The position numbers and the translations under genes are program-made. DNA of 64,000 nt from Frigoriglobus tundricola (GTDB lineage Bacteria > Planctomycetota > Planctomycetia > Gemmatales > Gemmataceae). The notes under the pieces are model-generated. The model had not been told where the DNA came from, ran no database searches, and saw only the letters and a program-made list of their open reading frames with translations. Positions 1 through 64,000 of the stretch are shown here, piece by piece; the stretch's first letter is position 1, and every line of letters begins with the position of its first letter. The stretch spans positions 2,418,001 to 2,482,000 of the forward strand of contig NZ_CP053452.2 in NCBI RefSeq assembly GCF_013128195.2. The letters run 5' to 3'.

Positions 1-2
1 TG

Positions 3-479
3 GCCGACGGGGCGACCCCTTTGCCGCAGCGGAACCTGATCCTGCTCCTGTCGTTCAGCGTGATCCTAACGACGCTCGTGTTGCAGGGCCTCACGCTCCC
101 GCTGCTGATCCGCCGCCTCGGGCTCCCGTCCGAGGATTCCGTGCGGCGGGAGGACGCACCGATCCGGCTGGCGGCGGCCGAGGCGGCGCTCCGGCGCCTC
201 GACGAGTTGGAACACACCCCCGGCGTGCCGCCCGACGTGGTCGCGCACTTGCGGGCCATGTACCTGCTCCGCGTTCACCGCTACCGGTCGCGACTCGCCC
301 CCGCGGCCGGTGACTCTCCCGAGCCGGGCATCGAAGCGGCTCGCGGCCTGGTACTCGAGCTGTTGAAGGCCGAGCGGCAGGTCGTGGCCGCCATGTGGGG
401 CGATGGGCTCATCAGCGACGACGCCAAACAGCGGGTCGAACGCTCCCTGGATTACGAGGAACTCAAACTGGGCGCGTAG
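3..479 (+). CDS. Na+/H+ antiporter, C-terminal part (5' end outside window)
   Basis: The reading frame is open from the window edge, so this is the 3' end of a larger gene. The first visible part, PQRNLILLLSFSVILTTLVLQ followed by GLTLPLLIRRLGL, matches the last transmembrane segment of CPA1/NhaP-type sodium/proton antiporters. It is followed by a soluble helical tail of about 110 residues with charged heptad-like runs, as in bacterial family members. Such proteins exchange Na+ for H+ across the inner membrane for pH and salt balance. Only the last ~158 codons are seen, so ion specificity and the catalytic aspartates cannot be judged. A TTG at position 21 lies in frame but is internal to the domain and is not a start. 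Confidence 0.8.
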   Translation, partial: ADGATPLPQRNLILLLSFSVILTTLVLQGLTLPLLIRRLGLPSEDSVRREDAPIRLAAAEAALRRLDELEHTPGVPPDVVAHLRAMYLLRVHRYRSRLAPAAGDSPEPGIEAARGLVLELLKAERQVVAAMWGDGLISDDAKQRVERSLDYEELKLGA

Positions 480-957
480 GGGCACGACCTTGCGATGAGG
501 TGAAGCCGGCTCCTTCATCCGGCCGACCCTTCTTGCCTTGCATCAACTCCCGTTCCGCTTCCAGCCGGAATGGGTGCCGTCCCGTCGGCGCATCCGCGCG
601 TCCTCCCACTTCCGGTGGCCACAGAACCGAATGTCTCTCAACTGCCGACCGGTGTGAAGCTGGGGTTTCGTATTCGACGTGTCCGCGGTCTGGAAGCACA
701 TATTCCCTGATGTTCCCGCTGTAGCCCACGACGGCCCCCTTATTGCCACACGTTGGGTCACCGGCTGACTTGAACCTGCCAAGCCAACCTCCTCACACAT
801 GTGAGGGCGGGCCGCTCCTTGCGTCGCCTTCGGCAGATGCGGGCACATCGACACGACTGTGATCACACAGAGTGCTGCTGATGCGGAGTGATCCCGTCCG
901 GGTCACGCGGACGAGGTGTGACCGTGGCGGGCGGATCGGGAATCAAGGCGACAAACC
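480..957. other. Intergenic region, no gene seen
   Basis: About 480 bases without a convincing coding frame on either strand. The only structure noticed is a short inverted repeat at 791-806 (CCTCACA-CA-TGTGAGG), which could be a protein-binding site. No clear promoter hexamers or terminator were identified. Confidence 0.5.
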
Positions 958-1461
958 ATGGACCGGTCCCGGGAAACCATCGGCAAGACGATCGCCCGGG
1001 CGGTTCGCGCGTTCGAGACGCGGCGAACCAAACACGGCCGCAAATGGGTAACGGTGTTCTTGAACGAGGACACCGTTGTGATCGCGCTGCACGGCTCCTT
1101 AACGGCCGCAGAAAAAGCTCTGGTGCGCAGTCCCGCCGGCACCGACCGGGTTCGGGAGCACCACCGGCAGTTGTTCACCGACGCCTCCGCGCCCCTGCGT
1201 CGGACGCTCAAGGGCATCACCGGGATGGGGGTGCGCGATACGACCGCGGAAATCGAGCCCTCGACCAACAGCGTGGTGCAGTTCTTCACGACGGACACCG
1301 CGGGGACCGATTTTCCCAGCGTTCTCGCTACGCCGCCCGGGTCTGTGCCGGGACGTGCCCGCTCCGCCGCCGCAAAGGTCGCGCCCGCTGTGAGGCCAAG
1401 ACAACCGGACGTGTCATCCGGGGACGATCGCCCGATTCGCACCACGAGGAATTCACAATGA
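958..1461 (+). CDS. DUF2294-like protein
   Basis: A 167-residue protein. Residues ~5-120 resemble DUF2294: an N-terminal helix (ETIGKTIARAVRAFETRRTKHGRK), then VTVFLNEDTVVIALHGSL and a conserved stretch about VREHHRQLF. The function of the family is not established. The last ~45 residues are rich in Pro, Ala and Arg, look unlike a folded domain and may be a drifted tail. The stop overlaps the next start in an ATGA (1458-1461), so it is probably translationally coupled to the BON-domain gene. That pairing suggests a role in the same stress response, which is inference. Confidence 0.6.
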   Translation: MDRSRETIGKTIARAVRAFETRRTKHGRKWVTVFLNEDTVVIALHGSLTAAEKALVRSPAGTDRVREHHRQLFTDASAPLRRTLKGITGMGVRDTTAEIEPSTNSVVQFFTTDTAGTDFPSVLATPPGSVPGRARSAAAKVAPAVRPRQPDVSSGDDRPIRTTRNSQ

Positions 1462-2111
1462 AGACGGACGCGCAACTGCAAAAGGACGTCATGGACGAGA
1501 TCCGTTGGGAGCCGAGCACCACGGCCTCCCACATCGGGGTCACGGCCGCCAACGGGGTGGTGACGCTGACCGGCGTGGTGGCGACCTACGCCGAGAAGTG
1601 GGCCGTCGAGCGGGCCACCCAGCGGGTCGAGGGCGTCAAGGGGATCGCGGAGGAGATCACGATCAAGCTCACCGGGGTCCACGTCAAGAGCGACGCGGAG
1701 ATCGCTGAGGCGGCCATCAACGCCATCAAGTGGCACGTCTGGGTGCCGGGCGACATTCAGCCCACGGTGTCTCAGGGCTGGGTCACGCTGAAGGGCAACG
1801 TGAACTGGGAGTACCAACGGACCGCGGCGAAGGACGCCGTGTGCTTCATGCCCGGGGTGAGGGGCGTCTCGAACGAGATCAGTGTCAAGCCGGCGGTCCA
1901 GCCGTCCGCCGTCAAGGACTCGATCGAGAAAGCGTTCGTGCGGAACGCCGAGATCGACGCCGGGAACGTGACAGTGACCGCCGACGGCGGGGCGGTGACC
2001 CTGACCGGGAGCGTCCCGTCGTGGGGCGAGAAGGCCGGGGCCGGAACCGCCGCGTGGAACGCTCCGGGCGTCAACACCGTGCGCAACGACATCGCGGTCA
2101 CGTGCCCATAA
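1458..2111 (+). CDS. Triple BON-domain protein
   Basis: 217 residues forming three consecutive BON domains at ~4-70, ~78-146 and ~150-217. Each has the pattern of a helix, 'GVVTLTG' or 'GWVTLKG' or 'GAVTLTG', a helix and then 'GV..V.NDI'. BON domains are small alpha/beta modules found in osmotically induced proteins such as OsmY and are thought to bind phospholipid or to stabilise envelopes. No signal peptide is visible, so the location is probably cytoplasmic or peripheral. The ATG at 1458 has GAGGA seven bases upstream (1446-1450) and overlaps the upstream stop, which fixes the start. The same three-module layout is common in Planctomycetes stress loci. Confidence 0.85.
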   Translation: MKTDAQLQKDVMDEIRWEPSTTASHIGVTAANGVVTLTGVVATYAEKWAVERATQRVEGVKGIAEEITIKLTGVHVKSDAEIAEAAINAIKWHVWVPGDIQPTVSQGWVTLKGNVNWEYQRTAAKDAVCFMPGVRGVSNEISVKPAVQPSAVKDSIEKAFVRNAEIDAGNVTVTADGGAVTLTGSVPSWGEKAGAGTAAWNAPGVNTVRNDIAVTCP

Positions 2112-2133
2112 GGTCGCGTTCGACCGAGCCGCG

Positions 2134-2153
2134 CCGGCGAGGTGGCTCGCCGG
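2134..2153 (+). terminator. Hairpin downstream of the BON gene
   Basis: CCGGCGAG-GTGG-CTCGCCGG forms a perfect 8-bp stem with a 4-base loop, 22 bases after the BON stop. There is no clear T tract, so it may be a weak or factor-assisted terminator, or only a processing structure. Confidence 0.4.
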
Positions 2154-2243
2154 TGTCTCTCGACGTGAGGAACGACACCCCGTGGTCCGGCCGCCGGTCG
2201 GCCGACGAGTTCGGCGTGTACCGAATACAGCTCCGAGGGCAGC

Positions 2244-2948
2244 ATGACGACGCAAGACCGACTCACGACCCCGTCCCACCTGAACGGACGGCACCGACAC
2301 ACCTACGACGCTATCTTCCGCCACCCGACGGCCCACAACCTGGAGTGGCACGACGTGCGGTCGCTACTCGACGCGCTGGGGAACGTGGTCGAGGGGACCA
2401 ACGGCGCGCTCCACGTGACGCGGAACGGGCAGTCGGTGGCCCTGCACGCCCCCAAGCACAAGGACGCCACGGTCGAAGACGTGCTGGCGATCCGCAGCTT
2501 CCTCGAAAAGACGGGAGAAACGCCGCTACCCGCGCCGGTCCCGGCGGGCACGCACCTGCTGGTCGTCATCGACCACCACGAGGCGAAGGTCTACCGGACC
2601 GAAATGCACGGGGCCATGCCGCAGCATCTGGTGCCCTACGACCCGCACGGCTTCGGCCGGCACCTGCACTCCGACAACAACGAAACCGACGGCAAGCGGA
2701 AGCCGGAGCGGAAGAACTACTACGAAGCCGTCGCGGCGACCCTGCGGGGTGCCGACCGGGTTCTGATCTTCGGGAGCGGAACCGGCGAGAGCAGCGCGAT
2801 GGAGCAGTTGCTCGCCGATCTGAAGAAGAATCACCCGGACGTGGTTGAACACGTCGTCAGCCTCGTCGTCGTCGATGCGCACCACACGACCGAGGACCAG
2901 CTCCTGGCCAAGGCGCGGGAGTTCTACGCCGGACACAAGCCGAAGTAG
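2244..2948 (+). CDS. eRF1-domain-like stress protein
   Basis: 234 residues in two parts. Residues ~15-90 (TYDAIFRHPTAHNLEWHDVR..., then GALHVTRNGQSVALHAPKHK) resemble a small HicA-like double-stranded RNA-binding fold. Residues ~100-234 (GTHLLVVIDHHEAKVYRTEM, later VLIFGSGTGESSAMEQLLADL) resemble the third domain of eRF1 found in bacterial 'baeRF' proteins. These have been proposed to act on ribosomes or to inhibit translation under stress, but this member is uncharacterised. It is monocistronic by spacing and lies between the BON gene and an alcohol dehydrogenase, consistent with a stress block. Confidence 0.55.
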   Translation: MTTQDRLTTPSHLNGRHRHTYDAIFRHPTAHNLEWHDVRSLLDALGNVVEGTNGALHVTRNGQSVALHAPKHKDATVEDVLAIRSFLEKTGETPLPAPVPAGTHLLVVIDHHEAKVYRTEMHGAMPQHLVPYDPHGFGRHLHSDNNETDGKRKPERKNYYEAVAATLRGADRVLIFGSGTGESSAMEQLLADLKKNHPDVVEHVVSLVVVDAHHTTEDQLLAKAREFYAGHKPK

Positions 2949-3018
2949 CGCGGGGGAGTTCAAGTGTTACTTCCGCGGCCGACGATCGGGTCGGCCGTGC
3001 GCGTTTCTGGAGACCGCG

Positions 3019-4056
3019 ATGAAGGCATTCGTGTACGGCGGACCGGGGCGGATGGCGGTCGAGGACCGCCCGAAGCCCGAGATCCGGGCACCCGGCGACG
3101 CGATCGTGAAGATGGTGAAGACGACCATCTGCGGCACCGACCTGCACATCCTCAAGGGCGACGTCGCGACCTGCGCGCCGGGCCGCGTTTTGGGGCACGA
3201 GGGTGTCGGGGTCGTCGATTCGGTCGGCGCGGGGGTGACCAGCTTCCGAGCGGGCGACCGCGTCCTCATCTCGTGCATCTCGTCCTGCGGCCGGTGCGAC
3301 TACTGCCGGCGCGGCATGTTCTCGCACTGCACGACCGGGGGCTGGATCCTCGGGAACGAGATCGACGGCACGCAGGCCGAGTACGTCCGCACCCCGCACG
3401 CCGACACGAGCCTCTACCCGATCCCGGCCGGGGCGGACGAAGAGGCGCTGGTCATGTTGAGCGACGTCCTGCCGACCGGCTTCGAGTGCGGCGTCCTCAA
3501 CGGCAAGGTCGCGCCGGGTTCGATGGTCGCGATCGTCGGCTCCGGGCCGATCGGTCTCGCCGCGCTGTTGGGGGCACAGCTCTACTCGCCCGCCGAGATC
3601 ATCGTCATCGATCAGGACGACAGCCGCCTGGAGGTCGCGCGTCAGTTCGGTGCCACGCACACGATCAACAGCGCCCACGGCACGGCGGCCGAGTCGGTCA
3701 TGGCGCTCACCGCGGGTCGGGGCGTCGATACGGCCATCGAAGCCGTCGGTGTGCCCGCGACGTTCGCGCTCTGCCAGGACCTCGTCGCTCCCGGCGGGAT
3801 CATCGCCAACATCGGCGTCCACGGCCAGAAGGTCGAGCTCCACCTCGAACGGCTGTGGTCGCGGAACGTCGCGATCACGACCCGGTTGGTGGATACCGTC
3901 TCGACGCCCATGCTCCTGAAGACGGTGCAGGCGAAGCGGATCGACCCCAAACGCTTGATCACGCACCGGTTCGAGCTGGCCCGGATTTTGGAGGCCTACG
4001 ACACCTTCGGCCGCGCCGCGACCACCAAGGCGCTGAAGGTCATCATCACCGCGTAG
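3019..4056 (+). CDS. Zinc-dependent alcohol dehydrogenase
   Basis: 345 residues. The catalytic-zinc region has CGTDLHI (Cys ~37) and GHEGVGVV. The structural zinc lobe has four cysteines in SCISSCGRCDYCRRGMFSHC. The NAD(P)-binding Rossmann motif is VGSGPIGL, followed by an acidic residue (VIDQDD), which favours NAD over NADP. The family oxidises alcohols or reduces aldehydes; the substrate cannot be told from sequence. The ATG at 3019 starts the conserved MKAFVYGGPG, and upstream in-frame sequence is not homologous. DnaK follows 43 bases downstream, so the two may share a transcript. Confidence 0.85.
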   Translation: MKAFVYGGPGRMAVEDRPKPEIRAPGDAIVKMVKTTICGTDLHILKGDVATCAPGRVLGHEGVGVVDSVGAGVTSFRAGDRVLISCISSCGRCDYCRRGMFSHCTTGGWILGNEIDGTQAEYVRTPHADTSLYPIPAGADEEALVMLSDVLPTGFECGVLNGKVAPGSMVAIVGSGPIGLAALLGAQLYSPAEIIVIDQDDSRLEVARQFGATHTINSAHGTAAESVMALTAGRGVDTAIEAVGVPATFALCQDLVAPGGIIANIGVHGQKVELHLERLWSRNVAITTRLVDTVSTPMLLKTVQAKRIDPKRLITHRFELARILEAYDTFGRAATTKALKVIITA

Positions 4057-4099
4057 CGACCAGTTCCGAGTGACTCACAACACGTAGGGAGTGCGACAC

Positions 4100-6064
4100 A
4101 TGGCGGAAGAAAAGATCATCGGCATCGACCTCGGGACGACCAACTCCGTGGTGGCCGTGATGGAAGGGACCGAGGTGAAGGTCATCCCCAACCAGGAGGG
4201 GAACCGCACCACGCCGAGCGTCGTCGCGTTCACCGACAAAGGCGACCGCCTCGTTGGGGATCAGGCGAAGCGGCAGGCCGTCACCAACGCGAAGCGCACG
4301 ATCTACTCGATCAAGCGGTTCATGGGCCGGCGGCACGACGAAGTGGAGAGCGAGGAGAAGCTCGTCCCGTACAAGGTGGTCGGCGGGAAGAACGACCTGG
4401 TGAAGGTGGACATCGACGGGAAGACGTTCAGCCCGCCCGAAATCTCGGCGCTGATCCTGCGCAAGCTCAAGGAGGCCGCGGAGGCGTACCTCGGTCAGAC
4501 CGTGCGCAAGGCGGTCATCACGGTGCCGGCGTACTTCAACGACGCACAGCGCCAGGCGACCATCGACGCGGCGGCCATCGCGGGCTTCGACACCGATTAC
4601 GAGATCCGCGGAAAAGACGGCAAACTGGTCAAGCAGCGGATGCGGATCATCAACGAGCCGACCGCGGGCGCGCTGGCGTACGCGCTCGACAAGAAGAAGG
4701 ACGAGAAGATCGCGGTGTTCGACCTCGGCGGTGGCACCTTCGATATCTCGATCCTCGACGTCGGCGAAGACGGCGTCTTCCAGGTGAAGAGCACCAACGG
4801 CGACACGCACCTCGGCGGCGACGACTTCGACCAGGTGCTGATGGACCACATCGCCGACGAGTTCAAGAAGCAGAACGGCATCGACCTGCGCAAGGACGCG
4901 ATGGCGCTCCAGCGGCTCAAGGTGGCAGCGGAGCAGGCGAAGAAGGACTTGAGCCTCCAGGTGAGCGTGGACATCAACCTGCCGTTCATCACGGCGGACG
5001 TGGACCGCAACCCGCTGCACCTCGTCATGACCATCACCCGGAGCCAGTTCGAGCGATCGGTGGAGCACCTGTTCGAGCGGTGCAAGAAGCCGGTCCTCGC
5101 GGCCCTCAAGGACGCGAAGCTCACGCCGCAGCAGATCGACGAGGTGGTGATGGTCGGCGGCATGACGCGGATGCCGCGCGTGCAGCAGTTGGTGAAAGAA
5201 ATCTTCGGCAAGGAGGGGCACCGCGGGGTGAACCCGGACGAGGTGGTCGCGATCGGCGCCGCCATCCAGGGCGCACAACTGCTTCTCGGAGCCGCGGCCA
5301 ACATCCAACTACTCGACGTGACCCCGCTCTCGCTCGGCCTCGAAACCCTGGGCGGGATCATGACCGTGCTGATCCCGAAGAACACCACGATCCCGACCCA
5401 GAAGGGCGAGACGTTCTCCACCGCGGCGGACGGCCAGCCGTCGGTGGAGGTGCAGGTGTTCCAGGGCGAGCGGCCGATGGCCAACGACAACAAGAAGATC
5501 GGCGAGATTCACCTGGACGGCATCCCGCCGGCCGCGCGCGGCACCCCGAAGATCGAGGTGGCGTTCGAACTCGACGCGAACGGGGTACTGAGCGTGTCGG
5601 CAAAGGACCTGGGCACGGGCAAGCAGCAGCAGATCCGGATCGAAGGCTCGTCCGGGATGACCAAGGACGAGGTCCAGAAGATGACGCGGGACGCCGAACT
5701 GCACGCCGACGAGGACAAGCAGCGGCGCGAGTTCGCGGACGCCAAGAACGCGGCCGAGTCGCGCCTCGACGCGATCGAGAAGGCCCTGTCGGCGGCCGGA
5801 CCGGCGGTGGCAGCCGCCGCCAAGGCCCCGATCGACCGGGCGACCGCGAAGGTGCGGGAGGCGCTGAAGGGGACCGACGTGGCGGCGCTCAAGAGTGCGA
5901 CCGCCGAACTGGAGCAGGCGTCCGCGGCGATGGCCCAGCACGTGTCCGCCACGGCCGGCGGGCCGACGTGCGGCACGGGTTGCGACCCCGCGCAGCCGTG
6001 CGCGTCACCCGCGGGTGCCGAGCACGGGGACGTGATCGACGCCGAATATGAGGTGAAGGGGTGA
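4100..6064 (+). CDS. dnaK: Chaperone DnaK (Hsp70)
   Basis: 654 residues with all Hsp70 signatures: [18 protein letters not shown] at the N-terminus, [15 protein letters not shown], and [14 protein letters not shown] in the ATPase domain. A substrate-binding beta domain about ~390-510 ([14 protein letters not shown]) and a helical lid follow. It folds client proteins in the cytosol using ATP with DnaJ and GrpE, neither of which is nearby. The C-terminus carries an unusual Cys-rich tail ([11 protein letters not shown]) before a DAEYEV-like end. The ATG at 4100 is preceded by an AGGGAG ribosome site. As it stands apart from grpE/dnaJ it is probably an accessory stress paralogue. Confidence 0.95.
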
Positions 6065-6072
6065 CGGTCGGC

Positions 6073-6099
6073 ACGGCTCCCGTCCTCGGCGGGAGCCGT
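6073..6099 (+). terminator. Hairpin terminator after dnaK
   Basis: ACGGCTCCCG, a 7-base loop and CGGGAGCCGT form a perfect 10-bp GC-rich stem 8 bases after the dnaK stop. No T run follows, as is frequent in high-GC genomes. Confidence 0.6.
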
Positions 6100-6344
6100 A
6101 CCACTTCCGGGGCATTCTTGGTCCGGTCCGAATCAATACGGTGCGCGGTGACAGTTGTGGCACACGCGATGTGCGATTCTGTCCAGCAACCCATAACCAA
6201 CACGAGCGGTACCAGCGGGGATATGCGGCCTTCCGGCGACGGCACCCCGCGCGGAAGCGTTTCGACAACCGTTGTGATATTCGGCGTGAGAAATGCCACG
6301 AGTGCCAGGGCCGACAGCTCTCGCACGACCGTTCAGGAATCGAC

Positions 6345-7700
6345 ATGCGCAAGTATCTGCTCCTCGCCGCCGTTGTGATCCTTGCCGGTAGCGGAGGCGC
6401 GTACCTGGTTTTCGGCAGATCCTCCGGGTCGGGGGTGACGTTTCGGACCGAACCCGCGACGCGCGGCGAACTGCTCGCGACGGTGGGCGGGACCGGCACG
6501 CTCGAACCCGAAGAGGTGATCGATATCGGGACACAGGTGGCGGGGTTGATCAAAGAATTCGGTCAGGGCACCGACAACAAGCCGATCGACTACGGTTCGC
6601 CCGTCGCGCGCGGCACGGTCCTCGCCCGCATCGACGATTCCCTCTACGCGGCCAGAGCGGAGCAGAGCCGCGCCTTGCTCCGCTCCGCGCAACAGAAGGT
6701 GGTCCAGGCGAAGGCGAAAGTGGACGAGGCCGTCGCGAACACGAACAAGGCGCGGGCCGACTTGAAACAGGCACAGGCCCGGGCCAACCAAACCGCCCGC
6801 GACTGGAAGCGCTCGCAAGCGCTCCAGGCCGCCGGGACGATCGCCGAAGCCGAGTTCGACCTCAGCCAAAGTACCTACGAGATCAACAACGCGGCGGTCG
6901 TCGTCTCCGAAGCCGCCATCGTGCAGGCGGTGGCGTCCGAAGCCGACGTCCGCGCGGCCGTCGGGGACGCCGAAGCCGCCGTCGCCACGGCCCAGGCGGT
7001 GCTCCGCCAGGACGAGATCAATCTCGGGTATTGCGTCATCAAGTCCGATGTCGCGGGGACGATCATCGACCGCCGGGTCACCATCGGTCAGACCGTGCAG
7101 TCCTCGTTCAACACGCCGAGCCTGTTCCTCATCGCCAAGGATCTGAAGCGGATGAAGGTGTGGGCCTCGGTCAACGAGTCCGACATCGGGCAGATCCGCG
7201 TCGGGCAGCCGGTCACGTTCTCGGTCGATGCGTACCCGAACAAGATTTACAAGGGCTCCGTCGCACGCATTCGCTTGAACGCGACCAACGCGCAGAACGT
7301 GGTCGTGTACACCGTCGAAGTGACCACCGATAACCCCAGCGGCGAACTCTTGCCCTACATGACGGCGAACCTCAAGTTCGAAGTCAACCGCCACGCGGAC
7401 GTGCTGCTGGTGCCCAATGCCGCGCTGCGGTACCGGCCGGCGGCGAATCTCATCTCGAACGGCGCCGCACTGACGGACCCGGGCAACGCGACCGGCGGCA
7501 TTGTCTACGTCGCGGACGGAACCAAACTGCGGGCGGTTCCGGTCGTGGTCGGGTTAACGGACGGCACAATGACCGAGATCGTGAGGGGGGATTTGGCAGC
7601 CGACGCCGCGGTGGTCGTGGGCGAGGCCCGGGGCGGCGGAACCCCGAATTCCGCCGAGAACCCGTTCGCGCCGAAAATGGGCGGCAGCAAGAAGCAGTAA
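6345..7700 (+). CDS. Efflux periplasmic adaptor (HlyD/MacA type)
   Basis: 451 residues. An N-terminal membrane anchor (KYLLLAAVVILAGSGGAYLVF) is followed by a barrel-sandwich half (GTLEPEEVIDIGTQVAGLIKE), a long alpha-helical hairpin rich in Ala, Gln and Lys (~100-230), then the second lipoyl half (YCVIKSDVAGTIIDRRVTIGQTV) and beta-barrel domains. This is the membrane-fusion subunit of tripartite ABC efflux systems and bridges the inner-membrane permease to an outer-membrane channel. The next two genes encode the ATPase and permease, completing a MacAB-like set. The ATG at 6345 is chosen because it opens directly on the hydrophobic anchor. Confidence 0.85.
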   Translation: MRKYLLLAAVVILAGSGGAYLVFGRSSGSGVTFRTEPATRGELLATVGGTGTLEPEEVIDIGTQVAGLIKEFGQGTDNKPIDYGSPVARGTVLARIDDSLYAARAEQSRALLRSAQQKVVQAKAKVDEAVANTNKARADLKQAQARANQTARDWKRSQALQAAGTIAEAEFDLSQSTYEINNAAVVVSEAAIVQAVASEADVRAAVGDAEAAVATAQAVLRQDEINLGYCVIKSDVAGTIIDRRVTIGQTVQSSFNTPSLFLIAKDLKRMKVWASVNESDIGQIRVGQPVTFSVDAYPNKIYKGSVARIRLNATNAQNVVVYTVEVTTDNPSGELLPYMTANLKFEVNRHADVLLVPNAALRYRPAANLISNGAALTDPGNATGGIVYVADGTKLRAVPVVVGLTDGTMTEIVRGDLAADAAVVVGEARGGGTPNSAENPFAPKMGGSKKQ

Positions 7701-7728
7701 GCCGCGATCCTTCCAACCGGGCGCTCTC

Positions 7729-8439
7729 GTGGAACTCATCTCCGTCGAAAATGTGTGGAAGACGTACCGCGTCGGCGGGGAAGACCTGCCCGTGCTCAAG
7801 GGTGTGTCCCTGAACGTCCGGCGCGGCGAACTGGTGGCCCTCACCGGCTCCTCCGGGTGTGGCAAATCCACACTCATGAACACCCTCGGGTGCCTCGACC
7901 GCCCGTCGGCCGGCAAGTACTGGCTCGACGGCATCGAGGCTTCCGGCCTGACGCCCGAAGCGCGGGCCGTCGTGCGCGGTCAGAAGATCGGCTTCGTGTT
8001 CCAGAACTTCAGCCTGCTGGCCCGTACGAGCGCACTAGATAACGTTTTGATGCCGCTCACCTACGCGTTCCCGCGGGTCGATCCGGCCGAAAGCCGAACG
8101 CGCGCCGTCGCACTGCTGAAGCGCGTCGGGTTGGGCGAGCGGATGGGGCACACCACGTCGCAACTGTCCGGCGGTCAGCAGCAACGGGTCGCCATCGCTC
8201 GCGCGCTGATCAACAACCCGCCCCTCCTCCTCGCGGACGAACCGACGGGTAACCTCGACTCGAAGACCAGCGTCGAGATTCTGGAGATGTTCAAGCGACT
8301 CAACACCGAAGAGGGGCTGACGGTACTGCTCGTCACGCACGACCCGTCGGTGGCGGCGACCGCGGCCCGCATGATCCTCATGAAGGACGGGTTGATCGAA
8401 TCCGGGGCGTTCGCCCCTCCACTCAAGGCGTCCGCATGA
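7729..8439 (+). CDS. ABC transporter ATP-binding protein (MacB/LolD type)
   Basis: 236 residues with Walker A GSSGCGKST, Q-loop FVFQNFSLL, signature LSGGQQQRVAIARAL, Walker B LLLADEPTGNLD and H-loop VTHD. The 'DEPTGNLDS' form is typical of the LolD/MacB/FtsE class, which drives mechanotransmission rather than classical import. It starts with GTG at 7729 and ends in an ATGA overlap with the permease gene, so the two are translationally coupled. It lies 28 bases after the adaptor gene in the same operon. Confidence 0.9.
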   Translation: MELISVENVWKTYRVGGEDLPVLKGVSLNVRRGELVALTGSSGCGKSTLMNTLGCLDRPSAGKYWLDGIEASGLTPEARAVVRGQKIGFVFQNFSLLARTSALDNVLMPLTYAFPRVDPAESRTRAVALLKRVGLGERMGHTTSQLSGGQQQRVAIARALINNPPLLLADEPTGNLDSKTSVEILEMFKRLNTEEGLTVLLVTHDPSVAATAARMILMKDGLIESGAFAPPLKASA

Positions 8440-9803
8440 ACTTCTTCCCACCGACGTTCGTCGTGGCCATCCATGCCCTGCGCCGCAACCTCGTCCGGTC
8501 CTCACTGACCACACTGGGCATCGTCATCGGGGTCGGTGCCGTCATTGCGATGGTCGAAATCGGGCAAGGCTCGAAGAGCGCGGTCGCGGACAGCATTCAG
8601 AGTCTCGGCGCGAATAATCTTCTGGTGATGCCGGGTCAGGCGTCGAGCGGCGGCGTGAGTTTCGGTGGCGGCTCGACCCCGACGCTCACGCCGGGCGACG
8701 CGGACGCGATCATTCGGGAGGTGCAAAGCGCGGTGGCCGTCGCACCGGTCGTGCGGACGCGAACGCAGATCATTGCGGGCGGGAAGAACTGGGTGCCGCT
8801 GTACATCTACGGGACCACGTCCGCGTTCCTGACGGTCCGCGACTGGGGCGTTTCGGACGGCCGCGCCTTCACGCCCCAAGAAGAGGGCAGCATGGCGGGC
8901 GTGTGCGTCGTCGGGAGGACGATCGCTCGCGAACTGTTCGGCACGAGTTCACCGATTGGCCAAACGCTCAGGCTCAACAACACGCCGCTGCAAATCATCG
9001 GCGTACTCGAAGCAAAAGGCGCGAACACCTTCGGCGCCGATCAGGACGACATCGTGCTCGCCCCGTGGCGCACGATCAAGTTCAAGGTGTCGGGGCAGTC
9101 CGCGCAGACCGCGAACCAGAGCGTCGCGAGTGCCGCCGGTTCAACGGGGAACTCGCAAACTCGGTTCCCCAGCCAGCAGCCCAGCCCGTACCCGGTGCAG
9201 TCCGCGACCCAGGCGGCCGATTTCCCGGCCCCGCCGCTGCCGACGTTCGTGGATCAGATTCTGGTTCGCATCGGCGACGAGCGGGACATTCCAGCCGCGA
9301 TCAAGCAGATCACCGTGTTGCTGCGGGAGCGGCACCGGGTTCAAGCCGGTCAGCCCGACGACTTCAACATCCGCGACACCGCGGAGCTGTCGAGCGCGGC
9401 CCTCGCCACGTCCCAACTGATGAGCGGCTTGTTGCTGGCGGTCGCACTCATTTCGCTCGTGGTTGGTGGCGTCGGGATCATGAACATCATGCTCGTGTCG
9501 GTGACCGAGCGCACCAAGGAGATCGGCTTGCGGATGGCCGTGGGCGCGCGGCCGAAGGACATCCTGTGGCAGTTCCTGGTCGAAGCGGTGGTTCTGTGCC
9601 TGGCTGGGGGCGCGCTCGGCATCCTGTTCGGTTGGTTCGGTTCCTGGCTGGTGCGCACCCTGTTGCACTGGCGCACCGAACCATCGGTGCCCGCAGTGGT
9701 CGCGTCCGTGGGCGTGTCCGCGCTCGTCGGGGTCGCGTTCGGGTTCTACCCGGCGTGGAAGGCGTCTCGCCTCGATCCCATTGACGCGCTGCGCTATGAA
9801 TGA
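8436..9803 (+). CDS. MacB-type ABC permease
   Basis: 455 residues. The N-terminal transmembrane helix (NLVRSSLTTLGIVIGVGAVIAMVEIG) is followed by a large periplasmic MacB core domain (~45-310) and three C-terminal helices with the FtsX signature (IMLVSVTERTKEIGLRMAVGA). The periplasmic part has a Ser/Pro/Gln-rich insertion at about residues 225-270, seen in planctomycete relatives. It works with the preceding ATPase and adaptor to export a substrate or lipid-linked molecule that cannot be named from sequence. The start overlaps the ATPase stop. Confidence 0.85.
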   Translation: MNFFPPTFVVAIHALRRNLVRSSLTTLGIVIGVGAVIAMVEIGQGSKSAVADSIQSLGANNLLVMPGQASSGGVSFGGGSTPTLTPGDADAIIREVQSAVAVAPVVRTRTQIIAGGKNWVPLYIYGTTSAFLTVRDWGVSDGRAFTPQEEGSMAGVCVVGRTIARELFGTSSPIGQTLRLNNTPLQIIGVLEAKGANTFGADQDDIVLAPWRTIKFKVSGQSAQTANQSVASAAGSTGNSQTRFPSQQPSPYPVQSATQAADFPAPPLPTFVDQILVRIGDERDIPAAIKQITVLLRERHRVQAGQPDDFNIRDTAELSSAALATSQLMSGLLLAVALISLVVGGVGIMNIMLVSVTERTKEIGLRMAVGARPKDILWQFLVEAVVLCLAGGALGILFGWFGSWLVRTLLHWRTEPSVPAVVASVGVSALVGVAFGFYPAWKASRLDPIDALRYE

Positions 9804-9920
9804 CGCCGGGAATTGTTACCGGAAGAGTCGCGTCGCCCGTCATGCCGCTCCAAATGCCCACCTTGCAGGGATGTCATCCGCGTGCTCCCAAGGACGAAGA
9901 CCGAATGAGGGTGATTGCCA

Positions 9921-12674
9921 ATGGGAAATCCGCTCCGTGTGCTCGTCGTTGCTGACTCACCGGCCGCCGCCGAACGAACGCTCTTCGCACTCCGGCAGGG
10001 GGGACTCGAACCGAAGTGGGAGCGGGCGGACACGGCCGACGGGCTGCGCGGGGCCCTGACCGCGGGGCCGTGGGACGCGGTGGTCTCGGACGGTACCCCC
10101 TCCGGCTCCGGCCTTGATGTCGTCCGTGCCGCCGACCCGGATCTCCCGTTCGTCGTCGTCTCGGGGGCGGGCGGTGAGGACGTTGCGGTCGCGCTGATGC
10201 GGGCCGGGGCGAGCGACTGCGTCCGCGAGCACGACCTCGACCGCCTGGCACCCGTGGTCGAGCGGGAGGTCCGGGAGGCCGGTGCCCGGCGGGCGAAGCG
10301 GGCCGGCGCGCGGGCGACCGCCCACCTGGCGGCCGTCGTCGAGTCGTCCGAGGACGCCATCATCTCGGCGAAGGCCGGCGACGGCGTCGTCACGAGCTGG
10401 AACCCGGCGGCCGAGCGGCTCTACGGGTGGACCGCGGCCGCGGCCGTCGGGCGCCACGTCTCGTTCTTTGTCCCTCCCGACAAGACCGACGAACTGGACG
10501 GGATCATGCGTCGGTTACGGGCGGGCGAGCGGGTCGAGTATTTCGAGACCGTTCGGTTGCACCGGGACGGCCGACGGATCGACGTTTCGCTCACCATCTC
10601 CCCGGTCCGGGACGCGGACGGCCAACTGATCGGCGTGTCGAAGATCGCCCGCGACATCCGGGAGCGCAAGAGGGCCGAGGAGGCGCTGCGGCGGAGCGAG
10701 GAGCGCTACCGGGGGCTGATCGAATCCATCCCCGCGCTGGTGTGGGTGTACGACGCCACCGGGCGGCCGTTGCTCCACAACCACCGGTGGCACGAGTACA
10801 CCGGGCAGAGCCCCGAGGACGTTGCGGCCGACCGGTGGCACGAGGCCGTTCACCCGGACGACGCGGCCCGGGCCTGTGCCGTCTGGGAGCGCTGCAAGGC
10901 GAGCGGTGAGCCGTACACCTGCGAGTACCGGCTCCGCCGGGCCGACGGAGTGTACCGCTGGTTCCTCTCACAGGGGATCCGGTCGCGGGACTCCGGGGGG
11001 ACCGACCAGTGGGTCGGGATCTGCACGGACATCGACGACCGGATGGGGGCCGAGGACGCCCTCCGGTTACGGGACCGAACCATCCAGGCGGCGACCCAGG
11101 GGCTCATGATCACGGACTCCGGCCGCCCGGACAACCCGCTCGTGTACGTCAGCCCGGGGTTCGAGCGGATGACCGGGTACGGGTCGGCGGAAGTGCTCGG
11201 CCGCAACTGCCGGATGCTCCAGGGCAAGGACACGGACCCCGCAACGGTCGCGCGGCTTCGGGAGGCGATCCGGGCGGGGGAGCCGCGCACGGTCGAACTG
11301 CTGAACTACCGGAAGGACGGAACCCCGTTCTGGAACGAACTGTCGGTCTCCCCGGTCCGCGACGCGACCGGCCGGCTGACGCACTTCGTCGGGGTTCAGG
11401 TGGACGTGACCGCCCGGCGGAGCCTGGAGGACCAGTTCCGCCAGGCGCAGAAGATGGAGGCGGTCGGGCAACTCGCGGCGGGCGTGGCACACGATTTCAA
11501 CAACCTGCTCACCATCATCAACGGGTACAGCGACCTGCTCCTTCAGGGCCTCGCCGCGGACGACCCGGCCCGGAACCTGGTCGCCGAGATCCTCAAGGCC
11601 GGGGAGCGCTCGGCCGGACTGACGCGCCAGCTCCTGGCGTTCAGCCGGCAACAGGTTCTGGCCCCGCGCGTTCTCGACATCAACGCGGTGGTGACGGACA
11701 CCGAGAAGATGCTCCGCCGGCTGATCGGGGAGGACGTTCGGCTCACGACCACCCTGGCCCCCGACCTGTGGGCGGTCCGCGCCGACCCCGGTCAGGTCGA
11801 GCAGGTGCTCATGAACCTCGCGGTGAACGCCCGCGACGCGATGCCCCGCGGCGGTCGGCTGACGATCGAGACCCGGAACGTCGATCTGGACGGCGCGTAC
11901 GCTCGGACCAACCCGGACGCCCGCGCCGGCCCGCACGTGCTCCTGAGCGTGATGGACACCGGGGTCGGGATGACACCAGAGGTCCAGGCTAAGATCTTCG
12001 AGCCGTTCTTCACCACGAAGGGGCCGGGCAAGGGCACCGGGTTGGGGCTGGCCACCGTGTACGGCGTCGTGAAGCAGAGCGGCGGGCACGTCGGCGTGTA
12101 CTCCGAAGTCGGGGTCGGGACCGCGTTCAAGGTGTACTTGCCCCGGGCGGAGCGGGCGCCCGGTGAATCGCCGAGCCACTCGGGACTTCGGGCCGCGCCG
12201 CGCGGGACGGAAACGGTTCTGCTGGTCGAAGACGAGGACGGGGTCCGCGCCCTGACCCGTCGCGTATTGACCGGGTCCGGGTACACGGTCATCGAAGCGG
12301 CCGACGGGGACGAGGCCGTCCGTCTGGCGACCGTGCACGAGGGGCCGATTCACCTGTTGGTCACCGACGTGGTGATGCCCGGTCCGGGCGGGCGAGTGGT
12401 CGCCGAACGGGTGGCGGAGTTGCACCCCGGAATACGCGTGCTGTTCGTTTCCGGGTACACAGACGATGCGGTCATCCGGCACGGTGTGCTCCGGGAGGGG
12501 GTGAACTTCCTGCAGAAGCCGTTCGCCCCGATACTCCTGGCGTTCAAGGTGCGCGAGGCGCTGGACGCGCCGAGCGGCAACCGACAGCCGCGGATGCCCG
12601 GCCCGGTCCGGGCTCCGTCATCTGAAAAGCTGCACACTGTGCCGGGCGCCGGACCCGAGGAACGTGCCGAATGA
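9921..12674 (+). CDS. Hybrid histidine kinase with LOV-type PAS domain
   Basis: 917 residues. Domains in order: receiver (~5-125, Asp57 in VVSDG); PAS (~135-250); PAS with PAC (~260-375); a third PAS (~385-490) with the LOV signature GRNCRMLQG (Cys430), [11 protein letters not shown] and FVGVQ; HisKA with VAHDFNN (His524); HATPase with N-box [17 protein letters not shown] and GKGTGLGL; and a C-terminal receiver (Asp816 in VTDVVMP). LOV domains bind flavin and form a cysteinyl adduct in blue light, so this is probably a light- or redox-responsive phosphorelay kinase. The ATG at 9921 with upstream AGGGTG is preferred to a TTG six bases earlier. Its stop overlaps a truncated response-regulator start. 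Confidence 0.9.
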
Positions 12675-12738
12675 CCTCCCACGAACGGACGTGCCGCACG
12701 ATCCTGGTCACGGACGACAAGCCCGGGATCACCAAGCG
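12671..12738 (+). pseudogene. Response-regulator 5' remnant
   Basis: The ATG at 12671 overlaps the kinase stop (ATGA) and encodes [20 protein letters not shown], whose TILVTDDKPGI is the first strand and acidic pair of a receiver domain. Homology ends within about 22 codons and the DNA switches to a transporter fragment in another frame. This appears to be the amputated partner regulator of the kinase. Confidence 0.6.
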
Positions 12739-13062
12739 GTCGTTTTGGTCGGCACGTGGAGTCTGTTCCGGCAATCGCACAGCCGGATGTTCGACGGCGT
12801 GCCGGACAATATCGACCTGTCTGCGGTGGTGCGCTACCTCGAGACCCTGCCCGGGGTCGAGCGGGTCCACGATTTGCACGTCTAGGCAACGGGCACCTCG
12901 GAGACCGCCCTGACCGCACACCTGGTGATGCCGACAGGTCACCCGGACGAAGTATTCTTCGACGCCGTGACGCGGGGACTGCACGACCTCTTCGGTATCG
13001 AACACGTGACGTTGCAGGTGGTTCGAGTGCCGTTCACGGTTCCGTGCAGACGGAAGCCCTGA
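12739..13062 (+). pseudogene. CDF (CzcD-type) cation transporter 3' remnant
   Basis: The frame starting VVLVGTWSLFRQS reads into DGVPDNIDLSAVVRYLETL and PGVERVHDLHV. This is the end of the last membrane helix plus the cytoplasmic domain of cation diffusion facilitators, which export Zn, Co or Cd. At the invariant Trp of HDLHVW there is a TAG (12883-12885). After it the frame resumes with TALTAHLVMPTGH and HVTLQVV to a TGA at 13060. The N-terminal ~200 codons and all metal-binding helices are missing, so it cannot be functional. Confidence 0.75.
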
Positions 13063-13109
13063 ACCGTCTGATTGAATGTGCAACCCACACTGGTGCGAAA
13101 GGAGCAGTG

Positions 13110-13703
13110 ATGCCCGGTCTCGATGTCGGCGACCGCGTGGCCGACCTGACGTTCCTCCGCCCCGCCGGCACCGCGGGCCGCCTGTCCGAGTTCCCCGGGC
13201 CGCTGTTGCTGGTATTCCTCCGCCACCTGCGCTGAATCTCCTGCCTGGCGCACCTCGTGCAGGTGCGGGAACGTCTCGACGAGATTCAACGGGCGGGTGC
13301 GGACGTGCTGGTCATAACGCAGTCACAGCCGGGGGCGGTATCCGCCGCATCGCTCCCGCTGCCGACGGTGTGTGACCCCGACCGGGCCGCTTACCGCTAC
13401 TTCGGTCTGGATCGCGGGCGGTGGTCGATGTTCCTCCGGTGGGGCGTGCTCGCGCGATACCTGCGCCTCATATTCACCGGCTGGCGACCGCACCGCGGGG
13501 AGGCCGGGGAAGACATGCTCCAACTGGGCGGGGATTTCATCCTCTCGGCCGACCGGCACCTCCTGTACGCTCACCGGAGCAATGATCCGGCCGACAGGCC
13601 CTCGGCGGCTGACCTCGTCGCCCAGATCCGCCATCTGACCCGCCCGCCGGCGGGCGGCACAGTCCGAGAGATGGTCTCATCACCCGACGAAAGCGCCCTA
13701 TGA
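13110..13703 (+). CDS. AhpC/TSA_2 (SelL-related) redoxin, candidate selenoprotein
   Basis: 197 codons if the TGA at 13233 is read through. The N-terminus ([15 protein letters not shown]...[17 protein letters not shown]) stops at TGA exactly where peroxiredoxin-like relatives have the first Cys of a CxxC motif. The frame continues as [14 protein letters not shown] and on through [39 protein letters not shown] and ADLVAQI to 13703. This gives U42-I-S-C45. Both halves keep family-level conservation. An AAGGAG ribosome site precedes the ATG. The stop overlaps the P-type ATPase start (ATGA). The role is probably thiol or selenol redox defence. The alternative is a nonsense mutation. Confidence 0.65.
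13249..13267 (+). promoter_or_regulatory. SECIS-like stem-loop downstream of in-frame TGA
   Basis: CGCACCT-CGTGC-AGGTGCG forms a 7-bp stem with a 5-base loop. The loop starts 20 bases after the TGA at 13233-13235 and has G and T as its second and third bases. Bacterial SECIS elements lie immediately 3' of the UGA within the coding region, with a small G-containing apical loop at about this distance. Confidence 0.45.
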
Positions 13704-15592
13704 CACGACCACAAGATGCGGCTCCTCCGACCGCCCTACCGGGGCGGTTCCAGATTCGCATCGCGGTGCTCGCGGTGGCTTGCATCGCGGTCCACCTCGT
13801 GGCCCGGTATATCCTGGCGGATTGGCTACCGACCACAACGCCGGCCGTCTGGAACGCGCCGCTGATTGTGGCTCTCGGGCTGGGTGGGCTGCCACTCCTC
13901 TGGGGCCTGCTTCGGGCGCTCGCCCGCGGCGCGTTCGGGTCCGATCTCCTGGCCGGCATCTCCATCGTCACGTCGGTCGTACTCAGCGAATACCTGGCGG
14001 GTACGCTGGTCGTGCTCATGCTCTCGGGCGGCCAGGCGCTCGAGGCGTACGCCGTCCGGAAGGCGTCCGCGGTTCTCGCAGCCCTCGCCGGCCGGATGCC
14101 GGCCGTGGCCCACCGGAAGGCCGGCGGAGCGGTGGCCGACGTGGCGCTCGATGGGGTCGCCGTCGGGGACGCGCTGGTCGTCTTCCCGCACGAGATCTGC
14201 CCGGCCGACGGGACCGTCCTCGAAGGGCACGGGTCGATGAACGAGGCGTATCTGACCGGCGAGCCGTACGAGGTGTCGAAGACCCCGGGCGCGGCCGTTC
14301 TGTCCGGGGCGGTGAACGGGGCGTCGGCCCTGACCGTGCGAGTCGATCATCTGCCGACCGACTCCCGCTACGCCAAGATCATGCGGGTGATGCAGGACGC
14401 CGAACAGAAGCGGCCCCGGCTCCGCCGGCTCGGCGATCAACTCGGGGCGGTCTACACCCCGGTCGCGGTCGCCGTTGCGCTCGCGGCGTGGGCCGTCAGT
14501 GGCGACCCGCTGCGGTTCCTGGCCGTCCTCGTCGTCGCCACCCCGTGCCCGCTGCTAATCGCCATCCCGGTGGCGCTCATCGGGGCGGTGTCCCTGGCCG
14601 CCCGCCGGGCGATCATCATCAAGGACCCGGCCGTTCTGGAGAAGATCGGTACCTGTCGGGTCGCCATCTTCGACAAGACCGGGACGCTCACATACGGCAA
14701 GCCGTCCCTTGCCGAACTGATCGTCGGGGACGGTTTCGACCGGGGCGACGTCCTCACTCTCGTCGCGAGTCTGGAGCGGTACTCGAAGCACCCCCTGGCC
14801 GGGGCCGTGTTGGACGCCGCGATTGCAGCCAAGCTCAAAACGCTCGATGCGTCCGAGGTCGGCGAGAAACCGGGGCAAGGGTTGACGGGCGTGATCGGCG
14901 GGCGTCGCGTCCGGGTCACGAGCCGCGGCATGCTCCCCGGCACGAATCCCAAAGTGATCGCCGCTCTCCCGCCGGAAGTCGGCGGCATGGAGTGTGTCGT
15001 GTTGGTCGATGACCGACTGGCGGGCACGCTCCGGTTCCGCGACCAACCCCGGGCCGAGGGCGAGCCGTTCATCCGCCACCTGGGCCGGAAGCACCAGTTC
15101 GACCGGGTCCTCCTCGTCTCAGGGGATCGCGAGTCCGAGGCGAAGTATCTGGCCGACCAGGTGGGCATCACGGAGGTGTTCGCGGGCCAGACGCCGGAGC
15201 AGAAGTTGGAGATCGTCCGCCGGGAGACGGCGGCCGCGAACACCGTGTTCATGGGCGACGGGATCAACGACGCACCGGCGCTGACCGCGGCCACCGTCGG
15301 CATCGCGTTCGGGCAGAACAGCGATGTCACGGCCGAGGCGGCCGGGGCCGTGATCCTCGACGCCACCCTGCGGAAGGTGGACGAACTGCTGCACATCAGC
15401 CGCCGGTTGCGGGCGATCGCGTTACAGAGCGCCGTCGGCGGGATGGCGCTGAGCCTCGTCGGCATGGTCGCCGCGGCGGCCGGCTACCTGCCCCCCGTGG
15501 CCGGGGCGGTGTTTCAGGAGGCCATCGACGTGCTCGCCGTCCTGAACGCACTGCGGATGGCGTTCCCGCCACGGTCGCTGACCGACTACTGA
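13700..15592 (+). CDS. Heavy-metal P1B-type ATPase
   Basis: 630 residues. There is no N-terminal metal-binding domain. Motifs: actuator [11 protein letters not shown], transmembrane metal site [10 protein letters not shown], phosphorylation [10 protein letters not shown], and hinge [10 protein letters not shown]. Membrane pairs lie near residues 20-105, 255-310 and 575-610. The TPC motif, in place of CPC, is the signature reported for the P1B-5 group. The substrate is a transition metal, not identifiable further. The start overlaps the upstream redoxin stop in ATGA, so redoxin and pump are co-translated, suggesting the redoxin protects against or senses the same metal or oxidative stress (inference). 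Confidence 0.85.
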
Positions 15593-15690
15593 CCGGAGGC
15601 ACCCGGATGGACCCGATCACCAGGTGCCAATGTGATCGGACCCGACCTTTGGTGCGATGTCGATGAACGGCTGCACGACCCGGATGGACC

Positions 15691-18537
15691 ATGAAACAAG
15701 TCAGCACGCCCGGTCCGAACAATGCCGCGAGTGCCGACCGCACGACGACGGGTCCCCCCGCCGACTCTGCGGGCGGGCGGCTCGGCGTCGGCAGCGAGCA
15801 AGAACGCCCGTGGCACACGCTGTCGGCTGATGAGGTCGCCGGCGCGCTCCAGGCCGACGCGACGAGCGGCCTGACCGACGGCGAGGCGGCCCGGCGGCGC
15901 GAGCAGTTTGGCCCGAACGCTCTGGCCGCAGCGAAGGGACGCTCCGCCCTCGCGATCCTCGTGGATCAGTTCGAGAGCCTGATCGTGGTACTGCTCCTCG
16001 TGGTCACCGTCGTCGCGTTCGCGCTCGGGGACAACGTCGAGGCGGTCGCCGTCCTGGTGGTCGTCGTCCTGAACGCGGCCGTCGGCTTCCTGACCGAGTG
16101 GAAGGCCGAACAGGCGCTCACCGCACTGCAACAGCAGGCGGTGCCTACGGCCCACGTCGTCCGCGGGGGCGAGGAGCACGAGATCCCCGCGGCCGAGCTG
16201 GTGCCCGGCGACATCGTCCTCGTCGCCGCCGGGTCGCGTGTGCCCGCCGACGGGCGCGTGATCGAGTGCGTGCGGTTGCAGGTGGCGGAGGCCGCGCTGA
16301 CGGGAGAGTCACTCGCGGTCACGAAGACCGTCGAACCTATCCCCGACGACACCGCCCCGCTCGGCGACCGGCGGAACATGGCCTACCTGGGCACCGCGGT
16401 CACGGACGGCCGCGGCCGGCTCCTCGTGACGGCCACCGGCGTGCGCACCGAGGTGGGCCGGATCGGGAAACTGATCGAGGTGGCCGGCGCCCGTGACACC
16501 CCTCTCGAACGCAAACTGGCGCAGCTCGGCCACGCGCTGATCGGCGTCGTCCTGGCCCTCTGCGCGGTCATCGTCCTGGCCGGCTGGCTGCGGGGACACG
16601 AGTTCTTTTACATGCTGAAGGTCGGCATCTCGCTGGCCATCGCGGCCGTGCCCGAGGGCCTGCCCGCCGTCGCCACCATGACGCTGGCGCTGGGCATGAA
16701 GCGCATGGCCCGCATGCACGCCCTCGTGCGCCGCCTGCCGGCCGTCGAGACGCTGGGTTCGACCACCGTCATCTGCACCGACAAGACCGGCACCCTGACC
16801 CGCGACGAGATGACCGTCCGGGTACTGCAACTCGGGACGCGCCGCGTCGATGTGTCGGGCGCGGGGTACGCGCGGGCCGGGGAGTTCCGCACGGGCGGCG
16901 GGGCGATTGATGTCCGAACCGACGCGCACCTGACGCTGGCCCTGCGGGTCGGTGCCCTGTGCTCCGACGCGACCCTCGACCTCACCGGCGAGGAAACCGT
17001 CGTCCTGGGCGACCCGACGGAAGGGGCGCTGCTCGTCGCAGCCCTCAAGGCCGGGATGAGCAAGGACGATCTGGAGCGGGAGTACCCGCGCCTCAGCGAG
17101 GTGCCGTTCAGCAGTGAGTCGAAACGGATGGTTACCGTCCACCGCACCCCGAGCGGGCGGGCGGTCGCCTACGTCAAGGGGGCTCCGGCCGTGGTGGCCG
17201 ATGCCAGCGTCGGGGCGTTCACCGGCGCGGGCGTCCGGGCGATGACCACCGAGATCCGGCAGCGGGTGCTGGCGGACAATCACGAACTGGCCGGGCGGGC
17301 GCTGCGCGTCCTCGCGTTGGGGTACAAAGATTTGCCCGACGGCTATCGCGAGGAGGATCTGACCGGCGGCTTCGTGTTCGTCGGGCTGGTCGGCATGATC
17401 GACCCGCTGCGGGATGAGGCGAAGGCGGCCATCGAGACGTGTCGCGTCGCGGGCATCCGCACGGTGATGATCACCGGCGATCAGGAGGCGACGGCCGCCG
17501 AGATCGGCCGGCAGCTCGGCCTCGACCGCGATCTCCAGGGGCGCCCGCTGCGGACCGCCCATGGCCGGGAACTGGCCGACCTGGACGCCGCCGGCTGGCA
17601 GAAGGTCGCCGCGGAAGTCGGCGTGTTCACCCGCGTTTCCCCCGAGCACAAGCTGCGGATCGTCGAGGCGCTGCAGGCCGCGGGCGAGGTGGTGGCGATG
17701 ACCGGCGACGGGGTGAACGACGCCCCGGCGCTGAAGCAGGCCGACATCGGCATCGCGATGGGGGTCAAGGGCACCGAGGTGGCCAAGGAAGCGGCGGCCA
17801 TGGTCGTCACCGACGACAACTTCGCCACCATCGTCGGGGCCGTCGAACAGGGGCGGGGCATCTACGCCAACATCCTCCGCTTCGTTCACTACCTGTTCTC
17901 CTGCAATCTGGCGGAGATCCTGGTGGTGTTCATCGCCCTCATGGTGGGCTGGCCGCTACCGCTAGTGGCACTACAGATCCTGTGGCTGAATATGATTACC
18001 GACGTGTTCCCCGCGATGGCTCTGGCCCTGGAACCGTCGAACCCGGACGCGATGAAGCGCCCGCCCCGCGACCCCGGGGAGTCGCTCGTGACGCCGCGGT
18101 TCCTCTGGCTGATCACCTGGCAGGCCCTGCTCCTGAGCGGGGTGACGCTGCTGGCGTTCGCGGTCGGCATGCGGTGGTACGGCGCCGAGGGCTCCGGCCT
18201 GCGGCACGCGACCACGCTGGCCTTCATGACGCTGGCCCTGGTCCAGGTGTTCCACACCTTCAACGCCCGCTCGCAGCGCCGCTCGGCGTTCACCGCCCGG
18301 CTGTTCACAAACGCATGGCTCTGGGCGGCGGTGGCGACGTGCCTGCTCCTCCAGTTGGCGGCGGTCTACACGCCGCTGCTGCAAACCGTGCTGCACACCA
18401 CGCCGCTCTCCGCCGCCGACTGGGTGGCGGTGCTGACCTGTTCCCTGGCCCCGGTCGGCGTGGTCGAGCTGGTCAAGTTCGGCCGGCGGGCGTCCGAACC
18501 ACGAGCGAGGATCTCAAGAGCAAGGGGTTCTCCCTGA
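15691..18537 (+). CDS. P2-type (Ca2+-like) cation ATPase
   Basis: 948 residues. An N-terminal cation-ATPase domain ([17 protein letters not shown]) precedes actuator [15 protein letters not shown] in transmembrane helix 4, [12 protein letters not shown], a large nucleotide domain, [16 protein letters not shown], and a C-terminal set of six helices. PEGLP and the overall length point to the SERCA/PMR1-like class that exports Ca2+ or Mn2+. About 45 disordered residues precede the domain. The last ~15 residues (after VELVKFGRR) read differently from the family and coincide with the start of another gene remnant, so the end may have been altered by recombination. Confidence 0.88.
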
Positions 18538-18808
18538 AGCAAGTGCGTGTGGACACGCCCGGCCCTCTGGTCGTGGACGGCCCCTACACGTTTGCCGTGC
18601 TGCCCACCGTGAATGAAGCCACGACCCCTCGCGACAGGTTGGCGGGGCGGTCGTTCCTGCTGGCGATCTCCACAGACGGTGGCCAGTCCTGGCGATTCGT
18701 GGAGGGGCCGGGCTGGCGACCCCCGCCGAGCGTGCGGAGTTCGTCCCCAAGCTCCCACAGGCCCTGAGCTTCCCTCCACACGAGCCGCTTCGACCACCGA
18801 AGGAGTAA
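18501..18808 (+). pseudogene. Remnant of a small secreted-type planctomycete protein
   Basis: The frame reading [19 protein letters not shown], then RSFLLAISTDGGQSWRFVEG, resembles the C-terminal part of short Planctomycetes proteins with an 'LLGISxDGGxxWxFxDGAG' motif. At the GGGGCC near 18709 the homologous frame shifts by -1 and continues as LATPAERAEFVPKLPQAL to a TAA at 18806. The 5' half is absent and fused to the end of the upstream ATPase gene. A degraded gene is most likely. Confidence 0.5.
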
Positions 18809-18992
18809 TCGCCCTCGACCGGCCTCCCACCGTCCGACTCGCTCCACGCGGCCGTGGGTTACCAAGGGTGGCTTCGAGGAGCCCGCTGATACGTAAGAAA
18901 AAGCGGCCGGACCTCGGAGATCGCCGAGCCTGGTCGATGTGGTCCCACCGCGTCACCCACAAACGGGTGGAATGCGGTGGGAGCCTCGACAT

Positions 18993-19187
18993 TCAGCGAG
19001 CGAGCGACCCGCTGACGCCGTTCAACTCGGGGAAAGCCTGAAGAGTGGCTAACACGGCCCGGCGCAGCCGCTCCATGAAGTCGTCGCTGGCGAGCGTCCG
19101 GCGAATCACTTCGGCCGTCTCCTCGGGCGTGTCGTCGGGGATGTGCAGCGTCAGGTGCAACTCATCGACGGGCACAGTGTTCGCCAC
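18993..19187 (-). CDS. Small conserved hypothetical protein
   Basis: 64 residues: MANTVPVDELHLTLHIPDD followed by an amphipathic helical stretch (ETAEVIRRTLASDDFMERLRRAVLATLQAF). One beta-strand plus two helices are predicted by eye, reminiscent of ribbon-helix-helix or small adaptor proteins. Function unknown. It is the last gene of the minus-strand accessory cluster running from 24.8 kb. Confidence 0.5.
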   Translation of the reverse strand: MANTVPVDELHLTLHIPDDTPEETAEVIRRTLASDDFMERLRRAVLATLQAFPELNGVSGSLAR

Positions 19188-19233
19188 CGCGGTTCCTCCG
19201 GTGAATGCGGATCGGGCTTTATACGGAAGCGAT

Positions 19234-19281
19234 TCAGAACGCCAGAATTGCGATCAGGATCGCGGCGATCAGGTACGACAT
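19234..19281 (-). CDS. Possible 15-residue membrane peptide
   Basis: MSYLIAAILIAILAF is a single very hydrophobic segment preceded by GGAG six bases upstream of the ATG, and it sits between two minus-strand genes of the same cluster. It resembles small membrane peptides or type I toxin-like peptides but may be chance. Confidence 0.3.
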   Translation of the reverse strand: MSYLIAAILIAILAF

Positions 19282-19322
19282 GTCGAACTCCAAAGGGGTC
19301 GGCGGGACGGCACGTGAGGAAC

Positions 19323-19661
19323 TCATTTTGCGGTGGCGCTCAACACGCCCAGGATCACCAGTCGCGTGACCACCGACCAGCCGGCCAGGTAGCCGAACAG
19401 CGCCGTCGCCCGGGCGCTCGACAGGTTCAGGCACCCGTACACGGCCACGCCCCAGGCGACGAGGGCCGCGAAGTAGCCGAACGGGAACGGGACGAAGCTC
19501 GTCACCACCACTGCGGCGACGGCCCAGCCGGAGACGGTTGCGTAGTTCGGATCGGCGGTCAGGTCGGCCGCGTCGGTGAACGTGGACGTGTAGCACGCCA
19601 CCGACACGGCCCACGTCGCCCAGGCCAGGAACACGAAGATCAACAGGGCAACAACGATCAC
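19323..19661 (-). CDS. Four-helix membrane protein, unknown
   Basis: 112 residues with hydrophobic segments at ~2-22, ~45-62, ~65-80 and ~90-108, and short loops. No catalytic motif is seen. It lies in the minus-strand accessory cluster and could be a holin-like or inner-membrane accessory protein; nothing in the sequence decides. The ATG at 19661 follows a purine-rich AACCGGAGTGAGCC leader. Confidence 0.5.
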   Translation of the reverse strand: MIVVALLIFVFLAWATWAVSVACYTSTFTDAADLTADPNYATVSGWAVAAVVVTSFVPFPFGYFAALVAWGVAVYGCLNLSSARATALFGYLAGWSVVTRLVILGVLSATAK

Positions 19662-19845
19662 GGCTCACTCCGGTTCGGGTCGGGAGTTCAAGGGTGAAGT
19701 GACGGCAGCGGATCGGATGCAACGGAGTGCGGAGACGAAACGAGAAGACCGCACGGGCTGAAGCACCCGCCCGGAGGCGAGCGCCGTGACCGGCCGGCTT
19801 CTGTTCCGACTCCGCTCTCGATCGCATCCGATCCGCCGCACGAGA

Positions 19846-20205
19846 TCAACTCAACAGACCCAACCGGCGGGCCGCACGCTTGAGCCAGTTACCGACCTGT
19901 ACGGCGACCGCGGTGCAGGCGGCACCGGCCCCGGCGACGGCCGCGGACGCCGACTCCGGCAGTTGGTAGCACACGAGCCCGACCAGCAGCCCGACGCCCA
20001 GGGCCACCCCGAGCGCCTGGCGAACCGGGAGCGCCTCGCCGGCCGCGGTGCCGGCCGCGGCGACCGCGGTGGTCACGGTCGCGACCTTCGCCGCGACCGC
20101 CGCCTTGGCCTTCATGGCGAACGCGACCACGGCGGTCCGGGCCGCGGCGACCGTGGCCTTCAGCCGGCTCCAGAGGCCCGGCTTCTTCGGTTCCGGCGGG
20201 GTCAC
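19846..20205 (-). CDS. Ala-rich membrane protein
   Basis: 119 residues from a GTG whose last two bases overlap the upstream stop (GTGA, 20202-20205), which favours this start over upstream options. The sequence opens TPPEPKKPGLWSRLKATVAAAR and continues through an Ala/Val-rich helical stretch. A membrane segment (ALGVALGVGLLVGLVCYQL) and a basic amphipathic end (NWLKRAARRLGLL) follow. This pattern, a basic N-terminus, Ala-rich helices and one or two membrane spans, resembles ElaB/YqjD-type ribosome- or membrane-tethered proteins. No function is assigned. Confidence 0.5.
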   Translation of the reverse strand: MTPPEPKKPGLWSRLKATVAAARTAVVAFAMKAKAAVAAKVATVTTAVAAAGTAAGEALPVRQALGVALGVGLLVGLVCYQLPESASAAVAGAGAACTAVAVQVGNWLKRAARRLGLLS

Positions 20206-20450
20206 GGGGATCGGGGCCGCGCGGCGGGCACGGGCACGGCCTGCGGGGCGAGCATGGCCCGGAGTTGGGGATTGGTCATGATCTCGACGATGGCGTCCTT
20301 CACGGCCAGGCGAGTGCCCTCGCGGCACGCGTCGGCCACGGCCCCGTTGAGGCCCTCGGCCAGGGCATCGATGATCGCGTCGAGGCGGTCGAGTTGGTCG
20401 GCCAGTTGCCGGCGCTGCGGCTTGCCGTTGGTGCAGGCGGTCGCGGTCAT
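20202..20450 (-). CDS. Small helical hypothetical protein
   Basis: 82 residues. The ATG at 20450 is preceded by an ideal GGAGGA site. The body (QRRQLADQLDRLDAIIDALAEGLNGAVADACREGTRLAVKDAIVEIM) is amphipathic helix with leucine-zipper-like spacing, ending in a Pro/Ala-rich tail. Translationally coupled to the following membrane-protein gene, so the two products may work as a pair. No recognised domain. Confidence 0.5.
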   Translation of the reverse strand: MTATACTNGKPQRRQLADQLDRLDAIIDALAEGLNGAVADACREGTRLAVKDAIVEIMTNPQLRAMLAPQAVPVPAARPRSP

Positions 20451-20619
20451 GGGATCTTCCTCCGTTGGGGATGATGGGTTCGGGTCGGGTAAAAGAGGAT
20501 CAGGGGAAAGGTGCTCCCGTTCTCCGGTGCGCAACACTCTCGCCGGCGCAGGCTCTGCATGCCGTGCGTCGGGACGATCCGTGTTGCGAACTGGGAAAAC
20601 GGGAGAGACGGGAGTCGGT

Positions 20620-21183
20620 TCAGGACGGGTCGATCCGGGCGAGGGCGGACTCGGCGACGAGGATGTCGGCGGCGGCGGCGAGCACGGCGAGGGCGGCACG
20701 GGCGACCGGACCGCCGGCCAGCCCCAGGCCCGTGGCCAGCACGCCGAACCCGATGGCGGCGGGAACGCTGCCCTTCTTGGCCAGCCACCACCGGCCGACG
20801 TTCACGCCCACCGCGACCGCCGCGGCCGTGGGCACTGCGGGGGTCGTGTCCACTTCGTCCGCCTCCTCGGGTTCGTACCGCGACCGGGGGCGCTCGCGGG
20901 GGTCGTCGTCGGGTTCACCCCACCGGTCTTTGGTGTAACCCCACTCGTCGCGCTCCCGGTCGTCCTCGTCGTCCCGCCAGCCCGTGGTGCGGGGCGGCGT
21001 CTGCGCCGGAACCGACCGGGTCGGGGTGATCAAGCGATCGACGAGGGCCACCACCAGCACGTCGCGGACGGCGGTGCCGATCGCCCCGGCCAGTTCGGTC
21101 GCCAACGCCGCACGCACCTTGATCTTCAACTCCGCGAGCGAGTCGGCCAGCCGGTGGCACCGTTGGGTCACGATGACACTCAT
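20620..21183 (-). CDS. Hypothetical protein with C-terminal membrane segments
   Basis: 187 residues. The N-terminal ~60 residues (RCHRLADSLAELKIKVRAALATELAGAIGTAVRDVLVVALVDRLI) resemble the helical part of the next small protein in the cluster. A highly charged linker (DDEDDRERDEWGYTKDRWGE) follows, then two Ala/Gly-rich hydrophobic segments (~115-175). The ATG overlaps the upstream stop (ATGA) and has GGGAGG six bases upstream. Similar architecture in three neighbouring genes suggests a paralogous set of membrane-tethered proteins. Function unknown. Confidence 0.5.
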   Translation of the reverse strand: MSVIVTQRCHRLADSLAELKIKVRAALATELAGAIGTAVRDVLVVALVDRLITPTRSVPAQTPPRTTGWRDDEDDRERDEWGYTKDRWGEPDDDPRERPRSRYEPEEADEVDTTPAVPTAAAVAVGVNVGRWWLAKKGSVPAAIGFGVLATGLGLAGGPVARAALAVLAAAADILVAESALARIDPS

Positions 21184-22538
21184 GACGTGCCTCCCAGGTT
21201 CAACTGCTTGAGGTTCGTCAGCACCGCCGAGAGCACCTTCTTTTCCTTCTTGCCCTGGCGCAGGACCGCGACGAGTCGAACCGCTTTGCCCGCAGCGTCG
21301 GCCAGGGCGGTGCGGAGTTCCTCGGCCAGTTCCAGCGGGTCGGCCGGGTCGCCCCGCGGGGGCGTGTGGCCATTGGTTTCGGGTTTCACGGTCGGTCGCC
21401 TTTCGAGAGTAGTGGGGGTAGGAATCGGTTCGGGCTCGTCTGCTCCGGGCGGCGCATGCAGGGCCGGATCGAGTTGCGCCGCGACGAACGTGACGCAGTC
21501 TCCGGTGAAGACGGCGGGCTTGTCGGGGGTCAACTTCAGGGTGCGGCACCCCAGCGCGAGGGCTCGGGCCAGTACCCGGCGGTCAAGTACAACGCGGACG
21601 GCGGGACCGGTGGTAGTCGAACGCGGCAGCGGCGTTTCCTTTGTCTCGCCGATCTCCTCGCCGCTTTCGGTCCGCCCGCGGACCCGCACGATCCGCTCCG
21701 CGTCGAGCGTCACGGGCCGCAGTTCGTGGTCCCCGCCGGGCAGACCGGGCAAGACCGGGAGCAGCGCCGCGGCGTCGGACGGGTCGATCGCGACCGTGGT
21801 CGGGGCGTAACGTGGAACGACCGCGGCGACGTCGGGGTACTTCGCCTTCACATCGGTCGGGAGCCACACGGCCCACGGCCCCGCGGTCAAGACCAGGTGC
21901 GTCGCGGTGCGGCCGATCTTGACCTCCGTCATTCGGGAGAGCGGTCTGGAGCCGAACACGGGCACCGCGGGCACGAGCACGTCGTCGGGGAACGGGAACG
22001 GGAACCCGTTCCAGAGGAGCGCGGCCTTGCCGTCCGTCCCGACCACGCGGCCCGCTTTGCCCTGCAACTGGACCTTCGATAACGCGTACCGGCCGCTCTC
22101 CTTCGCCGCGGTCCGGCCGCACTCGTGCAGGGCGGTCAGTAACTTCGGTGGAACAACCGACGACGCGGGTGGCGGGGGAAGATCGTGCTGCTTGCCGGGC
22201 AAGATCAGTTCCACGGGCAGGGTCCGCGGGGTACTCCCACCGTACCACCGGAGCACGCCCCGGAGTTTCGACGGTCGGTCCAGCGCCACGGCCTCCTCGG
22301 TTCCGCCCTCGACCTCCTCCAACACAGCCGCGGGCAGCACCAGGAGGTCGTCGCTCTCCTTCACGGCCGGTGAAGCGTGCGTGAGCGTGACGCCCTCGGG
22401 CGTGGTCGCCGCCAGCGTGCGGACCTCGTCCTTGGTCTGGATCACGACGGGCGGGGCCGGTCCCCGCGGACGCCCCGAGACGCAGCGGGCGAACAGGGTG
22501 CGGAAGTCCCGCACCGTCGTGCGGGTGAACGGGGTCAT
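21180..22538 (-). CDS. Beta-clamp-like protein (DnaN-fold candidate)
   Basis: 452 residues. Residues ~132-185 (LLTALHECGRTAAKESGRYAL, then GRVVGTDGKAALLWNGFPF and DDVLVPA) follow the pattern of the second domain of DNA polymerase III beta: helix, 'T..TRxAL', strand, 'VATDGHRL', 'vlvPa'. A similar repeat is discernible earlier (VTLTHASPAV...LLVLPAAVL). The C-terminal ~90 residues are Pro-rich and then helical. A mobile-element sliding clamp or a clamp-fold DNA-binding protein is plausible. Identity to true DnaN looks low, so this is tentative. It is coupled to the next gene. Confidence 0.45.
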   Translation of the reverse strand: MTPFTRTTVRDFRTLFARCVSGRPRGPAPPVVIQTKDEVRTLAATTPEGVTLTHASPAVKESDDLLVLPAAVLEEVEGGTEEAVALDRPSKLRGVLRWYGGSTPRTLPVELILPGKQHDLPPPPASSVVPPKLLTALHECGRTAAKESGRYALSKVQLQGKAGRVVGTDGKAALLWNGFPFPFPDDVLVPAVPVFGSRPLSRMTEVKIGRTATHLVLTAGPWAVWLPTDVKAKYPDVAAVVPRYAPTTVAIDPSDAAALLPVLPGLPGGDHELRPVTLDAERIVRVRGRTESGEEIGETKETPLPRSTTTGPAVRVVLDRRVLARALALGCRTLKLTPDKPAVFTGDCVTFVAAQLDPALHAPPGADEPEPIPTPTTLERRPTVKPETNGHTPPRGDPADPLELAEELRTALADAAGKAVRLVAVLRQGKKEKKVLSAVLTNLKQLNLGGTS

Positions 22539-22662
22539 CGCGGGTTCTCCTTTGTAAGGGGTGGTGGGTTCGGTCCAGGGCGCGGCCCGAGGCGAGCGGC
22601 TCTTGGGCGCGGTCGAAGGTGTCGCGGGCCGTTCCAGAACCCGGTCGAGGGGCGACTTCGGG

Positions 22663-23364
22663 TCAGGGCGCGGGTTCGATCACCGGCAGCGGGAACCGCC
22701 CGGCACGCGCCGGGTGCCAGCACACCCCGCACCGGTCGCACGTGACGCGCCGGGGCCGCGCGACCCCGTCCTCGCTCGGGCACACCGGCGGACCGCCGGG
22801 GGCGACGGGCCGGTGCCGGAGCCGGCGGATGCGGAACACGAGATCGAGTCCGGCCGGGGGCACGTCGTCGTCCGCGGTCGCGAGCCAGGCCAGGCGCACG
22901 CGGGCCGGCACGACCACCGGCACGCCCGTGTCGCGGTCGCACGAGTACCAGACGACACAGTTCGGGAGGACCGCCATCTGCTCGATCACGGCCCGGACGG
23001 CCGCAACCCGCCAGGAGCGCGTGTAAAAATAGAAGGTGACCCGCGGCGAGCGCTGCATGACGCGGAACCACCGGCGGGCGTACCCGCGGCTGTAGAAGTC
23101 GCCGCCGGTGTGGACCCGGACGACGGCGACCGCGTGGGCGACCAGGAACGCCCGCACGCGCCGTACGAAGTCGCGCCGGCGGGTGCGGGCCAGGTTGCGT
23201 TGGTATGCCGCGGCCGTGGCCGGGCGGTAGCGTTCGACGGCCACGGCATAACAGTGGGTTTGACACGCGGCGGACATTCCGGGGCACACGTCGGCCGTGC
23301 CCGAGGGCAGACCGAAGCCCCAGATCAGCCGACCGCCGAGTTTGCGGTTACCGGGCGTGAGCAT
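22663..23364 (-). CDS. GP88-family protein
   Basis: 233 residues matching the phage 'gene product 88' family. Visible features are an early cysteine motif CPGMSAACQTHCYA (~27-40), a TIM-barrel-like set of strands (VRVHTGGDFYS, VTFYFYTRSW, CVVWYSCDRDTG) and a C-terminal CDRCGVCWHPAR. The biochemical role of the family is not known. It occurs in phages and integrative elements. Here it sits with the beta-clamp-like gene, supporting a mobile-element origin for the 18.9-24.8 kb cluster. Confidence 0.7.
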   Translation of the reverse strand: MLTPGNRKLGGRLIWGFGLPSGTADVCPGMSAACQTHCYAVAVERYRPATAAAYQRNLARTRRRDFVRRVRAFLVAHAVAVVRVHTGGDFYSRGYARRWFRVMQRSPRVTFYFYTRSWRVAAVRAVIEQMAVLPNCVVWYSCDRDTGVPVVVPARVRLAWLATADDDVPPAGLDLVFRIRRLRHRPVAPGGPPVCPSEDGVARPRRVTCDRCGVCWHPARAGRFPLPVIEPAP

Positions 23365-23552
23365 GAACTCTCCTCATAAAGGGGTGAACGCGAACCGGAC
23401 GCGCCGAACGACGGGCGGGTGCGGCGGCGCGGGAAGCGGAGGGGTAAGACGTTCACCGGAGTGAGACGAACGGGGTCGAGAACGGGTGCAACTGAACCGC
23501 CGGCGAGCGCGTGAACGGGGGCGGACCCACACCTCGGACCCGAGTGTTGAAA

Positions 23553-23840
23553 TCAGTCCACGGCCCAGCCCGAGGCGATCACTTCCTCGGCGCTGTCATA
23601 AGTGTCGCGGGGCAGTTCTAGAAACCGGTCGAGGGTCGGCGGCAGGAGGTACAAATTCGCGTGAAAGACCGTTGCTGAAAAACCTGTGAGCCCCGCCGCC
23701 CGCGAGTCGAACACGACGCCCAGTTCCTCGGTTCCGCGGGTGCGGCGGACCACGGGCAAGAACGGCCACGAGGGCCACAACGCGGGCGTGGTGAGGAACA
23801 ACAGGGTCCGCTCGCGGGCGTGCCGAACGCCGGTCGCCAT
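23553..23840 (-). CDS. Hypothetical protein
   Basis: 95 residues with a strand-rich centre (GVVFDSRAAGLTGFSATVFHANLYLLPPTLDRFLELP) and no recognised domain. The start (ATGGCGACCGGC) is preceded by GAGGAGG. The 188 bases between this gene and the GP88 gene hold nothing recognisable. Confidence 0.5.
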   Translation of the reverse strand: MATGVRHARERTLLFLTTPALWPSWPFLPVVRRTRGTEELGVVFDSRAAGLTGFSATVFHANLYLLPPTLDRFLELPRDTYDSAEEVIASGWAVD

Positions 23841-23927
23841 CGCGGCCTCCTCGCAGTTGGTGGATGGGAAACGAAAACGGCCGGTCCTACGTGGAACCGG
23901 CCGTGAACGTGTGGGAAGGTGACGACT

Positions 23928-24788
23928 TCAGACCACAGCGGGCTCGCCCGCGATCTCGGCGACTTTGTCGCGGAGCACCCGCTCGGCGTCCGCCACGGCC
24001 CGGTCGAGCCGGTCGCGCTCGCCGGCCAGGTACTCGCTGTACGCGGTCAGCTTGAACTTGGTGGTGCGGATCTTCTCCGCGGCCCGCTCCAGCGTGTCGC
24101 CTCGCGTGTCGCTGCCGAACTGGGCGACCGCGGCGCGGTGCTCGGCGACCACCGCGGCCAGCCCGTCCGCCACCGCCTGCGTGACCGAGCGGTCGCCCTC
24201 CGCGGTGCCCGCAGGGACCGGGAACCGTAAGAGCCGCCCGCCGACGCGATTGAGCAAGTCCTGGGTCTTGTCGATGAACGCGGCGTGCCGCTGCGGGACG
24301 AAATACGTCCCGCCGGAGGGCCGGATGGGGAACAGATCCGCTTGCCGCTCGAACAGTTTCTGCACGACCTTCGTGACGTCGGAGCCCGTCCGTGCGGAGA
24401 TGCAGCGGTCGAGTTCCTCTTGCGCCACGGTGGCGAGGCCGGGCAGTTCGCAGGTGACCGCCCCGGTCTGCTTGTCGAGCGTGAGCGTGGTCTCCAGGCG
24501 GTACTCGTAGCGGTCACCCTCGCGGCTCTCCTGCGTGAACTGGAACTTGACGGTGGCCGCGTCCTCGGCGACGGGCCGGATGATGCGCTGCTCGCTGAGC
24601 CGCTTGCACGCGCGGCTGAACGCGTGCCGCGGGGCCAGTTCGCGGGCCACGCCGGGGTCCAGGCCGGCGTCTTCGAGCGCTCGCACCAGGTCCGAGTGGG
24701 TGACGCTGACGCCGGGGCACGCCCAGGCGATCACCTCGCCCAGGAGCCGGGTGCCTGCGCTCACGTGCACCGGCGGGGGAACGGTCAC
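23928..24788 (-). CDS. DUF6744-like protein, possibly 5'-truncated
   Basis: About 286 residues from a GTG at 24788. The protein begins TVPPPVHVSAGTRLLGEVI, has a winged-helix-like part (SDLVRALEDAGLDPGVARELAPRHAFSRACKRLSEQRIIRPV, ~32-75) and a long helical C-terminus with coiled-coil character (~200-286). It resembles DUF6744 proteins of phages and plasmids, whose role is unknown. Just upstream the DNA changes into a transposase fragment on the other strand, so the true N-terminus may have been lost. The reading frame stays open into the transposase, which is an antisense artefact. Confidence 0.6.
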   Translation of the reverse strand: MTVPPPVHVSAGTRLLGEVIAWACPGVSVTHSDLVRALEDAGLDPGVARELAPRHAFSRACKRLSEQRIIRPVAEDAATVKFQFTQESREGDRYEYRLETTLTLDKQTGAVTCELPGLATVAQEELDRCISARTGSDVTKVVQKLFERQADLFPIRPSGGTYFVPQRHAAFIDKTQDLLNRVGGRLLRFPVPAGTAEGDRSVTQAVADGLAAVVAEHRAAVAQFGSDTRGDTLERAAEKIRTTKFKLTAYSEYLAGERDRLDRAVADAERVLRDKVAEIAGEPAVV

Positions 24789-24796
24789 GGCAGCGG

Positions 24797-25479
24797 GCCT
24801 GCCGATTGTGAGCGTGGACACCAAGAAGAAGGAACTGATCGGCAACTTCCGGAACGGCGGGCGGAGTTGGTGCCGGAGCGCGCCGGAGGTGGACGAGCAC
24901 GACTTCCCGAGCAAGGCCGTCTGTCAGGCTGTTCCCTTCGGTGTCTACGATGTGACGAAGAACGCCGGCTTCGTCGTCGTCGGGACGTCTTACAACACGC
25001 CGCAGTTCGCGGTCAGCGCGATCGCGCGGTGGTGGCAGGCAGAAGGTCGGGACGCCTACCCCGGAGCCGACCGGCTCCTGATCTTGGCGGACGGCGGCGG
25101 CGGAAACGGGAGCCGAGCGGGTGCCTGGAAGGTGAACCTGCAGGAGCGGCTCTGTAATCGACATCGGCTCACCGTGACCGTCTGCCACTACCCGCCGGGG
25201 TGCTCGAAGTGGAACCCGGTCGAGCACCGCCTGTTCAGCCAGATCAGTAAGAACTGGGAGGGACAGCCGCTCCGGTCACTCGATCTCATGCTCGGCTACA
25301 TCCGGGGGACGACCACCCGAACCGGGCTACGCGTGTCCGCCGAACTCGACGACGCCACCTACCCCAAAGGGCAGAAGGTCACGCGAGACGACCTCGGGAA
25401 GGTGTCGTTCAAGCCCCACGCGGACTGTCCGATCCGGAACTACACCATCAGCCCACAGATCGCCGATCAGCAGGCTTGA
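24797..25479 (+). pseudogene. ISAzo13-type transposase, 5'-truncated
   Basis: From LPIVSVDTKKKELIGNFRNGG onward the frame matches the DDE domain of ISAzo13-family ('Rhodopirellula transposase') enzymes: the first Asp in SVDTKKK, the second in LLILADGGGGNGS, the Glu in CSKWNPVEHRLFSQI, and a C-terminal TISPQ. The N-terminal half including the DNA-binding domain is missing, so it cannot act alone. The junction at about 24,795 abuts the DUF6744-like gene in the opposite direction. Confidence 0.8.
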
Positions 25480-25500
25480 TCTGAGTTGATCTGTAAGTCA

Positions 25501-27075
25501 TTATCTGGTGGTCACGTTTGGGATCGGTTGGTCCCGCGTCCGGTTCAACTGCCAGCGATCCGGGAGCCAGTCCAACAATTGCTCGACCGTCGGCTTCTCG
25601 CCCAACGCGAACAACCCCGGCAGGGCCTCGCGCAGGTACGCGAACGGGTCGAGCCCCAAGTGCTTGCAGGTACCGACCACGGAGTACAGGACCGCCGCCG
25701 TCTGACCGCCCACCGCGCTGCCGATGACGCCCCAGTTGTTCCGTCCCAGTGCGATCGCCCGCAGCGTTCGCTCGCTCAGGTTGTTGTCGATCGCCAGGAA
25801 CCCCTGGTCCACGTACCGCTTCAGCGCGTCCCAGTTGTTCGACGCGTACCCGATGGCAACACCCAGCGCCGACTTCGGCAGCGACGGCTGCTCACCGAGC
25901 CACTTCGACAACTCATTGAGGACCGGTTCCGCGTCGCGCTGACGAATCGCCCGGCGTTGCTCTTCGCGCTCCCGGCGTTGGTCCCGTTGCACCGGGTCGT
26001 CCGACGGGGGTAGCAGCGGGGGCAGCGCACGTTCGATCCCGTACAACCGGCCGAACAACTCCAGCGCCGCCGCTGCCCGAGTATCGCCACCGTCGAGGGC
26101 GGTCACGAACTTGCGGCGGGCGTGCGCCAGACAGCACACGTGCTTCACCCGGTCGTCACCGTACAGCCCCTCGTACTGGGCTAACGCGTCCGCCTGGAAG
26201 TAGCCCGCATACCCCTTCAAGAACCGCGTCGGCCCGTCGGCCGTGTGATCGGTGGTGAAGTCGAACACCACGTACGGGTAATCCGCGTCCCCGATGCCCA
26301 CCCACAGGTGCGCCTTCTTCGTGCGGTCGGAACCGGGCACCCGCAACTTCACGCCCGTGTCGCCCCCGTGGATCACCCGCGACAACAACACCCGGGTGTG
26401 CATCAGTTGGTACAAGGGCCTCAGCAACTCGGCCGCCCGGAACAGCCAGTCGCCCAGGGTCGAAGACGCGACCGTGACACCCGAGCGGGCCAGTTGCCCG
26501 GCGAGTCGATGCACGGGCACGTGATCGGCGAACTTGGCGGTGACGACATGGGCCAACAGGCCCGGACCGCACAGCCCCTTCGGGATCGGACCGACCTGGG
26601 CCGGTCCGGCAGTCTGCACCCGTTGCTCCGCCGGCACGACGTTGGGGTCGCAGTGCCGGCACGCGTAACTCTTCTTGACCGTGCGGAGCACGAAGAACTT
26701 GGCGGGGTCCAAATCGAGTTGCTCGGCCGTCTGGTCCCCAATGCACGCCCGCGACCGGCCGCAACACGGGCACAACTTCTGCGCCTCGGTCAGGTCGTGA
26801 ACGACCTCGCGCCGTTCCAGGTGTTCGGGCAGCGGGGAACGCCCGTGCGGATCGCGCCGGGGCGGTGGCTTCTCGGTGGTGGGTCCCGGCGGGGGCGGGC
26901 GGCGCTCGCTGCGGCGCCCGAACCGGTGCTTCAAGGCGGCGTCGAGTTTGGCCTGCAACGCGGCATTTTGGGCTTCGAGTTGTTGGACCCGAGCGAGCAG
27001 TTCACGGACCATCGCTTGGAGCGTGGCCACGTCGGTGGGCAGAGAGGCATCGGTCGGCGGCGCGGTGGCGTCCAT
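25501..27075 (-). CDS. tnpC: IS66 transposase TnpC
   Basis: 524 residues, full length for IS66 TnpC. An N-terminal coiled coil (MVRELLARVQQLEAQNAALQ) precedes a basic KHRFGRRSER segment, a zinc-finger region (LCPCCGRSRACIG...YACRHCDPN), and a DDE domain with VIHGGDTGVKL, DALAQYEGLYGD and the C-terminal 'NLSERTLRAIALGRNNWGVIGS' block. It catalyses transposition of the element together with TnpA and TnpB. No frameshift is seen, so the element may be active. Confidence 0.92.
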   Translation of the reverse strand: MDATAPPTDASLPTDVATLQAMVRELLARVQQLEAQNAALQAKLDAALKHRFGRRSERRPPPPGPTTEKPPPRRDPHGRSPLPEHLERREVVHDLTEAQKLCPCCGRSRACIGDQTAEQLDLDPAKFFVLRTVKKSYACRHCDPNVVPAEQRVQTAGPAQVGPIPKGLCGPGLLAHVVTAKFADHVPVHRLAGQLARSGVTVASSTLGDWLFRAAELLRPLYQLMHTRVLLSRVIHGGDTGVKLRVPGSDRTKKAHLWVGIGDADYPYVVFDFTTDHTADGPTRFLKGYAGYFQADALAQYEGLYGDDRVKHVCCLAHARRKFVTALDGGDTRAAAALELFGRLYGIERALPPLLPPSDDPVQRDQRREREEQRRAIRQRDAEPVLNELSKWLGEQPSLPKSALGVAIGYASNNWDALKRYVDQGFLAIDNNLSERTLRAIALGRNNWGVIGSAVGGQTAAVLYSVVGTCKHLGLDPFAYLREALPGLFALGEKPTVEQLLDWLPDRWQLNRTRDQPIPNVTTR

Positions 27076-27099
27076 GCCCTTTCAACACCACGGTCGCTC

Positions 27100-27462
27100 T
27101 CAAGTAGCGCGAGAGGGTGCCGGGGCGGATGTGAACCGCTTGAACCGCCGGACGTGGGACACGTCGATGCCGTCGAGGATCATGGCGAACTGAGCGGCCG
27201 ACAGTTCGAGCCCGGCGGCCGTGGCTTCGGGGAAATGATACCGCCCGGCTTCGAGCCGCGAGCACCACAGGCACAGCCCGTGCCCGCCCCAGTACAGCAC
27301 CTTCAACCGATCGGCGGACCGGTTGGTGAACACGAACAGGTGCCCGCTCAACGGATCAGCGGAGAGCTGGGTGCGGACCAGGTTGGACAAGCCGTCGAAT
27401 CCGAGCCGCAGGTCCACCCCGCCGGCGAACCACAACTTCACACTCGGCGGGATGCTCAGCAC
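27100..27462 (-). CDS. tnpB: IS66 accessory protein TnpB
   Basis: 120 residues, family length. Typical sequence: SVKLWFAGGVDLRLGFDGLS, LFVFTNRSADRLKVLYWGGHGLCLW, RLEAGRYHFP. The start is GTG at 27462 with GGAGGA six bases upstream, overlapping the tnpA stop by 7 bases. The protein is required for IS66 transposition by an undefined mechanism. Confidence 0.9.
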   Translation of the reverse strand: MLSIPPSVKLWFAGGVDLRLGFDGLSNLVRTQLSADPLSGHLFVFTNRSADRLKVLYWGGHGLCLWCSRLEAGRYHFPEATAAGLELSAAQFAMILDGIDVSHVRRFKRFTSAPAPSRAT

Positions 27463-27800
27463 GGGCGTTCCTCCACGCCTCGGAGGACGGCGACGATCAG
27501 TTCGGGGCGGGTCTGGGCGGGGAACCGGACGACAGTCCCGGACGGCAGAGCCAGTTCGATCGGAAGCGCGGGGGTAGGAGGCGGTGCGACGCGAATGGGC
27601 ACGACGGTGATCGCGGGAGCGCCGGGCGCCGGGACGGGACGGGTGAGCCGGCGCCGCCACAGGTAGAAGTTGGACAGGGACACCCCTTCGGCGGCGCAGA
27701 ACGCGGCGACGGTGTGATGACCGGCCGCGAACCGTTCGAGGCGTTCGACCCACCGCCGGGTGGCGGCATCACAATAGGAACGGGTAGACGAGTCGGACAC
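27456..27800 (-). CDS. tnpA: IS66 accessory protein TnpA
   Basis: 114 residues with a helix-turn-helix about HTVAAFCAAEGVSLSNFYLWRRRL. A GTG start at 27800 is chosen because GGAGGA lies seven bases upstream. Longer in-frame starts would run into the element end. It presumably binds the IS ends. Confidence 0.8.
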   Translation of the reverse strand: MSDSSTRSYCDAATRRWVERLERFAAGHHTVAAFCAAEGVSLSNFYLWRRRLTRPVPAPGAPAITVVPIRVAPPPTPALPIELALPSGTVVRFPAQTRPELIVAVLRGVEERPC

Positions 27801-27855
27801 GAAGGCATCCTCCGAGAACAGGAACGGATGCCGTCCACGATAAATCACCCGTCAA

Positions 27856-28095
27856 TCACGTGATCCGCCGGACGGGTACCTTGCGGCCGAGCGCCTTGCG
27901 GAGTAGGCCACTCCTCTTCGGCACCTTGCCCCGCGCCGCGTCGAGGATCTTCTTGGTGAGTTCGTCCAGCCCCTTGCGGATGGCGCCGCGGCCGGCCTTC
28001 TTGTCCAGCCCCTGAAGCCGCTCGATGAGGGCTTGCAACTGGCCCGGATCGACGCTCCCGATGATGGGCACTTTGAACCGGTTGCGGGTGGCCAT
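27856..28095 (-). pseudogene. HK97 gp10-type tail-completion protein, 3'-truncated by IS66
   Basis: 79 residues: a helical body (VDPGQLQALIERLQGLDKKAGRGAIRKGLDELTKKILDAARGKVPKRSGLLRKAL) typical of HK97-gp10 proteins, which link head and tail in siphophages. Relatives are roughly 130-160 residues, with a further beta-rich half. Here the sequence stops at VRRIT with the stop codon at the IS66 junction. The rest of the tail module is absent from the window, so the IS insertion probably accompanied a deletion. Confidence 0.65.
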
Positions 28096-28096
28096 C

Positions 28097-28267
28097 TCAG
28101 CCCCGGAGGACGTAGTGAAAGGCGGTCACACTCAGCCCCGCGAAGAGCGCCCCGTAGAGCGCGAGGAAGCCGAAGCCCGTGACCCACAGGAACCCGCGCA
28201 GCATGCACCGCGGGAGCGGGTCGGGGCGCGGCGGGTCCGGCCACCATTCATCGGGGAACGCGCTCAC
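28097..28267 (-). CDS. Small single-span membrane protein (phage)
   Basis: 56 residues from a GTG that overlaps the upstream stop (GTGA). A Pro/Trp-rich N-terminus (SAFPDEWWPDPPRPDPLP) precedes one membrane span (GFLWVTGFGFLALYGALFAGL). Lies between head-closure and gp10 genes. Unknown role. Confidence 0.5.
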   Translation of the reverse strand: MSAFPDEWWPDPPRPDPLPRCMLRGFLWVTGFGFLALYGALFAGLSVTAFHYVLRG

Positions 28268-28620
28268 GTGCCCTCCTCCACGATGCACCACAGTTCTAAA
28301 AGGTTCTCAGCGCCGACCGTCGGCGGACACGCCACGATGTTCAGTGTGATCCCGGTGTCCTGCCACAGCAGCCGGCACGTGGAGTTCACGTCGGTGCGGT
28401 ACCGCATCCGCACGCGGTGCGTGTACTGCGCCTGCGTGGTGCCCGACTGGAAGATTTCGCGCCCGCCGGTCGCGATCACCTCGGCCCGCACGTCGGCTTC
28501 CAGGTTGGCCCATGCCGTGACCTTGCCGCGGAACGCGGCGGGGGTCGTCGTCGGCGATTGAATGGTCACGAACTGCCGCAGCCGGCCGATGCGGGTCTTC
28601 TTGCCGAGTTGTCCGGGCAT
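28264..28620 (-). CDS. Phage head-closure protein
   Basis: 118 residues of the SPP1 gp16/HK97 gp9 type: MPGQLGKKTRIGRLRQFVTIQ, AWANLEADVRAEVIATGGREIFQSG, and RMRYRTDV. This small beta-barrel protein closes the portal after packaging. Position between connector and gp10 agrees with standard siphophage order. Confidence 0.75.
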   Translation of the reverse strand: MPGQLGKKTRIGRLRQFVTIQSPTTTPAAFRGKVTAWANLEADVRAEVIATGGREIFQSGTTQAQYTHRVRMRYRTDVNSTCRLLWQDTGITLNIVACPPTVGAENLLELWCIVEEGT

Positions 28621-28624
28621 GGGC

Positions 28625-28837
28625 TCACTCGTGCTGGGGAACGAACAGGTGGCCCAACAGGACGCCGACCGCGAGGCAGACCACCATGACGAACCCGCGG
28701 TAGGTGTTGGCCGTGTCCAGGCTCACGCGACTGAGCGTGGCCGGGTTGCCCCCGCGCGCGTACGCGATGAGGTCGTAGCCCACCAGAATCAGGAACGCCG
28801 CGATGATGACCAGCGCCGTCGTTTCCTTCCACGTCAT
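28625..28837 (-). CDS. Small two-span membrane protein (phage)
   Basis: 70 residues with hydrophobic segments ALVIIAAFLILVGYDLIAY and GFVMVVCLAVGVLLGHLFV. Its size and two-span topology are compatible with a holin, but its place among the head genes argues for caution. No other clue. Confidence 0.45.
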   Translation of the reverse strand: MTWKETTALVIIAAFLILVGYDLIAYARGGNPATLSRVSLDTANTYRGFVMVVCLAVGVLLGHLFVPQHE

Positions 28838-28846
28838 GATTCGCCC

Positions 28847-29500
28847 TCACGAGTAGTAGCCGGTGTGCAGCGACCGCAACAAGCGGACGGCGCCGAGCGG
28901 CAACCCGAGTTCGGTCGGGTCGTCGGAGTCGCCGCGGTGTTCGTACCAGTAGCCGATGGCGAGCTTCATCGCGCTCCGCACCCGTGCCGGCACCTGATCG
29001 GCGCTGGCGTAGCCCGCGACGAACTGGCACGACACGGCGCCGAGGCGCGAGGTCTGCGTGAACGGCCAGAGCTTGCCCGGGTACGGGTACGCGAGCGGGG
29101 GCGAGTGATCGAGCCACGTCAGGAAGTCGGTGCCCTCGGTGAGCGTCTGCGGCACGCCGTTCGGGTCGAAGTACGTCAGCGACACGATGGACTGCACGGG
29201 CTCGTAGGGCAGGATCAGCACCGGGTAGTAGCCCGGCACCATTCCCGGCCAGTAGTCGGAGGCGAACTTCATCCCCGGATCGTCGCGGTACGGGAACGTG
29301 TGCCAGGACATCGTGAGCGTCTGCGTCATCCACCGCCGGCCCGTCTCAAGCTCGGTCTGCTCGCGCGCGGCCCGAATCAGATCGGTAATCAGGTCGTCGT
29401 CGGCCGTCACCCCGGGCGAGACGTTGAGGTGCGCCTTGGCCTGAGCCAGGGTGAGCGGTTCCGCGGCGGGGGGTGTTGTCAGCGTCAGCCCGTACGACAT
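28847..29500 (-). CDS. Phage head-tail connector protein
   Basis: 217 residues starting MSYGLTLTTPPAAEPLTLAQ. LTLAQAKAHLNVSPGVTADDDLITDLIRAAREQTELETGR is the hallmark N-terminus of the phiE125 gp8/HK97 gp6-like connector family. The C-terminus VPARVRSAMKLAIGYWYEHRGD is also family-typical. An internal PGMVPGYYPVLILPYEPVQSI beta stretch is present. It forms the ring below the portal. Confidence 0.8.
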   Translation of the reverse strand: MSYGLTLTTPPAAEPLTLAQAKAHLNVSPGVTADDDLITDLIRAAREQTELETGRRWMTQTLTMSWHTFPYRDDPGMKFASDYWPGMVPGYYPVLILPYEPVQSIVSLTYFDPNGVPQTLTEGTDFLTWLDHSPPLAYPYPGKLWPFTQTSRLGAVSCQFVAGYASADQVPARVRSAMKLAIGYWYEHRGDSDDPTELGLPLGAVRLLRSLHTGYYS

Positions 29501-29539
29501 CGCCCCACCCCCCACCCGTGCCACGGAACCGCGCCCCGA

Positions 29540-29716
29540 TTAGCCCTGCTTCACCTTCTTCGGCTTCGGCTCTTCGCCCTCGTCCACGGGCTTCGCGAAC
29601 CCGGCCCGGACGAGGCCCTCGGCCTTGGCCCTCGGCATCTCCACGATGTCGCCCGTGTTCCACGAATGGTTGTGCCCGCTCATGTTCGCGAGCATTTCGA
29701 CTTTCACCTTGTCCAC
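29540..29716 (-). CDS. Small phage protein
   Basis: 58 residues from a GTG: DKVKVEMLANMSGHNHSWN, then GDIVEMPRAKAEGLVRAGFAKPV and an acidic/Lys tail. The motif 'GDIVEMPxxxAExLVxAGFA' is common in short proteins found next to capsid genes of siphophages. It is too short for default gene callers. GAGG lies upstream, and an operator-like inverted repeat precedes it (29739-29756). Confidence 0.7.
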   Translation of the reverse strand: MDKVKVEMLANMSGHNHSWNTGDIVEMPRAKAEGLVRAGFAKPVDEGEEPKPKKVKQG

Positions 29717-29738
29717 TGGAACGCCTCGCGGGTGGGTT

Positions 29739-29756
29739 TTGTAAAGTACGATGCAA
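29739..29756 (-). promoter_or_regulatory. Operator-like inverted repeat, copy 1
   Basis: TTGTA-AAGTACGA-TGCAA lies 22 bases upstream of the small phage gene. The 16-base GGTTTTGTAAAGTACG recurs exactly at the second copy (54172-54189), also about 20 bases before a start codon. Confidence 0.5.
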
Positions 29757-29810
29757 AAAGAAGCGGGCCGTCCGTGACCTCGTGCGCCTCCGTGCGAGCG
29801 GGTCGGTCGA

Positions 29811-31145
29811 TTACGGGTGGACGTAGTACTTGATGGGGCCGGTGCCCGCGTCCAGAACCTTGCCGTCCGACCGCATGAAGGCGATGAACGCGACCTGATC
29901 CGAGTCGGCGTAGCGCTCTTCGAGCCGCTTCATGCGGATCTGGTTGATGTCGCGGATCTTGTACTTCCGCATGGCGCCGACCGCCATCGTCTTGTTGCCC
30001 GCGGCCAGAACGCTCGGCATGTTCTGGTTGATCTGGATCATGACGCCCTTGAGCCGGTCCGGGGCGCCGTTCTGCCCCTCCTCGAACAGGTAGCGGCCGT
30101 AGTTGTCCTTCAGCTTGCGGATGACCAACAGAATCTGGTCGTGGAACATGATCCGGAACGACGGGTCGCGGCGGTACGCGGGATCGACCGAGTGGATCAG
30201 GTTCAGGATCTCATCGGCCGCGATCGCGGTGTCGCTCGCGGCCGTCACGCCGAGTTGCGCGCCGGTCAACACGCCCTGCGGTTGCCCGATGCCGGTGCCC
30301 TGCGTGAAGTCGAGTTCCTGCACGCGGCCGAGGCGCTCCCCGAGCATCGAAGAGATTTCGTCCGCCAGGTTGAACGCGCTGTCTTCGAGCAGTTCGGCGG
30401 GCACCTGCACCATCTTGCTCGAATACTTCCACGCGCCGAACACCACCTGATTGAAGGCCACGTCTTGCGTACTGACGGTCGTGGTCTCCCCGATCCGCTC
30501 GCCCATGTTGTTGGTGTCGTTCGTCGTCGGCCACGGCATCGAGTTGCCGGACTCGGTCCGCATCGTGTCCGCCACCTCGCGCATGCCGTTGTACGCCTTC
30601 AGCGCGCGCTCCAGGTTGTAAACGAAGCCCTGCGGGACGGTGTACCCGCCGGCGGCGCCCACGGTGGCGGACAGCGACCGCTTCTGGGCCGGCGCCTCCT
30701 TCACCGGCCGGCGCGGCAGGCCGATGTTGAGCGCCCGGCGGTTCGGGTTCATGCCCGCGAGCTTGCACGCCCGCCGGTGCGCGTCGGAGAGGTCGAAGCC
30801 GTGCTGCTTCCGGCACCACGCCTGGAACGCGAGGGCGCGCACCTCCTCGGCGCCGGGCTTGCCGTCGCGCCCCGCCTTGCCGCCCCGGCGCGGGGTGTCT
30901 TCGAGGCCGGGCTTGGTCCGCCGCTCCTCACCGGACCCGCCCAACTCGGCGCCGATCTCCTCGGACCGCCGGGCGACTTCCAGTTGCCGCGTCAGCGCGT
31001 TGAAGTCGGCGTTGAGCTTCTCCCACTTCGACCGCTCTTCCGGGGTGAAGTCGGTCTTGGCCCCTTCGAGGGTGTCCGCCATCTTGCGGATTTCGGCACC
31101 GATGGGCGCGCGCTGTTCCGCCAACTGCTTAACGGTCAGAGGCAT
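29811..31145 (-). CDS. HK97-family major capsid protein
   Basis: 444 residues. The N-terminal ~75 residues are charged coiled coil (ADTLEGAKTDFTPEERSKWEKLNADFNALTRQLEVARRSEEI), the scaffolding delta domain removed by the prohead protease. The HK97 core begins near SLSATVGAAGGYTVPQ and includes YNGMREVADTMRTESGN, VFGAWKYSSKMVQVPAELL and MVGAMRKYKIRDI-like elements near the end. It builds the icosahedral shell. The gene is separated from the protease gene by 3.5 kb of inserted + strand DNA, although these genes are normally adjacent. Confidence 0.92.
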   Translation of the reverse strand: MPLTVKQLAEQRAPIGAEIRKMADTLEGAKTDFTPEERSKWEKLNADFNALTRQLEVARRSEEIGAELGGSGEERRTKPGLEDTPRRGGKAGRDGKPGAEEVRALAFQAWCRKQHGFDLSDAHRRACKLAGMNPNRRALNIGLPRRPVKEAPAQKRSLSATVGAAGGYTVPQGFVYNLERALKAYNGMREVADTMRTESGNSMPWPTTNDTNNMGERIGETTTVSTQDVAFNQVVFGAWKYSSKMVQVPAELLEDSAFNLADEISSMLGERLGRVQELDFTQGTGIGQPQGVLTGAQLGVTAASDTAIAADEILNLIHSVDPAYRRDPSFRIMFHDQILLVIRKLKDNYGRYLFEEGQNGAPDRLKGVMIQINQNMPSVLAAGNKTMAVGAMRKYKIRDINQIRMKRLEERYADSDQVAFIAFMRSDGKVLDAGTGPIKYYVHP

Positions 31146-31648
31146 GGTTCACCTGGGATTTTGAGGACCGCCGCCGGGTCGAAGGGACCGGCGAAACACG
31201 TCAACGCACCGCCCCTCTGGCGTCATCGCGTCCCGCCGGCTGGGCAGCGGTCCCCGATAAGGGACGTGATAGCGCCGGCCCGACTGAGCCGACAGGCGAA
31301 TGGCTATACTGAGATGGTTGATCGTCGCTGTGACGGGTCGCCCCGTGCGCGGCGCCCCGCCCTCTTGACAGCTTGTGACGAGTGTGGGAACGTGAAGTCG
31401 TGCGGATTCTGTGTTACCCTGTCAGCAGGCACCATCGCCCAAGCTAACACGGGTCCGAGATTCCGAGGCGAGCTTGCGCTGGTGCATAAGCAAACATCAT
31501 AACGATAAGTGTTTGCTTATGCACCAGTGCAAGCCAATACGACCAGACTTACTAGAGTTAACTAGTGCAAGCGTGTAGAGATATCAACTTATCAACGAAA
31601 GATAGCTTGAGTCTCGGCCGCTCAAGACTTTTTTTCGCGAGGTGAAAC
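31146..31648. other. Non-coding junction between phage capsid gene and cassette segment
   Basis: About 500 bases with no convincing gene. It marks the passage from phage DNA to the first cassette segment and becomes AT-richer after ~31,430. It holds the strong hairpin at 31472-31534, flanked by AGCTAAC (31442) and GTTAACT (31557), which are themselves nearly complementary. Confidence 0.5.
31472..31534. repeat. 25-bp inverted repeat with 13-base loop
   Basis: Arms 31472-31496 and 31510-31534 begin GCTTGC and end GCAAGC. They pair over all 25 positions with a single mismatch that would be a G-U pair in RNA. Far longer than a normal terminator stem and without a T tract. It could be a recombination site folded as single strand, an element end, or a structured RNA. 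Confidence 0.7.
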
Positions 31649-32050
31649 ATGTGGAATAGAAACCAGTACGTTGGACCGGGTGGCGGGCTCTCGGTAGGCC
31701 CAGGTGGCGGCATGTCAGTCGGTCCCGGCGGGGGAGCGTCTGTTGGTCCGGGCGGCGGCCTTTCTGTGGGGCCGGGAGGTGGATTATCGGTGGGTCCGGG
31801 CGGCGGCCTTTCTGTGGGGCCGGGAGGTGGATTATCGGTGGGTCCGGGCGGCGGCCTTTCTGTGGGGCCGGGAGGTGGATTATCGGTGGGTCCGGGCGGC
31901 GGCCTTTCTGTGGGGCCGGGAGGTGGCATGTCCGTTGGTCCAGAGCCCTACATGAGCAATATTCCGCCGTGGCCTGTTTTCATTCAAGAACTCCGTAAGC
32001 GAGGCCTGCATCAGTATGCCGACATGATCGAACAGCACCTTCCGGGCTAG
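31649..32050 (+). CDS. GPGGG(L/M)SV-repeat protein (cassette gene)
   Basis: 133 residues. After MWNRNQYV come about eleven copies of the octapeptide GPGGGLSV, encoded by a tandem 48-bp unit (four near-identical copies from ~31,747 to 31,938). A folded-looking tail [20 protein letters not shown] ending [14 protein letters not shown] follows. The repeat should be extended and flexible. No enzymatic motif. Stop lies three bases before attC-like site 1. Function unknown. Confidence 0.7.
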
Positions 32051-32052
32051 TG

Positions 32053-32142
32053 GCCGAACCCGTCGCTGCATCGGACCGCTACACATCGGGAGTTTGCAGC
32101 ACCGAGCACGGGGTGCGCGGCCGGTAAGCTTGATCATTCGGT
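32053..32142 (+). repeat. attC-like site 1 (short class)
   Basis: R'' GCCGAAC, L'' GCTGCATCGGACC, L' GGCCGGTAAGC, degenerate R' ATTCGGT. The L'' T and L' A are a matched change (CATCGG against CCGGTA by G-T), so pairing is partly kept. Follows the repeat-protein gene. Confidence 0.65.
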
Positions 32143-32184
32143 GGTGGAGAGGCGTGCGGTTGCTCGTACCGAGGAGAAGACAGC

Positions 32185-32811
32185 ATGATGACTATGGGTG
32201 ATTACCTGACAGAGATCGAATACGCCGCAAGCAGCTTGATCCCAATCATCTGGGAGGAGCGTCACCGCTTGCAAAAGCTGGAAATGGAAGTCGCGTCGCT
32301 TACCCGGCTCGTCGAGGACAACTACCGACGTGCTGCGTCCGTGGCGATGAACTCCGAAGACGCCGATGATGCCGCGATGGCAGCGGGGATTTACTGGGAA
32401 AACTACTTTGGCGACGATAAGGAGCGATACCACAAGGACCAAGACCGGGAAAAACTGGCTAATCAGATTGCAGCCCATGCGCTATCCATCGGCTCTCTGG
32501 CTGGCTCTCTTATGCAGTATGCCAAACAGGGTATTTCGCTGGCCCACGGTGGGTTGCCGGCTTGCCCGAACGGACGGGCAATCGGGAGCCAGTTCCTGAA
32601 AGATGTGATCTGGCAAGGCCGTAACCAAGCCATCCACTGGGAGGACGGCAACCCGCACCCTCCCGTGCGGCAGTGCTTCGATAAGCTTAAAGTCGATGCA
32701 GCCCCAGCATTCGCTGACTACACAAAGCGGAACATGGCGGTGGATGTGGTGGAGTTGCTTGGTTGGACCGACTTTGCCAAGTTCAGTGCGGATTTGCTCT
32801 CGTTGGCCTAG
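32185..32811 (+). CDS. Hypothetical cassette protein, helical
   Basis: 208 residues. The N-terminal half is helical with coiled-coil character (WEERHRLQKLEMEVASLTRLVEDNYRRA). The C-terminal half contains GQSFLKD-like IGSQFLKDVIWQGRNQAIHWEDGNPHPPVRQCFDKL, resembling the 'RN..iHw' motif of HEPN-like or Abi-type proteins (R-N-x-A-I-H-W). If that similarity is real it could be a nuclease-type defence protein. This is inference from a short motif. It starts 43 bases after site 1 and ends just before site 2. Confidence 0.55.
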   Translation: MMTMGDYLTEIEYAASSLIPIIWEERHRLQKLEMEVASLTRLVEDNYRRAASVAMNSEDADDAAMAAGIYWENYFGDDKERYHKDQDREKLANQIAAHALSIGSLAGSLMQYAKQGISLAHGGLPACPNGRAIGSQFLKDVIWQGRNQAIHWEDGNPHPPVRQCFDKLKVDAAPAFADYTKRNMAVDVVELLGWTDFAKFSADLLSLA

Positions 32812-32815
32812 CATC

Positions 32816-32928
32816 TCCGAACCCCACGCTGCATCAGACCCGGCCACGTAGTCTGTTTCCCGTTGCTCATCAAGTGTCCGTGTGCGCTACTGTTGTCGCG
32901 GCCGGGCCGGCGAGCTTCATCGCTTGGC
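32816..32928 (+). repeat. attC-like site 2 (long class)
   Basis: Degenerate R'' TCCGAAC, L'' GCTGCATCAGACCCGGCC, L' GGCCGGGCCGGCGAGC, R' GCTTGGC. Begins four bases after the upstream stop. Confidence 0.6.
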
Positions 32929-32949
32929 GAAGGAAAGATCTACGGAGAA

Positions 32950-33288
32950 ATGCGGATGGACACGAATTATCCGCTGACGTTTCCATTGTTCGCGGCCATC
33001 GAGAAAGAGAGCGGTTGCGCATTGGCACGGGCTTTCGGAACGGACATCTTTCTCTGGCTATTCACAGATGAAGTAATGGCGCTACGCGAAGCTAAAGCAA
33101 CCGATTACGGAGAGTTCACGATCCGTACACTCACGCCTCAGGAAACTGAGGATCTGCTTTGCACGCCCGCAACACCCGATAGCCCAGCGTACACGGCTGT
33201 GCAACTCAACCCGCAATTGAGTCTATCCGTGCCGCCGCTGATCTTCGGTCGAGACACCTTCTTGGGGATGCTCAAAAGGTACGGATAA
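32950..33288 (+). CDS. Hypothetical cassette protein
   Basis: 112 residues from an ATG 22 bases after site 2, with GGAG upstream. Sequence MRMDTNYPLTFPLFAAIEKESG... followed by FLWLFTDEVMALREAKATDYGEFTIRTLTPQE and a hydrophobic end; alpha/beta pattern, no recognised family. About 140 bases separate its stop from site 3. On the minus strand that gap could encode MSDEEKREFLYQLQLHGKPY, possibly a degraded phage gene end. Confidence 0.5.
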   Translation: MRMDTNYPLTFPLFAAIEKESGCALARAFGTDIFLWLFTDEVMALREAKATDYGEFTIRTLTPQETEDLLCTPATPDSPAYTAVQLNPQLSLSVPPLIFGRDTFLGMLKRYG

Positions 33289-33428
33289 TGACGACGTGGG
33301 CGGGAGCGGACCATGTAAATAAGGCTTGCCGTGTAATTGCAACTGGTACAGAAACTCCCGCTTCTCCTCGTCGCTCATCGAGTCCGAGAAGCGTTTCGGC
33401 GTGGCGCTCACTGAGGCTCTCCTTACGC

Positions 33429-33520
33429 GCCGAACCCGTCGCTGCACCGGACCTGGCCACCTGATTTGTTTCGTGTTGCTTGCCGGTTGTCCGTGTGCGC
33501 TACTGGCGTCGCGGCCGGGC
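33429..33520 (+). repeat. attC-like site 3, truncated
   Basis: R'' GCCGAAC and L'' GCTGCACCGGACCTGGCC are intact. L' stops after GCGGCCGGGC and R' is missing. The sequence then becomes the duplicated 3' end of the phage protease gene, marking a recombination junction near 33,521-33,533. Confidence 0.65.
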
Positions 33521-33533
33521 TATTGGGCGAGTA

Positions 33534-33680
33534 TGACCGCAACAGCTTGCGCCCGCGCCTTGATGGCCGGTATCGACCACCCGCGCCGTTGCTTCCAGGC
33601 TTCGATTTCGCGCCGCACGGCCTCGGCATCCGTCGCGGGTGCGCTCCGGCACGCCGAATCGGTCGAATCGTAGGCCGGGA
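33534..33680 (-). repeat. Duplicated 3' end of prohead protease gene
   Basis: 147 bases nearly identical to 34715-34861, the codons for the last ~50 residues of the prohead protease. This copy is detached from the gene. With the second copy it brackets a 1-kb AT-rich insert. Confidence 0.8.
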
Positions 33681-33819
33681 CGCTACTATATCGATGCTGT
33701 TCGGTCTTGCTGAATCGCGCTGGGTAGTGAATTTGTTACCCATACTCTGGCAGATGTTGACTAGGGCTGGATCATATACGGGCTATTCGAAATCTTCTGG
33801 TTTGGTATCGAGGTCGGAA

Positions 33820-34569
33820 ATGCACATGCTCGCCCTGTTCGCTGATGGAGCCCCCGTATGGGTTGCAATTGTTGGCCCGTTTATAGGTGTAGCGGCAACT
33901 CTGCTTTTGGCCTACCTGAAACGGACACGCGGACAATATGTAGTGGCTACTGAGATTGCTTCGAGTTCACTGGTTGGTGTTGCCAAGACCATTAGGCATC
34001 GAATCAGTGTGCGGCTAGACGATGAGCCAGTACAAGATCTTTCCCAGATTGAGCTTCGCGTCACCAACACGGGCTTAAGTGCCCTTCGGGATATTCGGAT
34101 CACTCTCGATTTTGGATCGAGTACCAAAGTTCTCGACTGCGAAATTACACCAAATGAGTTAGCAATCCGGACGATTCCTGCCCCCCATCATACTGTCGAG
34201 TTAGTAATCCCTAGCTTAAATTCTGAGCCATTGCACCGAGAGGCCTTGACATTAAAAATTGTTTGCGATGGCCCAACTCGTAACTTTGAAATTCGCGGCC
34301 GGGGTGACGGGTGGACTGTACGGAAAACTAGTCAAATTGAATCGATTCGCATGACGAATCGACTGATTCAATATGGATCCATAGCCTTGTCAATTACTGC
34401 GTCAATTTTGACAATCATTTATATGGAAGAGCATGGAATTGGGCGAAACGAGTGGTCATGGCGAGTGTTCTGGGCCATGCTCCCGCTCATGATTTTTTTC
34501 GTAGCACATATGCTCACGCTCCGATGGCTCCTGCGACGCTCTCTACGAACTTGGCGTTCGCCCTTTTAG
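33820..34569 (+). CDS. AT-rich membrane protein of unknown function
   Basis: 249 residues. An N-terminal span (APVWVAIVGPFIGVAATLLLAYL), a soluble beta-rich domain (~40-185, with LSQIELRVTNTGLSALRDIRITLDF) and two C-terminal spans (~195-245). Codon use is visibly richer in A/T-ending codons than every neighbour, indicating transfer from another genome. It lies between the two protease 3'-end copies. The ATG at 33820 is chosen because upstream codons translate the protease duplicate. Confidence 0.6.
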   Translation: MHMLALFADGAPVWVAIVGPFIGVAATLLLAYLKRTRGQYVVATEIASSSLVGVAKTIRHRISVRLDDEPVQDLSQIELRVTNTGLSALRDIRITLDFGSSTKVLDCEITPNELAIRTIPAPHHTVELVIPSLNSEPLHREALTLKIVCDGPTRNFEIRGRGDGWTVRKTSQIESIRMTNRLIQYGSIALSITASILTIIYMEEHGIGRNEWSWRVFWAMLPLMIFFVAHMLTLRWLLRRSLRTWRSPF

Positions 34570-34682
34570 CAATACGAGTTTGCGATGCTAAGCGTCTCGT
34601 CGAGTAGCGTGGTGGTATCTCGCGCTACACTGAATTATGTAAACCACTATCCGTTAAGACTCGCGGAGGTGCATTGCTGAGA

Positions 34683-35345
34683 TTAACGTGAGCGTCGTGA
34701 TTCGAGAGCAAGCGTGACCGCAACAGCTTGCGCCCGTGCCTTGATGGCCGGTATCGACCACCCGCGCCGTTGCTTCCACGCTTCGATTTCGCGCCGCACG
34801 GCCTCGGCATCGCCCTTCGGCGCGCTCCGGCACGCCGAATCGGTCGAATCGTAGGCCGGGAACGTCACCGGGCCGACGTCGAACAGCCGCACGCTGTTCC
34901 GCTCCACGATCCACTTGTCGCCCACACTGCGGTAGGTGTTTTCGTCCGGCACGAACATGAACGAGGAGCCGGACACGTCGCCGCGCCGGATGCTCTCCAT
35001 CAGATCGCGTGCGGCCTGCGTGTCGGGCGGGTCGATTTCGTACTTCAGCCCCTTCCGATCGACCGACAGCCGCATGGTGCCCGACTTCGTGCGCCCCAGA
35101 ACGATTGAATCGTCGTGGTTGAACGTGCCGCGCACGTCGTCTTCCCGCAACGCCCGATCGAACGCGCCCGGCATGATGCGCTCGTACATGTCGGTGTACA
35201 TCTGGTACTCCGTGCCGGGGTCGTTTTCGTCGTAGAAGACGGCCGCGTAGCCGGTAATCGTCGGCTTGCCGTCCGCGCGCGTCGCGACGCCGACCGGTAG
35301 CCCGTGGCGCGTGTACCGCCGGCCCGGAATCTCGCCGTGTGGCAT
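34683..35345 (-). CDS. HK97-family prohead protease
   Basis: 220 residues. ITGYAAVFYDE, a catalytic His in FNHDDS (~77), and the Ser in VSGSSFMFV (~127/128), followed by LFDVGPVTFPAYDST, are all conserved in HK97 gp4-type serine proteases. The enzyme trims the capsid delta domain during maturation. The last ~50 codons are duplicated at 33534-33680. Starts three bases after the portal stop. Confidence 0.9.
   Translation of the reverse strand: MPHGEIPGRRYTRHGLPVGVATRADGKPTITGYAAVFYDENDPGTEYQMYTDMYERIMPGAFDRALREDDVRGTFNHDDSIVLGRTKSGTMRLSVDRKGLKYEIDPPDTQAARDLMESIRRGDVSGSSFMFVPDENTYRSVGDKWIVERNSVRLFDVGPVTFPAYDSTDSACRSAPKGDAEAVRREIEAWKQRRGWSIPAIKARAQAVAVTLALESRRSR
34715..34861 (-). repeat. Prohead protease 3' end, in-gene copy
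   Basis: Partner of the 33534-33680 duplicate, same length (147 bases) and about nine-tenths identical by eye. Confidence 0.8.
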
Positions 35346-35348
35346 GGG

Positions 35349-36950
35349 TCACCCAGGGAAAAGGAACTCGTTGACGCACGTGGTGCAGTAGGAAACGACG
35401 TCCGGCGCCGCGCGGCCCGCTTGGAACCACGCCGGGAACGCGTCGGCCACCCGCTCCGCGGTCGGGGCGTCGAACCCGAGGTCGCGGCACAGCGACACGA
35501 CCGGGCCGAACGCCTCGGCAATCACCGGCACGTGTTCGCGGATGCCGGTTGCCAACCACTTGTCCAGGTCGGCGCGGGTGGCCCGCTCGGCGTTGGTCGC
35601 CAGGCGCTTCGCCATGCGCCGCGCCACCTCACCAACGACCGCCCGCAACCCGTCCGGTGGGTCTTTCCGCGTCGGAGCCGGGTCGGGATCGGGGGCCGGC
35701 GCCTTCGACGGCTCGGCCGTGGGCTTCGGCTGCCCAACCTGATCGAGCGGGACGAGCGTGTTCGACACGAAAAACCGCTCCCCGCGCCCGTCCGGGATCG
35801 GGTTGTAGTTGAACACGGCCCGCCCCTCGTCCTGATTCATCAGGCCGCTACTCACCATCTTCCCGACCACGTCCACCTGTTCGCCAATGTTGGCCTTCAA
35901 CAACTCCTGGTAGTCGAAGTCGATGGTGTGAGACTCTTTAGACTTCTCGTCCTCGCTCAACAGCTTGTCGTGGCACTCTTCGGCGAACAGCCGGAGCCAG
36001 CGCGACAGCGTATCGTCGTAATAGCTCTGGTTCTCCTCGCCGAGCGAGTTGTACGCGACCTTCGACGGGTCTCCGAGCTTGTGCGTCGGCACGCCGAAGA
36101 TGTTGGCGACTTCCCGCGCGTCGAACTCGCGCGTTTCGAGCAACTGCGCGTCCCGCGCGTTGGACGAAAACCCGTTGTACTTCGTCCCCTCTTCGAGAAT
36201 CGCCACCTTGTGCGCGTTCTCCAGCCCGCGGTGGATGCGGTCCCACGACTCCCGCATGTTCTTGCGGGCTTGGTCCGACAGCGCTTTCGGTCCGGGATGT
36301 TCCAGTACGCCGCCGGGCCGGGCGCCGTTGTGGAAGTACCGGGCCGAGTGGTCGCGGGCCGCAATCGCCGCGCCGAGCGCGTCCCGTGCGACCTGCAACA
36401 CGGGGTAGCCCATCAGCCCGTCATACCCCAGCCCCTTGATGTGCAACACTTCATCGACCGCGAGCGCGCGTTCGGCCGCGTTCTGCGGGGGCTGGTAGAC
36501 GTACCACAACACCCCGTCCACGCGCCGGGGCTTGACGCGATCGGGATCGAGGATCAACAGCGCGACCGGCTTCCCGGCGCCGTCGCGGTCGATGTAGGCG
36601 TAGCCGTTGCCGTGCGTGAGCACGTGCAACATGAGGGTCTGCTTGAAGATGAACGCCGTCATCATGTCGTTCGGCTTGCGGAGCAACAGCCGGTACGCGG
36701 GGTGCGACGGGAACGGCGTTTTGTTCTGCCCCTTCTGCTCGTAGACGCGGAGCGAGAGCTTCGCCACGTCGCCGGAGATGAGCGACACGGCCCGCCACAC
36801 GGCCGGGTAGCCGAGCGCCTTGTTGCGCGACACCTTCACGCCCGAAACGCTCTTGGCGGCCCCGAACGCCTCGAACGCCTCATCGGACCAGAGGTTGAGC
36901 GGGACGTTCGGGTTTTCCAGGCTGCGGCGGTTGCGGTTGCGTTTCGACAC
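35349..36950 (-). CDS. HK97-family portal protein
   Basis: 533 residues. Conserved features: ALGYPAVWRAVSLISGDVAKL, HPAYRLLLRKPNDMM, EVLHIKGLGYDGLMGYPVL, GVLEHPG, REVANIFGVPTHKLGDPS (near 290) and WLRLFAEECHDKLLS. A Pro-rich linker and helical tail (~430-533) extend past the core. It forms the dodecameric DNA gate and docks the terminase. Lies directly after terL in canonical order. Confidence 0.92.
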   Translation of the reverse strand: MSKRNRNRRSLENPNVPLNLWSDEAFEAFGAAKSVSGVKVSRNKALGYPAVWRAVSLISGDVAKLSLRVYEQKGQNKTPFPSHPAYRLLLRKPNDMMTAFIFKQTLMLHVLTHGNGYAYIDRDGAGKPVALLILDPDRVKPRRVDGVLWYVYQPPQNAAERALAVDEVLHIKGLGYDGLMGYPVLQVARDALGAAIAARDHSARYFHNGARPGGVLEHPGPKALSDQARKNMRESWDRIHRGLENAHKVAILEEGTKYNGFSSNARDAQLLETREFDAREVANIFGVPTHKLGDPSKVAYNSLGEENQSYYDDTLSRWLRLFAEECHDKLLSEDEKSKESHTIDFDYQELLKANIGEQVDVVGKMVSSGLMNQDEGRAVFNYNPIPDGRGERFFVSNTLVPLDQVGQPKPTAEPSKAPAPDPDPAPTRKDPPDGLRAVVGEVARRMAKRLATNAERATRADLDKWLATGIREHVPVIAEAFGPVVSLCRDLGFDAPTAERVADAFPAWFQAGRAAPDVVSYCTTCVNEFLFPG

Positions 36951-36952
36951 GG

Positions 36953-38671
36953 TTAGTCCACCCCGCGCGTTTCGTACACACTCTCACCGTCGCCTTCGAA
37001 CCGGGCGCGCATCTCGCCCGCGATCGCCATGATTGACGCCGGGATGCCGTCGATCTTGTCGCGCGACTTCTTGCGATCGGGCATGATGTAGCCCGCGCCG
37101 TTCGTCCGCGCGACACAGTTCGACACCATCCACCGCAGCACCGGGTTCCCATTGTGGAACACGCGCCCGGCCAGCACGCCGCGTTCCAGCGCGTTCGCCG
37201 GTTCGTTGTAGTTGTTCGCGTTCTGCACGAACTTCGCGACCGTGATACCGGCCCTCTCCAGCGCCTGCGCCGTCGCACCGGCGTTCCACGGGTCGTAGTT
37301 GAGCCCCTTCAGTTGATACTTGTGGCTCGCCTCGATCGCGACGGCTTCGATCCGGCCGTGGTCGATCGTGTTGCCGTCGGTCAGCTCCACGTGCCCGGCC
37401 TGGACCCAGGGGAACAGCTTGCGCCGGAGCTTCTCGCCCGCGGCCTCCTCGCTATCGGCCGGGCACCAGAACCAGCACTTCAGCCGGTAAACCGGCTCGC
37501 TCTTCTCCATCCCCCACGGGAACGCGAGTACGAGGGCCGCGAGGTCTTTGGTGTTGGCGAGGTCCAGGCCGGCGTAGCACTCGCGGCCGAGGAGTTCCGC
37601 GTCATCGAACGGCGCGGAACCACGGTCCCACAGGTCGAGCCGCAACCACGCGTTGAGCGCGGCCGTGCGGATGTTCAGGCGGTTTCGCTTGGTCTTGTTT
37701 TGGGAGCTTGGTTGCCGCTCGGCGCGCTTGATGACATCTCGGAGTTCGTCTTCGCGGAGGCTGACTCCGAGGTTGGGATTGGCTTTCGCCCATGCCGCGG
37801 GATCGCGCCAGTCGTCTTCGGCGTCAGTCGTCGCGATGTAGCCGAAAATCTGGTCATCACTCACCACCCCTTCGAGCACTTGCTCAACGTCGGTGTGCAG
37901 TTCGTTGTAAATCGAATCGGAGAAGTCGCCCGCGGTCGTGATCGGCAGCGCGAGGGGCTGTTCCCGCGCGCCCATGCCCGTTAGCAGCACGTCCCAAAGG
38001 TCGCGCGAGCGCCACGCGTGGATTTCGTCGCAGATGGCCACGAACGGGTTCAGCCCGTCGAGCGAATCGGCGTCCGCGCCCAGCGCTTCGAACTTCGAGC
38101 GGGCCGCGGGGATCTGAAGTGAGTGCTTCCAGTGCTCGATGATCGAGGCCAGTTCGGGCGAGCGCGAAACGAACGCCTTGGCGTCCTCGAAGACGAGCTT
38201 GGCCTGATCCTTCTTGGTCGCCGCGGAGAAGATTTCGGCGCCGGCCTCACCGTCGCAGACGAACAGGTAGAGCGCGATCCCGGCCGCAAGGGTCGTCTTG
38301 CCGTTCTTCCGCGGCACTTCGACAAACGCGATCCGGAACCGCCGCAACCCGTCGGCCCGCTTCCACCCGAACAGGCTGCCGACGATGAACGCTTGCCACG
38401 GCGAGAGGACGAACGGTTCGTCGTTCCACTTACCTTTCGAGTGCCGGAGGAACCCGAAAAACTCGATCGCGTGATCCGCGGCGAACTGGTCCCACCACAA
38501 CCCGCGCTCGTGGCCGGTCGCGAGGTCGTTCAAGTGGCGCTGGCACGCGAGGCGCACCCACTTGCACGCGGGAATCCGCCCCTCGCCCACGCCCCGCGCG
38601 TAGCCCGCGACCGGGCACGCCGCGGAGGCGCGGTTAGCTCGCAGCTTGGGGCTTGGCGCGGTCGCGACCAC
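36953..38671 (-). CDS. Phage terminase large subunit
   Basis: 572 residues. ATPase Walker A-like VPRKNGKTT (~119-127), Walker B FVAICDEIHAW (~210-220), coupling motif ITTAGD, and a nuclease domain beginning YAGLDLANTKDLAALVLAF with later acidic residues near TIDHGRIEAVA. It cuts concatemeric DNA and pumps it into proheads. The start overlaps the small-subunit stop by 38 bases. Confidence 0.92.
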   Translation of the reverse strand: MVATAPSPKLRANRASAACPVAGYARGVGEGRIPACKWVRLACQRHLNDLATGHERGLWWDQFAADHAIEFFGFLRHSKGKWNDEPFVLSPWQAFIVGSLFGWKRADGLRRFRIAFVEVPRKNGKTTLAAGIALYLFVCDGEAGAEIFSAATKKDQAKLVFEDAKAFVSRSPELASIIEHWKHSLQIPAARSKFEALGADADSLDGLNPFVAICDEIHAWRSRDLWDVLLTGMGAREQPLALPITTAGDFSDSIYNELHTDVEQVLEGVVSDDQIFGYIATTDAEDDWRDPAAWAKANPNLGVSLREDELRDVIKRAERQPSSQNKTKRNRLNIRTAALNAWLRLDLWDRGSAPFDDAELLGRECYAGLDLANTKDLAALVLAFPWGMEKSEPVYRLKCWFWCPADSEEAAGEKLRRKLFPWVQAGHVELTDGNTIDHGRIEAVAIEASHKYQLKGLNYDPWNAGATAQALERAGITVAKFVQNANNYNEPANALERGVLAGRVFHNGNPVLRWMVSNCVARTNGAGYIMPDRKKSRDKIDGIPASIMAIAGEMRARFEGDGESVYETRGVD

Positions 38672-39089
38672 GTTTTAGGAACTCCGTGAACCCGGAATCG
38701 GCCTTCGCCGCTTCGATCTGCAACCGCCGCCGTGAGGACGGGTCCAGGCCGAACCGCTCGGCCAACTTCATCATCACGACTTCCTGTTCCTTGATGATCT
38801 TCAGCAACGGGTTGCCGTATTCCGCCCCGTTCGGCCCCGCCATCAGTAGCGGCGCCTCTTCCATCTCCTCAACGGCCTTCTCGCGCATCACCGCCGCTTC
38901 GCAGTACTGCCGGAGCGCGTCGGCATCGACTTCCTTCAGCGGCACCTGCTGCGCGATGAGCGGCACCATTGCGGCCCACTTCGCCCGCGCCCGCTTGCCC
39001 ATCCCCGGCGGTTCCGGCGGTTGGTAGCCGCTTTTTGAGTCGGCCACCCCTGCCGGGGGCTTCAGGGTCGGTTTTCGCCCGCGCGCCAT
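38634..39089 (-). CDS. Phage terminase small subunit (P27 family)
   Basis: 151 residues with the P27-type pattern MARGRKPTLKP, a central helical part (WAAMVPLIAQQVPLKEVDADALRQYCEAAVMREKAVEEM) and LLKIIKEQEVVMMKLAERFGLDPSSRRRL near the end. It recognises the packaging site and feeds DNA to the large subunit encoded next. Confidence 0.88.
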   Translation of the reverse strand: MARGRKPTLKPPAGVADSKSGYQPPEPPGMGKRARAKWAAMVPLIAQQVPLKEVDADALRQYCEAAVMREKAVEEMEEAPLLMAGPNGAEYGNPLLKIIKEQEVVMMKLAERFGLDPSSRRRLQIEAAKADSGFTEFLKRGRDRAKPQAAS

Positions 39090-39092
39090 GAC

Positions 39093-39341
39093 TCAATTGC
39101 CTTTCGTGAGCGTGACACCGTCGAGCGTCACGACGTTATCCGCCGCCGAAACCGCGACGTGATGCGCGCCCCAGCCGTCATCGGTCGGGAACAGCTTGCG
39201 CGCGACCTGAAGGGCTTTGCCCTCGGCGTGCGCACGGTCCACGGCTTCCAGCATGGCGCACGTGTGCATGCCATCGAACTGGACAGCCCCATTCTTGAAC
39301 GTCTGCCGGGTGGCGTAGACGCTAAAAGCCCAGAGTTTCAA
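39093..39341 (-). CDS. Small phage protein, unknown
   Basis: 82 residues (MKLWAFSVYATRQTFKNGAV... ending GVTLTKGN), strand-rich, no recognised domain. Four bases before terS and so in the same late operon. It is the last phage gene before the large cassette array. Confidence 0.5.
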   Translation of the reverse strand: MKLWAFSVYATRQTFKNGAVQFDGMHTCAMLEAVDRAHAEGKALQVARKLFPTDDGWGAHHVAVSAADNVVTLDGVTLTKGN

Positions 39342-39785
39342 GGCGATTCCTCGCGGTGGGACGGGTGGCCGATATACCCCTTGGCGAATTCGGCGGGAAT
39401 TTTTTGGGCACTCACGCTACGGTCTGCAAAATCGGAACGCATTAAAAATCGTCATTCTGTTTTCAGTTCGGCCGATACGGTGGTCGCGCGAACTACCGCA
39501 GGGGTCGCATAGAGATGATTGGTCATGGGTCGGTAGGATCGATTCGCGATTGAATGCCGCCACAGATCGGTTACCTTGTTGAGAGTGTTCGAGAGGTGTT
39601 CGGCCCGCCCGTTGTACGTGATGGGATTCGCGGGCTGCGCGGTGACCGTTACCGCGATAGGATGCGAGGTTTCGCAAGCTATCACCGACCCAGAGCCGTC
39701 GATAGCTTGCGAAACCTGCGAGAAGCCGATGGCCGGCCCTCGCTAGCTAATTGAGAGTTCGGCGGGGAAGGCACCGAGGGTTCTA
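39342..39785. other. Non-coding left boundary of the main cassette array
   Basis: No convincing gene. It contains a 17-bp perfect inverted repeat (39667-39717) and three copies of GTTCGGC (39466, 39598, 39757). The last is 29 bases before the first cassette gene and fits an R' box that would mark the start of cassette 1. No integrase or attI could be identified. Confidence 0.5.
39667..39717. repeat. 17-bp perfect inverted repeat
   Basis: AGGTTTCGCAAGCTATC and its exact complement flank a 17-base loop. No T tract, so a terminator role is uncertain. It lies just outside the first cassette. Confidence 0.65.
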
Positions 39786-40205
39786 ATGTCGCTCGAACTG
39801 TTTGATGCCATCGAGCGGCAAGACCTCTCGGCCATCGTCGCGCTCCTGGCCGCCGGAGCGGACCCGAATGCCGAACACCCCGACCAACCGTCTTGGGTGC
39901 CACTCAAGGCTGCGGCCGAGGACGGCCTGAGCGGTGCGATTGTCCTGCTACTCCGATACGGGGCAGCCGCAGACAGCGGTCGGCAGCCCGGCGGCGCGAC
40001 TCCGCTCATCGTTGCGGCGCTCAACCGTCAGGGGGAGGTTGCTCGGCTGTTGTTGGCCGCGGGTGCTGACCCGGCCGCGTGCGATGAAGAGGGCGACACG
40101 CCGCTGGGCCTTTGCGAGCGGCATGGGGATCACGACACAGCGAGCCTGCTGCGGGCGTGCGGGGCAGTCGCTGCTCCAGGCACGGCACCTGATCCGGCCG
40201 ACTGA
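39786..40205 (+). CDS. Ankyrin-repeat protein (cassette 1)
   Basis: 139 residues with three ankyrin-type repeats: LFDAIERQDLSAIVALLAAGADPNA (~5-29), PLKAAAEDGLSGAIVLLLRYGAAADS (~39-64) and TPLIVAALNRQGEVARLLLAAGADPAA (~72-98), plus a partial fourth. Such repeats bind proteins. The C-terminal VAAPGTAPDPAD resembles the attC-encoded tails of other cassettes. First gene of the array. Confidence 0.75.
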   Translation: MSLELFDAIERQDLSAIVALLAAGADPNAEHPDQPSWVPLKAAAEDGLSGAIVLLLRYGAAADSGRQPGGATPLIVAALNRQGEVARLLLAAGADPAACDEEGDTPLGLCERHGDHDTASLLRACGAVAAPGTAPDPAD

Positions 40206-40273
40206 GTTCGCGATCCGTGGCCCAAGAGTTGGTGTGCCCCGGTGCGTAACCGCGTCGTGTCGCTCCAAAGGCA

Positions 40274-40363
40274 GCCGAACCCGGCGCTGCACCGGACCGC
40301 TGCACATTGGTGGTTTCCCGCACCGATCGCGTCGTGCGCGGCCGGTGAGCTGTATCGTTCGGC
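40274..40363 (+). repeat. attC-like site 4 (short class)
   Basis: R'' GCCGAAC, L'' GCTGCACCGGACCGC, L' GCGGCCGGTGAGC, R' GTTCGGC. All boxes intact; L arms pair with an unpaired G and A in L''. Confidence 0.75.
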
Positions 40364-40381
40364 CACAGAGGGCAGAGGGGC

Positions 40382-40648
40382 GTGCTGACGCGTGAAGAAC
40401 ATCCGGTCGCGTGGGCGATGCTGTTACACGAGTTGGCCGATGCCCACCAGCATCTGGGCGCGTTGCTCGCCCAGATGCTGGCGGTTGGCGAGGCCGAGGA
40501 AGCCGACTTCGCCGTCCAGTTGGGGCATGTACTCGCGCATCTGAACCGGGCATGGCATGGACGCGACGACACACGACTGGATGCGATCACCGGCGAACAG
40601 CACAGCGAACGGAGCCGGTATCCATCGGACCTTCCGCCGGTCGGGTAG
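40382..40648 (+). CDS. Hypothetical cassette protein (cassette 2)
   Basis: 88 residues from GTG 18 bases after R' of site 4. Mostly helical (WAMLLHELADAHQHLGALLAQMLAVGEAEEADFAVQLGHVLAHLNRAW). No recognised family. The 126 bases from its stop to site 5 hold nothing clear. Confidence 0.5.
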   Translation: MLTREEHPVAWAMLLHELADAHQHLGALLAQMLAVGEAEEADFAVQLGHVLAHLNRAWHGRDDTRLDAITGEQHSERSRYPSDLPPVG

Positions 40649-40774
40649 CAGAGCCACAGCGGCGTCGCGGACATCGCCGAGATACGCCGGCGATGTGGAT
40701 TGCACGGATGCACGGCGTTGCCGCGGGCTCCGCCGAACCACGAAGGTGACGCAACTCCGCGGATGCGCATCGCT

Positions 40775-40888
40775 GCCGAACCCGGCGCTGCACACGGACC
40801 CGGCCAAGTAGCTTGTTTCCCGTTGCTCCCTGCTTGTCCGTGCCACACACTGGAGTCGCGGCCGGGCTGGTGAGCTATTTCGTTCGGC
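40775..40888 (+). repeat. attC-like site 5 (long class)
   Basis: R'' GCCGAAC; L'' GCTGCACACGGACCCGGCC carries two extra bases (AC). L' is GCGGCCGGGCTGGTGAGC and R' GTTCGGC. Confidence 0.7.
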
Positions 40889-40905
40889 CGCGGAGAGAAC
40901 GCGCG

Positions 40906-41595
40906 ATGTGCGGGTGGTACGAAATTGACCCGACCACTGGCGCACTCGTGCGATGGGTGGAGAAAGGCGAGACGCCGGCCGCGGATAAGTATTACCTCGA
41001 GGACGGCTGGTCGGTTCGCGAACACGTGTGGGAACTCCACGACATGCTCTCCGAGCGTGGCCGACCGCCGATAGAGGACATCGTCGCGTTCGTTGTCGAT
41101 GACCACATCCCCGAGTCGTTCGCCAAACTAGACGCGGCCGTAGTCGATAAGACCTACTACGAACTCGCCGACCTGTGGAAGACTATGGGGGAGGAGTACC
41201 GCGAAGCCCTCGGCCGCGACCCGTACCGGGTAGAACGGTACTGGATGGCGTTCCCCGAGGTCCGCAAGATGGCGACCGGGCGGGAGCAGTTCTACGCCGG
41301 CAAGGCCGTGCGGCGGGAGGAGTGGTTCCTTTACGACTGGGATTTGATCTTCCACGACAAGCAGACGTGGGCTCGGCTCCGGGTGTTCGACGACGGCAGC
41401 GCGGACGCTTGGACCGCAACGGGACTGGCCGGGTTCGACGACGAGGGGTCAGCCGGCACATTCATCGGCGAAGAGCATTACGCCAGCCTGGATACGCTCC
41501 GCGGGATGCCAGATTGCGCTCCGAAGGTTCCGCCCGGGCCACCCACCGACAAGAGCGATCAGGCCGAGCCGTTCAGGTACTTTGGCCGTTGGTAG
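40906..41595 (+). CDS. Hypothetical cassette protein (cassette 3)
   Basis: 229 residues, MCGWYEIDPTTGALVRWVEKG..., acidic and aromatic-rich with W/Y pairs (YELADLWKTMGEEYREALGRDPYRVERYWMAFPEV; EEWFLYDWDLIFHDKQTWARLRVF). The second half looks like a beta-sheet immunity-type or SMI1-like fold (FDDGSADAWTATGLAGFDDEGSA, EEHYASLDTLRGMPD). No firm family. Starts 18 bases after R' of site 5. Confidence 0.55.
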   Translation: MCGWYEIDPTTGALVRWVEKGETPAADKYYLEDGWSVREHVWELHDMLSERGRPPIEDIVAFVVDDHIPESFAKLDAAVVDKTYYELADLWKTMGEEYREALGRDPYRVERYWMAFPEVRKMATGREQFYAGKAVRREEWFLYDWDLIFHDKQTWARLRVFDDGSADAWTATGLAGFDDEGSAGTFIGEEHYASLDTLRGMPDCAPKVPPGPPTDKSDQAEPFRYFGRW

Positions 41596-41620
41596 GGTGG
41601 CCCGATAGTTGTTGCGTCGC

Positions 41621-41711
41621 GCCGAACCCGGCGCTGCACCTGACACCGCCCGCTGATTCGGGACGCACCGCATCCTGCATTCTGGCGGTGCAGGTGAGCT
41701 GTAAGTTCGGC
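41621..41711 (+). repeat. attC-like site 6, covarying L arms
   Basis: R'' GCCGAAC and R' GTTCGGC as usual, but L'' is GCTGCACCTGACACCGCC and L' GGCGGTGCAGGTGAGC. Both arms changed together, so the stem with its two unpaired L'' bases is preserved. Confidence 0.8.
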
Positions 41712-42130
41712 GGGGGACAGCTCCTCTGCGTCGCCCCGAGCGAAGACCCTTGGCCCGCCCGCGTCGGTGGCCCGGGGCGCGGAGCACGAGGGGGTTGCGG
41801 ACCCCGCGGCCCGGACAGAGAATGCGGCGGCCCCACACACCTCGGTGCGGCGCGTCGGCTCCGCGGAGCCGCGTGGGTGCCACGGGCACAGCGGATGCGG
41901 GTCGGTGGGGAGGTGGCCGGTGCCCCCGCGGCCCCGATGGAGACCAGCGGTGGGCCGCACGCACCAGGGCGTGTCGCTCCCGCCCCGCCGAAGCGCGTCG
42001 GTGGCGCGGGCGGTGCGGAACCGCCGAGGCCGGCGAAGACGCCGAACCCGCCGCTGCACCGGACCGCGGCACATACGTTGTTTCCCGACCGGATCGCGGC
42101 GTCCGCGGCCGGTGAGCTTCATCGTTCGGC
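41712..42130 (+). repeat. ORF-less cassette repeat, copy A (419 bp)
   Basis: First of six near-identical units (A-F) bounded by R' boxes. Long open frames exist on both strands because of GC content, but indels of one or two bases between copies break any common frame, so it looks non-coding. Includes attC-like site 7. Confidence 0.7.
42041..42130 (+). repeat. attC-like site 7 (short class)
   Basis: R'' GCCGAAC, L'' GCTGCACCGGACCGC, L' GCGGCCGGTGAGC, R' GTTCGGC; all boxes intact. Ends cassette copy A. Confidence 0.75.
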
Positions 42131-42549
42131 GGGGGACAGCTCCTCTGCGTCGCCCCGAGCGAAGACCCTTGGCCCGCCCGCGTCGGTGGCCCGGGGCGCG
42201 GAGCACGAGGGGGTTGCGGACCCCGCGGCCCGGTGGAAGAATGCGGCGGCCGCACACACCTCGGCGCGGCGCGTCGGCTCCGCGGCGCCGCGTGGGTGCC
42301 ACGGGCACAGCGGATGCGGGTCGGTGGGGAGGTGGCCGGTGCCCCCGCGGCCCCGACTGAGCGTTGCGGTGGGCCGCACGCACCGGGGCGTGTCGCTCCC
42401 GCTCTGCAGATGCGCGTCGGTGGCGCGGGCGGTGCAGAGCCGCCTCGGCCGGCGAGGAGGCCGAACCCGCCGCTGCACCGGACCGCCGCACATGCGTTGT
42501 TTCTAGCACCGAGCGCGGCGTGCGCGGCCGGTGAGCTTATTCGTTCGGC
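42131..42549 (+). repeat. ORF-less cassette repeat, copy B (419 bp)
   Basis: Tandem with copy A and closely similar over its whole length. Includes attC-like site 8. Confidence 0.7.
42460..42549 (+). repeat. attC-like site 8 (short class)
   Basis: All four boxes intact (R'' GCCGAAC, R' GTTCGGC). Ends cassette copy B. The next gene starts 16 bases after R'. Confidence 0.75.
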
Positions 42550-42564
42550 CACAGAGGACGCACC

Positions 42565-43362
42565 GTGACCGAGTCGGAGTGGCTGGCGTCTGGCGAATCC
42601 AAGCCGTTACTTGAGTTCCTGATGGCCAGGACAAGCGAACGAAAGTTGAGATTATTCGCAGTGGATTGTTGTCGTCGTGTCAAATATTTGCTGAAAGGTA
42701 GTCACCTCAAGAGAAGTCGCAAGGCAATTGGGGTGGTGGAACGACACGTCGAAGGCTTGGCAACTTTTGAGGAGGTGCGGGCGGCACTTGATGAGGTGCT
42801 CGGTGACTGTCTCGATGCATCGCACTCGATCGTTCACGCCGGAGAGGCGAACTTCTACGCCGCCGAATATGCCACGAACGCGGTCGCCTATTTAAACGGG
42901 TTCCGCATTATCGGAACGGCGACCTGCACGAGCTGCGCACTTGCCTACGACGCGCTGGCACGCGATAGCGACCCCGTTCTGGCAAGGATCGCGGCCGAAT
43001 ACGCAGGACGGGGTCGGCAAGCGGGGGAAGCGCAGTTTGCTGCCGAGGAAGCAGAGGTGAGGGCCTTGCCGAGATACGTGCGCGCGCTCGTTGGTGAGCA
43101 AACGAATCAGGCGCAATTATTACGCGACATCATCGGCAATCCATTTCGCGTAGCGGCGTTCTCCTCCAACTGGCGTACCGGCACCACGGTGTTACTGGCG
43201 CGTCAGATGCACGAGTCGCGTGACTACTCGGCGATGCCGGTCCTGGCGGATGCGCTGCAAGACTGCGGGTGCGACAACTGCGACATGCTCGACCACTGTC
43301 GCGGCCCCGGCCCGCACGTCCGAGGTTGCTGGGTGGTGGACTTGGTTCTCGGCAAGGAGTAG
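42565..43362 (+). CDS. Gemmata-lineage uncharacterised family protein (cassette 6)
   Basis: 265 residues starting with GTG: TESEWLASGESKPLLEFLMA, RKLRLFAVDCCRRV, LLRDIIGNPFRVAAFSSNWRT, VLADALQDCGCDNCDMLDHC and GPHVRGCWVVDLVLGKE. This layout recurs widely in Gemmataceae as proteins of unknown function. The cysteine pattern CGCDNC...C near the end hints at metal binding. A paralogue lies at 45850-46563. The gene starts 16 bases after site 8 and stops eight bases before site 9. Confidence 0.7.
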   Translation: MTESEWLASGESKPLLEFLMARTSERKLRLFAVDCCRRVKYLLKGSHLKRSRKAIGVVERHVEGLATFEEVRAALDEVLGDCLDASHSIVHAGEANFYAAEYATNAVAYLNGFRIIGTATCTSCALAYDALARDSDPVLARIAAEYAGRGRQAGEAQFAAEEAEVRALPRYVRALVGEQTNQAQLLRDIIGNPFRVAAFSSNWRTGTTVLLARQMHESRDYSAMPVLADALQDCGCDNCDMLDHCRGPGPHVRGCWVVDLVLGKE

Positions 43363-43369
43363 GCTCAAG

Positions 43370-43482
43370 GCCGAACCGGTCGCTGCACCGGTCCCGGCCA
43401 CGTAGCTTGTTTCTCGTTGCTCACTCGTCGTCCGCTCGGCAAACTGGAGTTTCGGCCGGGCCGGTGAGCTTTTACGTTCGGC
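43370..43482 (+). repeat. attC-like site 9 (long class)
   Basis: R'' GCCGAAC, L'' GCTGCACCGGTCCCGGCC, L' GGCCGGGCCGGTGAGC, R' GTTCGGC. The unpaired A of L'' is T here. Confidence 0.75.
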
Positions 43483-43500
43483 GGCGGAGGACTTCGGCGG

Positions 43501-43956
43501 GTGACAATCGATATCACGCCAGCGTTCGCGGCCTACTTCGCCCGCAACCGTGGCCCGGTCCCCGGCGACCCGGAGGCGCGGCAACCGCCGGACTACGGCA
43601 TATCGGCCAGCCTGGATGGCGCGGCGATCAAGTTGACACTGACCTTCCGCGCCGGTGCGGCATACTGCTGCTACGATTGGGGCTGCCATCTGGCACTGTC
43701 AGCGGGCAAGCGGTGGGAGTGGCTGCGGCGGGAGTTGAGCGCCCGCGGGGTGCCGACCTCGGACCGACTGGAGCTGAGACTGTCGTCCGTCATTGAAGAA
43801 GGGGCCGTGTTCTTCAACCTCTTCCGCCCCGACCCGGCCCGACGAAACTGGTATGCCTTCGAGCCAGTCGCGGCTTACCACTATGATGTTTCGGCGGTTG
43901 AGGCTGTCAGCGCCCCAGAAGCCGAACCCGCCGCTGCACCGGACCGCGGCACATAG
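43501..43956 (+). CDS. Hypothetical cassette protein (cassette 7)
   Basis: 151 residues from GTG. A domain of ~130 residues (AFAAYFARNRGPVPGDPEA..., AIKLTLTFRAGAAYCCYDWGCHLAL, GAVFFNLFRPDPARRNWYAFEPV) and the tail EAEPAAAPDRGT, which is translated attC sequence (stop inside site 10). No recognised family. Confidence 0.55.
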   Translation: MTIDITPAFAAYFARNRGPVPGDPEARQPPDYGISASLDGAAIKLTLTFRAGAAYCCYDWGCHLALSAGKRWEWLRRELSARGVPTSDRLELRLSSVIEEGAVFFNLFRPDPARRNWYAFEPVAAYHYDVSAVEAVSAPEAEPAAAPDRGT

Positions 43957-44010
43957 CTTGTTTCCTGACCGTGTCGCGGGGTGCGCGGCCGGTGAGCTTC
44001 ATCGTTCGGC
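43921..44010 (+). repeat. attC-like site 10 (short class)
   Basis: All four boxes intact. The upstream gene's stop codon lies inside the site. Confidence 0.75.
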
Positions 44011-44429
44011 GGGGGACAGCTCCTCTGCGGCGCCCCGAGCGAAGACCCTTGGCCCGCCCGCGTCGGTGGCCCGGGGCGCGGAGCACGAGGGGGTTGCGGC
44101 CCCCGCGGCCCGGACAGAGAATGCGGCGGCCGCACACACCTCGGCGCGGCGCGTCGGCTCCGCGGCGCCGCGTGGGTGCCGCGGGCACAGCGGATGCGGG
44201 TCGGGGGTGAGGTGGCGGGCGTCCCCGCGGCCCCCGATGGAGACCAGCGGTGGGCCGCACGCACCGGGGCGTGTCGCTCCCGCCCCGCGGAGCGCGTCGG
44301 TGGCGCGGGCGGCGCGGAACCGCCGAGGCCGGCGAAGACGCCGAACCCGCCGCTGCACCGGACCGCGGCACATACGTTGTTTCCCGCACCCATCGCGGCG
44401 TGCGCGGCCGGTGAGCTATTTCGTTCGGC
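44011..44429 (+). repeat. ORF-less cassette repeat, copy C (419 bp)
   Basis: First of three tandem copies (C, D, E). Relative to A/B it has an extra C in the run before GATGGAGACC, an indel that would break a reading frame. Includes site 11. Confidence 0.7.
44340..44429 (+). repeat. attC-like site 11 (short class)
   Basis: R'' GCCGAAC, L' GCGGCCGGTGAGC, R' GTTCGGC intact. Ends cassette copy C. Confidence 0.75.
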
Positions 44430-44848
44430 GGGGGACAGCTCCTTCGCGTCGCCCCGGGCGAAGACCCCTGGCCCGCTCGCGTCGGTGGCCTCGGGCGCGG
44501 AGCACGAGGGGGTTGCGGACCCCGCGGCCCGGTGGAAGAATGCGGCGGCCGCACACACCTCGGCGCATCGCTCCCGCTCCGCCGAGCCGCCACACGGGCG
44601 CGGGCACAGCGGATGCGTGTCGGGGGTGAGGTGGCCGGTGCCGCCGCGGCCCCGGTGGAGACAAGCGGTGGGCCGCACGCACCGGGGCGTGTCGCTCTGC
44701 TCCGCCGATCCGCCACGGTGGCGCGGGCGGTGCGGAGCCGCCGAGGCCGGCGACAACACGCCGAACCCGCCGCTGCACCGGACCGCTGCACATGCGTTGT
44801 TTCCAGCACCGAGCGCTCCGTGCGCGGCCGGTGAGCTATTTGTTCGGC
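44430..44848 (+). repeat. ORF-less cassette repeat, copy D (419 bp)
   Basis: The most divergent of the three tandem copies, with differences about 44,560-44,610. Includes site 12. Confidence 0.7.
44760..44848 (+). repeat. attC-like site 12 (short class)
   Basis: All boxes intact; the L'-R' spacer is one base shorter than in the others (89 bases in all). Confidence 0.75.
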
Positions 44849-45267
44849 GGGGAACAGCTCCTCCGCGCCGCCCCGAGCGAACACCCTTGGCCCGCCCGCG
44901 TCGGTGGCCTCGGGCGCGGAGCACGAGGGGGTTGCGGACCCCGCGGCCCGGACCGAGAATGCGGCGGCCGCACACACCTCGGCGCATCGCGTCGGCTTCG
45001 CGGCGCCGCGTCGGGGACCCGGGCACAGCGGATGCGGGTCGGGGGTGAGGTGGCGCGCGTCCCCGCGGCCCCGACTGAGCGTTGCGGTGGGCCGCACGCA
45101 CCGGGGCGTGTCGCTCCCGCTCCGCGGATGCGCGTCGGTGGCGCGGGCGGTGCGGAGCCGCCTCGGCCGGCGAGGAGGCCGAACCCGCCGCTGCACCGGA
45201 CCGCCGCACATGCGTTGTTTCTAGCACCGAGCGCGGCGTGCGCGGCCGGTGAGCTTATTCGTTCGGC
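44849..45267 (+). repeat. ORF-less cassette repeat, copy E (419 bp)
   Basis: Third tandem copy. Its second half is nearly identical to copy B. Includes site 13. Confidence 0.7.
45178..45267 (+). repeat. attC-like site 13 (short class)
   Basis: All boxes intact and nearly identical to site 8. Ends cassette copy E. Confidence 0.75.
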
Positions 45268-45282
45268 GGCGGAGGGCGCGGC

Positions 45283-45696
45283 GTGAAGTACAAGTCGCAC
45301 CCATACTACGATGGCTCTGACACCCTCGACTGGCAGTACCTCCGCCCGGATGACTGGACCGAACTGGGGCCGGGGCCGGAGAAGGCGCTGCAAGACCTGC
45401 TCCGCTCTCACAAGCCGTGGCTGTGCGAATTGACCCTGGACAGGATTCGGGCTGCGGCGGGTGCGGACTATTTGGCCGAGCGGCCCTACCCCGAGGTCCA
45501 TGAGTTCCTGTTCTTCCCGATCGACGACACGGGGTATCGGGTGTACGTCGAGTACTTCTTCACCCAGCAACCGGACCGGGCTTCGCCGGACAGCGACTTC
45601 TGGTGGGCGATGATCAATTGCCCGTATGCGCTCGAGCCGTTCCCGACCGGCCGCCGGGAGGTGTATGTCATCGGCCTTGGGTGGGTGGTGCCGTGA
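45283..45696 (+). CDS. Hypothetical cassette protein (cassette 11)
   Basis: 137 residues from GTG 15 bases after R' of site 13. KYKSHPYYDGSDTLDWQYLRPDDW, a helix-rich middle and FLFFPIDDTGYRVYVEYFFTQQPD with aromatic strands near the end. A compact alpha/beta fold is likely. No family recognised. Confidence 0.55.
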   Translation: MKYKSHPYYDGSDTLDWQYLRPDDWTELGPGPEKALQDLLRSHKPWLCELTLDRIRAAAGADYLAERPYPEVHEFLFFPIDDTGYRVYVEYFFTQQPDRASPDSDFWWAMINCPYALEPFPTGRREVYVIGLGWVVP

Positions 45697-45719
45697 GCCG
45701 CTGCGAGCACACAAGGCAC

Positions 45720-45833
45720 GCCGAACCGGTCGCTGCACACGGACCCGGCCATGCTGTTACTTTCCCGTGGCTCCCCGCGCGTCCGTCTGGCAAACTGGTG
45801 TCGTGGCCGGGCCGGTGAGCTGGATCGTTCGGC
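45720..45833 (+). repeat. attC-like site 14 (long class)
   Basis: R'' GCCGAAC, L'' GCTGCACACGGACCCGGCC with the same extra AC as site 5, L' GGCCGGGCCGGTGAGC, R' GTTCGGC. Confidence 0.75.
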
Positions 45834-45849
45834 CGCAAGAGGGCGAAAC

Positions 45850-46563
45850 GTGACGGAAGCGCAGTGGCTGTCGCACTCTGACCCGTTGACGATGTTACCG
45901 TTCCTCAAGAAGACAGCCAGCGATCGGAAGCTGCGGCTCTTCGCTTGCGGCTGTGCCCGTCGGATTTGGCATATGCTCTCGGACGAACGAAGCCGGACAG
46001 CGGTTGAAACGGCCGAACGACACGCGGACGGTCGCGCCGATAACGAGCAACTCGCACGAGCTTGTGAGGACGCGTTTGAAGCGAACCGCGATATCCGGAG
46101 TACCGAACCACAGAGCGATGCGGCCGATATGGCGGCGTGCGTTGCTTGTGACGCCGCGTGGCCCAACGAAGACATGCGTACCTCACCAACTGGAGACGAA
46201 TATTCCGGGGTGGTTGATGCCGCTCAATGCACCGCTTCAGCGGCAGAGTATGCGGCTCACGGCGCAAAGCGTGAACCAAGACGTGAGCGGAAAGTGGAAG
46301 AACAGGCGCTCGCGAACTACGTTCGTGACATCTTCGGAAACCCATTCCGTCCGGTTACGTTCTCCGCGGACTGGCGCACTGACACCACGGTGTCACTGGC
46401 ACGACAGATGTACGACACGCGGGACTTCTCCGCGATGCCGATCCTCGCGGACGCCTTGCAGGACACCGGGTGCGACAGCGCCGAGATTCTCGCACACAGC
46501 CGAGGACCTGGCCCGCACGTTTGCGGCTGCTGGGTGGTGGACTTGGTGCTCGGCAAGGAGTAA
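45850..46563 (+). CDS. Gemmata-lineage uncharacterised family protein (cassette 12)
   Basis: 237 residues from GTG at 45850, 17 bases after R'. TEAQWLSHSDPLTMLPFLKK, RKLRLFACGCARRIWHML, RDIFGNPFRPVTFSADWRTD, ILADALQDTGCDSAEILAHS and GPHVCGCWVVDLVLGKE align end to end with the 42565-43362 product, so the two are paralogues in separate cassettes. Cysteines of the C-terminal cluster are partly lost here (CDSAEILAHS in place of CDNCDMLDHC). Confidence 0.7.
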   Translation: MTEAQWLSHSDPLTMLPFLKKTASDRKLRLFACGCARRIWHMLSDERSRTAVETAERHADGRADNEQLARACEDAFEANRDIRSTEPQSDAADMAACVACDAAWPNEDMRTSPTGDEYSGVVDAAQCTASAAEYAAHGAKREPRRERKVEEQALANYVRDIFGNPFRPVTFSADWRTDTTVSLARQMYDTRDFSAMPILADALQDTGCDSAEILAHSRGPGPHVCGCWVVDLVLGKE

Positions 46564-46570
46564 CGTGAGG

Positions 46571-46660
46571 GCCGAACCCGGCGCTGCACCGGACCGCCGC
46601 ACATCGGTTGTTTCCCGACCGGCTCGCGGCGTGCGCGGCCGGTGAGCTGATTCGTTCGGC
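46571..46660 (+). repeat. attC-like site 15 (short class)
   Basis: All boxes intact. Begins eight bases after the upstream stop. Confidence 0.75.
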
Positions 46661-46682
46661 GACAGAGGCGGAGGGCGCGGCG

Positions 46683-47039
46683 GTGCCGAAGGCGAAGTCA
46701 ATCCCCGAGACGGTCCGCAGGCGTGCCGTCGCCGCGGTCGCCGCCGCCTGGGAGTCCGGCTGCCCGGTGGCCGGCTGGCGGCCCGCGGACCAAGCCGCGA
46801 TCGCTGACGTTTGCCTGCGGCGGTACGGCTCGCTGGGTCGCCGCCGGGTGGGAGCGAGCGACCGAGCCGGTCAGGTCCGCGACTTGGCCCGCGGGTTGGT
46901 CGAGGCATCTGGGCAGGACCGCGGGCTGGTCGGACCGCTGATCCGCGACTACGAGTGGCTGGCCGAGCGGGTGTTATCGGCGATCACCGATCAGGCCCCA
47001 GAAGCCGAACCCGCGGCGGCACCAGACCCGGGCACGTAA
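46683..47039 (+). CDS. Hypothetical helical cassette protein (cassette 13)
   Basis: 118 residues from GTG. PKAKSIPETVRRRAVAAVAAAWESG..., RVGASDRAGQVRDLARGLVEA, then the attC-encoded tail EAEPAAAPDPGT. Predominantly helical and basic at the start. A degenerate half attC (R'' at 47004 with an altered L'') overlaps its end, with no L'/R' of its own before site 16. Confidence 0.5.
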   Translation: MPKAKSIPETVRRRAVAAVAAAWESGCPVAGWRPADQAAIADVCLRRYGSLGRRRVGASDRAGQVRDLARGLVEASGQDRGLVGPLIRDYEWLAERVLSAITDQAPEAEPAAAPDPGT

Positions 47040-47096
47040 GTCCGTGTGCGCGACTGGTGTCGCGGGCTCCGCAGAGCCGTGTCAGCCGGCGAAACA

Positions 47097-47187
47097 GCCG
47101 AACCCGCCGCTGCACCGGACCGCTGTGAAATGCGTTGTTTCTTGACCGTGTCGGTGGTCCCGCGGCCGGTGAGCTGTATCGTTCGGC
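47097..47187 (+). repeat. attC-like site 16 (short class)
   Basis: All boxes intact. Preceded at 47004-47035 by a half-site, which suggests one cassette boundary was partly deleted here. Confidence 0.7.
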
Positions 47188-47205
47188 GGCGGAGGCGCGA
47201 AGTGA

Positions 47206-47592
47206 ATGGTAGAACTCACGGCGAAAGCCGCTGCGTGGTTGCAGACAGTCCTACGCCGGTTGCCCGCCGCGATTCGTGCGGTTTACGTCGAGTACACCGA
47301 AGCCTGCGCCGCGAGCATGGAACATCTGGTGTGCTTCAACGCGTTCGGGTTCGAGTCCCTCGCCGGCGGCCACTTCGATCCGGCCAACGCGGCGCACGTC
47401 GGGACGTTGGGCGAGTTCATCTGGGAGCCGCCCGACGAGTGCCGCTTTCGGGCAGACGACCATCCCGGCACGGACTGGCTGGCGGTGCTGCGAGCCGCAG
47501 CGGAAGCGCACGAGGTGATGGGGCTGGCGGCAGGCCGTGGTATCCAGATCGTCGTCGGTGAACACGACGGAGCGGTGTGGGTCATTCGGTAG
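47206..47592 (+). CDS. Hypothetical cassette protein (cassette 14)
   Basis: 128 residues, MVELTAKAAAWLQTVLRRLPAAIRAVYVEYTEACAASMEHL..., alpha/beta pattern with GDFI-like GTLGEFIWEPPDECRF and IQIVVGEHDGAVWVIR as the final strand pair. No recognised domain. Starts 19 bases after site 16. Confidence 0.5.
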   Translation: MVELTAKAAAWLQTVLRRLPAAIRAVYVEYTEACAASMEHLVCFNAFGFESLAGGHFDPANAAHVGTLGEFIWEPPDECRFRADDHPGTDWLAVLRAAAEAHEVMGLAAGRGIQIVVGEHDGAVWVIR

Positions 47593-47605
47593 GTCGCAAA
47601 GGCCC

Positions 47606-47718
47606 GCCGAACCCGACGCTGCACCGGACCCGGCCACGTAGCTTGTTTCCCGTTGCTCACCGCATGTCCGTGTGCGTTACTGGTATCGCGGCCGGGCCGG
47701 TGAGCTGATTCGTTCGGC
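47606..47718 (+). repeat. attC-like site 17 (long class)
   Basis: R'' GCCGAAC, L'' GCTGCACCGGACCCGGCC, L' GGCCGGGCCGGTGAGC, R' GTTCGGC. A clean example of the long class. Confidence 0.8.
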
Positions 47719-48135
47719 GGGGGACAGCTCCTCCGCGTCGCCCCGCGCGAAGACTCCTGGCCCGCTCCCGTCGGTGGCCTCGGGCGCGGAGCACGAGGGG
47801 GTTGCGGACCCCGCGGCCCGGACCGAGAATGCGGCGGGCACACACCTCGGCGCGTCGCGTCGGCTCCGCGGACCCGCGTCGGGGGCGCGGGCACAGCGGA
47901 TGCGGGTCGGGGGTGAGGTGGCCGGTGCCGCCGCGGCCACGGTGGAGACAAGCGGTGGGCCGCACGCAACGGGGCGTGTCGCTCCCGCTCCGCAGAGCCG
48001 GCACGGTGGCGCGGGCGGTGCGGAGCCGCCTCGGCCGGCGAGGAGGCCGAACCCGCCGCTGCACCGGACCGCTGCACATGCGTTGTTTCCAGCACCGAGC
48101 GCTCCGTGCGCGGCCGGTGAGCTTCATCGTTCGGC
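47719..48135 (+). repeat. ORF-less cassette repeat, copy F (417 bp)
   Basis: A lone copy, two bases shorter than A-E (GCGGCGGGCAC in place of GCGGCGGCCGCAC). Includes site 18. Confidence 0.7.
48046..48135 (+). repeat. attC-like site 18 (short class)
   Basis: All boxes intact. Ends cassette copy F. Confidence 0.75.
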
Positions 48136-48148
48136 CCAGAGAGGCCCC

Positions 48149-48577
48149 GTGGCAATGAATGCGTTGCTCGGTCGTTGGCGGCTTCTTCGCGGTGAGTACA
48201 ACGGGATGCCCATCCCGGCAACCGAGTTGCCTCGTGGAATGGTGGTCACCTTCGCCCCAGGCCGGGTCTGGTCAGAAGCAGACGTGCCAGGCGACGTGCT
48301 GCTGGGTGAATGGTCCGCTGACACCACATGCGAGCCGATGGCGCTCGACATCGACCACACGGCTGGCCCGGCTGAAGGGGTGAGACAGCCGTGTGCGTTC
48401 GCCATCGACGGTACCCGTTTGTTGCTGGCCTTCGGAGACCCAGGGGGCGGTGAAGAGGCTCGGCCAAGAGGGTTCGATACAACCGGGCATCCGGGAGTTG
48501 TTCTCTTTGAGTTGACAACTACAGAACCGCATTCCCAAGACGCCGAACCCGGCGCTGCACCGGACCCGGCCATGTGA
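48149..48577 (+). CDS. TIGR03067-like protein (cassette 16)
   Basis: About 142 residues from GTG (or ATG six bases on). LLGRWRLLRGEYNGMPIPATELPRGMVVTFAPGRVWS, the central DIDHTAGPAEGVRQPCAFAIDGTRLLLAFGDPGGG and GVVLFEL match the lipocalin-like pattern of Planctomycetes TIGR03067 proteins. The role of the family is unknown. No signal peptide is seen, unlike many members. Tail DAEPGAAPDPAM is read from the attC site. Confidence 0.65.
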   Translation: MAMNALLGRWRLLRGEYNGMPIPATELPRGMVVTFAPGRVWSEADVPGDVLLGEWSADTTCEPMALDIDHTAGPAEGVRQPCAFAIDGTRLLLAFGDPGGGEEARPRGFDTTGHPGVVLFELTTTEPHSQDAEPGAAPDPAM

Positions 48578-48654
48578 CCGGATTTCAGTCGCTCACACGT
48601 TTATCTTGTAGGCTGCGGGTGTCGCGGCCGGGCCGGTGAGCTTCATTGTTCGGC
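48542..48654 (+). repeat. attC-like site 19 (long class)
   Basis: R'' GCCGAAC, L'' GCTGCACCGGACCCGGCC, L' GGCCGGGCCGGTGAGC, R' GTTCGGC. Overlaps the upstream coding end. Confidence 0.75.
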
Positions 48655-48667
48655 AGCGGAGGCGCGG

Positions 48668-49309
48668 ATGGGCGAACACCTTCGAGCACTGGAATCGGCC
48701 ATCTCTGACGTGGGGCACTGGACATGGTGGGCCGCCAACCTGCCGCCTGTTTTCCAAGTCGAGTTCGGCGGCACGCAATTCTGGAACCCACCGAGTGGCG
48801 AGGGCCAGCCACCATCGAGCCGTATCGCCCTCCGATTCCGCAAGCCACGACTGGTGTACTTCCTCACGTTGGTAGACGGTGTTCCCGCGGACTGGCCGGA
48901 TCGCCTCCAACGGGATGAGTTGGAGCCGCCGAGCGTTGATCACGAGGCGTTCACCCTTACGTCGGCCGAACTCTGCGGGCGACTGGTCGGCAAAGCTGTT
49001 GCGATTCGGTCGCTTGTCGGCGAACCGGGTGCTACACCGCTGCCGTTGGTGGGCGAGGCGCTCATCGGCTTTGAGGCAGGTCCCTTTGGATTGGTTGTCG
49101 CTGCCGAGTCGTTGGGGGTGTTCAACCACCACGGGGAGTTGGACGAGTCGGCGGTGTTGGCGAGCAACAGTAAGTGGTGGGAATACTGGCGGGAGTATTG
49201 GCGCCGCAAGGACACGACTGATCCGTTGCCGCGGGACTATGCGTGCGAGGTTACAATCCCTCTCGCCCCGGACGCCGAACCCGTCGCGGCACCGGACCCG
49301 GCCACGTAG
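48668..49309 (+). CDS. Hypothetical cassette protein (cassette 17)
   Basis: 213 residues. MGEHLRALESAISDVGHWTWWAANLPPVFQVEFGG..., then RLVYFLTLVDGVPADWPDRL, GEALIGFEAGPFGLVVAAESLGVFN and a W-rich KWWEYWREYWRRKD segment. Beta-rich with an aromatic surface. No family assigned. Tail DAEPVAAPDPAT is attC-encoded. Confidence 0.55.
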   Translation: MGEHLRALESAISDVGHWTWWAANLPPVFQVEFGGTQFWNPPSGEGQPPSSRIALRFRKPRLVYFLTLVDGVPADWPDRLQRDELEPPSVDHEAFTLTSAELCGRLVGKAVAIRSLVGEPGATPLPLVGEALIGFEAGPFGLVVAAESLGVFNHHGELDESAVLASNSKWWEYWREYWRRKDTTDPLPRDYACEVTIPLAPDAEPVAAPDPAT

Positions 49310-49386
49310 CTTGTTTCCCGTTGCTCGCCGGTCGTCGTGGTCGCACATTGGAGTCGCGGCCGGGACGGTGAGCTGTTTCGTTCGGC
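49274..49386 (+). repeat. attC-like site 20 (long class)
   Basis: R'' GCCGAAC, L'' variant GTCGCGGCACCGGACCCGGCC, L' GGCCGGGACGGTGAGC, R' GTTCGGC. Confidence 0.7.
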
Positions 49387-49417
49387 CGCAAGAAGACGGG
49401 GCTGTTGGGGGGCACCG

Positions 49418-49798
49418 ATGGAACCGCAGAAGCGGACCTTCAGCCTTGATGTCCCTCAGTGGTTCTGGGAACTTATCAGAGAGGCCCAGCAAGACAGCGC
49501 GCGGATGGAATCGCTGCTGGATCAGCTTTCACCCGAGCAAGTCCGTGCGTTCTGCGGTTACTTTGAGGACGCAGTCCTTGAACTCTACCCCGGTCGCTCG
49601 ATCCGGGACCTGCATTGGGACAGTGATGTGATCGAGGATGTCTCGGTGTGCATCGTGGCCCAAGGTGAGAGGGCTTACCGAGAAGTTTGGGACAACTCCG
49701 AGTTGCTGCCGAGATACGACGGGTTTCCGTACCGGAACTACGCGATCGTGGCCGACGAGGTGTACCGGCGGAAGACAGGCGACGGACTCTTCCCCTAG
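49418..49798 (+). CDS. DUF4240-like protein (cassette 18)
   Basis: 126 residues. DVPQWFWELIREAQQDSARMESLLDQLSPEQVRAFCGYFEDAVLEL and DVSVCIVAQGERAYREVWDN match the DUF4240 pattern of 'FWELI', a helical hairpin and a repeated 'Gxxxyrevl' turn. Function unknown; the family often occurs beside toxin or immunity genes. Last gene of the array. Confidence 0.6.
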   Translation: MEPQKRTFSLDVPQWFWELIREAQQDSARMESLLDQLSPEQVRAFCGYFEDAVLELYPGRSIRDLHWDSDVIEDVSVCIVAQGERAYREVWDNSELLPRYDGFPYRNYAIVADEVYRRKTGDGLFP

Positions 49799-49870
49799 CA
49801 CAAGCTCGTGGCCAACCCCAACAAACGCATCCGGTTCGACCCGCGCTGTTAGTGCCGGGCGAGTAAAACC

Positions 49871-49984
49871 GCCGAACCCGACGCTGCACCGGACCCGGCC
49901 ACCTGACTTGTTTCCCATTGCTCACCGGTTCCTGTTGTCGCAAACTGGAGTCGCGGCCGGGCCGGTGAGCTTTTCTCGTTTGCT
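49871..49984 (+). repeat. attC-like site 21 (long class), terminal
   Basis: R'' GCCGAAC, L'' GCTGCACCGGACCCGGCC, L' GGCCGGGCCGGTGAGC, but R' is degenerate (GTTTGCT). Phage sequence starts immediately after, so this is the right end of the array. Confidence 0.7.
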
Positions 49985-49989
49985 ATCGG

Positions 49990-50430
49990 TCAGTGAACGA
50001 CCTTGATCGCCACCAGCACCTCATCCGTGCTGAGCGGGGCGGGGAGCTTGTTCGCCCTGTACAGCACGGCGAGGATGCAGTTGATTGCCGCGTTGGCGAC
50101 GGTGCGGTGTAGCACGGGCAGCACGTACCGACCGGGGCCGATGCCCGCGACGTCCAGTTCCAGGATCTTGTTGTCCGTGTCGGTCGCGCCGCAGGTCCGC
50201 GTGCCCGTGGTCGCGCACTGCGTCGGGCTACTGCCGTCGGAGTTCGGGGAGGTCTGCGCCGTCAGTTCCAGCACGGAGGTTGCGGTAACGTCGCCGGTCA
50301 CCACGAGGAACAGCACGTTGGAGTAGCCCCCGTCCTGTTGCATGTCGATGACGGCGCCGGTGACGTCGCCCGTGCCCGCGGCAACGGCGGGGCTGGAAAC
50401 GACGATCTTCGTGTCTTCGCTGACGAGCAT
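49990..50430 (-). CDS. Phage structural-type protein, unknown
   Basis: 146 residues, strand-rich with little helix (KIVVSSPAVAAGTGDVTGAVIDMQQDGGYSNVLFLVVTGDVTATSVLELTAQ, GRYVLPVLHRTVANAAINCILAVLYRA). It resembles small beta-sandwich virion-associated proteins of siphophages. It is not homologous to the cassette genes and is on the phage strand. Probably the gene next to HNH before the array was inserted. Confidence 0.5.
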   Translation of the reverse strand: MLVSEDTKIVVSSPAVAAGTGDVTGAVIDMQQDGGYSNVLFLVVTGDVTATSVLELTAQTSPNSDGSSPTQCATTGTRTCGATDTDNKILELDVAGIGPGRYVLPVLHRTVANAAINCILAVLYRANKLPAPLSTDEVLVAIKVVH

Positions 50431-50475
50431 TGGACGGCCTCGGTGTGCAGGGTGAGTGTTGCGCCGAAAGGATGA

Positions 50476-50799
50476 TTACGCTTCGCGCGCTGGTTGCTTG
50501 GCACGTCCCAAGCCGCCGTAACGTTCCACGGTCTTGCGCGAGTGGCACGACGCACAGAGCGGCACAAGGTTGCTCGGGTCGTTGGTGCCACCGGCTTCGA
50601 GCGCGACGTCATGGTCCACGTGTTCGGCCGCAACGTCACGACCGTTAGCCGCGCAGTGCCGACAGAGCGGTTCGTCGTTGAGGACCATGAGCCGGAGCCG
50701 CTGCCAGTTGCGGGTGTAGCCGCGCTTGTGGGCCGATGGTCGCGAGTCGGGCATGGTCGGTTTGGGACGCATGCGGAAGGTTTGCGGGCGGTTCGGCAT
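50476..50799 (-). CDS. HNH endonuclease (phage)
   Basis: 107 residues. RGYTRNWQRLRLMVLNDEPLCRHC, VDHDVALEAGGTNDPSNLVPLCASCHSRKT. Two Cys pairs bind the structural zinc, and D-H plus the N and H of the second half form the HNH active site. Phage HNH proteins of this kind support terminase cutting and are encoded beside terS. Here the cassette array now separates them. An upstream GTG at 50826 is an alternative start. Confidence 0.85.
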   Translation of the reverse strand: MPNRPQTFRMRPKPTMPDSRPSAHKRGYTRNWQRLRLMVLNDEPLCRHCAANGRDVAAEHVDHDVALEAGGTNDPSNLVPLCASCHSRKTVERYGGLGRAKQPAREA

Positions 50800-50826
50800 C
50801 TGTACAAACCCCCACGGGAGCGACAC

Positions 50827-51080
50827 GCCGAATGAAACGCCTCATTCGGCAGTCAGTTAAGTTATTGGCAAATTGTCACTTACAGCGACAAACGCCGAGT
50901 TCGCCGAATGAAAACCGCCCAAAACAAAACTCGCGTGCGTGCGTGTGCGTGCGTCGCACGTGCTAATAGCGCTTTTCATTCGGCGAACTCGGCGTTTCCT
51001 GGCTTAAGTAGCTACAGAGAAGCGACTTAAGTGCTTGCCGAATGAGACGCCGAATGATACTTGAGCGAACATCATTCGGC
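50827..51080. repeat. GCCGAATGA repeat cluster, possible origin or operator
   Basis: Seven copies of the 9-mer: + strand at 50827, 50903, 51037 and 51049; - strand at 50842, 50976 and 51072. Two of them lie inside a perfect 25-bp inverted repeat (50890-50914 and 50973-50997). A TTAAGT/ACTTAA pair lies at ~51,004 and 51,025. AT-richer than the surroundings, between the helicase and HNH genes. Confidence 0.75.
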
Positions 51081-51108
51081 GAGTGGCTAGCGTCCCGCTC
51101 GCGGAGCG

Positions 51109-53166
51109 TTACAGGTTCTCAATTGGCGTTGCGTCGGTGTGCCCATCTTCTTGTCCGTCGCTGTCGAGCTTCACAAGCCGGTATTGCGACTGGTCCCGAT
51201 GGTTGAGGCCGGCGTACTCGATCCGCACGCCGCCGTAGACGCGGTCGCGCACGCGCTTCAGGTGATCGCCTACCTTCTTGCCGCGCCCGCGTTCGCTCTT
51301 GGCCTCTTCGAGAATCGACACCAACAGGTCTTCGGCCTCGGCCAGCCGGGCGAGTTCGCCCGCGGTAACCTTCGTGTCCTGATGCGTCTTCCACCACGCG
51401 GGGACGAAGGCCCGCCACTCGTCACCGGAATCAACCGACGTCGTGCGGAACGCGTCGCTGTTGCTCACCAGATCGGTAACGCCCGCGTTGGAGAGAATGC
51501 CGTCCATGACCGCCGACCACGCCTCAAAGCCGCCCAGCACGGGGCGCCCCGCCGGCTTACCGGCCGCGATCCACGCTTGGCACAGGGTGAGGCACGCCCA
51601 CACCAGTTCGCCGCGGTGTTGCTTCGCCCAGCGCGGCAGCGCGTGTTTGAACTCGCGCCCCTTCCATGCCGCATCGGCTTTCGCGTCCAGACGGATGTAA
51701 ACGGTTCGCCGCACGAGTTCGCGGGACATGCTCACGTTGTTGCCGCTGCTCACCCAGGTGCAGTTGACGGGGGCCGACACCATGCGCGAGAAGCCGAGCA
51801 ACCGCCCGCCGATGACGGTGGACGTGATGGCCGAGGCGAGCGAGCCGGAATCTAACGTTTGATTGAGGTTATCGAGGAAGATTTCGCGGGGCGCTTCCAT
51901 TGCCGCCGCGAGGATGAGCTTTTGCCAGTCGTCGGCCCGCGACACTTCGCCCAGCGCCTTCGGTTCGTGGCCGATCGTGACCCATCCCCACGTCTGGATG
52001 AGCAACGATTTGCCGGTGCCCTCTTGTGGCGCGTCCACGTGGTGAAGGGGCGTCGGGCCGTCAATGAGGCCGCGGACGAAGGGGAGAAGGAACAGCGCGA
52101 GGCAGTTCGCGAGTGAGGCGTTGTCCACGAACGGGAAGTCCACCAACAGGTCATTGAGCAGAAGCGACTTCGCGGCTTCGACGTCGGACCGGTCGGGCTT
52201 GTCGTGAACGGGCGGGACGTCCGCGTAGCCGCCCGGCAGTAGGTACACACCGCTCGCGGAGTCGTATCCGGGCTTCGTCAACAGGCCGGATTCGGCGGTC
52301 ACAACGGGGACGTCCGCCACCGCGTTCAGCCGAGGCAATCCGGGCCAGTCACGGTGATCCTGAACCGCGTCAACCGCGTCGCCTTTCGGGAACGCGGGCC
52401 GTTGGAGCGTGTCGCCGTCCTTGGTCACGGATTCGTTCATCCAGTCGGCCGATTGGGACAGAAGCAACCGGAGTTGCGACTTGCTGAGCGGACGAACCGC
52501 ACCCGATTCCTTGGTTTCGATGCGAACGAGCGAATCCCCGTGGACGAACAGGGAAATCGGGTCGTTCGCCATCACCAGCGCGCATATCGCTTGGTCCACG
52601 ACGTCACGGAGGTGCGCGGGTTGTTGCACGATGGTCGGCAGTCCCGTAGCGGGCGGGGGCGACGAAGGCGGGTGGCCAACGGGCGTTTGGGACGGGGGCG
52701 CGACGGGGCGGGGGCCGCGAGCGGGGGACTCGGGCCGGTCCGGCTTGCGGTCGCGCAGGTAGCCCCGCGGCTTGTCGTAGGGCTTGCTGTCCGCGTCCTT
52801 CACCTTGTGCGTCAGTTCGGCGACACTCCACGGCGGATCGCACCGCGGGTTGTAGTCGGAGAGCAACAGGCCGAGCGCGGTGTCGGCGTCCAGGTCGAAG
52901 CCGTGAACGAGGCCGCGCGCCGCCGCGAAGGTCGGGGCCGATCCGTTGGCGCCCTGGACGGCGGGCGGGCATTGGGCCAGCCACTTCCGCGCACGGCTCA
53001 ACACGCGGTCGCGATCCAGCGCACCGGAGGCGCGTGAAGACGACGCGGGGGAAGCCTTGTGAGCTTCCCCCTTTGGGTTCGTCCGCTTGCGAATCTCGCC
53101 GGTCGGGTCCAAATCGTCGAGCGTCCGGCGGAACAGTGCGAGCGTCGGGTTATCGGTGCCAGTCAT
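51109..53166 (-). CDS. Phage replication helicase/ATPase with PriCT-like domain
   Basis: 685 residues. The N-terminal part (VLSRARKWLAQCPPAVQG... ARGLVHGFDLDADTALGLLLSDYNPRCDPPWSVAELTHKVKDA) resembles primase C-terminal modules that link primase to helicase. After a Pro-rich linker (~140-175), an ATPase domain has Walker A DAPQEGTGKSLL (~385) and acidic FLDNLN. It pairs with the AEP primase encoded just upstream (17-base overlap). The repeat cluster at its 3' end may be the origin. Confidence 0.75.
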   Translation of the reverse strand: MTGTDNPTLALFRRTLDDLDPTGEIRKRTNPKGEAHKASPASSSRASGALDRDRVLSRARKWLAQCPPAVQGANGSAPTFAAARGLVHGFDLDADTALGLLLSDYNPRCDPPWSVAELTHKVKDADSKPYDKPRGYLRDRKPDRPESPARGPRPVAPPSQTPVGHPPSSPPPATGLPTIVQQPAHLRDVVDQAICALVMANDPISLFVHGDSLVRIETKESGAVRPLSKSQLRLLLSQSADWMNESVTKDGDTLQRPAFPKGDAVDAVQDHRDWPGLPRLNAVADVPVVTAESGLLTKPGYDSASGVYLLPGGYADVPPVHDKPDRSDVEAAKSLLLNDLLVDFPFVDNASLANCLALFLLPFVRGLIDGPTPLHHVDAPQEGTGKSLLIQTWGWVTIGHEPKALGEVSRADDWQKLILAAAMEAPREIFLDNLNQTLDSGSLASAITSTVIGGRLLGFSRMVSAPVNCTWVSSGNNVSMSRELVRRTVYIRLDAKADAAWKGREFKHALPRWAKQHRGELVWACLTLCQAWIAAGKPAGRPVLGGFEAWSAVMDGILSNAGVTDLVSNSDAFRTTSVDSGDEWRAFVPAWWKTHQDTKVTAGELARLAEAEDLLVSILEEAKSERGRGKKVGDHLKRVRDRVYGGVRIEYAGLNHRDQSQYRLVKLDSDGQEDGHTDATPIENL

Positions 53167-53875
53167 GGGGAATTTCCAAAACGCGACTTGTGCGGTGCGG
53201 TCTATCCGTTGTGTGCGTGCCCTTGCGGGCGGGCGTGCCGGGAATCTTCATGATCCGCGACGCGTTGAAGACGGCCGGGTCGACCTCCGCGTTCGCCGTG
53301 TCGAACTTGGCTTTGAGGGCGCGGAGCAAACCCGCGAACGGATCGGCCCCCGCGTCGGGCACCTCGCCGCCGGGGAGCGGGTCCGCGAGGCGGTAGTACA
53401 GGTGATACCCGTTGCCCGAATCGACTACGAGCGGAGCGGGCCACCCCTGCCCGGCGAGGTAACGGCGCACGCGGTCCGTTACGTCGAGTGCCGCCGCCTT
53501 CTCCGCGTCGGTGGCGGAATCCTTCTTGTGTTCGGCGGGCCGGACCGGGTCCACGTCGATGATGAGGTAACGTCGGCCCGTGACGTCCTTGTCCGCGGTG
53601 AGCTTCGGCCGCACGTCGTCACCGGTGCGGACCACTTCCGTCAAATGGTGGAGCGGGCGCGTTTTCACATCGGCCGCGAGGCGGTGCGGGGTGAAGTAGG
53701 TGCCGCTCGCCTTCTCCGCGATCGCCGCAATCTTGCTGGCGAGCGCGGCAATGCGCGAGGAGAGGACGAACCCGGCCATCTTCCGGCCGGGTCGCTCGAC
53801 GTCCAGGCCGCGGACTTCGAACACGTCATCCGCGTCGAAGAACAGCGGCAACCACTTTGCGATGAGGTCTTTCAC
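53150..53875 (-). CDS. AEP-type primase (Prim-Pol)
   Basis: 241 residues. YLIIDVDPVRP supplies the metal-binding acidic pair. VVDSGNGYHLYYRL carries the conserved Ser/Gly/His nucleotide motif. NASRIMKIPGTPARKG is the third family motif. Archaeo-eukaryotic primases of phages and plasmids start DNA synthesis. The 3' end overlaps the helicase start. Confidence 0.85.
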   Translation of the reverse strand: MKDLIAKWLPLFFDADDVFEVRGLDVERPGRKMAGFVLSSRIAALASKIAAIAEKASGTYFTPHRLAADVKTRPLHHLTEVVRTGDDVRPKLTADKDVTGRRYLIIDVDPVRPAEHKKDSATDAEKAAALDVTDRVRRYLAGQGWPAPLVVDSGNGYHLYYRLADPLPGGEVPDAGADPFAGLLRALKAKFDTANAEVDPAVFNASRIMKIPGTPARKGTHTTDRPHRTSRVLEIPHDWHR

Positions 53876-53878
53876 GGT

Positions 53879-54151
53879 TCAACCGATCGAGGGTTTCGCG
53901 GCATCGTCCACACGCTTCCGGTTGGGCCAGCGCGGCACCACCAGCACGTATGAGCCTTCGCCGCTGAGCGAGTGAATGGTCATGTCCTCGGTGCGGATGA
54001 ACACATTTTCGAAAGAAGGCGTTTCGCTCATGACAACGACGTCGTCCGGCTTGAGCGACTTGTGTTCGTCGGCCCACACGACGACGTATTCCGTCTTGCC
54101 GTCGGGCTCGATCCGCCCGGCCGAAACCATGTCCGCGGAATTGACCCACAT
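53879..54151 (-). CDS. Small phage protein, unknown
   Basis: 90 residues. MWVNSADMVSAGRIEPDGKT followed by YVVVWADEHKSLKPDDVVVM and TIHSLSGEGSYVLVVPRWPNRK, beta-rich. Preceded by GAGGGGC and by the second operator-like repeat. Unknown role in the replication operon. Confidence 0.5.
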   Translation of the reverse strand: MWVNSADMVSAGRIEPDGKTEYVVVWADEHKSLKPDDVVVMSETPSFENVFIRTEDMTIHSLSGEGSYVLVVPRWPNRKRVDDAAKPSIG

Positions 54152-54171
54152 AGACGCCCCTCGGCTTGGTT

Positions 54172-54189
54172 TTGTAAAGTACGCTACAA
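54172..54189 (-). promoter_or_regulatory. Operator-like inverted repeat, copy 2
   Basis: TTGTA-AAGTACGC-TACAA, a perfect 5-bp-arm inverted repeat 20 bases before the start at 54151. Shares 16 exact bases with the 29739-29756 site. Confidence 0.5.
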
Positions 54190-54192
54190 TTC

Positions 54193-54645
54193 TCAGCGCA
54201 GGTTGCGCGCCAGTTGCCACCGGAACTGATCGAGGATGAGCCACGCGTCAATCGAACGCTGGTCCTTCACGGCCGGGATCTCGTCGTTGCACCGATCATC
54301 GAACACCGGGTAGTATTTGCACCCGGCCCGGAGCGCGAGCCGCTGCACGTTGGCGCGCAACTCCTCGTTGGCGAAGTACGTCTCCTCATCGGGCATGTCG
54401 GGCGCGGACAGGACGCGGGCCGCTTCGAGTTGCCACGCCAGCCGCCGCCACGGGCCGAGCAGTTCGCGGCACCGGTGCCGCACCTCGGCGGACTCGCCAA
54501 GCATCCCCTCGCGGAGCGCCGGCACGGCCAGCACGCCCCACCGCTTGACGCGAGCGGTTGCGGCTTCGCGTTCGGGCCAGTGTTCGGAGCCGAGCGCGGA
54601 GACGTCGGAGCCGATGAGCGAACCGAGCAGGGTGATAAGCCACAT
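54193..54645 (-). CDS. HEAT-like repeat protein
   Basis: 150 residues. MWLITLLGSLIGSDVSALGSE could anchor the protein; then REAATARVKRWGVLAVPALREGMLGESAEVRHRCRELLGPWRRLAWQ matches a HEAT or PBS-lyase repeat common in Planctomycetes. The C-terminus (LALRAGCKYYPVFDD...SIDAWLILDQFRWQLARNL) has no match known to me. A cellular-looking gene inside the phage operon. Confidence 0.5.
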   Translation of the reverse strand: MWLITLLGSLIGSDVSALGSEHWPEREAATARVKRWGVLAVPALREGMLGESAEVRHRCRELLGPWRRLAWQLEAARVLSAPDMPDEETYFANEELRANVQRLALRAGCKYYPVFDDRCNDEIPAVKDQRSIDAWLILDQFRWQLARNLR

Positions 54646-54704
54646 GATGGCGCGCAGGTTGGGGTTAACGGGGTGTTGCCACCCCGTGTGGAAGTCGGAA
54701 CCGA

Positions 54705-55529
54705 TCAGTCGAGGATGGCGATTCCACCGTCGCGCCGGTCGCCGAGGGTCGTGAGCGTTGCGGCGGATGTGGCGTAGCTGATGGGCCGAACTGAGCCGTC
54801 CCCGAACACGGCGTTCATCCCGTTCGGGTGTGCCGATCCGAACTGATACGCCGTGTCCCCGCCGTCCCGAGCGAGGCCGAGGGTCGTGATGCAAACGATG
54901 TCGTTGTCCCAACCGGCCATTGCGCCGGTGTCGTCGTACCAGCAGCCCGTGAGGTACTGAGCCGGGTTCAGCCGCTTCTCGCCGATGACGAGCGTGTTGG
55001 AGAGCCCGTCGCTCACGTCGGCCGCGTTCACGCGGTAGGGGTTGCGAACGACGATCCCGTAATACGGGCCGCTCTCGGACACGCCGCCACCGGTGCCCGT
55101 GGCCGAGGCGTAGTCGATCAGCGCGCGGCCCGCGCGCGCGAGCGGTGCCCGGCGGGACGGGCAGAAGTACAACGGAACCGGAGTGCCCACCACGTGGAGC
55201 GGGTCGCGCTGCAAGTTCCCCTGGTCGATGAACGGGAGCAACTGGAAGCCCCACCCGGCGTTCTGCCCGGCGCCGAAGGCCGGGACGCCGTAGTAGTAGG
55301 TCGGCGGGGCGCTCCACGTGGTGCCACCGGTGGGGAACCGGTCGTATTGCTCGTGGTGCGCGAGTGCCGCGAGCCCAATTTGCTTCAGGTTGTTCGCACA
55401 CTTCAGCCGCGCCGCCGCCTCGCGCACCTTCTGCACCGCGGGCAGCAACAGCCCAATCAGAAGGGCGACGATCGCGACGACGACGAGCAGTTCCACGAGC
55501 GTCGTTGCCCTTCGAGATTTCGTGGTCAT
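54705..55529 (-). CDS. DUF1559 prepilin-like protein
   Basis: 274 residues. [25 protein letters not shown] is the type IV pilin-like N-methylation segment, followed by [21 protein letters not shown] and the planctomycete H-X9-DG region ([22 protein letters not shown]). The DUF1559 family is hugely expanded in Planctomycetes, and members are thought to be pseudopilins or surface proteins. Here the gene overlaps the ERCC4 nuclease stop (TGATG) within a phage operon, an odd place for it. Confidence 0.88.
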
Positions 55530-56050
55530 CAGCGTTTACCCTTTTCGTGCTGTTCGCGCTCACGTTCACGGTGGAAGCGTTCGAGGAAGCGGAACGTGGT
55601 CGCCTCCGCGAACTGTCGATCGGGGGCCGGGAACCAATGCACGCGGGGGAACCGCTGCACCCACGCGAGAATCGATCGGAACACAACTTTCGGGTCAAGT
55701 TGAGAGTGCTTCGGGGGGCTCGTGAAGATCGTCAGCCAGTCGGCTTCGATCATCACGAGCGCGGTATCCATCACGCTCAGCCGCTCTAACTCGCGCTCGA
55801 AACGGTCGCGGGCTTGGCCGATGGTGTGGAACAGGTCGTTGAGGCTCTTGCGCTCCACCGCGACGCGGTCCGCGTAGCCGTCGAGCGAGTAGTCACCGGT
55901 GTTGAGGCACACCGTTTTCGTTTCGATGAGCATCGGTCCGCCGCCCTGCCGCTTGTCGGCGCGCAGGGCGGCGAACGCGTACGGGTGTTGCTCGCGGTTG
56001 TCGGTGAGGATCGTCGCGCCGAAGCGAACGGGCCGTTCGGTCGGCATCAC
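55529..56050 (-). CDS. ERCC4-domain nuclease
   Basis: 173 residues. [41 protein letters not shown] and [21 protein letters not shown] give the XPF/ERCC4 GDxnERKxxxD-type catalytic core ([10 protein letters not shown]). It would cut branched or flap DNA in replication or recombination. Start is GTG 56050 or the adjacent ATG, both overlapping the upstream stop. Confidence 0.85.
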
Positions 56051-56652
56051 GCCACCTCATCAAAGAGCCCGGGGGAGTACGCCCACCGGAGCGCTTTGGG
56101 GAGCGCCTTGGCCGCGTTCCGCGCGATGAGTTTGATGTCCTTCTCCTCGCGCCCCAATTGGATCGCGATTTGGGGAACAGAGAGCCGCTCCGATACCAGC
56201 AAGTTCACCACCTTGAACGCGATGTCCGGGTCTTTCCGGAGCGGGTCGTCAACCCGCTTCAGCGCCATCACCTGTTCCGGGGTGAGCGGTTCGGCTTCCT
56301 CTTCGCTCTCCTCCTGAACCGGCTGACCGACCGCGTCCCACCCTTCGATGTGAACGGCAACTTTACCGCTGCTCTTGGTGACGATGTTGGCGAGATGCCG
56401 GCGCACGCAGGCCGTCGCGAACGTGTTGAATTTGGTCCCCATCGTTGGCGACCAGCGCCGGGACGCGATGACGCACGCCAGCAGCGCCTCTTGTTCAAGG
56501 TCTTCGAACGCGTGAGCGCGGGTCTTCCGGGACGCGGCGCGAGCCTCTTTCGCACACGTCCGCTTGCACTCGTCCACAAGCGTCATGCGTTCCAACTCGC
56601 TGAGCGAGTTGAGGGGCGCCGGGGTTTCGATGTCAAACAGGTTGTCGCTCAC
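56047..56652 (-). CDS. Sigma-70-like factor
   Basis: 201 residues from GTG. AHAFEDLEQEALLACVIASRRWSPTMGTKFNTFATACVRRHLANIV matches sigma region 2 (DLxQEGxxGLxxAxxxFdp..g.kFsTyA). The C-terminal LLVSERLSVPQIAIQLGREEKDIKLIARNA matches a region 4 helix-turn-helix. It could direct phage late or middle transcription. Overlaps the nuclease start. Confidence 0.7.
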   Translation of the reverse strand: MSDNLFDIETPAPLNSLSELERMTLVDECKRTCAKEARAASRKTRAHAFEDLEQEALLACVIASRRWSPTMGTKFNTFATACVRRHLANIVTKSSGKVAVHIEGWDAVGQPVQEESEEEAEPLTPEQVMALKRVDDPLRKDPDIAFKVVNLLVSERLSVPQIAIQLGREEKDIKLIARNAAKALPKALRWAYSPGLFDEVA

Positions 56653-56711
56653 GTCGTCATCTCGGGTATGGCGTTGGGTATGGGAGGGAACACTGGAATG
56701 ATTCGAAGTCG

Positions 56712-59045
56712 CTAGCTGTGCGCGGCCGGTGCGGCGAGCCGTTCGGTCAGGAAGGTCTTGCGTTGAGTGAGGGCTTGCCGCATGCACTGCGTGTGGAACG
56801 CGGCGCGGTCGCCGACCACGAGGCACGCGGTTTTCGCGCGACTGATGGCGGTGTACCACCAGTTGCGATCGGCCACGCTCCCGCCGGTCTTGTCCGCGAT
56901 GACGATGACGAGCGGCCATTCGCCGCCCTGGCTCTTGTGCGTGGTGATGCCGTAGGCCAAGTCCCAATCGCCCATCAGGCCACCGGCCGCGCCGTCGTCG
57001 GCGGGTTCGTCGGCGTCGGCCTTCGGCTTCGACTTGGGCACCCACACGAGCGCCGTTCCCACGCTCACCACCATGCCCGCGGGTCCGACGGCCGCAACCC
57101 GCCCCACCTCGCCGTTCGCGACGTAGGCCGTGGCTTCGGGCGCGATCTGGTACTTCTCGCTGAACTCCAGTTCGTCCGCGGTGAGGAAGAACGCGCCGGG
57201 TGCGGCCGTGCGGAGGTTGGAGTTCTTCAGGCAGATCACCTTGTCGTTCACGGCGAACGGCAGTTGGGACACGCGCCGGCCGTCCGGGTTCAGCACCTTG
57301 CGCATCCGCTCGTTGACGAGCTTGCGCGAGACGTCGCCCTTGTCGTTGGTCGCGACTAGTATTTGCGCGCCCCACACCGGATCGAACCGCGTCACCCCGC
57401 GTAGCACTTTCTCGATGTGATCGAGCGTGTCCGCGGGTCGGCACTCCAAGAACAGCAGGTTGGCGGGATCGGCCGCGTCCAGGTCGAACCGGTCGCAGAA
57501 TTCCGGCCGCTGCCCGGCCTTGATCGCGTCACAGGCGCGGACGATGGCGCCGGCGTTCCTGCGCACCTCGGTGAGTTGCCCCTGTGCGATCCCGGCCCGG
57601 AGCATGTCACGCAACGGCGCGCCGTGCCCGACCGGTGGTAGCTGGAACGGGTCGCCCACGAAGAGGACGTGTGTGCCGTCACCCATCGCGTCGAGGAAGT
57701 CGGCCGCAATGTTGGTGTCGAGCATCGACGATTCGTCCATCACGACGAACCGTTGTGACACCGGGTTGTCACGGTTGCGGTTGAAGCCCCACCCCTGCCC
57801 GTCGTGCCCGTTGCGGCCGATCTCAAGGAACTGGTGAATGGTGGTCGCCCGGATGCCCGTGATGCCGCGGGCCGTAAGCGATTCCGTGGCGCGCACAGCG
57901 GCCTTGCCGGTCGGCGCGACCACGGCCACCGCGTCGAGCCCGTAACGCGCGATCACTTCGCGCAGGACGAAAGACAGGGAGTGCGTCTTCCCCGTGCCGG
58001 GTCCGCCAGTGAAGCACCCCACCGCGGAGCGGGTGGCCGACAGGATCTGTTCCGCTTGGTGCGTGGACGGCTTCCCGTCGCCCGGACCGGATGAGACGTC
58101 GATATCGTGCGGCCAGAGCGCCCGAAACGTGTTGAGCCGCGCGAGGTTGTCCGCGATGCGCTGTTCCGCTCGCGCGTTGGTGGCAACGGCGATCCATCGC
58201 GCCGGGCCGTCACGATGCACGCGGAGCAAGCCGCCACGGATGCCGAGCTTGACGGCCTTCACGGGATCGGCCGCGCCGGGCACCGCGTCGGTGATCGCCT
58301 TCACCACCGTTTCAGCGGGAATCCATGTCGAGCCCGTGCGATCTTCTTTGAGGGCGTTCCAGCCGGCGAGAGATTGGCGCTTCAGCGTGTCGCGCCGCTT
58401 GCCGAGGTCGCCATGCAACTTGTCGCACCGCTTCCACCCACAACCGGGCAAGTGAGCGGTGAGAAGCCGGAACGGGCACCGGCGAATCACGGCCGGCGCC
58501 GCAACGCCCCATTTAGCGATTGCCCGCTCCACGAGCTTGCCGGGGAACCCGCGGCCGGCGAACAGCCCGAACAGGTCGATTCGCGTTTGCTCCAAGTGCG
58601 CGAATCGCTTCAGTTCGCGCGCCGCCGCTTCGGCGGTTCCCAGACTCATCACCAATGAGCCGGCAACCCGCTGCGGCTCTTCGCGTAGCACTCGCACCGC
58701 GTCCGGGCCGTATAACTCCCAGAGCTTGTTGGCGAGCTTGGCGCCCACACCTTCGGCTACGTCCGCGAGATACTTGACGACCGCGGCCCGCGTGTGCGGC
58801 TCGTCGCGCACGAACGTGGACGCCTTGAACTGCGGTCCCTTCTTGCCCTCGTCCCACCGGCCGAGGAAGCGGTACTTCTGCCCGCGGGTGAAGTCGGTAG
58901 AGGCCGCATCGACGACCACCGATTTGCCGTCGGTGAGAACGAGAATCGATACCGGCCGGTCGTCGTCGCACCACACGACGCGGTCCAGTAGACCGACGTG
59001 TTCCTTCTTCGTGCGGTCCATCGGAACGGAATCGAGGTCGAACAT
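56712..59045 (-). CDS. RecD2-like SF1B helicase
   Basis: 777 residues. An OB-like N-terminal domain, helix-hairpin-helix region and then the helicase core: Walker A TGGPGTGKTHSLS, motif Ia VVAPTGKAAVRA, motif II VVMDESSMLD, motif III LFVGDPFQLPPVG, and C-terminal motif V/VI DLAYGITTHKSQGGEW and YTAISRAKT. 5'-3' DNA unwinding in phage replication or repair. The ATG at 59045 is chosen because a tRNA-like element lies just upstream. Confidence 0.88.
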   Translation of the reverse strand: MFDLDSVPMDRTKKEHVGLLDRVVWCDDDRPVSILVLTDGKSVVVDAASTDFTRGQKYRFLGRWDEGKKGPQFKASTFVRDEPHTRAAVVKYLADVAEGVGAKLANKLWELYGPDAVRVLREEPQRVAGSLVMSLGTAEAAARELKRFAHLEQTRIDLFGLFAGRGFPGKLVERAIAKWGVAAPAVIRRCPFRLLTAHLPGCGWKRCDKLHGDLGKRRDTLKRQSLAGWNALKEDRTGSTWIPAETVVKAITDAVPGAADPVKAVKLGIRGGLLRVHRDGPARWIAVATNARAEQRIADNLARLNTFRALWPHDIDVSSGPGDGKPSTHQAEQILSATRSAVGCFTGGPGTGKTHSLSFVLREVIARYGLDAVAVVAPTGKAAVRATESLTARGITGIRATTIHQFLEIGRNGHDGQGWGFNRNRDNPVSQRFVVMDESSMLDTNIAADFLDAMGDGTHVLFVGDPFQLPPVGHGAPLRDMLRAGIAQGQLTEVRRNAGAIVRACDAIKAGQRPEFCDRFDLDAADPANLLFLECRPADTLDHIEKVLRGVTRFDPVWGAQILVATNDKGDVSRKLVNERMRKVLNPDGRRVSQLPFAVNDKVICLKNSNLRTAAPGAFFLTADELEFSEKYQIAPEATAYVANGEVGRVAAVGPAGMVVSVGTALVWVPKSKPKADADEPADDGAAGGLMGDWDLAYGITTHKSQGGEWPLVIVIADKTGGSVADRNWWYTAISRAKTACLVVGDRAAFHTQCMRQALTQRKTFLTERLAAPAAHS

Positions 59046-59108
59046 CGGCGCGTTCCTTCCACGTGCCCGCGCGTGCGGGTGGGTGCCACTCAGAGGAGTC
59101 GGGGGAAA

Positions 59109-59153
59109 CGCTCCCGGCCGGATTCGAACCGACGCGGCCACCTATACGGGAGC
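59109..59153 (-). tRNA. tRNA minihelix (acceptor + T arm only)
   Basis: 45 nucleotides: 7-base GCTCCCG, 13-base linker, T arm GTCGG-TTCGAAT-CCGGC, 7-base CGGGAGC and discriminator G. Acceptor and T stems pair fully (one G-U), and the T loop is canonical. D and anticodon arms are missing. No CCA encoded. Confidence 0.6.
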
Positions 59154-59160
59154 GCGAACG

Positions 59161-59688
59161 CTAGATGCCGCTCGTGTCGATCTTCTTCGGCGGGGTCACC
59201 GCGGGCTTGGTGCCGGCCTTGGCCTTCGGCACGTCCTTGACGTCCTTGTCATCGAGTGCCCAGATGCCACCGAACGTGAGGTTCGCGGCCTTGCCGCTGG
59301 TACCGTCCGCCTTCTTGTACTCGCGGTGCGCCACCTCCACGACGCACTCCGCGCCGAGGACGTCTTGGAAGGACGACTTGCCCTCCACGCGCGAATACTT
59401 CTTGCCGTCGCTCTTCAGCAGGCCGAGGCGGTGCCCGAACAGGATCACCCGGTTCTGCGTCTTGTCCGTGTTCCAGAGGGTTTCCTTGACCGTCTCGCCC
59501 GCGAACGGGCCGGTGAGGAGCCGGAACGTCAGTTCCGTTCCGGGGTTGCCGGTCTGCTTCGCGGTCACGTCCGCGGCGCCGTCGAGGGCGACGTGATACT
59601 TGCCGGCCGGGATCAACCCGCCGCTCTTGGCGACCTTGTCAATCGTTTCCGGGTTCACGCCGTCGAGCGGGATGTCATCGAACATCAT
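59161..59688 (-). CDS. DUF669-like phage protein
   Basis: 175 residues. GLIPAGKYHVALDGAADVTAK, GTELTFRLLTGPFAGETVKETLWNTD and VILFGHRLGLLK resemble DUF669 proteins, which phages encode beside RecT-like or helicase genes and which may bind single-stranded DNA. The C-terminal linker is Lys/Pro-rich (KAKAGTKPAVTPPKKID). Confidence 0.65.
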   Translation of the reverse strand: MMFDDIPLDGVNPETIDKVAKSGGLIPAGKYHVALDGAADVTAKQTGNPGTELTFRLLTGPFAGETVKETLWNTDKTQNRVILFGHRLGLLKSDGKKYSRVEGKSSFQDVLGAECVVEVAHREYKKADGTSGKAANLTFGGIWALDDKDVKDVPKAKAGTKPAVTPPKKIDTSGI

Positions 59689-59691
59689 GAG

Positions 59692-59838
59692 TCAGTCTCC
59701 GTAAGTGTTAATCAGAAAGTCGCGTACCCTTTTGAACTCACTGAACCACGTGACCCAGGTGGGCGGGAAGCGTAGTTCCTTGATCCCGGCGAGGTACACA
59801 ACCGCCGGGCCGTATCGCGCGAGGAGCGGCCGAAACAT
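59692..59838 (-). CDS. Small phage protein
   Basis: 48 residues from ATG (MFRPLLARYGPAVVYLAGIK then ELRFPPTWVTWFSEFKRVRD and FLINTYGD). In-frame sequence extends to a CTG at 59886 that overlaps the RecT-like stop, giving 64 residues (LIPVASAWLKTLEWHP...), which may be the real N-terminus. Fills the gap between RecT-like and DUF669-like genes. Confidence 0.5.
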   Translation of the reverse strand: MFRPLLARYGPAVVYLAGIKELRFPPTWVTWFSEFKRVRDFLINTYGD

Positions 59839-59882
59839 CGGGTGCCACTCCAGAGTCTTGAGCCACGCCGAAGCGACCGGGA

Positions 59883-60776
59883 TCAGCTCGCTTCGGCCGG
59901 CGCAAAAACCTCTTTGATCTCTTGTTGGTGGCCCTCGTGTTGGAGCGTCTTGAGCAGTTCATCGGCTTGCGCTTGCGGGAGATGACGGGCGCTGGTCACG
60001 CCGTACTTGCCGAGGAGTTCGCCCCACGCCTCGGCGACCTTCGTATCGTCGGCCGGGTCGATGCCGAGGCCGCGGAGCCAGGACGGCCGCGCCGCCGCGA
60101 TCCGCTGAATGGTGGCATCGTCGGCCACCCCTTCGGCCTTCGCCTCCACCTTCACGGGCTTGCCGCTGGCGTCGGTGGCGAGCGCCGGCGCGACCGCGGG
60201 CAGATCGGGCGTGACCTTCACCACCTTCACGGGCACGTCGAGTTCTTCCTCTGCGATGCCGAGGCCGAGCAACACGTCATTAAAGTTGTCGCGCAGGTTC
60301 CAGCCGCGGGCACGCCACATCAGTTGACGGTCCGGGTATTGCGTCCACGGGCCGTCCTTGCCCCACAGTTCGGCCGTCTTGGCGTCCTGAACGCTGAACG
60401 TGGTGGTCCGCTCGGAAGTAGCACCCTTGCGCTTTGTGGTGCAGACGGCCTTGCGGTCGTCGCCTTCGCCTTCCCAATACTCCGTCACGTCGCCGTCGAG
60501 CATGCCGGACGCCCGGACGAGCGCGAGCGCCGCGTCACCCCAGATGACGGCGCGGCCGTTCACAACCATGATCCAGTTGACCGACTGCACGGCCGACAAC
60601 CCCACTTCCATGCCGGCGATGATCCGCGCCGCGAGGTGTTCCGGCTTCGACATGGATTTGTTTTGCATCCCGCCGAAGTACAACACGCGGGCAATCGCCA
60701 TGACGGCTTCGGCGTCGGGTAGTGGCCGGGCTTGTACCACGGGCCGGACTAAGGCTGTTGAGGCTTTCGGAGGCAC
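59883..60776 (-). CDS. RecT-like phage recombinase
   Basis: 297 residues from GTG. KPEHLAARIIAGMEVGLSAVQSVNWIMVVNGRAVIWGDAALALVR, FSVQDAKTAELWGKDGPWTQYPDRQLMWRARGWNLRDNFNDVLLGL matches RecT-family single-strand annealing proteins. The C-terminal ~90 residues are an extra helical domain. It works with nucleases in phage recombination. Confidence 0.75.
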   Translation of the reverse strand: MPPKASTALVRPVVQARPLPDAEAVMAIARVLYFGGMQNKSMSKPEHLAARIIAGMEVGLSAVQSVNWIMVVNGRAVIWGDAALALVRASGMLDGDVTEYWEGEGDDRKAVCTTKRKGATSERTTTFSVQDAKTAELWGKDGPWTQYPDRQLMWRARGWNLRDNFNDVLLGLGIAEEELDVPVKVVKVTPDLPAVAPALATDASGKPVKVEAKAEGVADDATIQRIAAARPSWLRGLGIDPADDTKVAEAWGELLGKYGVTSARHLPQAQADELLKTLQHEGHQQEIKEVFAPAEAS

Positions 60777-60994
60777 GATCCGTTCTCCAGAGCGGTGTGA
60801 AGTTTCTCAGCCAACAGACGCGTTTGGTCGGGCGTGAGTGCGAACACGCCGCAACCGGGGACGATCACGACCACCTTCCCGCGGCACCAGACCGCGCCGA
60901 AGCGGTGGCCCACTGCGCCGAACGCGAGCCGGGCGAGGACGCGGCACGCCCACCAGCGCACCGCGAGACGTCGGGCCAACTGCGGCTTCGGCAT
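60749..60994 (-). CDS. Small hypothetical phage protein
   Basis: 81 residues: MPKPQLARRLAVRWWACRVLARLAF, then FGAVWCRGKVVVIVPGCGVFALTPDQTRLLAEKLHTAL. Basic helix plus a small beta-hairpin. Overlaps the RecT-like start by 28 bases. No family. Confidence 0.5.
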   Translation of the reverse strand: MPKPQLARRLAVRWWACRVLARLAFGAVGHRFGAVWCRGKVVVIVPGCGVFALTPDQTRLLAEKLHTALENGSCLRKPQQP

Positions 60995-61064
60995 GCGCGC
61001 ACCTTCCACGCGAGCGACGCGATGTGCGCGCTCCGGTGAAGCGTTGGGGTGAAGAGGTTCGGGG

Positions 61065-61430
61065 TTAGTCCAACTCGAAAAGCACGGTCTTCCGGGTCGC
61101 GAGGGAGCCATCGAACTCGACCGCAGCAATTGAGATCCAGTTCCAGTACATCGAACGGGCGTCAACTCCGATGCGCGAGTAGTACGCGTTCGCGTACGCG
61201 TCGGGACACGCCTTCACCTCGCGGGCGTAGTCCACGGCCTCATCGGGAGTTGCCAACAGTGCGAGCGGCAAATCCGATGCGCTGTCGGAAAGCATGATGA
61301 GGTATGGCGCCGATTGGGCGCCAGTGAGCTTCGGCGGGGCCGGTTCGTTGCTTTCGGGAGGCACGTACAACCTCGGGAACAGGGGTTGGGGTAACGGACG
61401 GTCGATCACATCCGGCATGGGTGGAGTCAC
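61065..61430 (-). CDS. Hypothetical phage protein
   Basis: 121 residues from GTG overlapping the ParB-like stop (GTGA). Pro-rich N-terminus, then APYLIMLSDSASDLPLALLATPDEAVDYAREVKACPD and WNWISIAAVEFDGSLATRKTVLFEL. Alpha/beta, no recognised domain. Confidence 0.5.
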   Translation of the reverse strand: MTPPMPDVIDRPLPQPLFPRLYVPPESNEPAPPKLTGAQSAPYLIMLSDSASDLPLALLATPDEAVDYAREVKACPDAYANAYYSRIGVDARSMYWNWISIAAVEFDGSLATRKTVLFELD

Positions 61431-62224
61431 TCAGTGGGATATGGGGCCAACTGTTTTCGCACTCGGGTGAGTGCGGCCATCGCTTCGGTCAGGGCGGGCG
61501 ATTGACGGTAGGAACTCGCCACCTTCAGCGCCGCGAGGGCTTCGCCGATCAACCCGACCGCCTTCGCCACCGCCTCCTCGCACAGCGGGCTTTCTTCCGG
61601 CTCCGGTTCCGGCTCCGGTTCGGGTTCCGGTTCCGGTGGCGGATCGGGAGCCTTGCGGGTCTTCAACGCGCGGTACGCCGCGTCCACCGACTTGTCATCC
61701 ATCATCGCGGGCAAGTCGCCGTGGCGCTCGGGATCGGCTTTCGCGGCAGCCGTCACGGCCTTCATCTTCTCGTAGGTCTTGCCACTCACGCCGAGGGCAG
61801 CAGCCACCTTGTCGCGAGTTTGCCCCGTCGAACCTTCAGGCAATTTTCCTGAAGGTTGGTCGGTTCTTGCGCCTTGTCTCGCCTTAGCCTTCGGCTTCTC
61901 CAGCGCCTCCAGCCGCGCCCCGATCTCCAGCATTTCCGCCGAAGTCAGCGGCAACCGCTCGGTGTTCTCGTCGCGCTCGGCCCGCAGTGCCACGAGCGCG
62001 TCATCCAGGCCGCTCACGACGCGAACGGGAACCGTGGTCCAGTTCAGGCACTTGACGGCCGCGAGCCGTCGCCGGCCGGCGATGAGTTCCTTGCGCGTGT
62101 TCACCACGAGCGGGTGCAAGAGCCCCACGTCGGCAATCGAGCCCGCGAGCGGTAGCACGTTGCCGATGTTCCGCCGCCCGTCGAGTGGCACCACAATGTC
62201 CGCGATCGGGAGCAACTCACTCAT
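61427..62224 (-). CDS. ParB/Spo0J-family protein
   Basis: 265 residues. ParB N-terminal fold: RRNIGNVLPLAGSIADVGLLHPLVVNTRKELIAGRRRLAAVK. A helix-turn-helix is suggested by TRDKVAAALGVSGKTYEKMKAV. A repetitive acidic Pro-Glu linker (PEPEPEPEPEPE) precedes a helical end. ParB-like proteins of phages act as transcription or replication regulators. Overlaps the next ParB-like gene by eight bases. Confidence 0.85.
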   Translation of the reverse strand: MSELLPIADIVVPLDGRRNIGNVLPLAGSIADVGLLHPLVVNTRKELIAGRRRLAAVKCLNWTTVPVRVVSGLDDALVALRAERDENTERLPLTSAEMLEIGARLEALEKPKAKARQGARTDQPSGKLPEGSTGQTRDKVAAALGVSGKTYEKMKAVTAAAKADPERHGDLPAMMDDKSVDAAYRALKTRKAPDPPPEPEPEPEPEPEPEESPLCEEAVAKAVGLIGEALAALKVASSYRQSPALTEAMAALTRVRKQLAPYPTE

Positions 62225-63104
62225 CGCCGCCCCCGTCGAGAAGTGATGGGACGAGGTTCTTGCGCCGCTTCTGGTTGATCGCCCGCGCGATGCCGGCCGC
62301 TTGCATTTTCGGACCGCCCTTGCCCATCACCGTCACCATGCGAAGGGCCGCGGCCGACAGTTCCGCCTTCCCCAGCGCCAGGATGATCTTGACGTTGTCC
62401 GGGTCACGCAGGCTCCGGCCCGGATCGCGCTTGCGGAGCGCGCGTTCCAGCACGAACAGCCCAGAGAACACGTTGTCGATGGGGCAATCCCCCGCGTAGA
62501 GCATGACGCACAGTTCCCATGCCGCGGTCGCGGACTCGCGACAGGTCCGGTACGCGTTGTAGACCGCCGCGAGGCACCTCACGGTGTACTTCCGCCCGTC
62601 GAGCGAGAACCGGTAGCCGGACGCTTCGACCATCTGCTGAGTGGCCACGGCCGTGGCATCGCGGGTCGTCAGCAGAGCGTTGAACCGGCTGAACGTGCTG
62701 ACGGCCCCGCGGTCGGAGTTGATCTTCAAGAACCCGTCGGCCTCGCCCGTCTTGTTCGTCACCTCGAAGAGCATCACCGGAACCTTCGCGACGTCGCTCC
62801 GCTTCTTCGCCGCCAGGAGCCGGTGCTGACCGTCGATGCACCAATAGGTCCGGTCCCCGCGGCGCACCACGGTGATGACACCGAACTTGACCCACGACAG
62901 TTCGGCCGCGATGCGGTTCACCCGCGCCTCGTTGACCTGTTCCCGCTGGTAGGAGTGGTCCACGCCAATGACCTGTTTGCTGAGCCAGAGGAACCGGCCC
63001 GGATCATCGACCGTCTTCCACTTGTAAGCGTCGGTCTTCTTCACGATCGCACCGTTAGGCGTGTAGATCTCATCCGGCGGTAATGGGGTCTTGGTCTCGG
63101 CCAT
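62217..63104 (-). CDS. ParB-like protein (DUF6551-like)
   Basis: 295 residues. VIGVDHSYQREQVNEARVNRIAAELSWVKFGVITVVRRGDRTYWCIDGQHRLLAAKKRS carries the DGQHR signature of ParB/sulfiredoxin-like nucleotide-binding folds. The rest is helical (FSRFNALLTTRDATAVATQQMVEASGYRF). Probably a DNA-binding regulator in the same operon as the second ParB-like gene. Confidence 0.75.
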   Translation of the reverse strand: MAETKTPLPPDEIYTPNGAIVKKTDAYKWKTVDDPGRFLWLSKQVIGVDHSYQREQVNEARVNRIAAELSWVKFGVITVVRRGDRTYWCIDGQHRLLAAKKRSDVAKVPVMLFEVTNKTGEADGFLKINSDRGAVSTFSRFNALLTTRDATAVATQQMVEASGYRFSLDGRKYTVRCLAAVYNAYRTCRESATAAWELCVMLYAGDCPIDNVFSGLFVLERALRKRDPGRSLRDPDNVKIILALGKAELSAAALRMVTVMGKGGPKMQAAGIARAINQKRRKNLVPSLLDGGGDE

Positions 63105-63105
63105 C

Positions 63106-63483
63106 TCAGCTTCTCCGGGTTCGGGTTGGGGTATCCATCAGCAGGCCCCCCGCTCGCAGTCGCGCCATGCACTCTTCGCCGCGACGGCGGATATCGGCCT
63201 CGCTCGGCGGTGCGGGAGGCGGGGGAACGTCAGTAGCGGCCGAGGCGGGCAAAGACGCCTTCGTGGTCGCCGCGAAGAACGCCGCAACGGCATCCGGATT
63301 GATCCGCCAGCGCCCGCCGACCTTTACGGCCGTCAGGCGAATGCGGCCCGTCTCCGTCTTGATGCCGTTGACGATCCACCCGTTCGCGACGATCGGGCTG
63401 ACCCCCGCTTGCTTGGCGAGCGTCTCCGTCGTCAGCCACGCGGCGTAGTTCGGCAGCGCCAGGGGCGCGGAAGGCTGTTGCAT
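63106..63483 (-). CDS. DUF1580/excisionase-like DNA-binding protein
   Basis: 125 residues. WLTTETLAKQAGVSPIVANGWIVNGIKTETGRIRLTAVKVGGRWRINPDAVAAFFAA is a winged-helix excisionase-type domain as in planctomycete DUF1580 proteins. The C-terminal part is Pro-rich then helical. First gene of the minus-strand phage operon, so a candidate early regulator. Confidence 0.7.
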   Translation of the reverse strand: MQQPSAPLALPNYAAWLTTETLAKQAGVSPIVANGWIVNGIKTETGRIRLTAVKVGGRWRINPDAVAAFFAATTKASLPASAATDVPPPPAPPSEADIRRRGEECMARLRAGGLLMDTPTRTRRS

Positions 63484-63533
63484 GGGGCACCTCGGGAACG
63501 CTTCGAGTATTGCTTATTCGGCACTGAGTATCC

Positions 63534-63551
63534 ACTTGGTGTACACCAAGT
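63534..63551. promoter_or_regulatory. Perfect 18-bp palindrome, operator candidate
   Basis: ACTTGGTGTACACCAAGT, overlapped on both sides by the direct repeat TATCCACT. It lies in the divergent region between the excisionase-like gene and the 63632 gene, where a repressor would control both directions. Confidence 0.6.
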
Positions 63552-63631
63552 ATCCACTAAACACCTGAAAATCAAGCGGTTTATCCCCTAGTGGCGTTGC
63601 ACCTTGCCCATTTCGCCGCAACAATTTCGCC

Positions 63632-63826
63632 ATGCCAAAGGACGACGATGCAGAGACCGCCAAGCAAAACAGGCGCGTTTTGATCAGGCCGCACACGTTC
63701 AAGCAGCTTCAGAAGCTTGCAGAACGAGACGAGGCCGATGTTGCCGAAATGGTGAATCGCGCCTGTCGTGAACTCCTTCGGACCGAAGGGCTGTGGCCCC
63801 CCGCCGACAAAGGCAATGATGACTGA
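63632..63826 (+). CDS. Small RHH-like or repressor-type protein
   Basis: 64 residues. RRVLIRPHTFKQLQKLAERDEADVAEMVNRACRELL resembles a ribbon-helix-helix: a short strand followed by two helices. Divergent from the phage operon and next to the palindromic operator, so it may bind it. Tentative. Confidence 0.5.
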   Translation: MPKDDDAETAKQNRRVLIRPHTFKQLQKLAERDEADVAEMVNRACRELLRTEGLWPPADKGNDD

Positions 63827-63899
63827 TGCCGCTGAAACGCGGCTGAAATGGGGCTAAAGTCGCACTGGAATTTTGTTCAGTAAAATTTGAGGGGATTTT

Positions 63900-64000
63900 A
63901 TGCGGCTGGCGATTGCGGTAGCCTTTCTTGGCCTCGCGAGCGGCAATGCATTTGGCGATGAGAAGTTAAAAGCCGGCACCCCCTATCGATTTCAGGGCGC
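63900..64000 (+). CDS. Start of a secreted protein (3' end outside window)
   Basis: ATG at 63900 followed by RLAIAVAFLGLASGNAFGDE, a signal peptide with a likely cleavage after AFG. Only 33 codons are visible. Confidence 0.5.
   Translation, partial: MRLAIAVAFLGLASGNAFGDEKLKAGTPYRFQG

Follow-up and report, generated by a model that had tools for sequence, protein, structure and literature searches.

The locus described here, in a window of 64,000 nucleotides from Frigoriglobus tundricola, raises the question of whether an in-frame TGA in a redoxin gene is decoded as selenocysteine (Sec), is decoded in some other way, or marks a gene that has been lost. Positions 13110-13703 of the plus strand form a single frame of 198 codons, counting the terminal TGA, in which the TGA at 13233-13235 is the sole internal stop. 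The genome has the Sec machinery, the TGA is conserved, the sequence before and after it is constrained, and a conserved RNA stem follows it; on these grounds we consider it highly probable that the product is a selenoprotein from the SelL-related branch of the AhpC/TSA_2 redoxins with Sec inserted at this codon, and the TGA would almost certainly be read as Sec here, as in dozens of relatives. As such, one more well-supported selenoprotein is added to those already described.

Gene layout and protein family

The features of the locus are collected in Table 1. The stop codon of the redoxin gene and the start codon of the following heavy-metal ATPase gene share the sequence ATGA (13700-13703), and a second P-type ATPase further downstream (15691-18537) is of the calcium-pump kind, yet the calcium models score it below their curated cut-offs. 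Upstream lie a gene for a PAS-domain histidine kinase (9915-12674) and the remnant of a CDF transporter, of which the C-terminal part only is present; it matches Pfam ZT_dimer (PF16916) with an E-value of 4.7e-10 when its TAG is read as X, while each of its two pieces scored alone against PF16916 remains under the cut-off. The TAG presumably takes the position of a conserved Trp. Within the redoxin frame, the GTG at 13257 is a possible start of a 148-residue downstream product, and a standard gene caller would probably split the gene in two, leaving a stub of 41 residues and a fragment downstream of it. The initial annotation of this DNA had described the uninterrupted frame apart from the one TGA, a Cys three residues past it (UxxC), a 7-bp stem starting 13 bases after the TGA with its loop 20 bases away, the ATGA coupling and the CDF remnant with its internal stop, and all of these were found again in the sequence.

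Table 1. Positions of the features at the selenoprotein locus, numbered within the window.
Feature	Position	Strand	Evidence
Gene, very probably for a selenoprotein; SelL-related redox protein (AhpC/TSA_2, thioredoxin fold)	13110-13703	+	197 residues and stop; PF13911, NF040769, AlphaFold2
TGA, almost certainly Sec (residue 42)	13233-13235	+	Sec machinery; 59 of 65 family rows TGA, 6 Cys
Cys45, partner in UxxC, likely resolving role	13242-13244	+	Column invariant in 47 aligned rows
Shine-Dalgarno-like AAAGGAG (core AAGGAG), putative	13098-13104	+	Sequence; 5 bases 5' of the ATG
SECIS-type stem-loop inside the coding sequence, predicted	13249-13267	+	Fold (30-mer), covariation, synonymous-site constraint
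Heavy-metal P-type (IB) ATPase	13700-15592	+	TIGR01525, 472 bits (cut-off 346)
CDF zinc transporter, C-terminal remnant, separate from the selenoprotein	12748-13062	+	PF16916; TAG at 12883-12885 breaks the frame

The family label proposed earlier, AhpC/TSA_2 and SelL-related, was borne out by the NCBIfam model NF040769 (SelL_rel_redox), which the protein passes with 180.8 bits against a cut-off of 120 (domain 10-173), followed by PF13911 (48 bits, cut-off 27) and PF00578 (31.9 bits, cut-off 26). The AlphaFold2 model, computed with Cys in place of Sec, has a mean pLDDT of 94.7 and a pTM of 0.87 and places residue 42 just ahead of a helix (43-54), as in thioredoxin-fold redoxins. Among the 50 PDB matches listed by Foldseek, most are peroxiredoxins (PrxQ/BCP, AhpE), with TM-scores up to 0.66 by query length, and a profile search of the PDB likewise puts Prx-like proteins first (2ywn, E 9.7e-11), so that Pfam and the fold both identify an AhpC/TSA redoxin with a thioredoxin fold. 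With the window protein alone, phmmer found nothing convincing in the PDB, the best match (E 0.0022) being an AI-designed barrel. The family profile also matches the prostamide/prostaglandin F synthase 9us9 over positions 15-175, almost its full length (E 3.6e-8); that enzyme, which was not found with the window protein alone, belongs to a different lineage, and its activity is not transferable. The active site reads R38-H39-L-R-U42-I-S-C45, in other words RHLxUxxC in place of the PxxxTxxC of classic peroxiredoxins.

The window protein is a full member of NF040769 with nothing essential different, and members with TGA are common in its taxonomic family and are also found in other parts of the class; compared with the other members, the window copy forms a separate lineage and adjoins a heavy-metal ATPase. 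SelL proper has two Sec residues, one at each motif position (UxxU, a diselenide), whereas the second position in the window protein is Cys45; the two are related by the NCBI family name. Both are Prx-like, as SelL is called in PMC2398784. Outside the taxonomic family, one distant relative in the class (L137, G283:C19:61999-62487) has a second TGA three residues on, which gives UxxU as in SelL. In two reviews, the prokaryotic AhpC/TSA_2 selenoprotein is assigned to pfam13911 / cd02970 and has UxxS, and the Prx-like thiol:disulfide oxidoreductase selenoprotein is assigned to PF00578 and has UxxC or UxxU (PMC9312934, PMC13188914). Compared by these descriptions, the window protein shares PF13911 and Sec at the first active-site position with the former but has UxxC instead of UxxS, and it shares UxxC and PF00578 with the latter but fits better in PF13911 and NF040769. 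The family is thus already curated and this kind of selenoprotein already described. The gene is unmentioned in the consulted parts of PMC4807772, PMC2398784, PMC13188914, PMC9312934, PMC5330540 and PMC1794560, which is not proof that it is unreported, and our literature search returned no paper pairing 'SelL-related' with 'selenoprotein'.

Decoding of the TGA codon

The initial annotation had proposed Sec insertion, to be checked by a search for selA, selB, selC and selD and by a comparison of orthologues at the codon, and it had regarded a genome lacking selB or selC, or close relatives with TGC together with a decaying downstream half, as evidence to the contrary. The genome (9.86 Mb in 2 contigs) contains all four components. 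A tRNA-Sec at C1:6239723-6239816 scores 74.7 bits with the Rfam model (gathering score 47) and is called tRNA-SeC with a TCA anticodon by ARAGORN, while SelA (550.1 bits, cut-off 268), SelB (345.1 bits joined, cut-off 242) and SelD (385.9 bits, cut-off 125) exceed thresholds that are passed in only 1, 2 and 2, respectively, of the 14 control genomes used for the machinery profile searches. The tRNA-Sec model is unspecific at its cut-off, being passed in 5 of the 14 controls and at a second place in this genome with 47.1 bits, and it is therefore the 74.7-bit match together with the ARAGORN call that carries the case for tRNA-Sec. Full sets of Sec-insertion genes are described for Gemmata obscuriglobus and Isosphaera pallida in PMC4807772.

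When 95 genomes of the same family were searched, 63 of them yielded a total of 69 rows, of which 66 were read, three weak ones (E 5.9e-4 to 7.1e-4) being left out; one further row (L087, G027:C475) was dropped, as its match spans the C-terminal half of the protein only and gives no alignment at the codon. The 65 alignable rows, that of the window included, have TGA in 59 cases (58 genomes), TGC in four and TGT in two, and no other codon occurs at residue 42. Both nearest relatives, G046 and G044 (about 73% and 55-58% identical), have TGA. In the class, the cut-off of NF040769 is passed in 164 of 397 genomes, compared with none of the 14 controls. Our class sample was chosen by stop status and consists of the 16 TGA rows outside the family among the matches listed, all with the TGA at the residue-42 codon, and 20 hand-picked stop-free rows, all with TGC or TGT there. 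With the window protein as the only query, a scan of named genomes added two distant Chloroflexi loci (31-33% identity).

Selection on the protein does not end at the TGA. Against the nearest locus (L020), dN/dS is 0.197/0.51 before the codon and 0.171/0.82 after it, and dN was below dS on both sides in all 9 pairs tried; judged by these rates, the region after the TGA is under amino-acid constraint, whereas a dead downstream half would be expected to behave otherwise. R38, H39, residue 42, C45 and G141 are invariant in 47 aligned rows. What is expected of a bacterial selenoprotein gene, namely a TGA flanked by conserved coding sequence, Sec/Cys pairs among relatives and the insertion machinery, was thus found in each respect, and neither of the contrary outcomes named by the initial annotation was observed.

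These data bear directly on the alternative that the TGA is a recent nonsense change from Cys to stop and the gene a pseudogene, with the Sec machinery serving other genes. The broken CDF gene just upstream would suit such a history, as would the existence of Cys copies of the same protein, one of them in the same genome. The alternative is refuted in the main by the 58 of 64 other rows that share the TGA at this codon, and the purifying selection after the TGA argues against it as well, so that the change from TGC to TGA considered by the initial annotation falls away and a pseudogene seems very improbable.

The main loose end in the case for a selenoprotein lies in the distribution of the tRNA. 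Using a threshold of 60 bits, our own choice, which sets aside recurrent matches of 40-55 bits that we take for other long-armed tRNAs, tRNA-Sec was found in 76 of the 95 family genomes, comprising 46 of the 58 genomes with a TGA row and 30 further ones without such a row. In the remaining 12 TGA genomes, the nearest relative G046 included, no tRNA-Sec scored above 60 bits, and a laxer re-search reached 53.9 at best. Given that SelA is over its cut-off in 11 of these 12 (G082 being the exception) and that all 12 are draft assemblies of 190 to 820 contigs, we tentatively read the missing tRNAs as assembly gaps.

The stem-loop after the TGA

In the window, bases 13249-13255 pair with 13261-13267 (7 bp) around a loop of five bases (13256-13260) with G in second place, and the position of the stem fits the spacing rule of bacterial SECIS elements. 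As proof by itself the stem was rejected, since folding of the single sequence is no better than that of shuffled ones: the 30-mer is ordinary (z -0.43; 58 of 200 shuffles equally good), and the best folds of the 40-mer (z -1.63) and the 48-mer (z -1.31) both form a different stem. Rfam returned two matches only over 12600-14200, both far under the gathering score and on the opposite strand, and RNAalifold gave no consensus structure.

The named stem was then tested by counting pairs in 57 distinct sequences, in which it corresponds to columns 18-24 with 28-34. The consensus stem is paired in 87.5% of cells compared with 79.0% after shuffling, and its covariation score is 0.243 compared with 0.095, neither value being reached in any of 500 shuffles; slid versions of the stem are paired in at most 53.1% and covary at no more than 0.107. 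Pairs with double changes (3) and further pair types (9) were not above shuffles. Codon choice, an independent measure, points in the same direction: the stem Val, whose codon has to end in G, is encoded by GTG in 47 of 48 TGA rows with Val compared with 234 of 593 Val codons downstream (Fisher p 4e-17), and the Glu/Gln codon of the stem ends in G in 47 of 48 compared with 324 of 644 further downstream (p 2e-12). These tests leave out the 11 of 59 rows with other residues at the Val or at the Glu/Gln place, and their p-values are too small, as rows of common ancestry cannot count as independent, but the effect is almost complete. It thus seems that the stem is above chance only in comparison across relatives, where covariation and codon constraint identify it as a SECIS-type element of the family, while in the single sequence it is not significant.

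The window sequence itself forms six of the seven consensus pairs, the seventh pair counted by the initial annotation being an outer one. Fewer than five of the seven are formed in 11 of the 59 family TGA rows (L064-L068, L069, L071, L075, L082-L084), which may have their stem in another position. Outside the family, TGA rows form 4-7 of the seven pairs and Cys rows 1-4, a weak control, since most Cys rows differ in the amino acids of the stem and protein divergence could explain the difference. The loop G, present in 58 of 59 TGA rows, is weak evidence as well, as the common Gly and Val codons there start with G anyway.

The covarying stem and the synonymous constraint across the family argue further against a pseudogene. 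Two readings without Sec, in which the TGA stands for a different amino acid (Trp, Cys) or serves as a regulated short stop, might draw on the GTG at 13257 as the start of the shorter product, but they were rejected as very unlikely in view of the dedicated tRNA-Sec with its TCA anticodon and the Sec machinery, of the Cys found in every relative without TGA (6 of 6 in the family, 20 of 20 in the class sample) and of a stem placed as a bacterial SECIS.

For the selenoprotein, the known bacterial pathway suggests that SelA and SelD make Sec on tRNA-Sec(UCA) and that SelB, bound to the stem at 13249-13267, would carry it to the ribosome, which would then insert Sec at the UGA rather than stop. 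By homology, Sec42 might attack an oxidised substrate, either a peroxide or a disulfide, Cys45 would then resolve it by forming a selenenyl-sulfide, and the protein would be restored by a thiol system of the cell. Since the gene overlaps that of a heavy-metal efflux ATPase, its role is probably redox protection under metal stress, which is our guess from gene order.

Two copies in one genome

The genome holds a second copy (L010, G000:C1:1979636-1980193) that is 43-47% identical to the window copy, has TGT (Cys) at the Sec codon and still forms all 7 of the 7 stem pairs. The TGA copies of the genus have matching surroundings. In a comparison of 9 genus genomes, the gene upstream, by its look presumably a glycosyltransferase, adjoins the copy in 8, and the gene at the other flank, which we take to be a cytochrome c peroxidase, does so in all 9 (searched with a frame on the opposite strand); at the window copy, L020 and L091, neither was found nearby. 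In the tree, the Cys copy lies inside the genus clade (96/93), with a bootstrap that is not quite settled. Given the genus synteny, its place in the genus clade and the intact stem pairs, the second copy would most simply be explained by a change from Sec to Cys that left the stem behind. It resembles in this respect the Cys proteins with a remnant bacterial SECIS described in PMC1794560, where Cys is likewise nested among Sec proteins and the stem kept, the two families concerned there (FdhA and HesB-like) being other protein families.

The window copy, in contrast, groups with those of G046 and G044, which belong to another genus (100/96), and its placement with its own genus was rejected (p-AU 2.0e-5, for a group named after the tree had been seen). 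Judging from this position in the tree, it either entered the genome from outside or is an old duplicate that the other genomes have lost. The selenoprotein gene of G046 also has a related ATPase (65%) beside it, upstream and not downstream; a 16-kb stretch of G044 gave no ATPase match, and neither did the shorter flanks searched at the other loci, so that the link to metals appears to be confined to two of the three members of this lineage.

Here we speculate, with more doubt than confidence, that the two copies form a Sec/Cys isozyme pair of unusual origin: the vertically inherited copy would have changed from Sec to Cys with a fossil stem left in place, and the genome would have acquired a second Sec copy, from another lineage, next to the heavy-metal ATPase. 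Metal stress, more than general peroxide defence, might then be the reason why the Sec copy was retained or acquired, or the two might alternate with selenium supply. Having a Sec-to-Cys switch and a Sec copy of the family in one genome provides a ready comparison for learning what the enzyme gains from selenium.

On the contig of G046 (L090), a match of 47 residues, to the C-terminal end of the window's second ATPase, lies downstream on the other strand, the neighbours being the same as in the window in a shuffled order.
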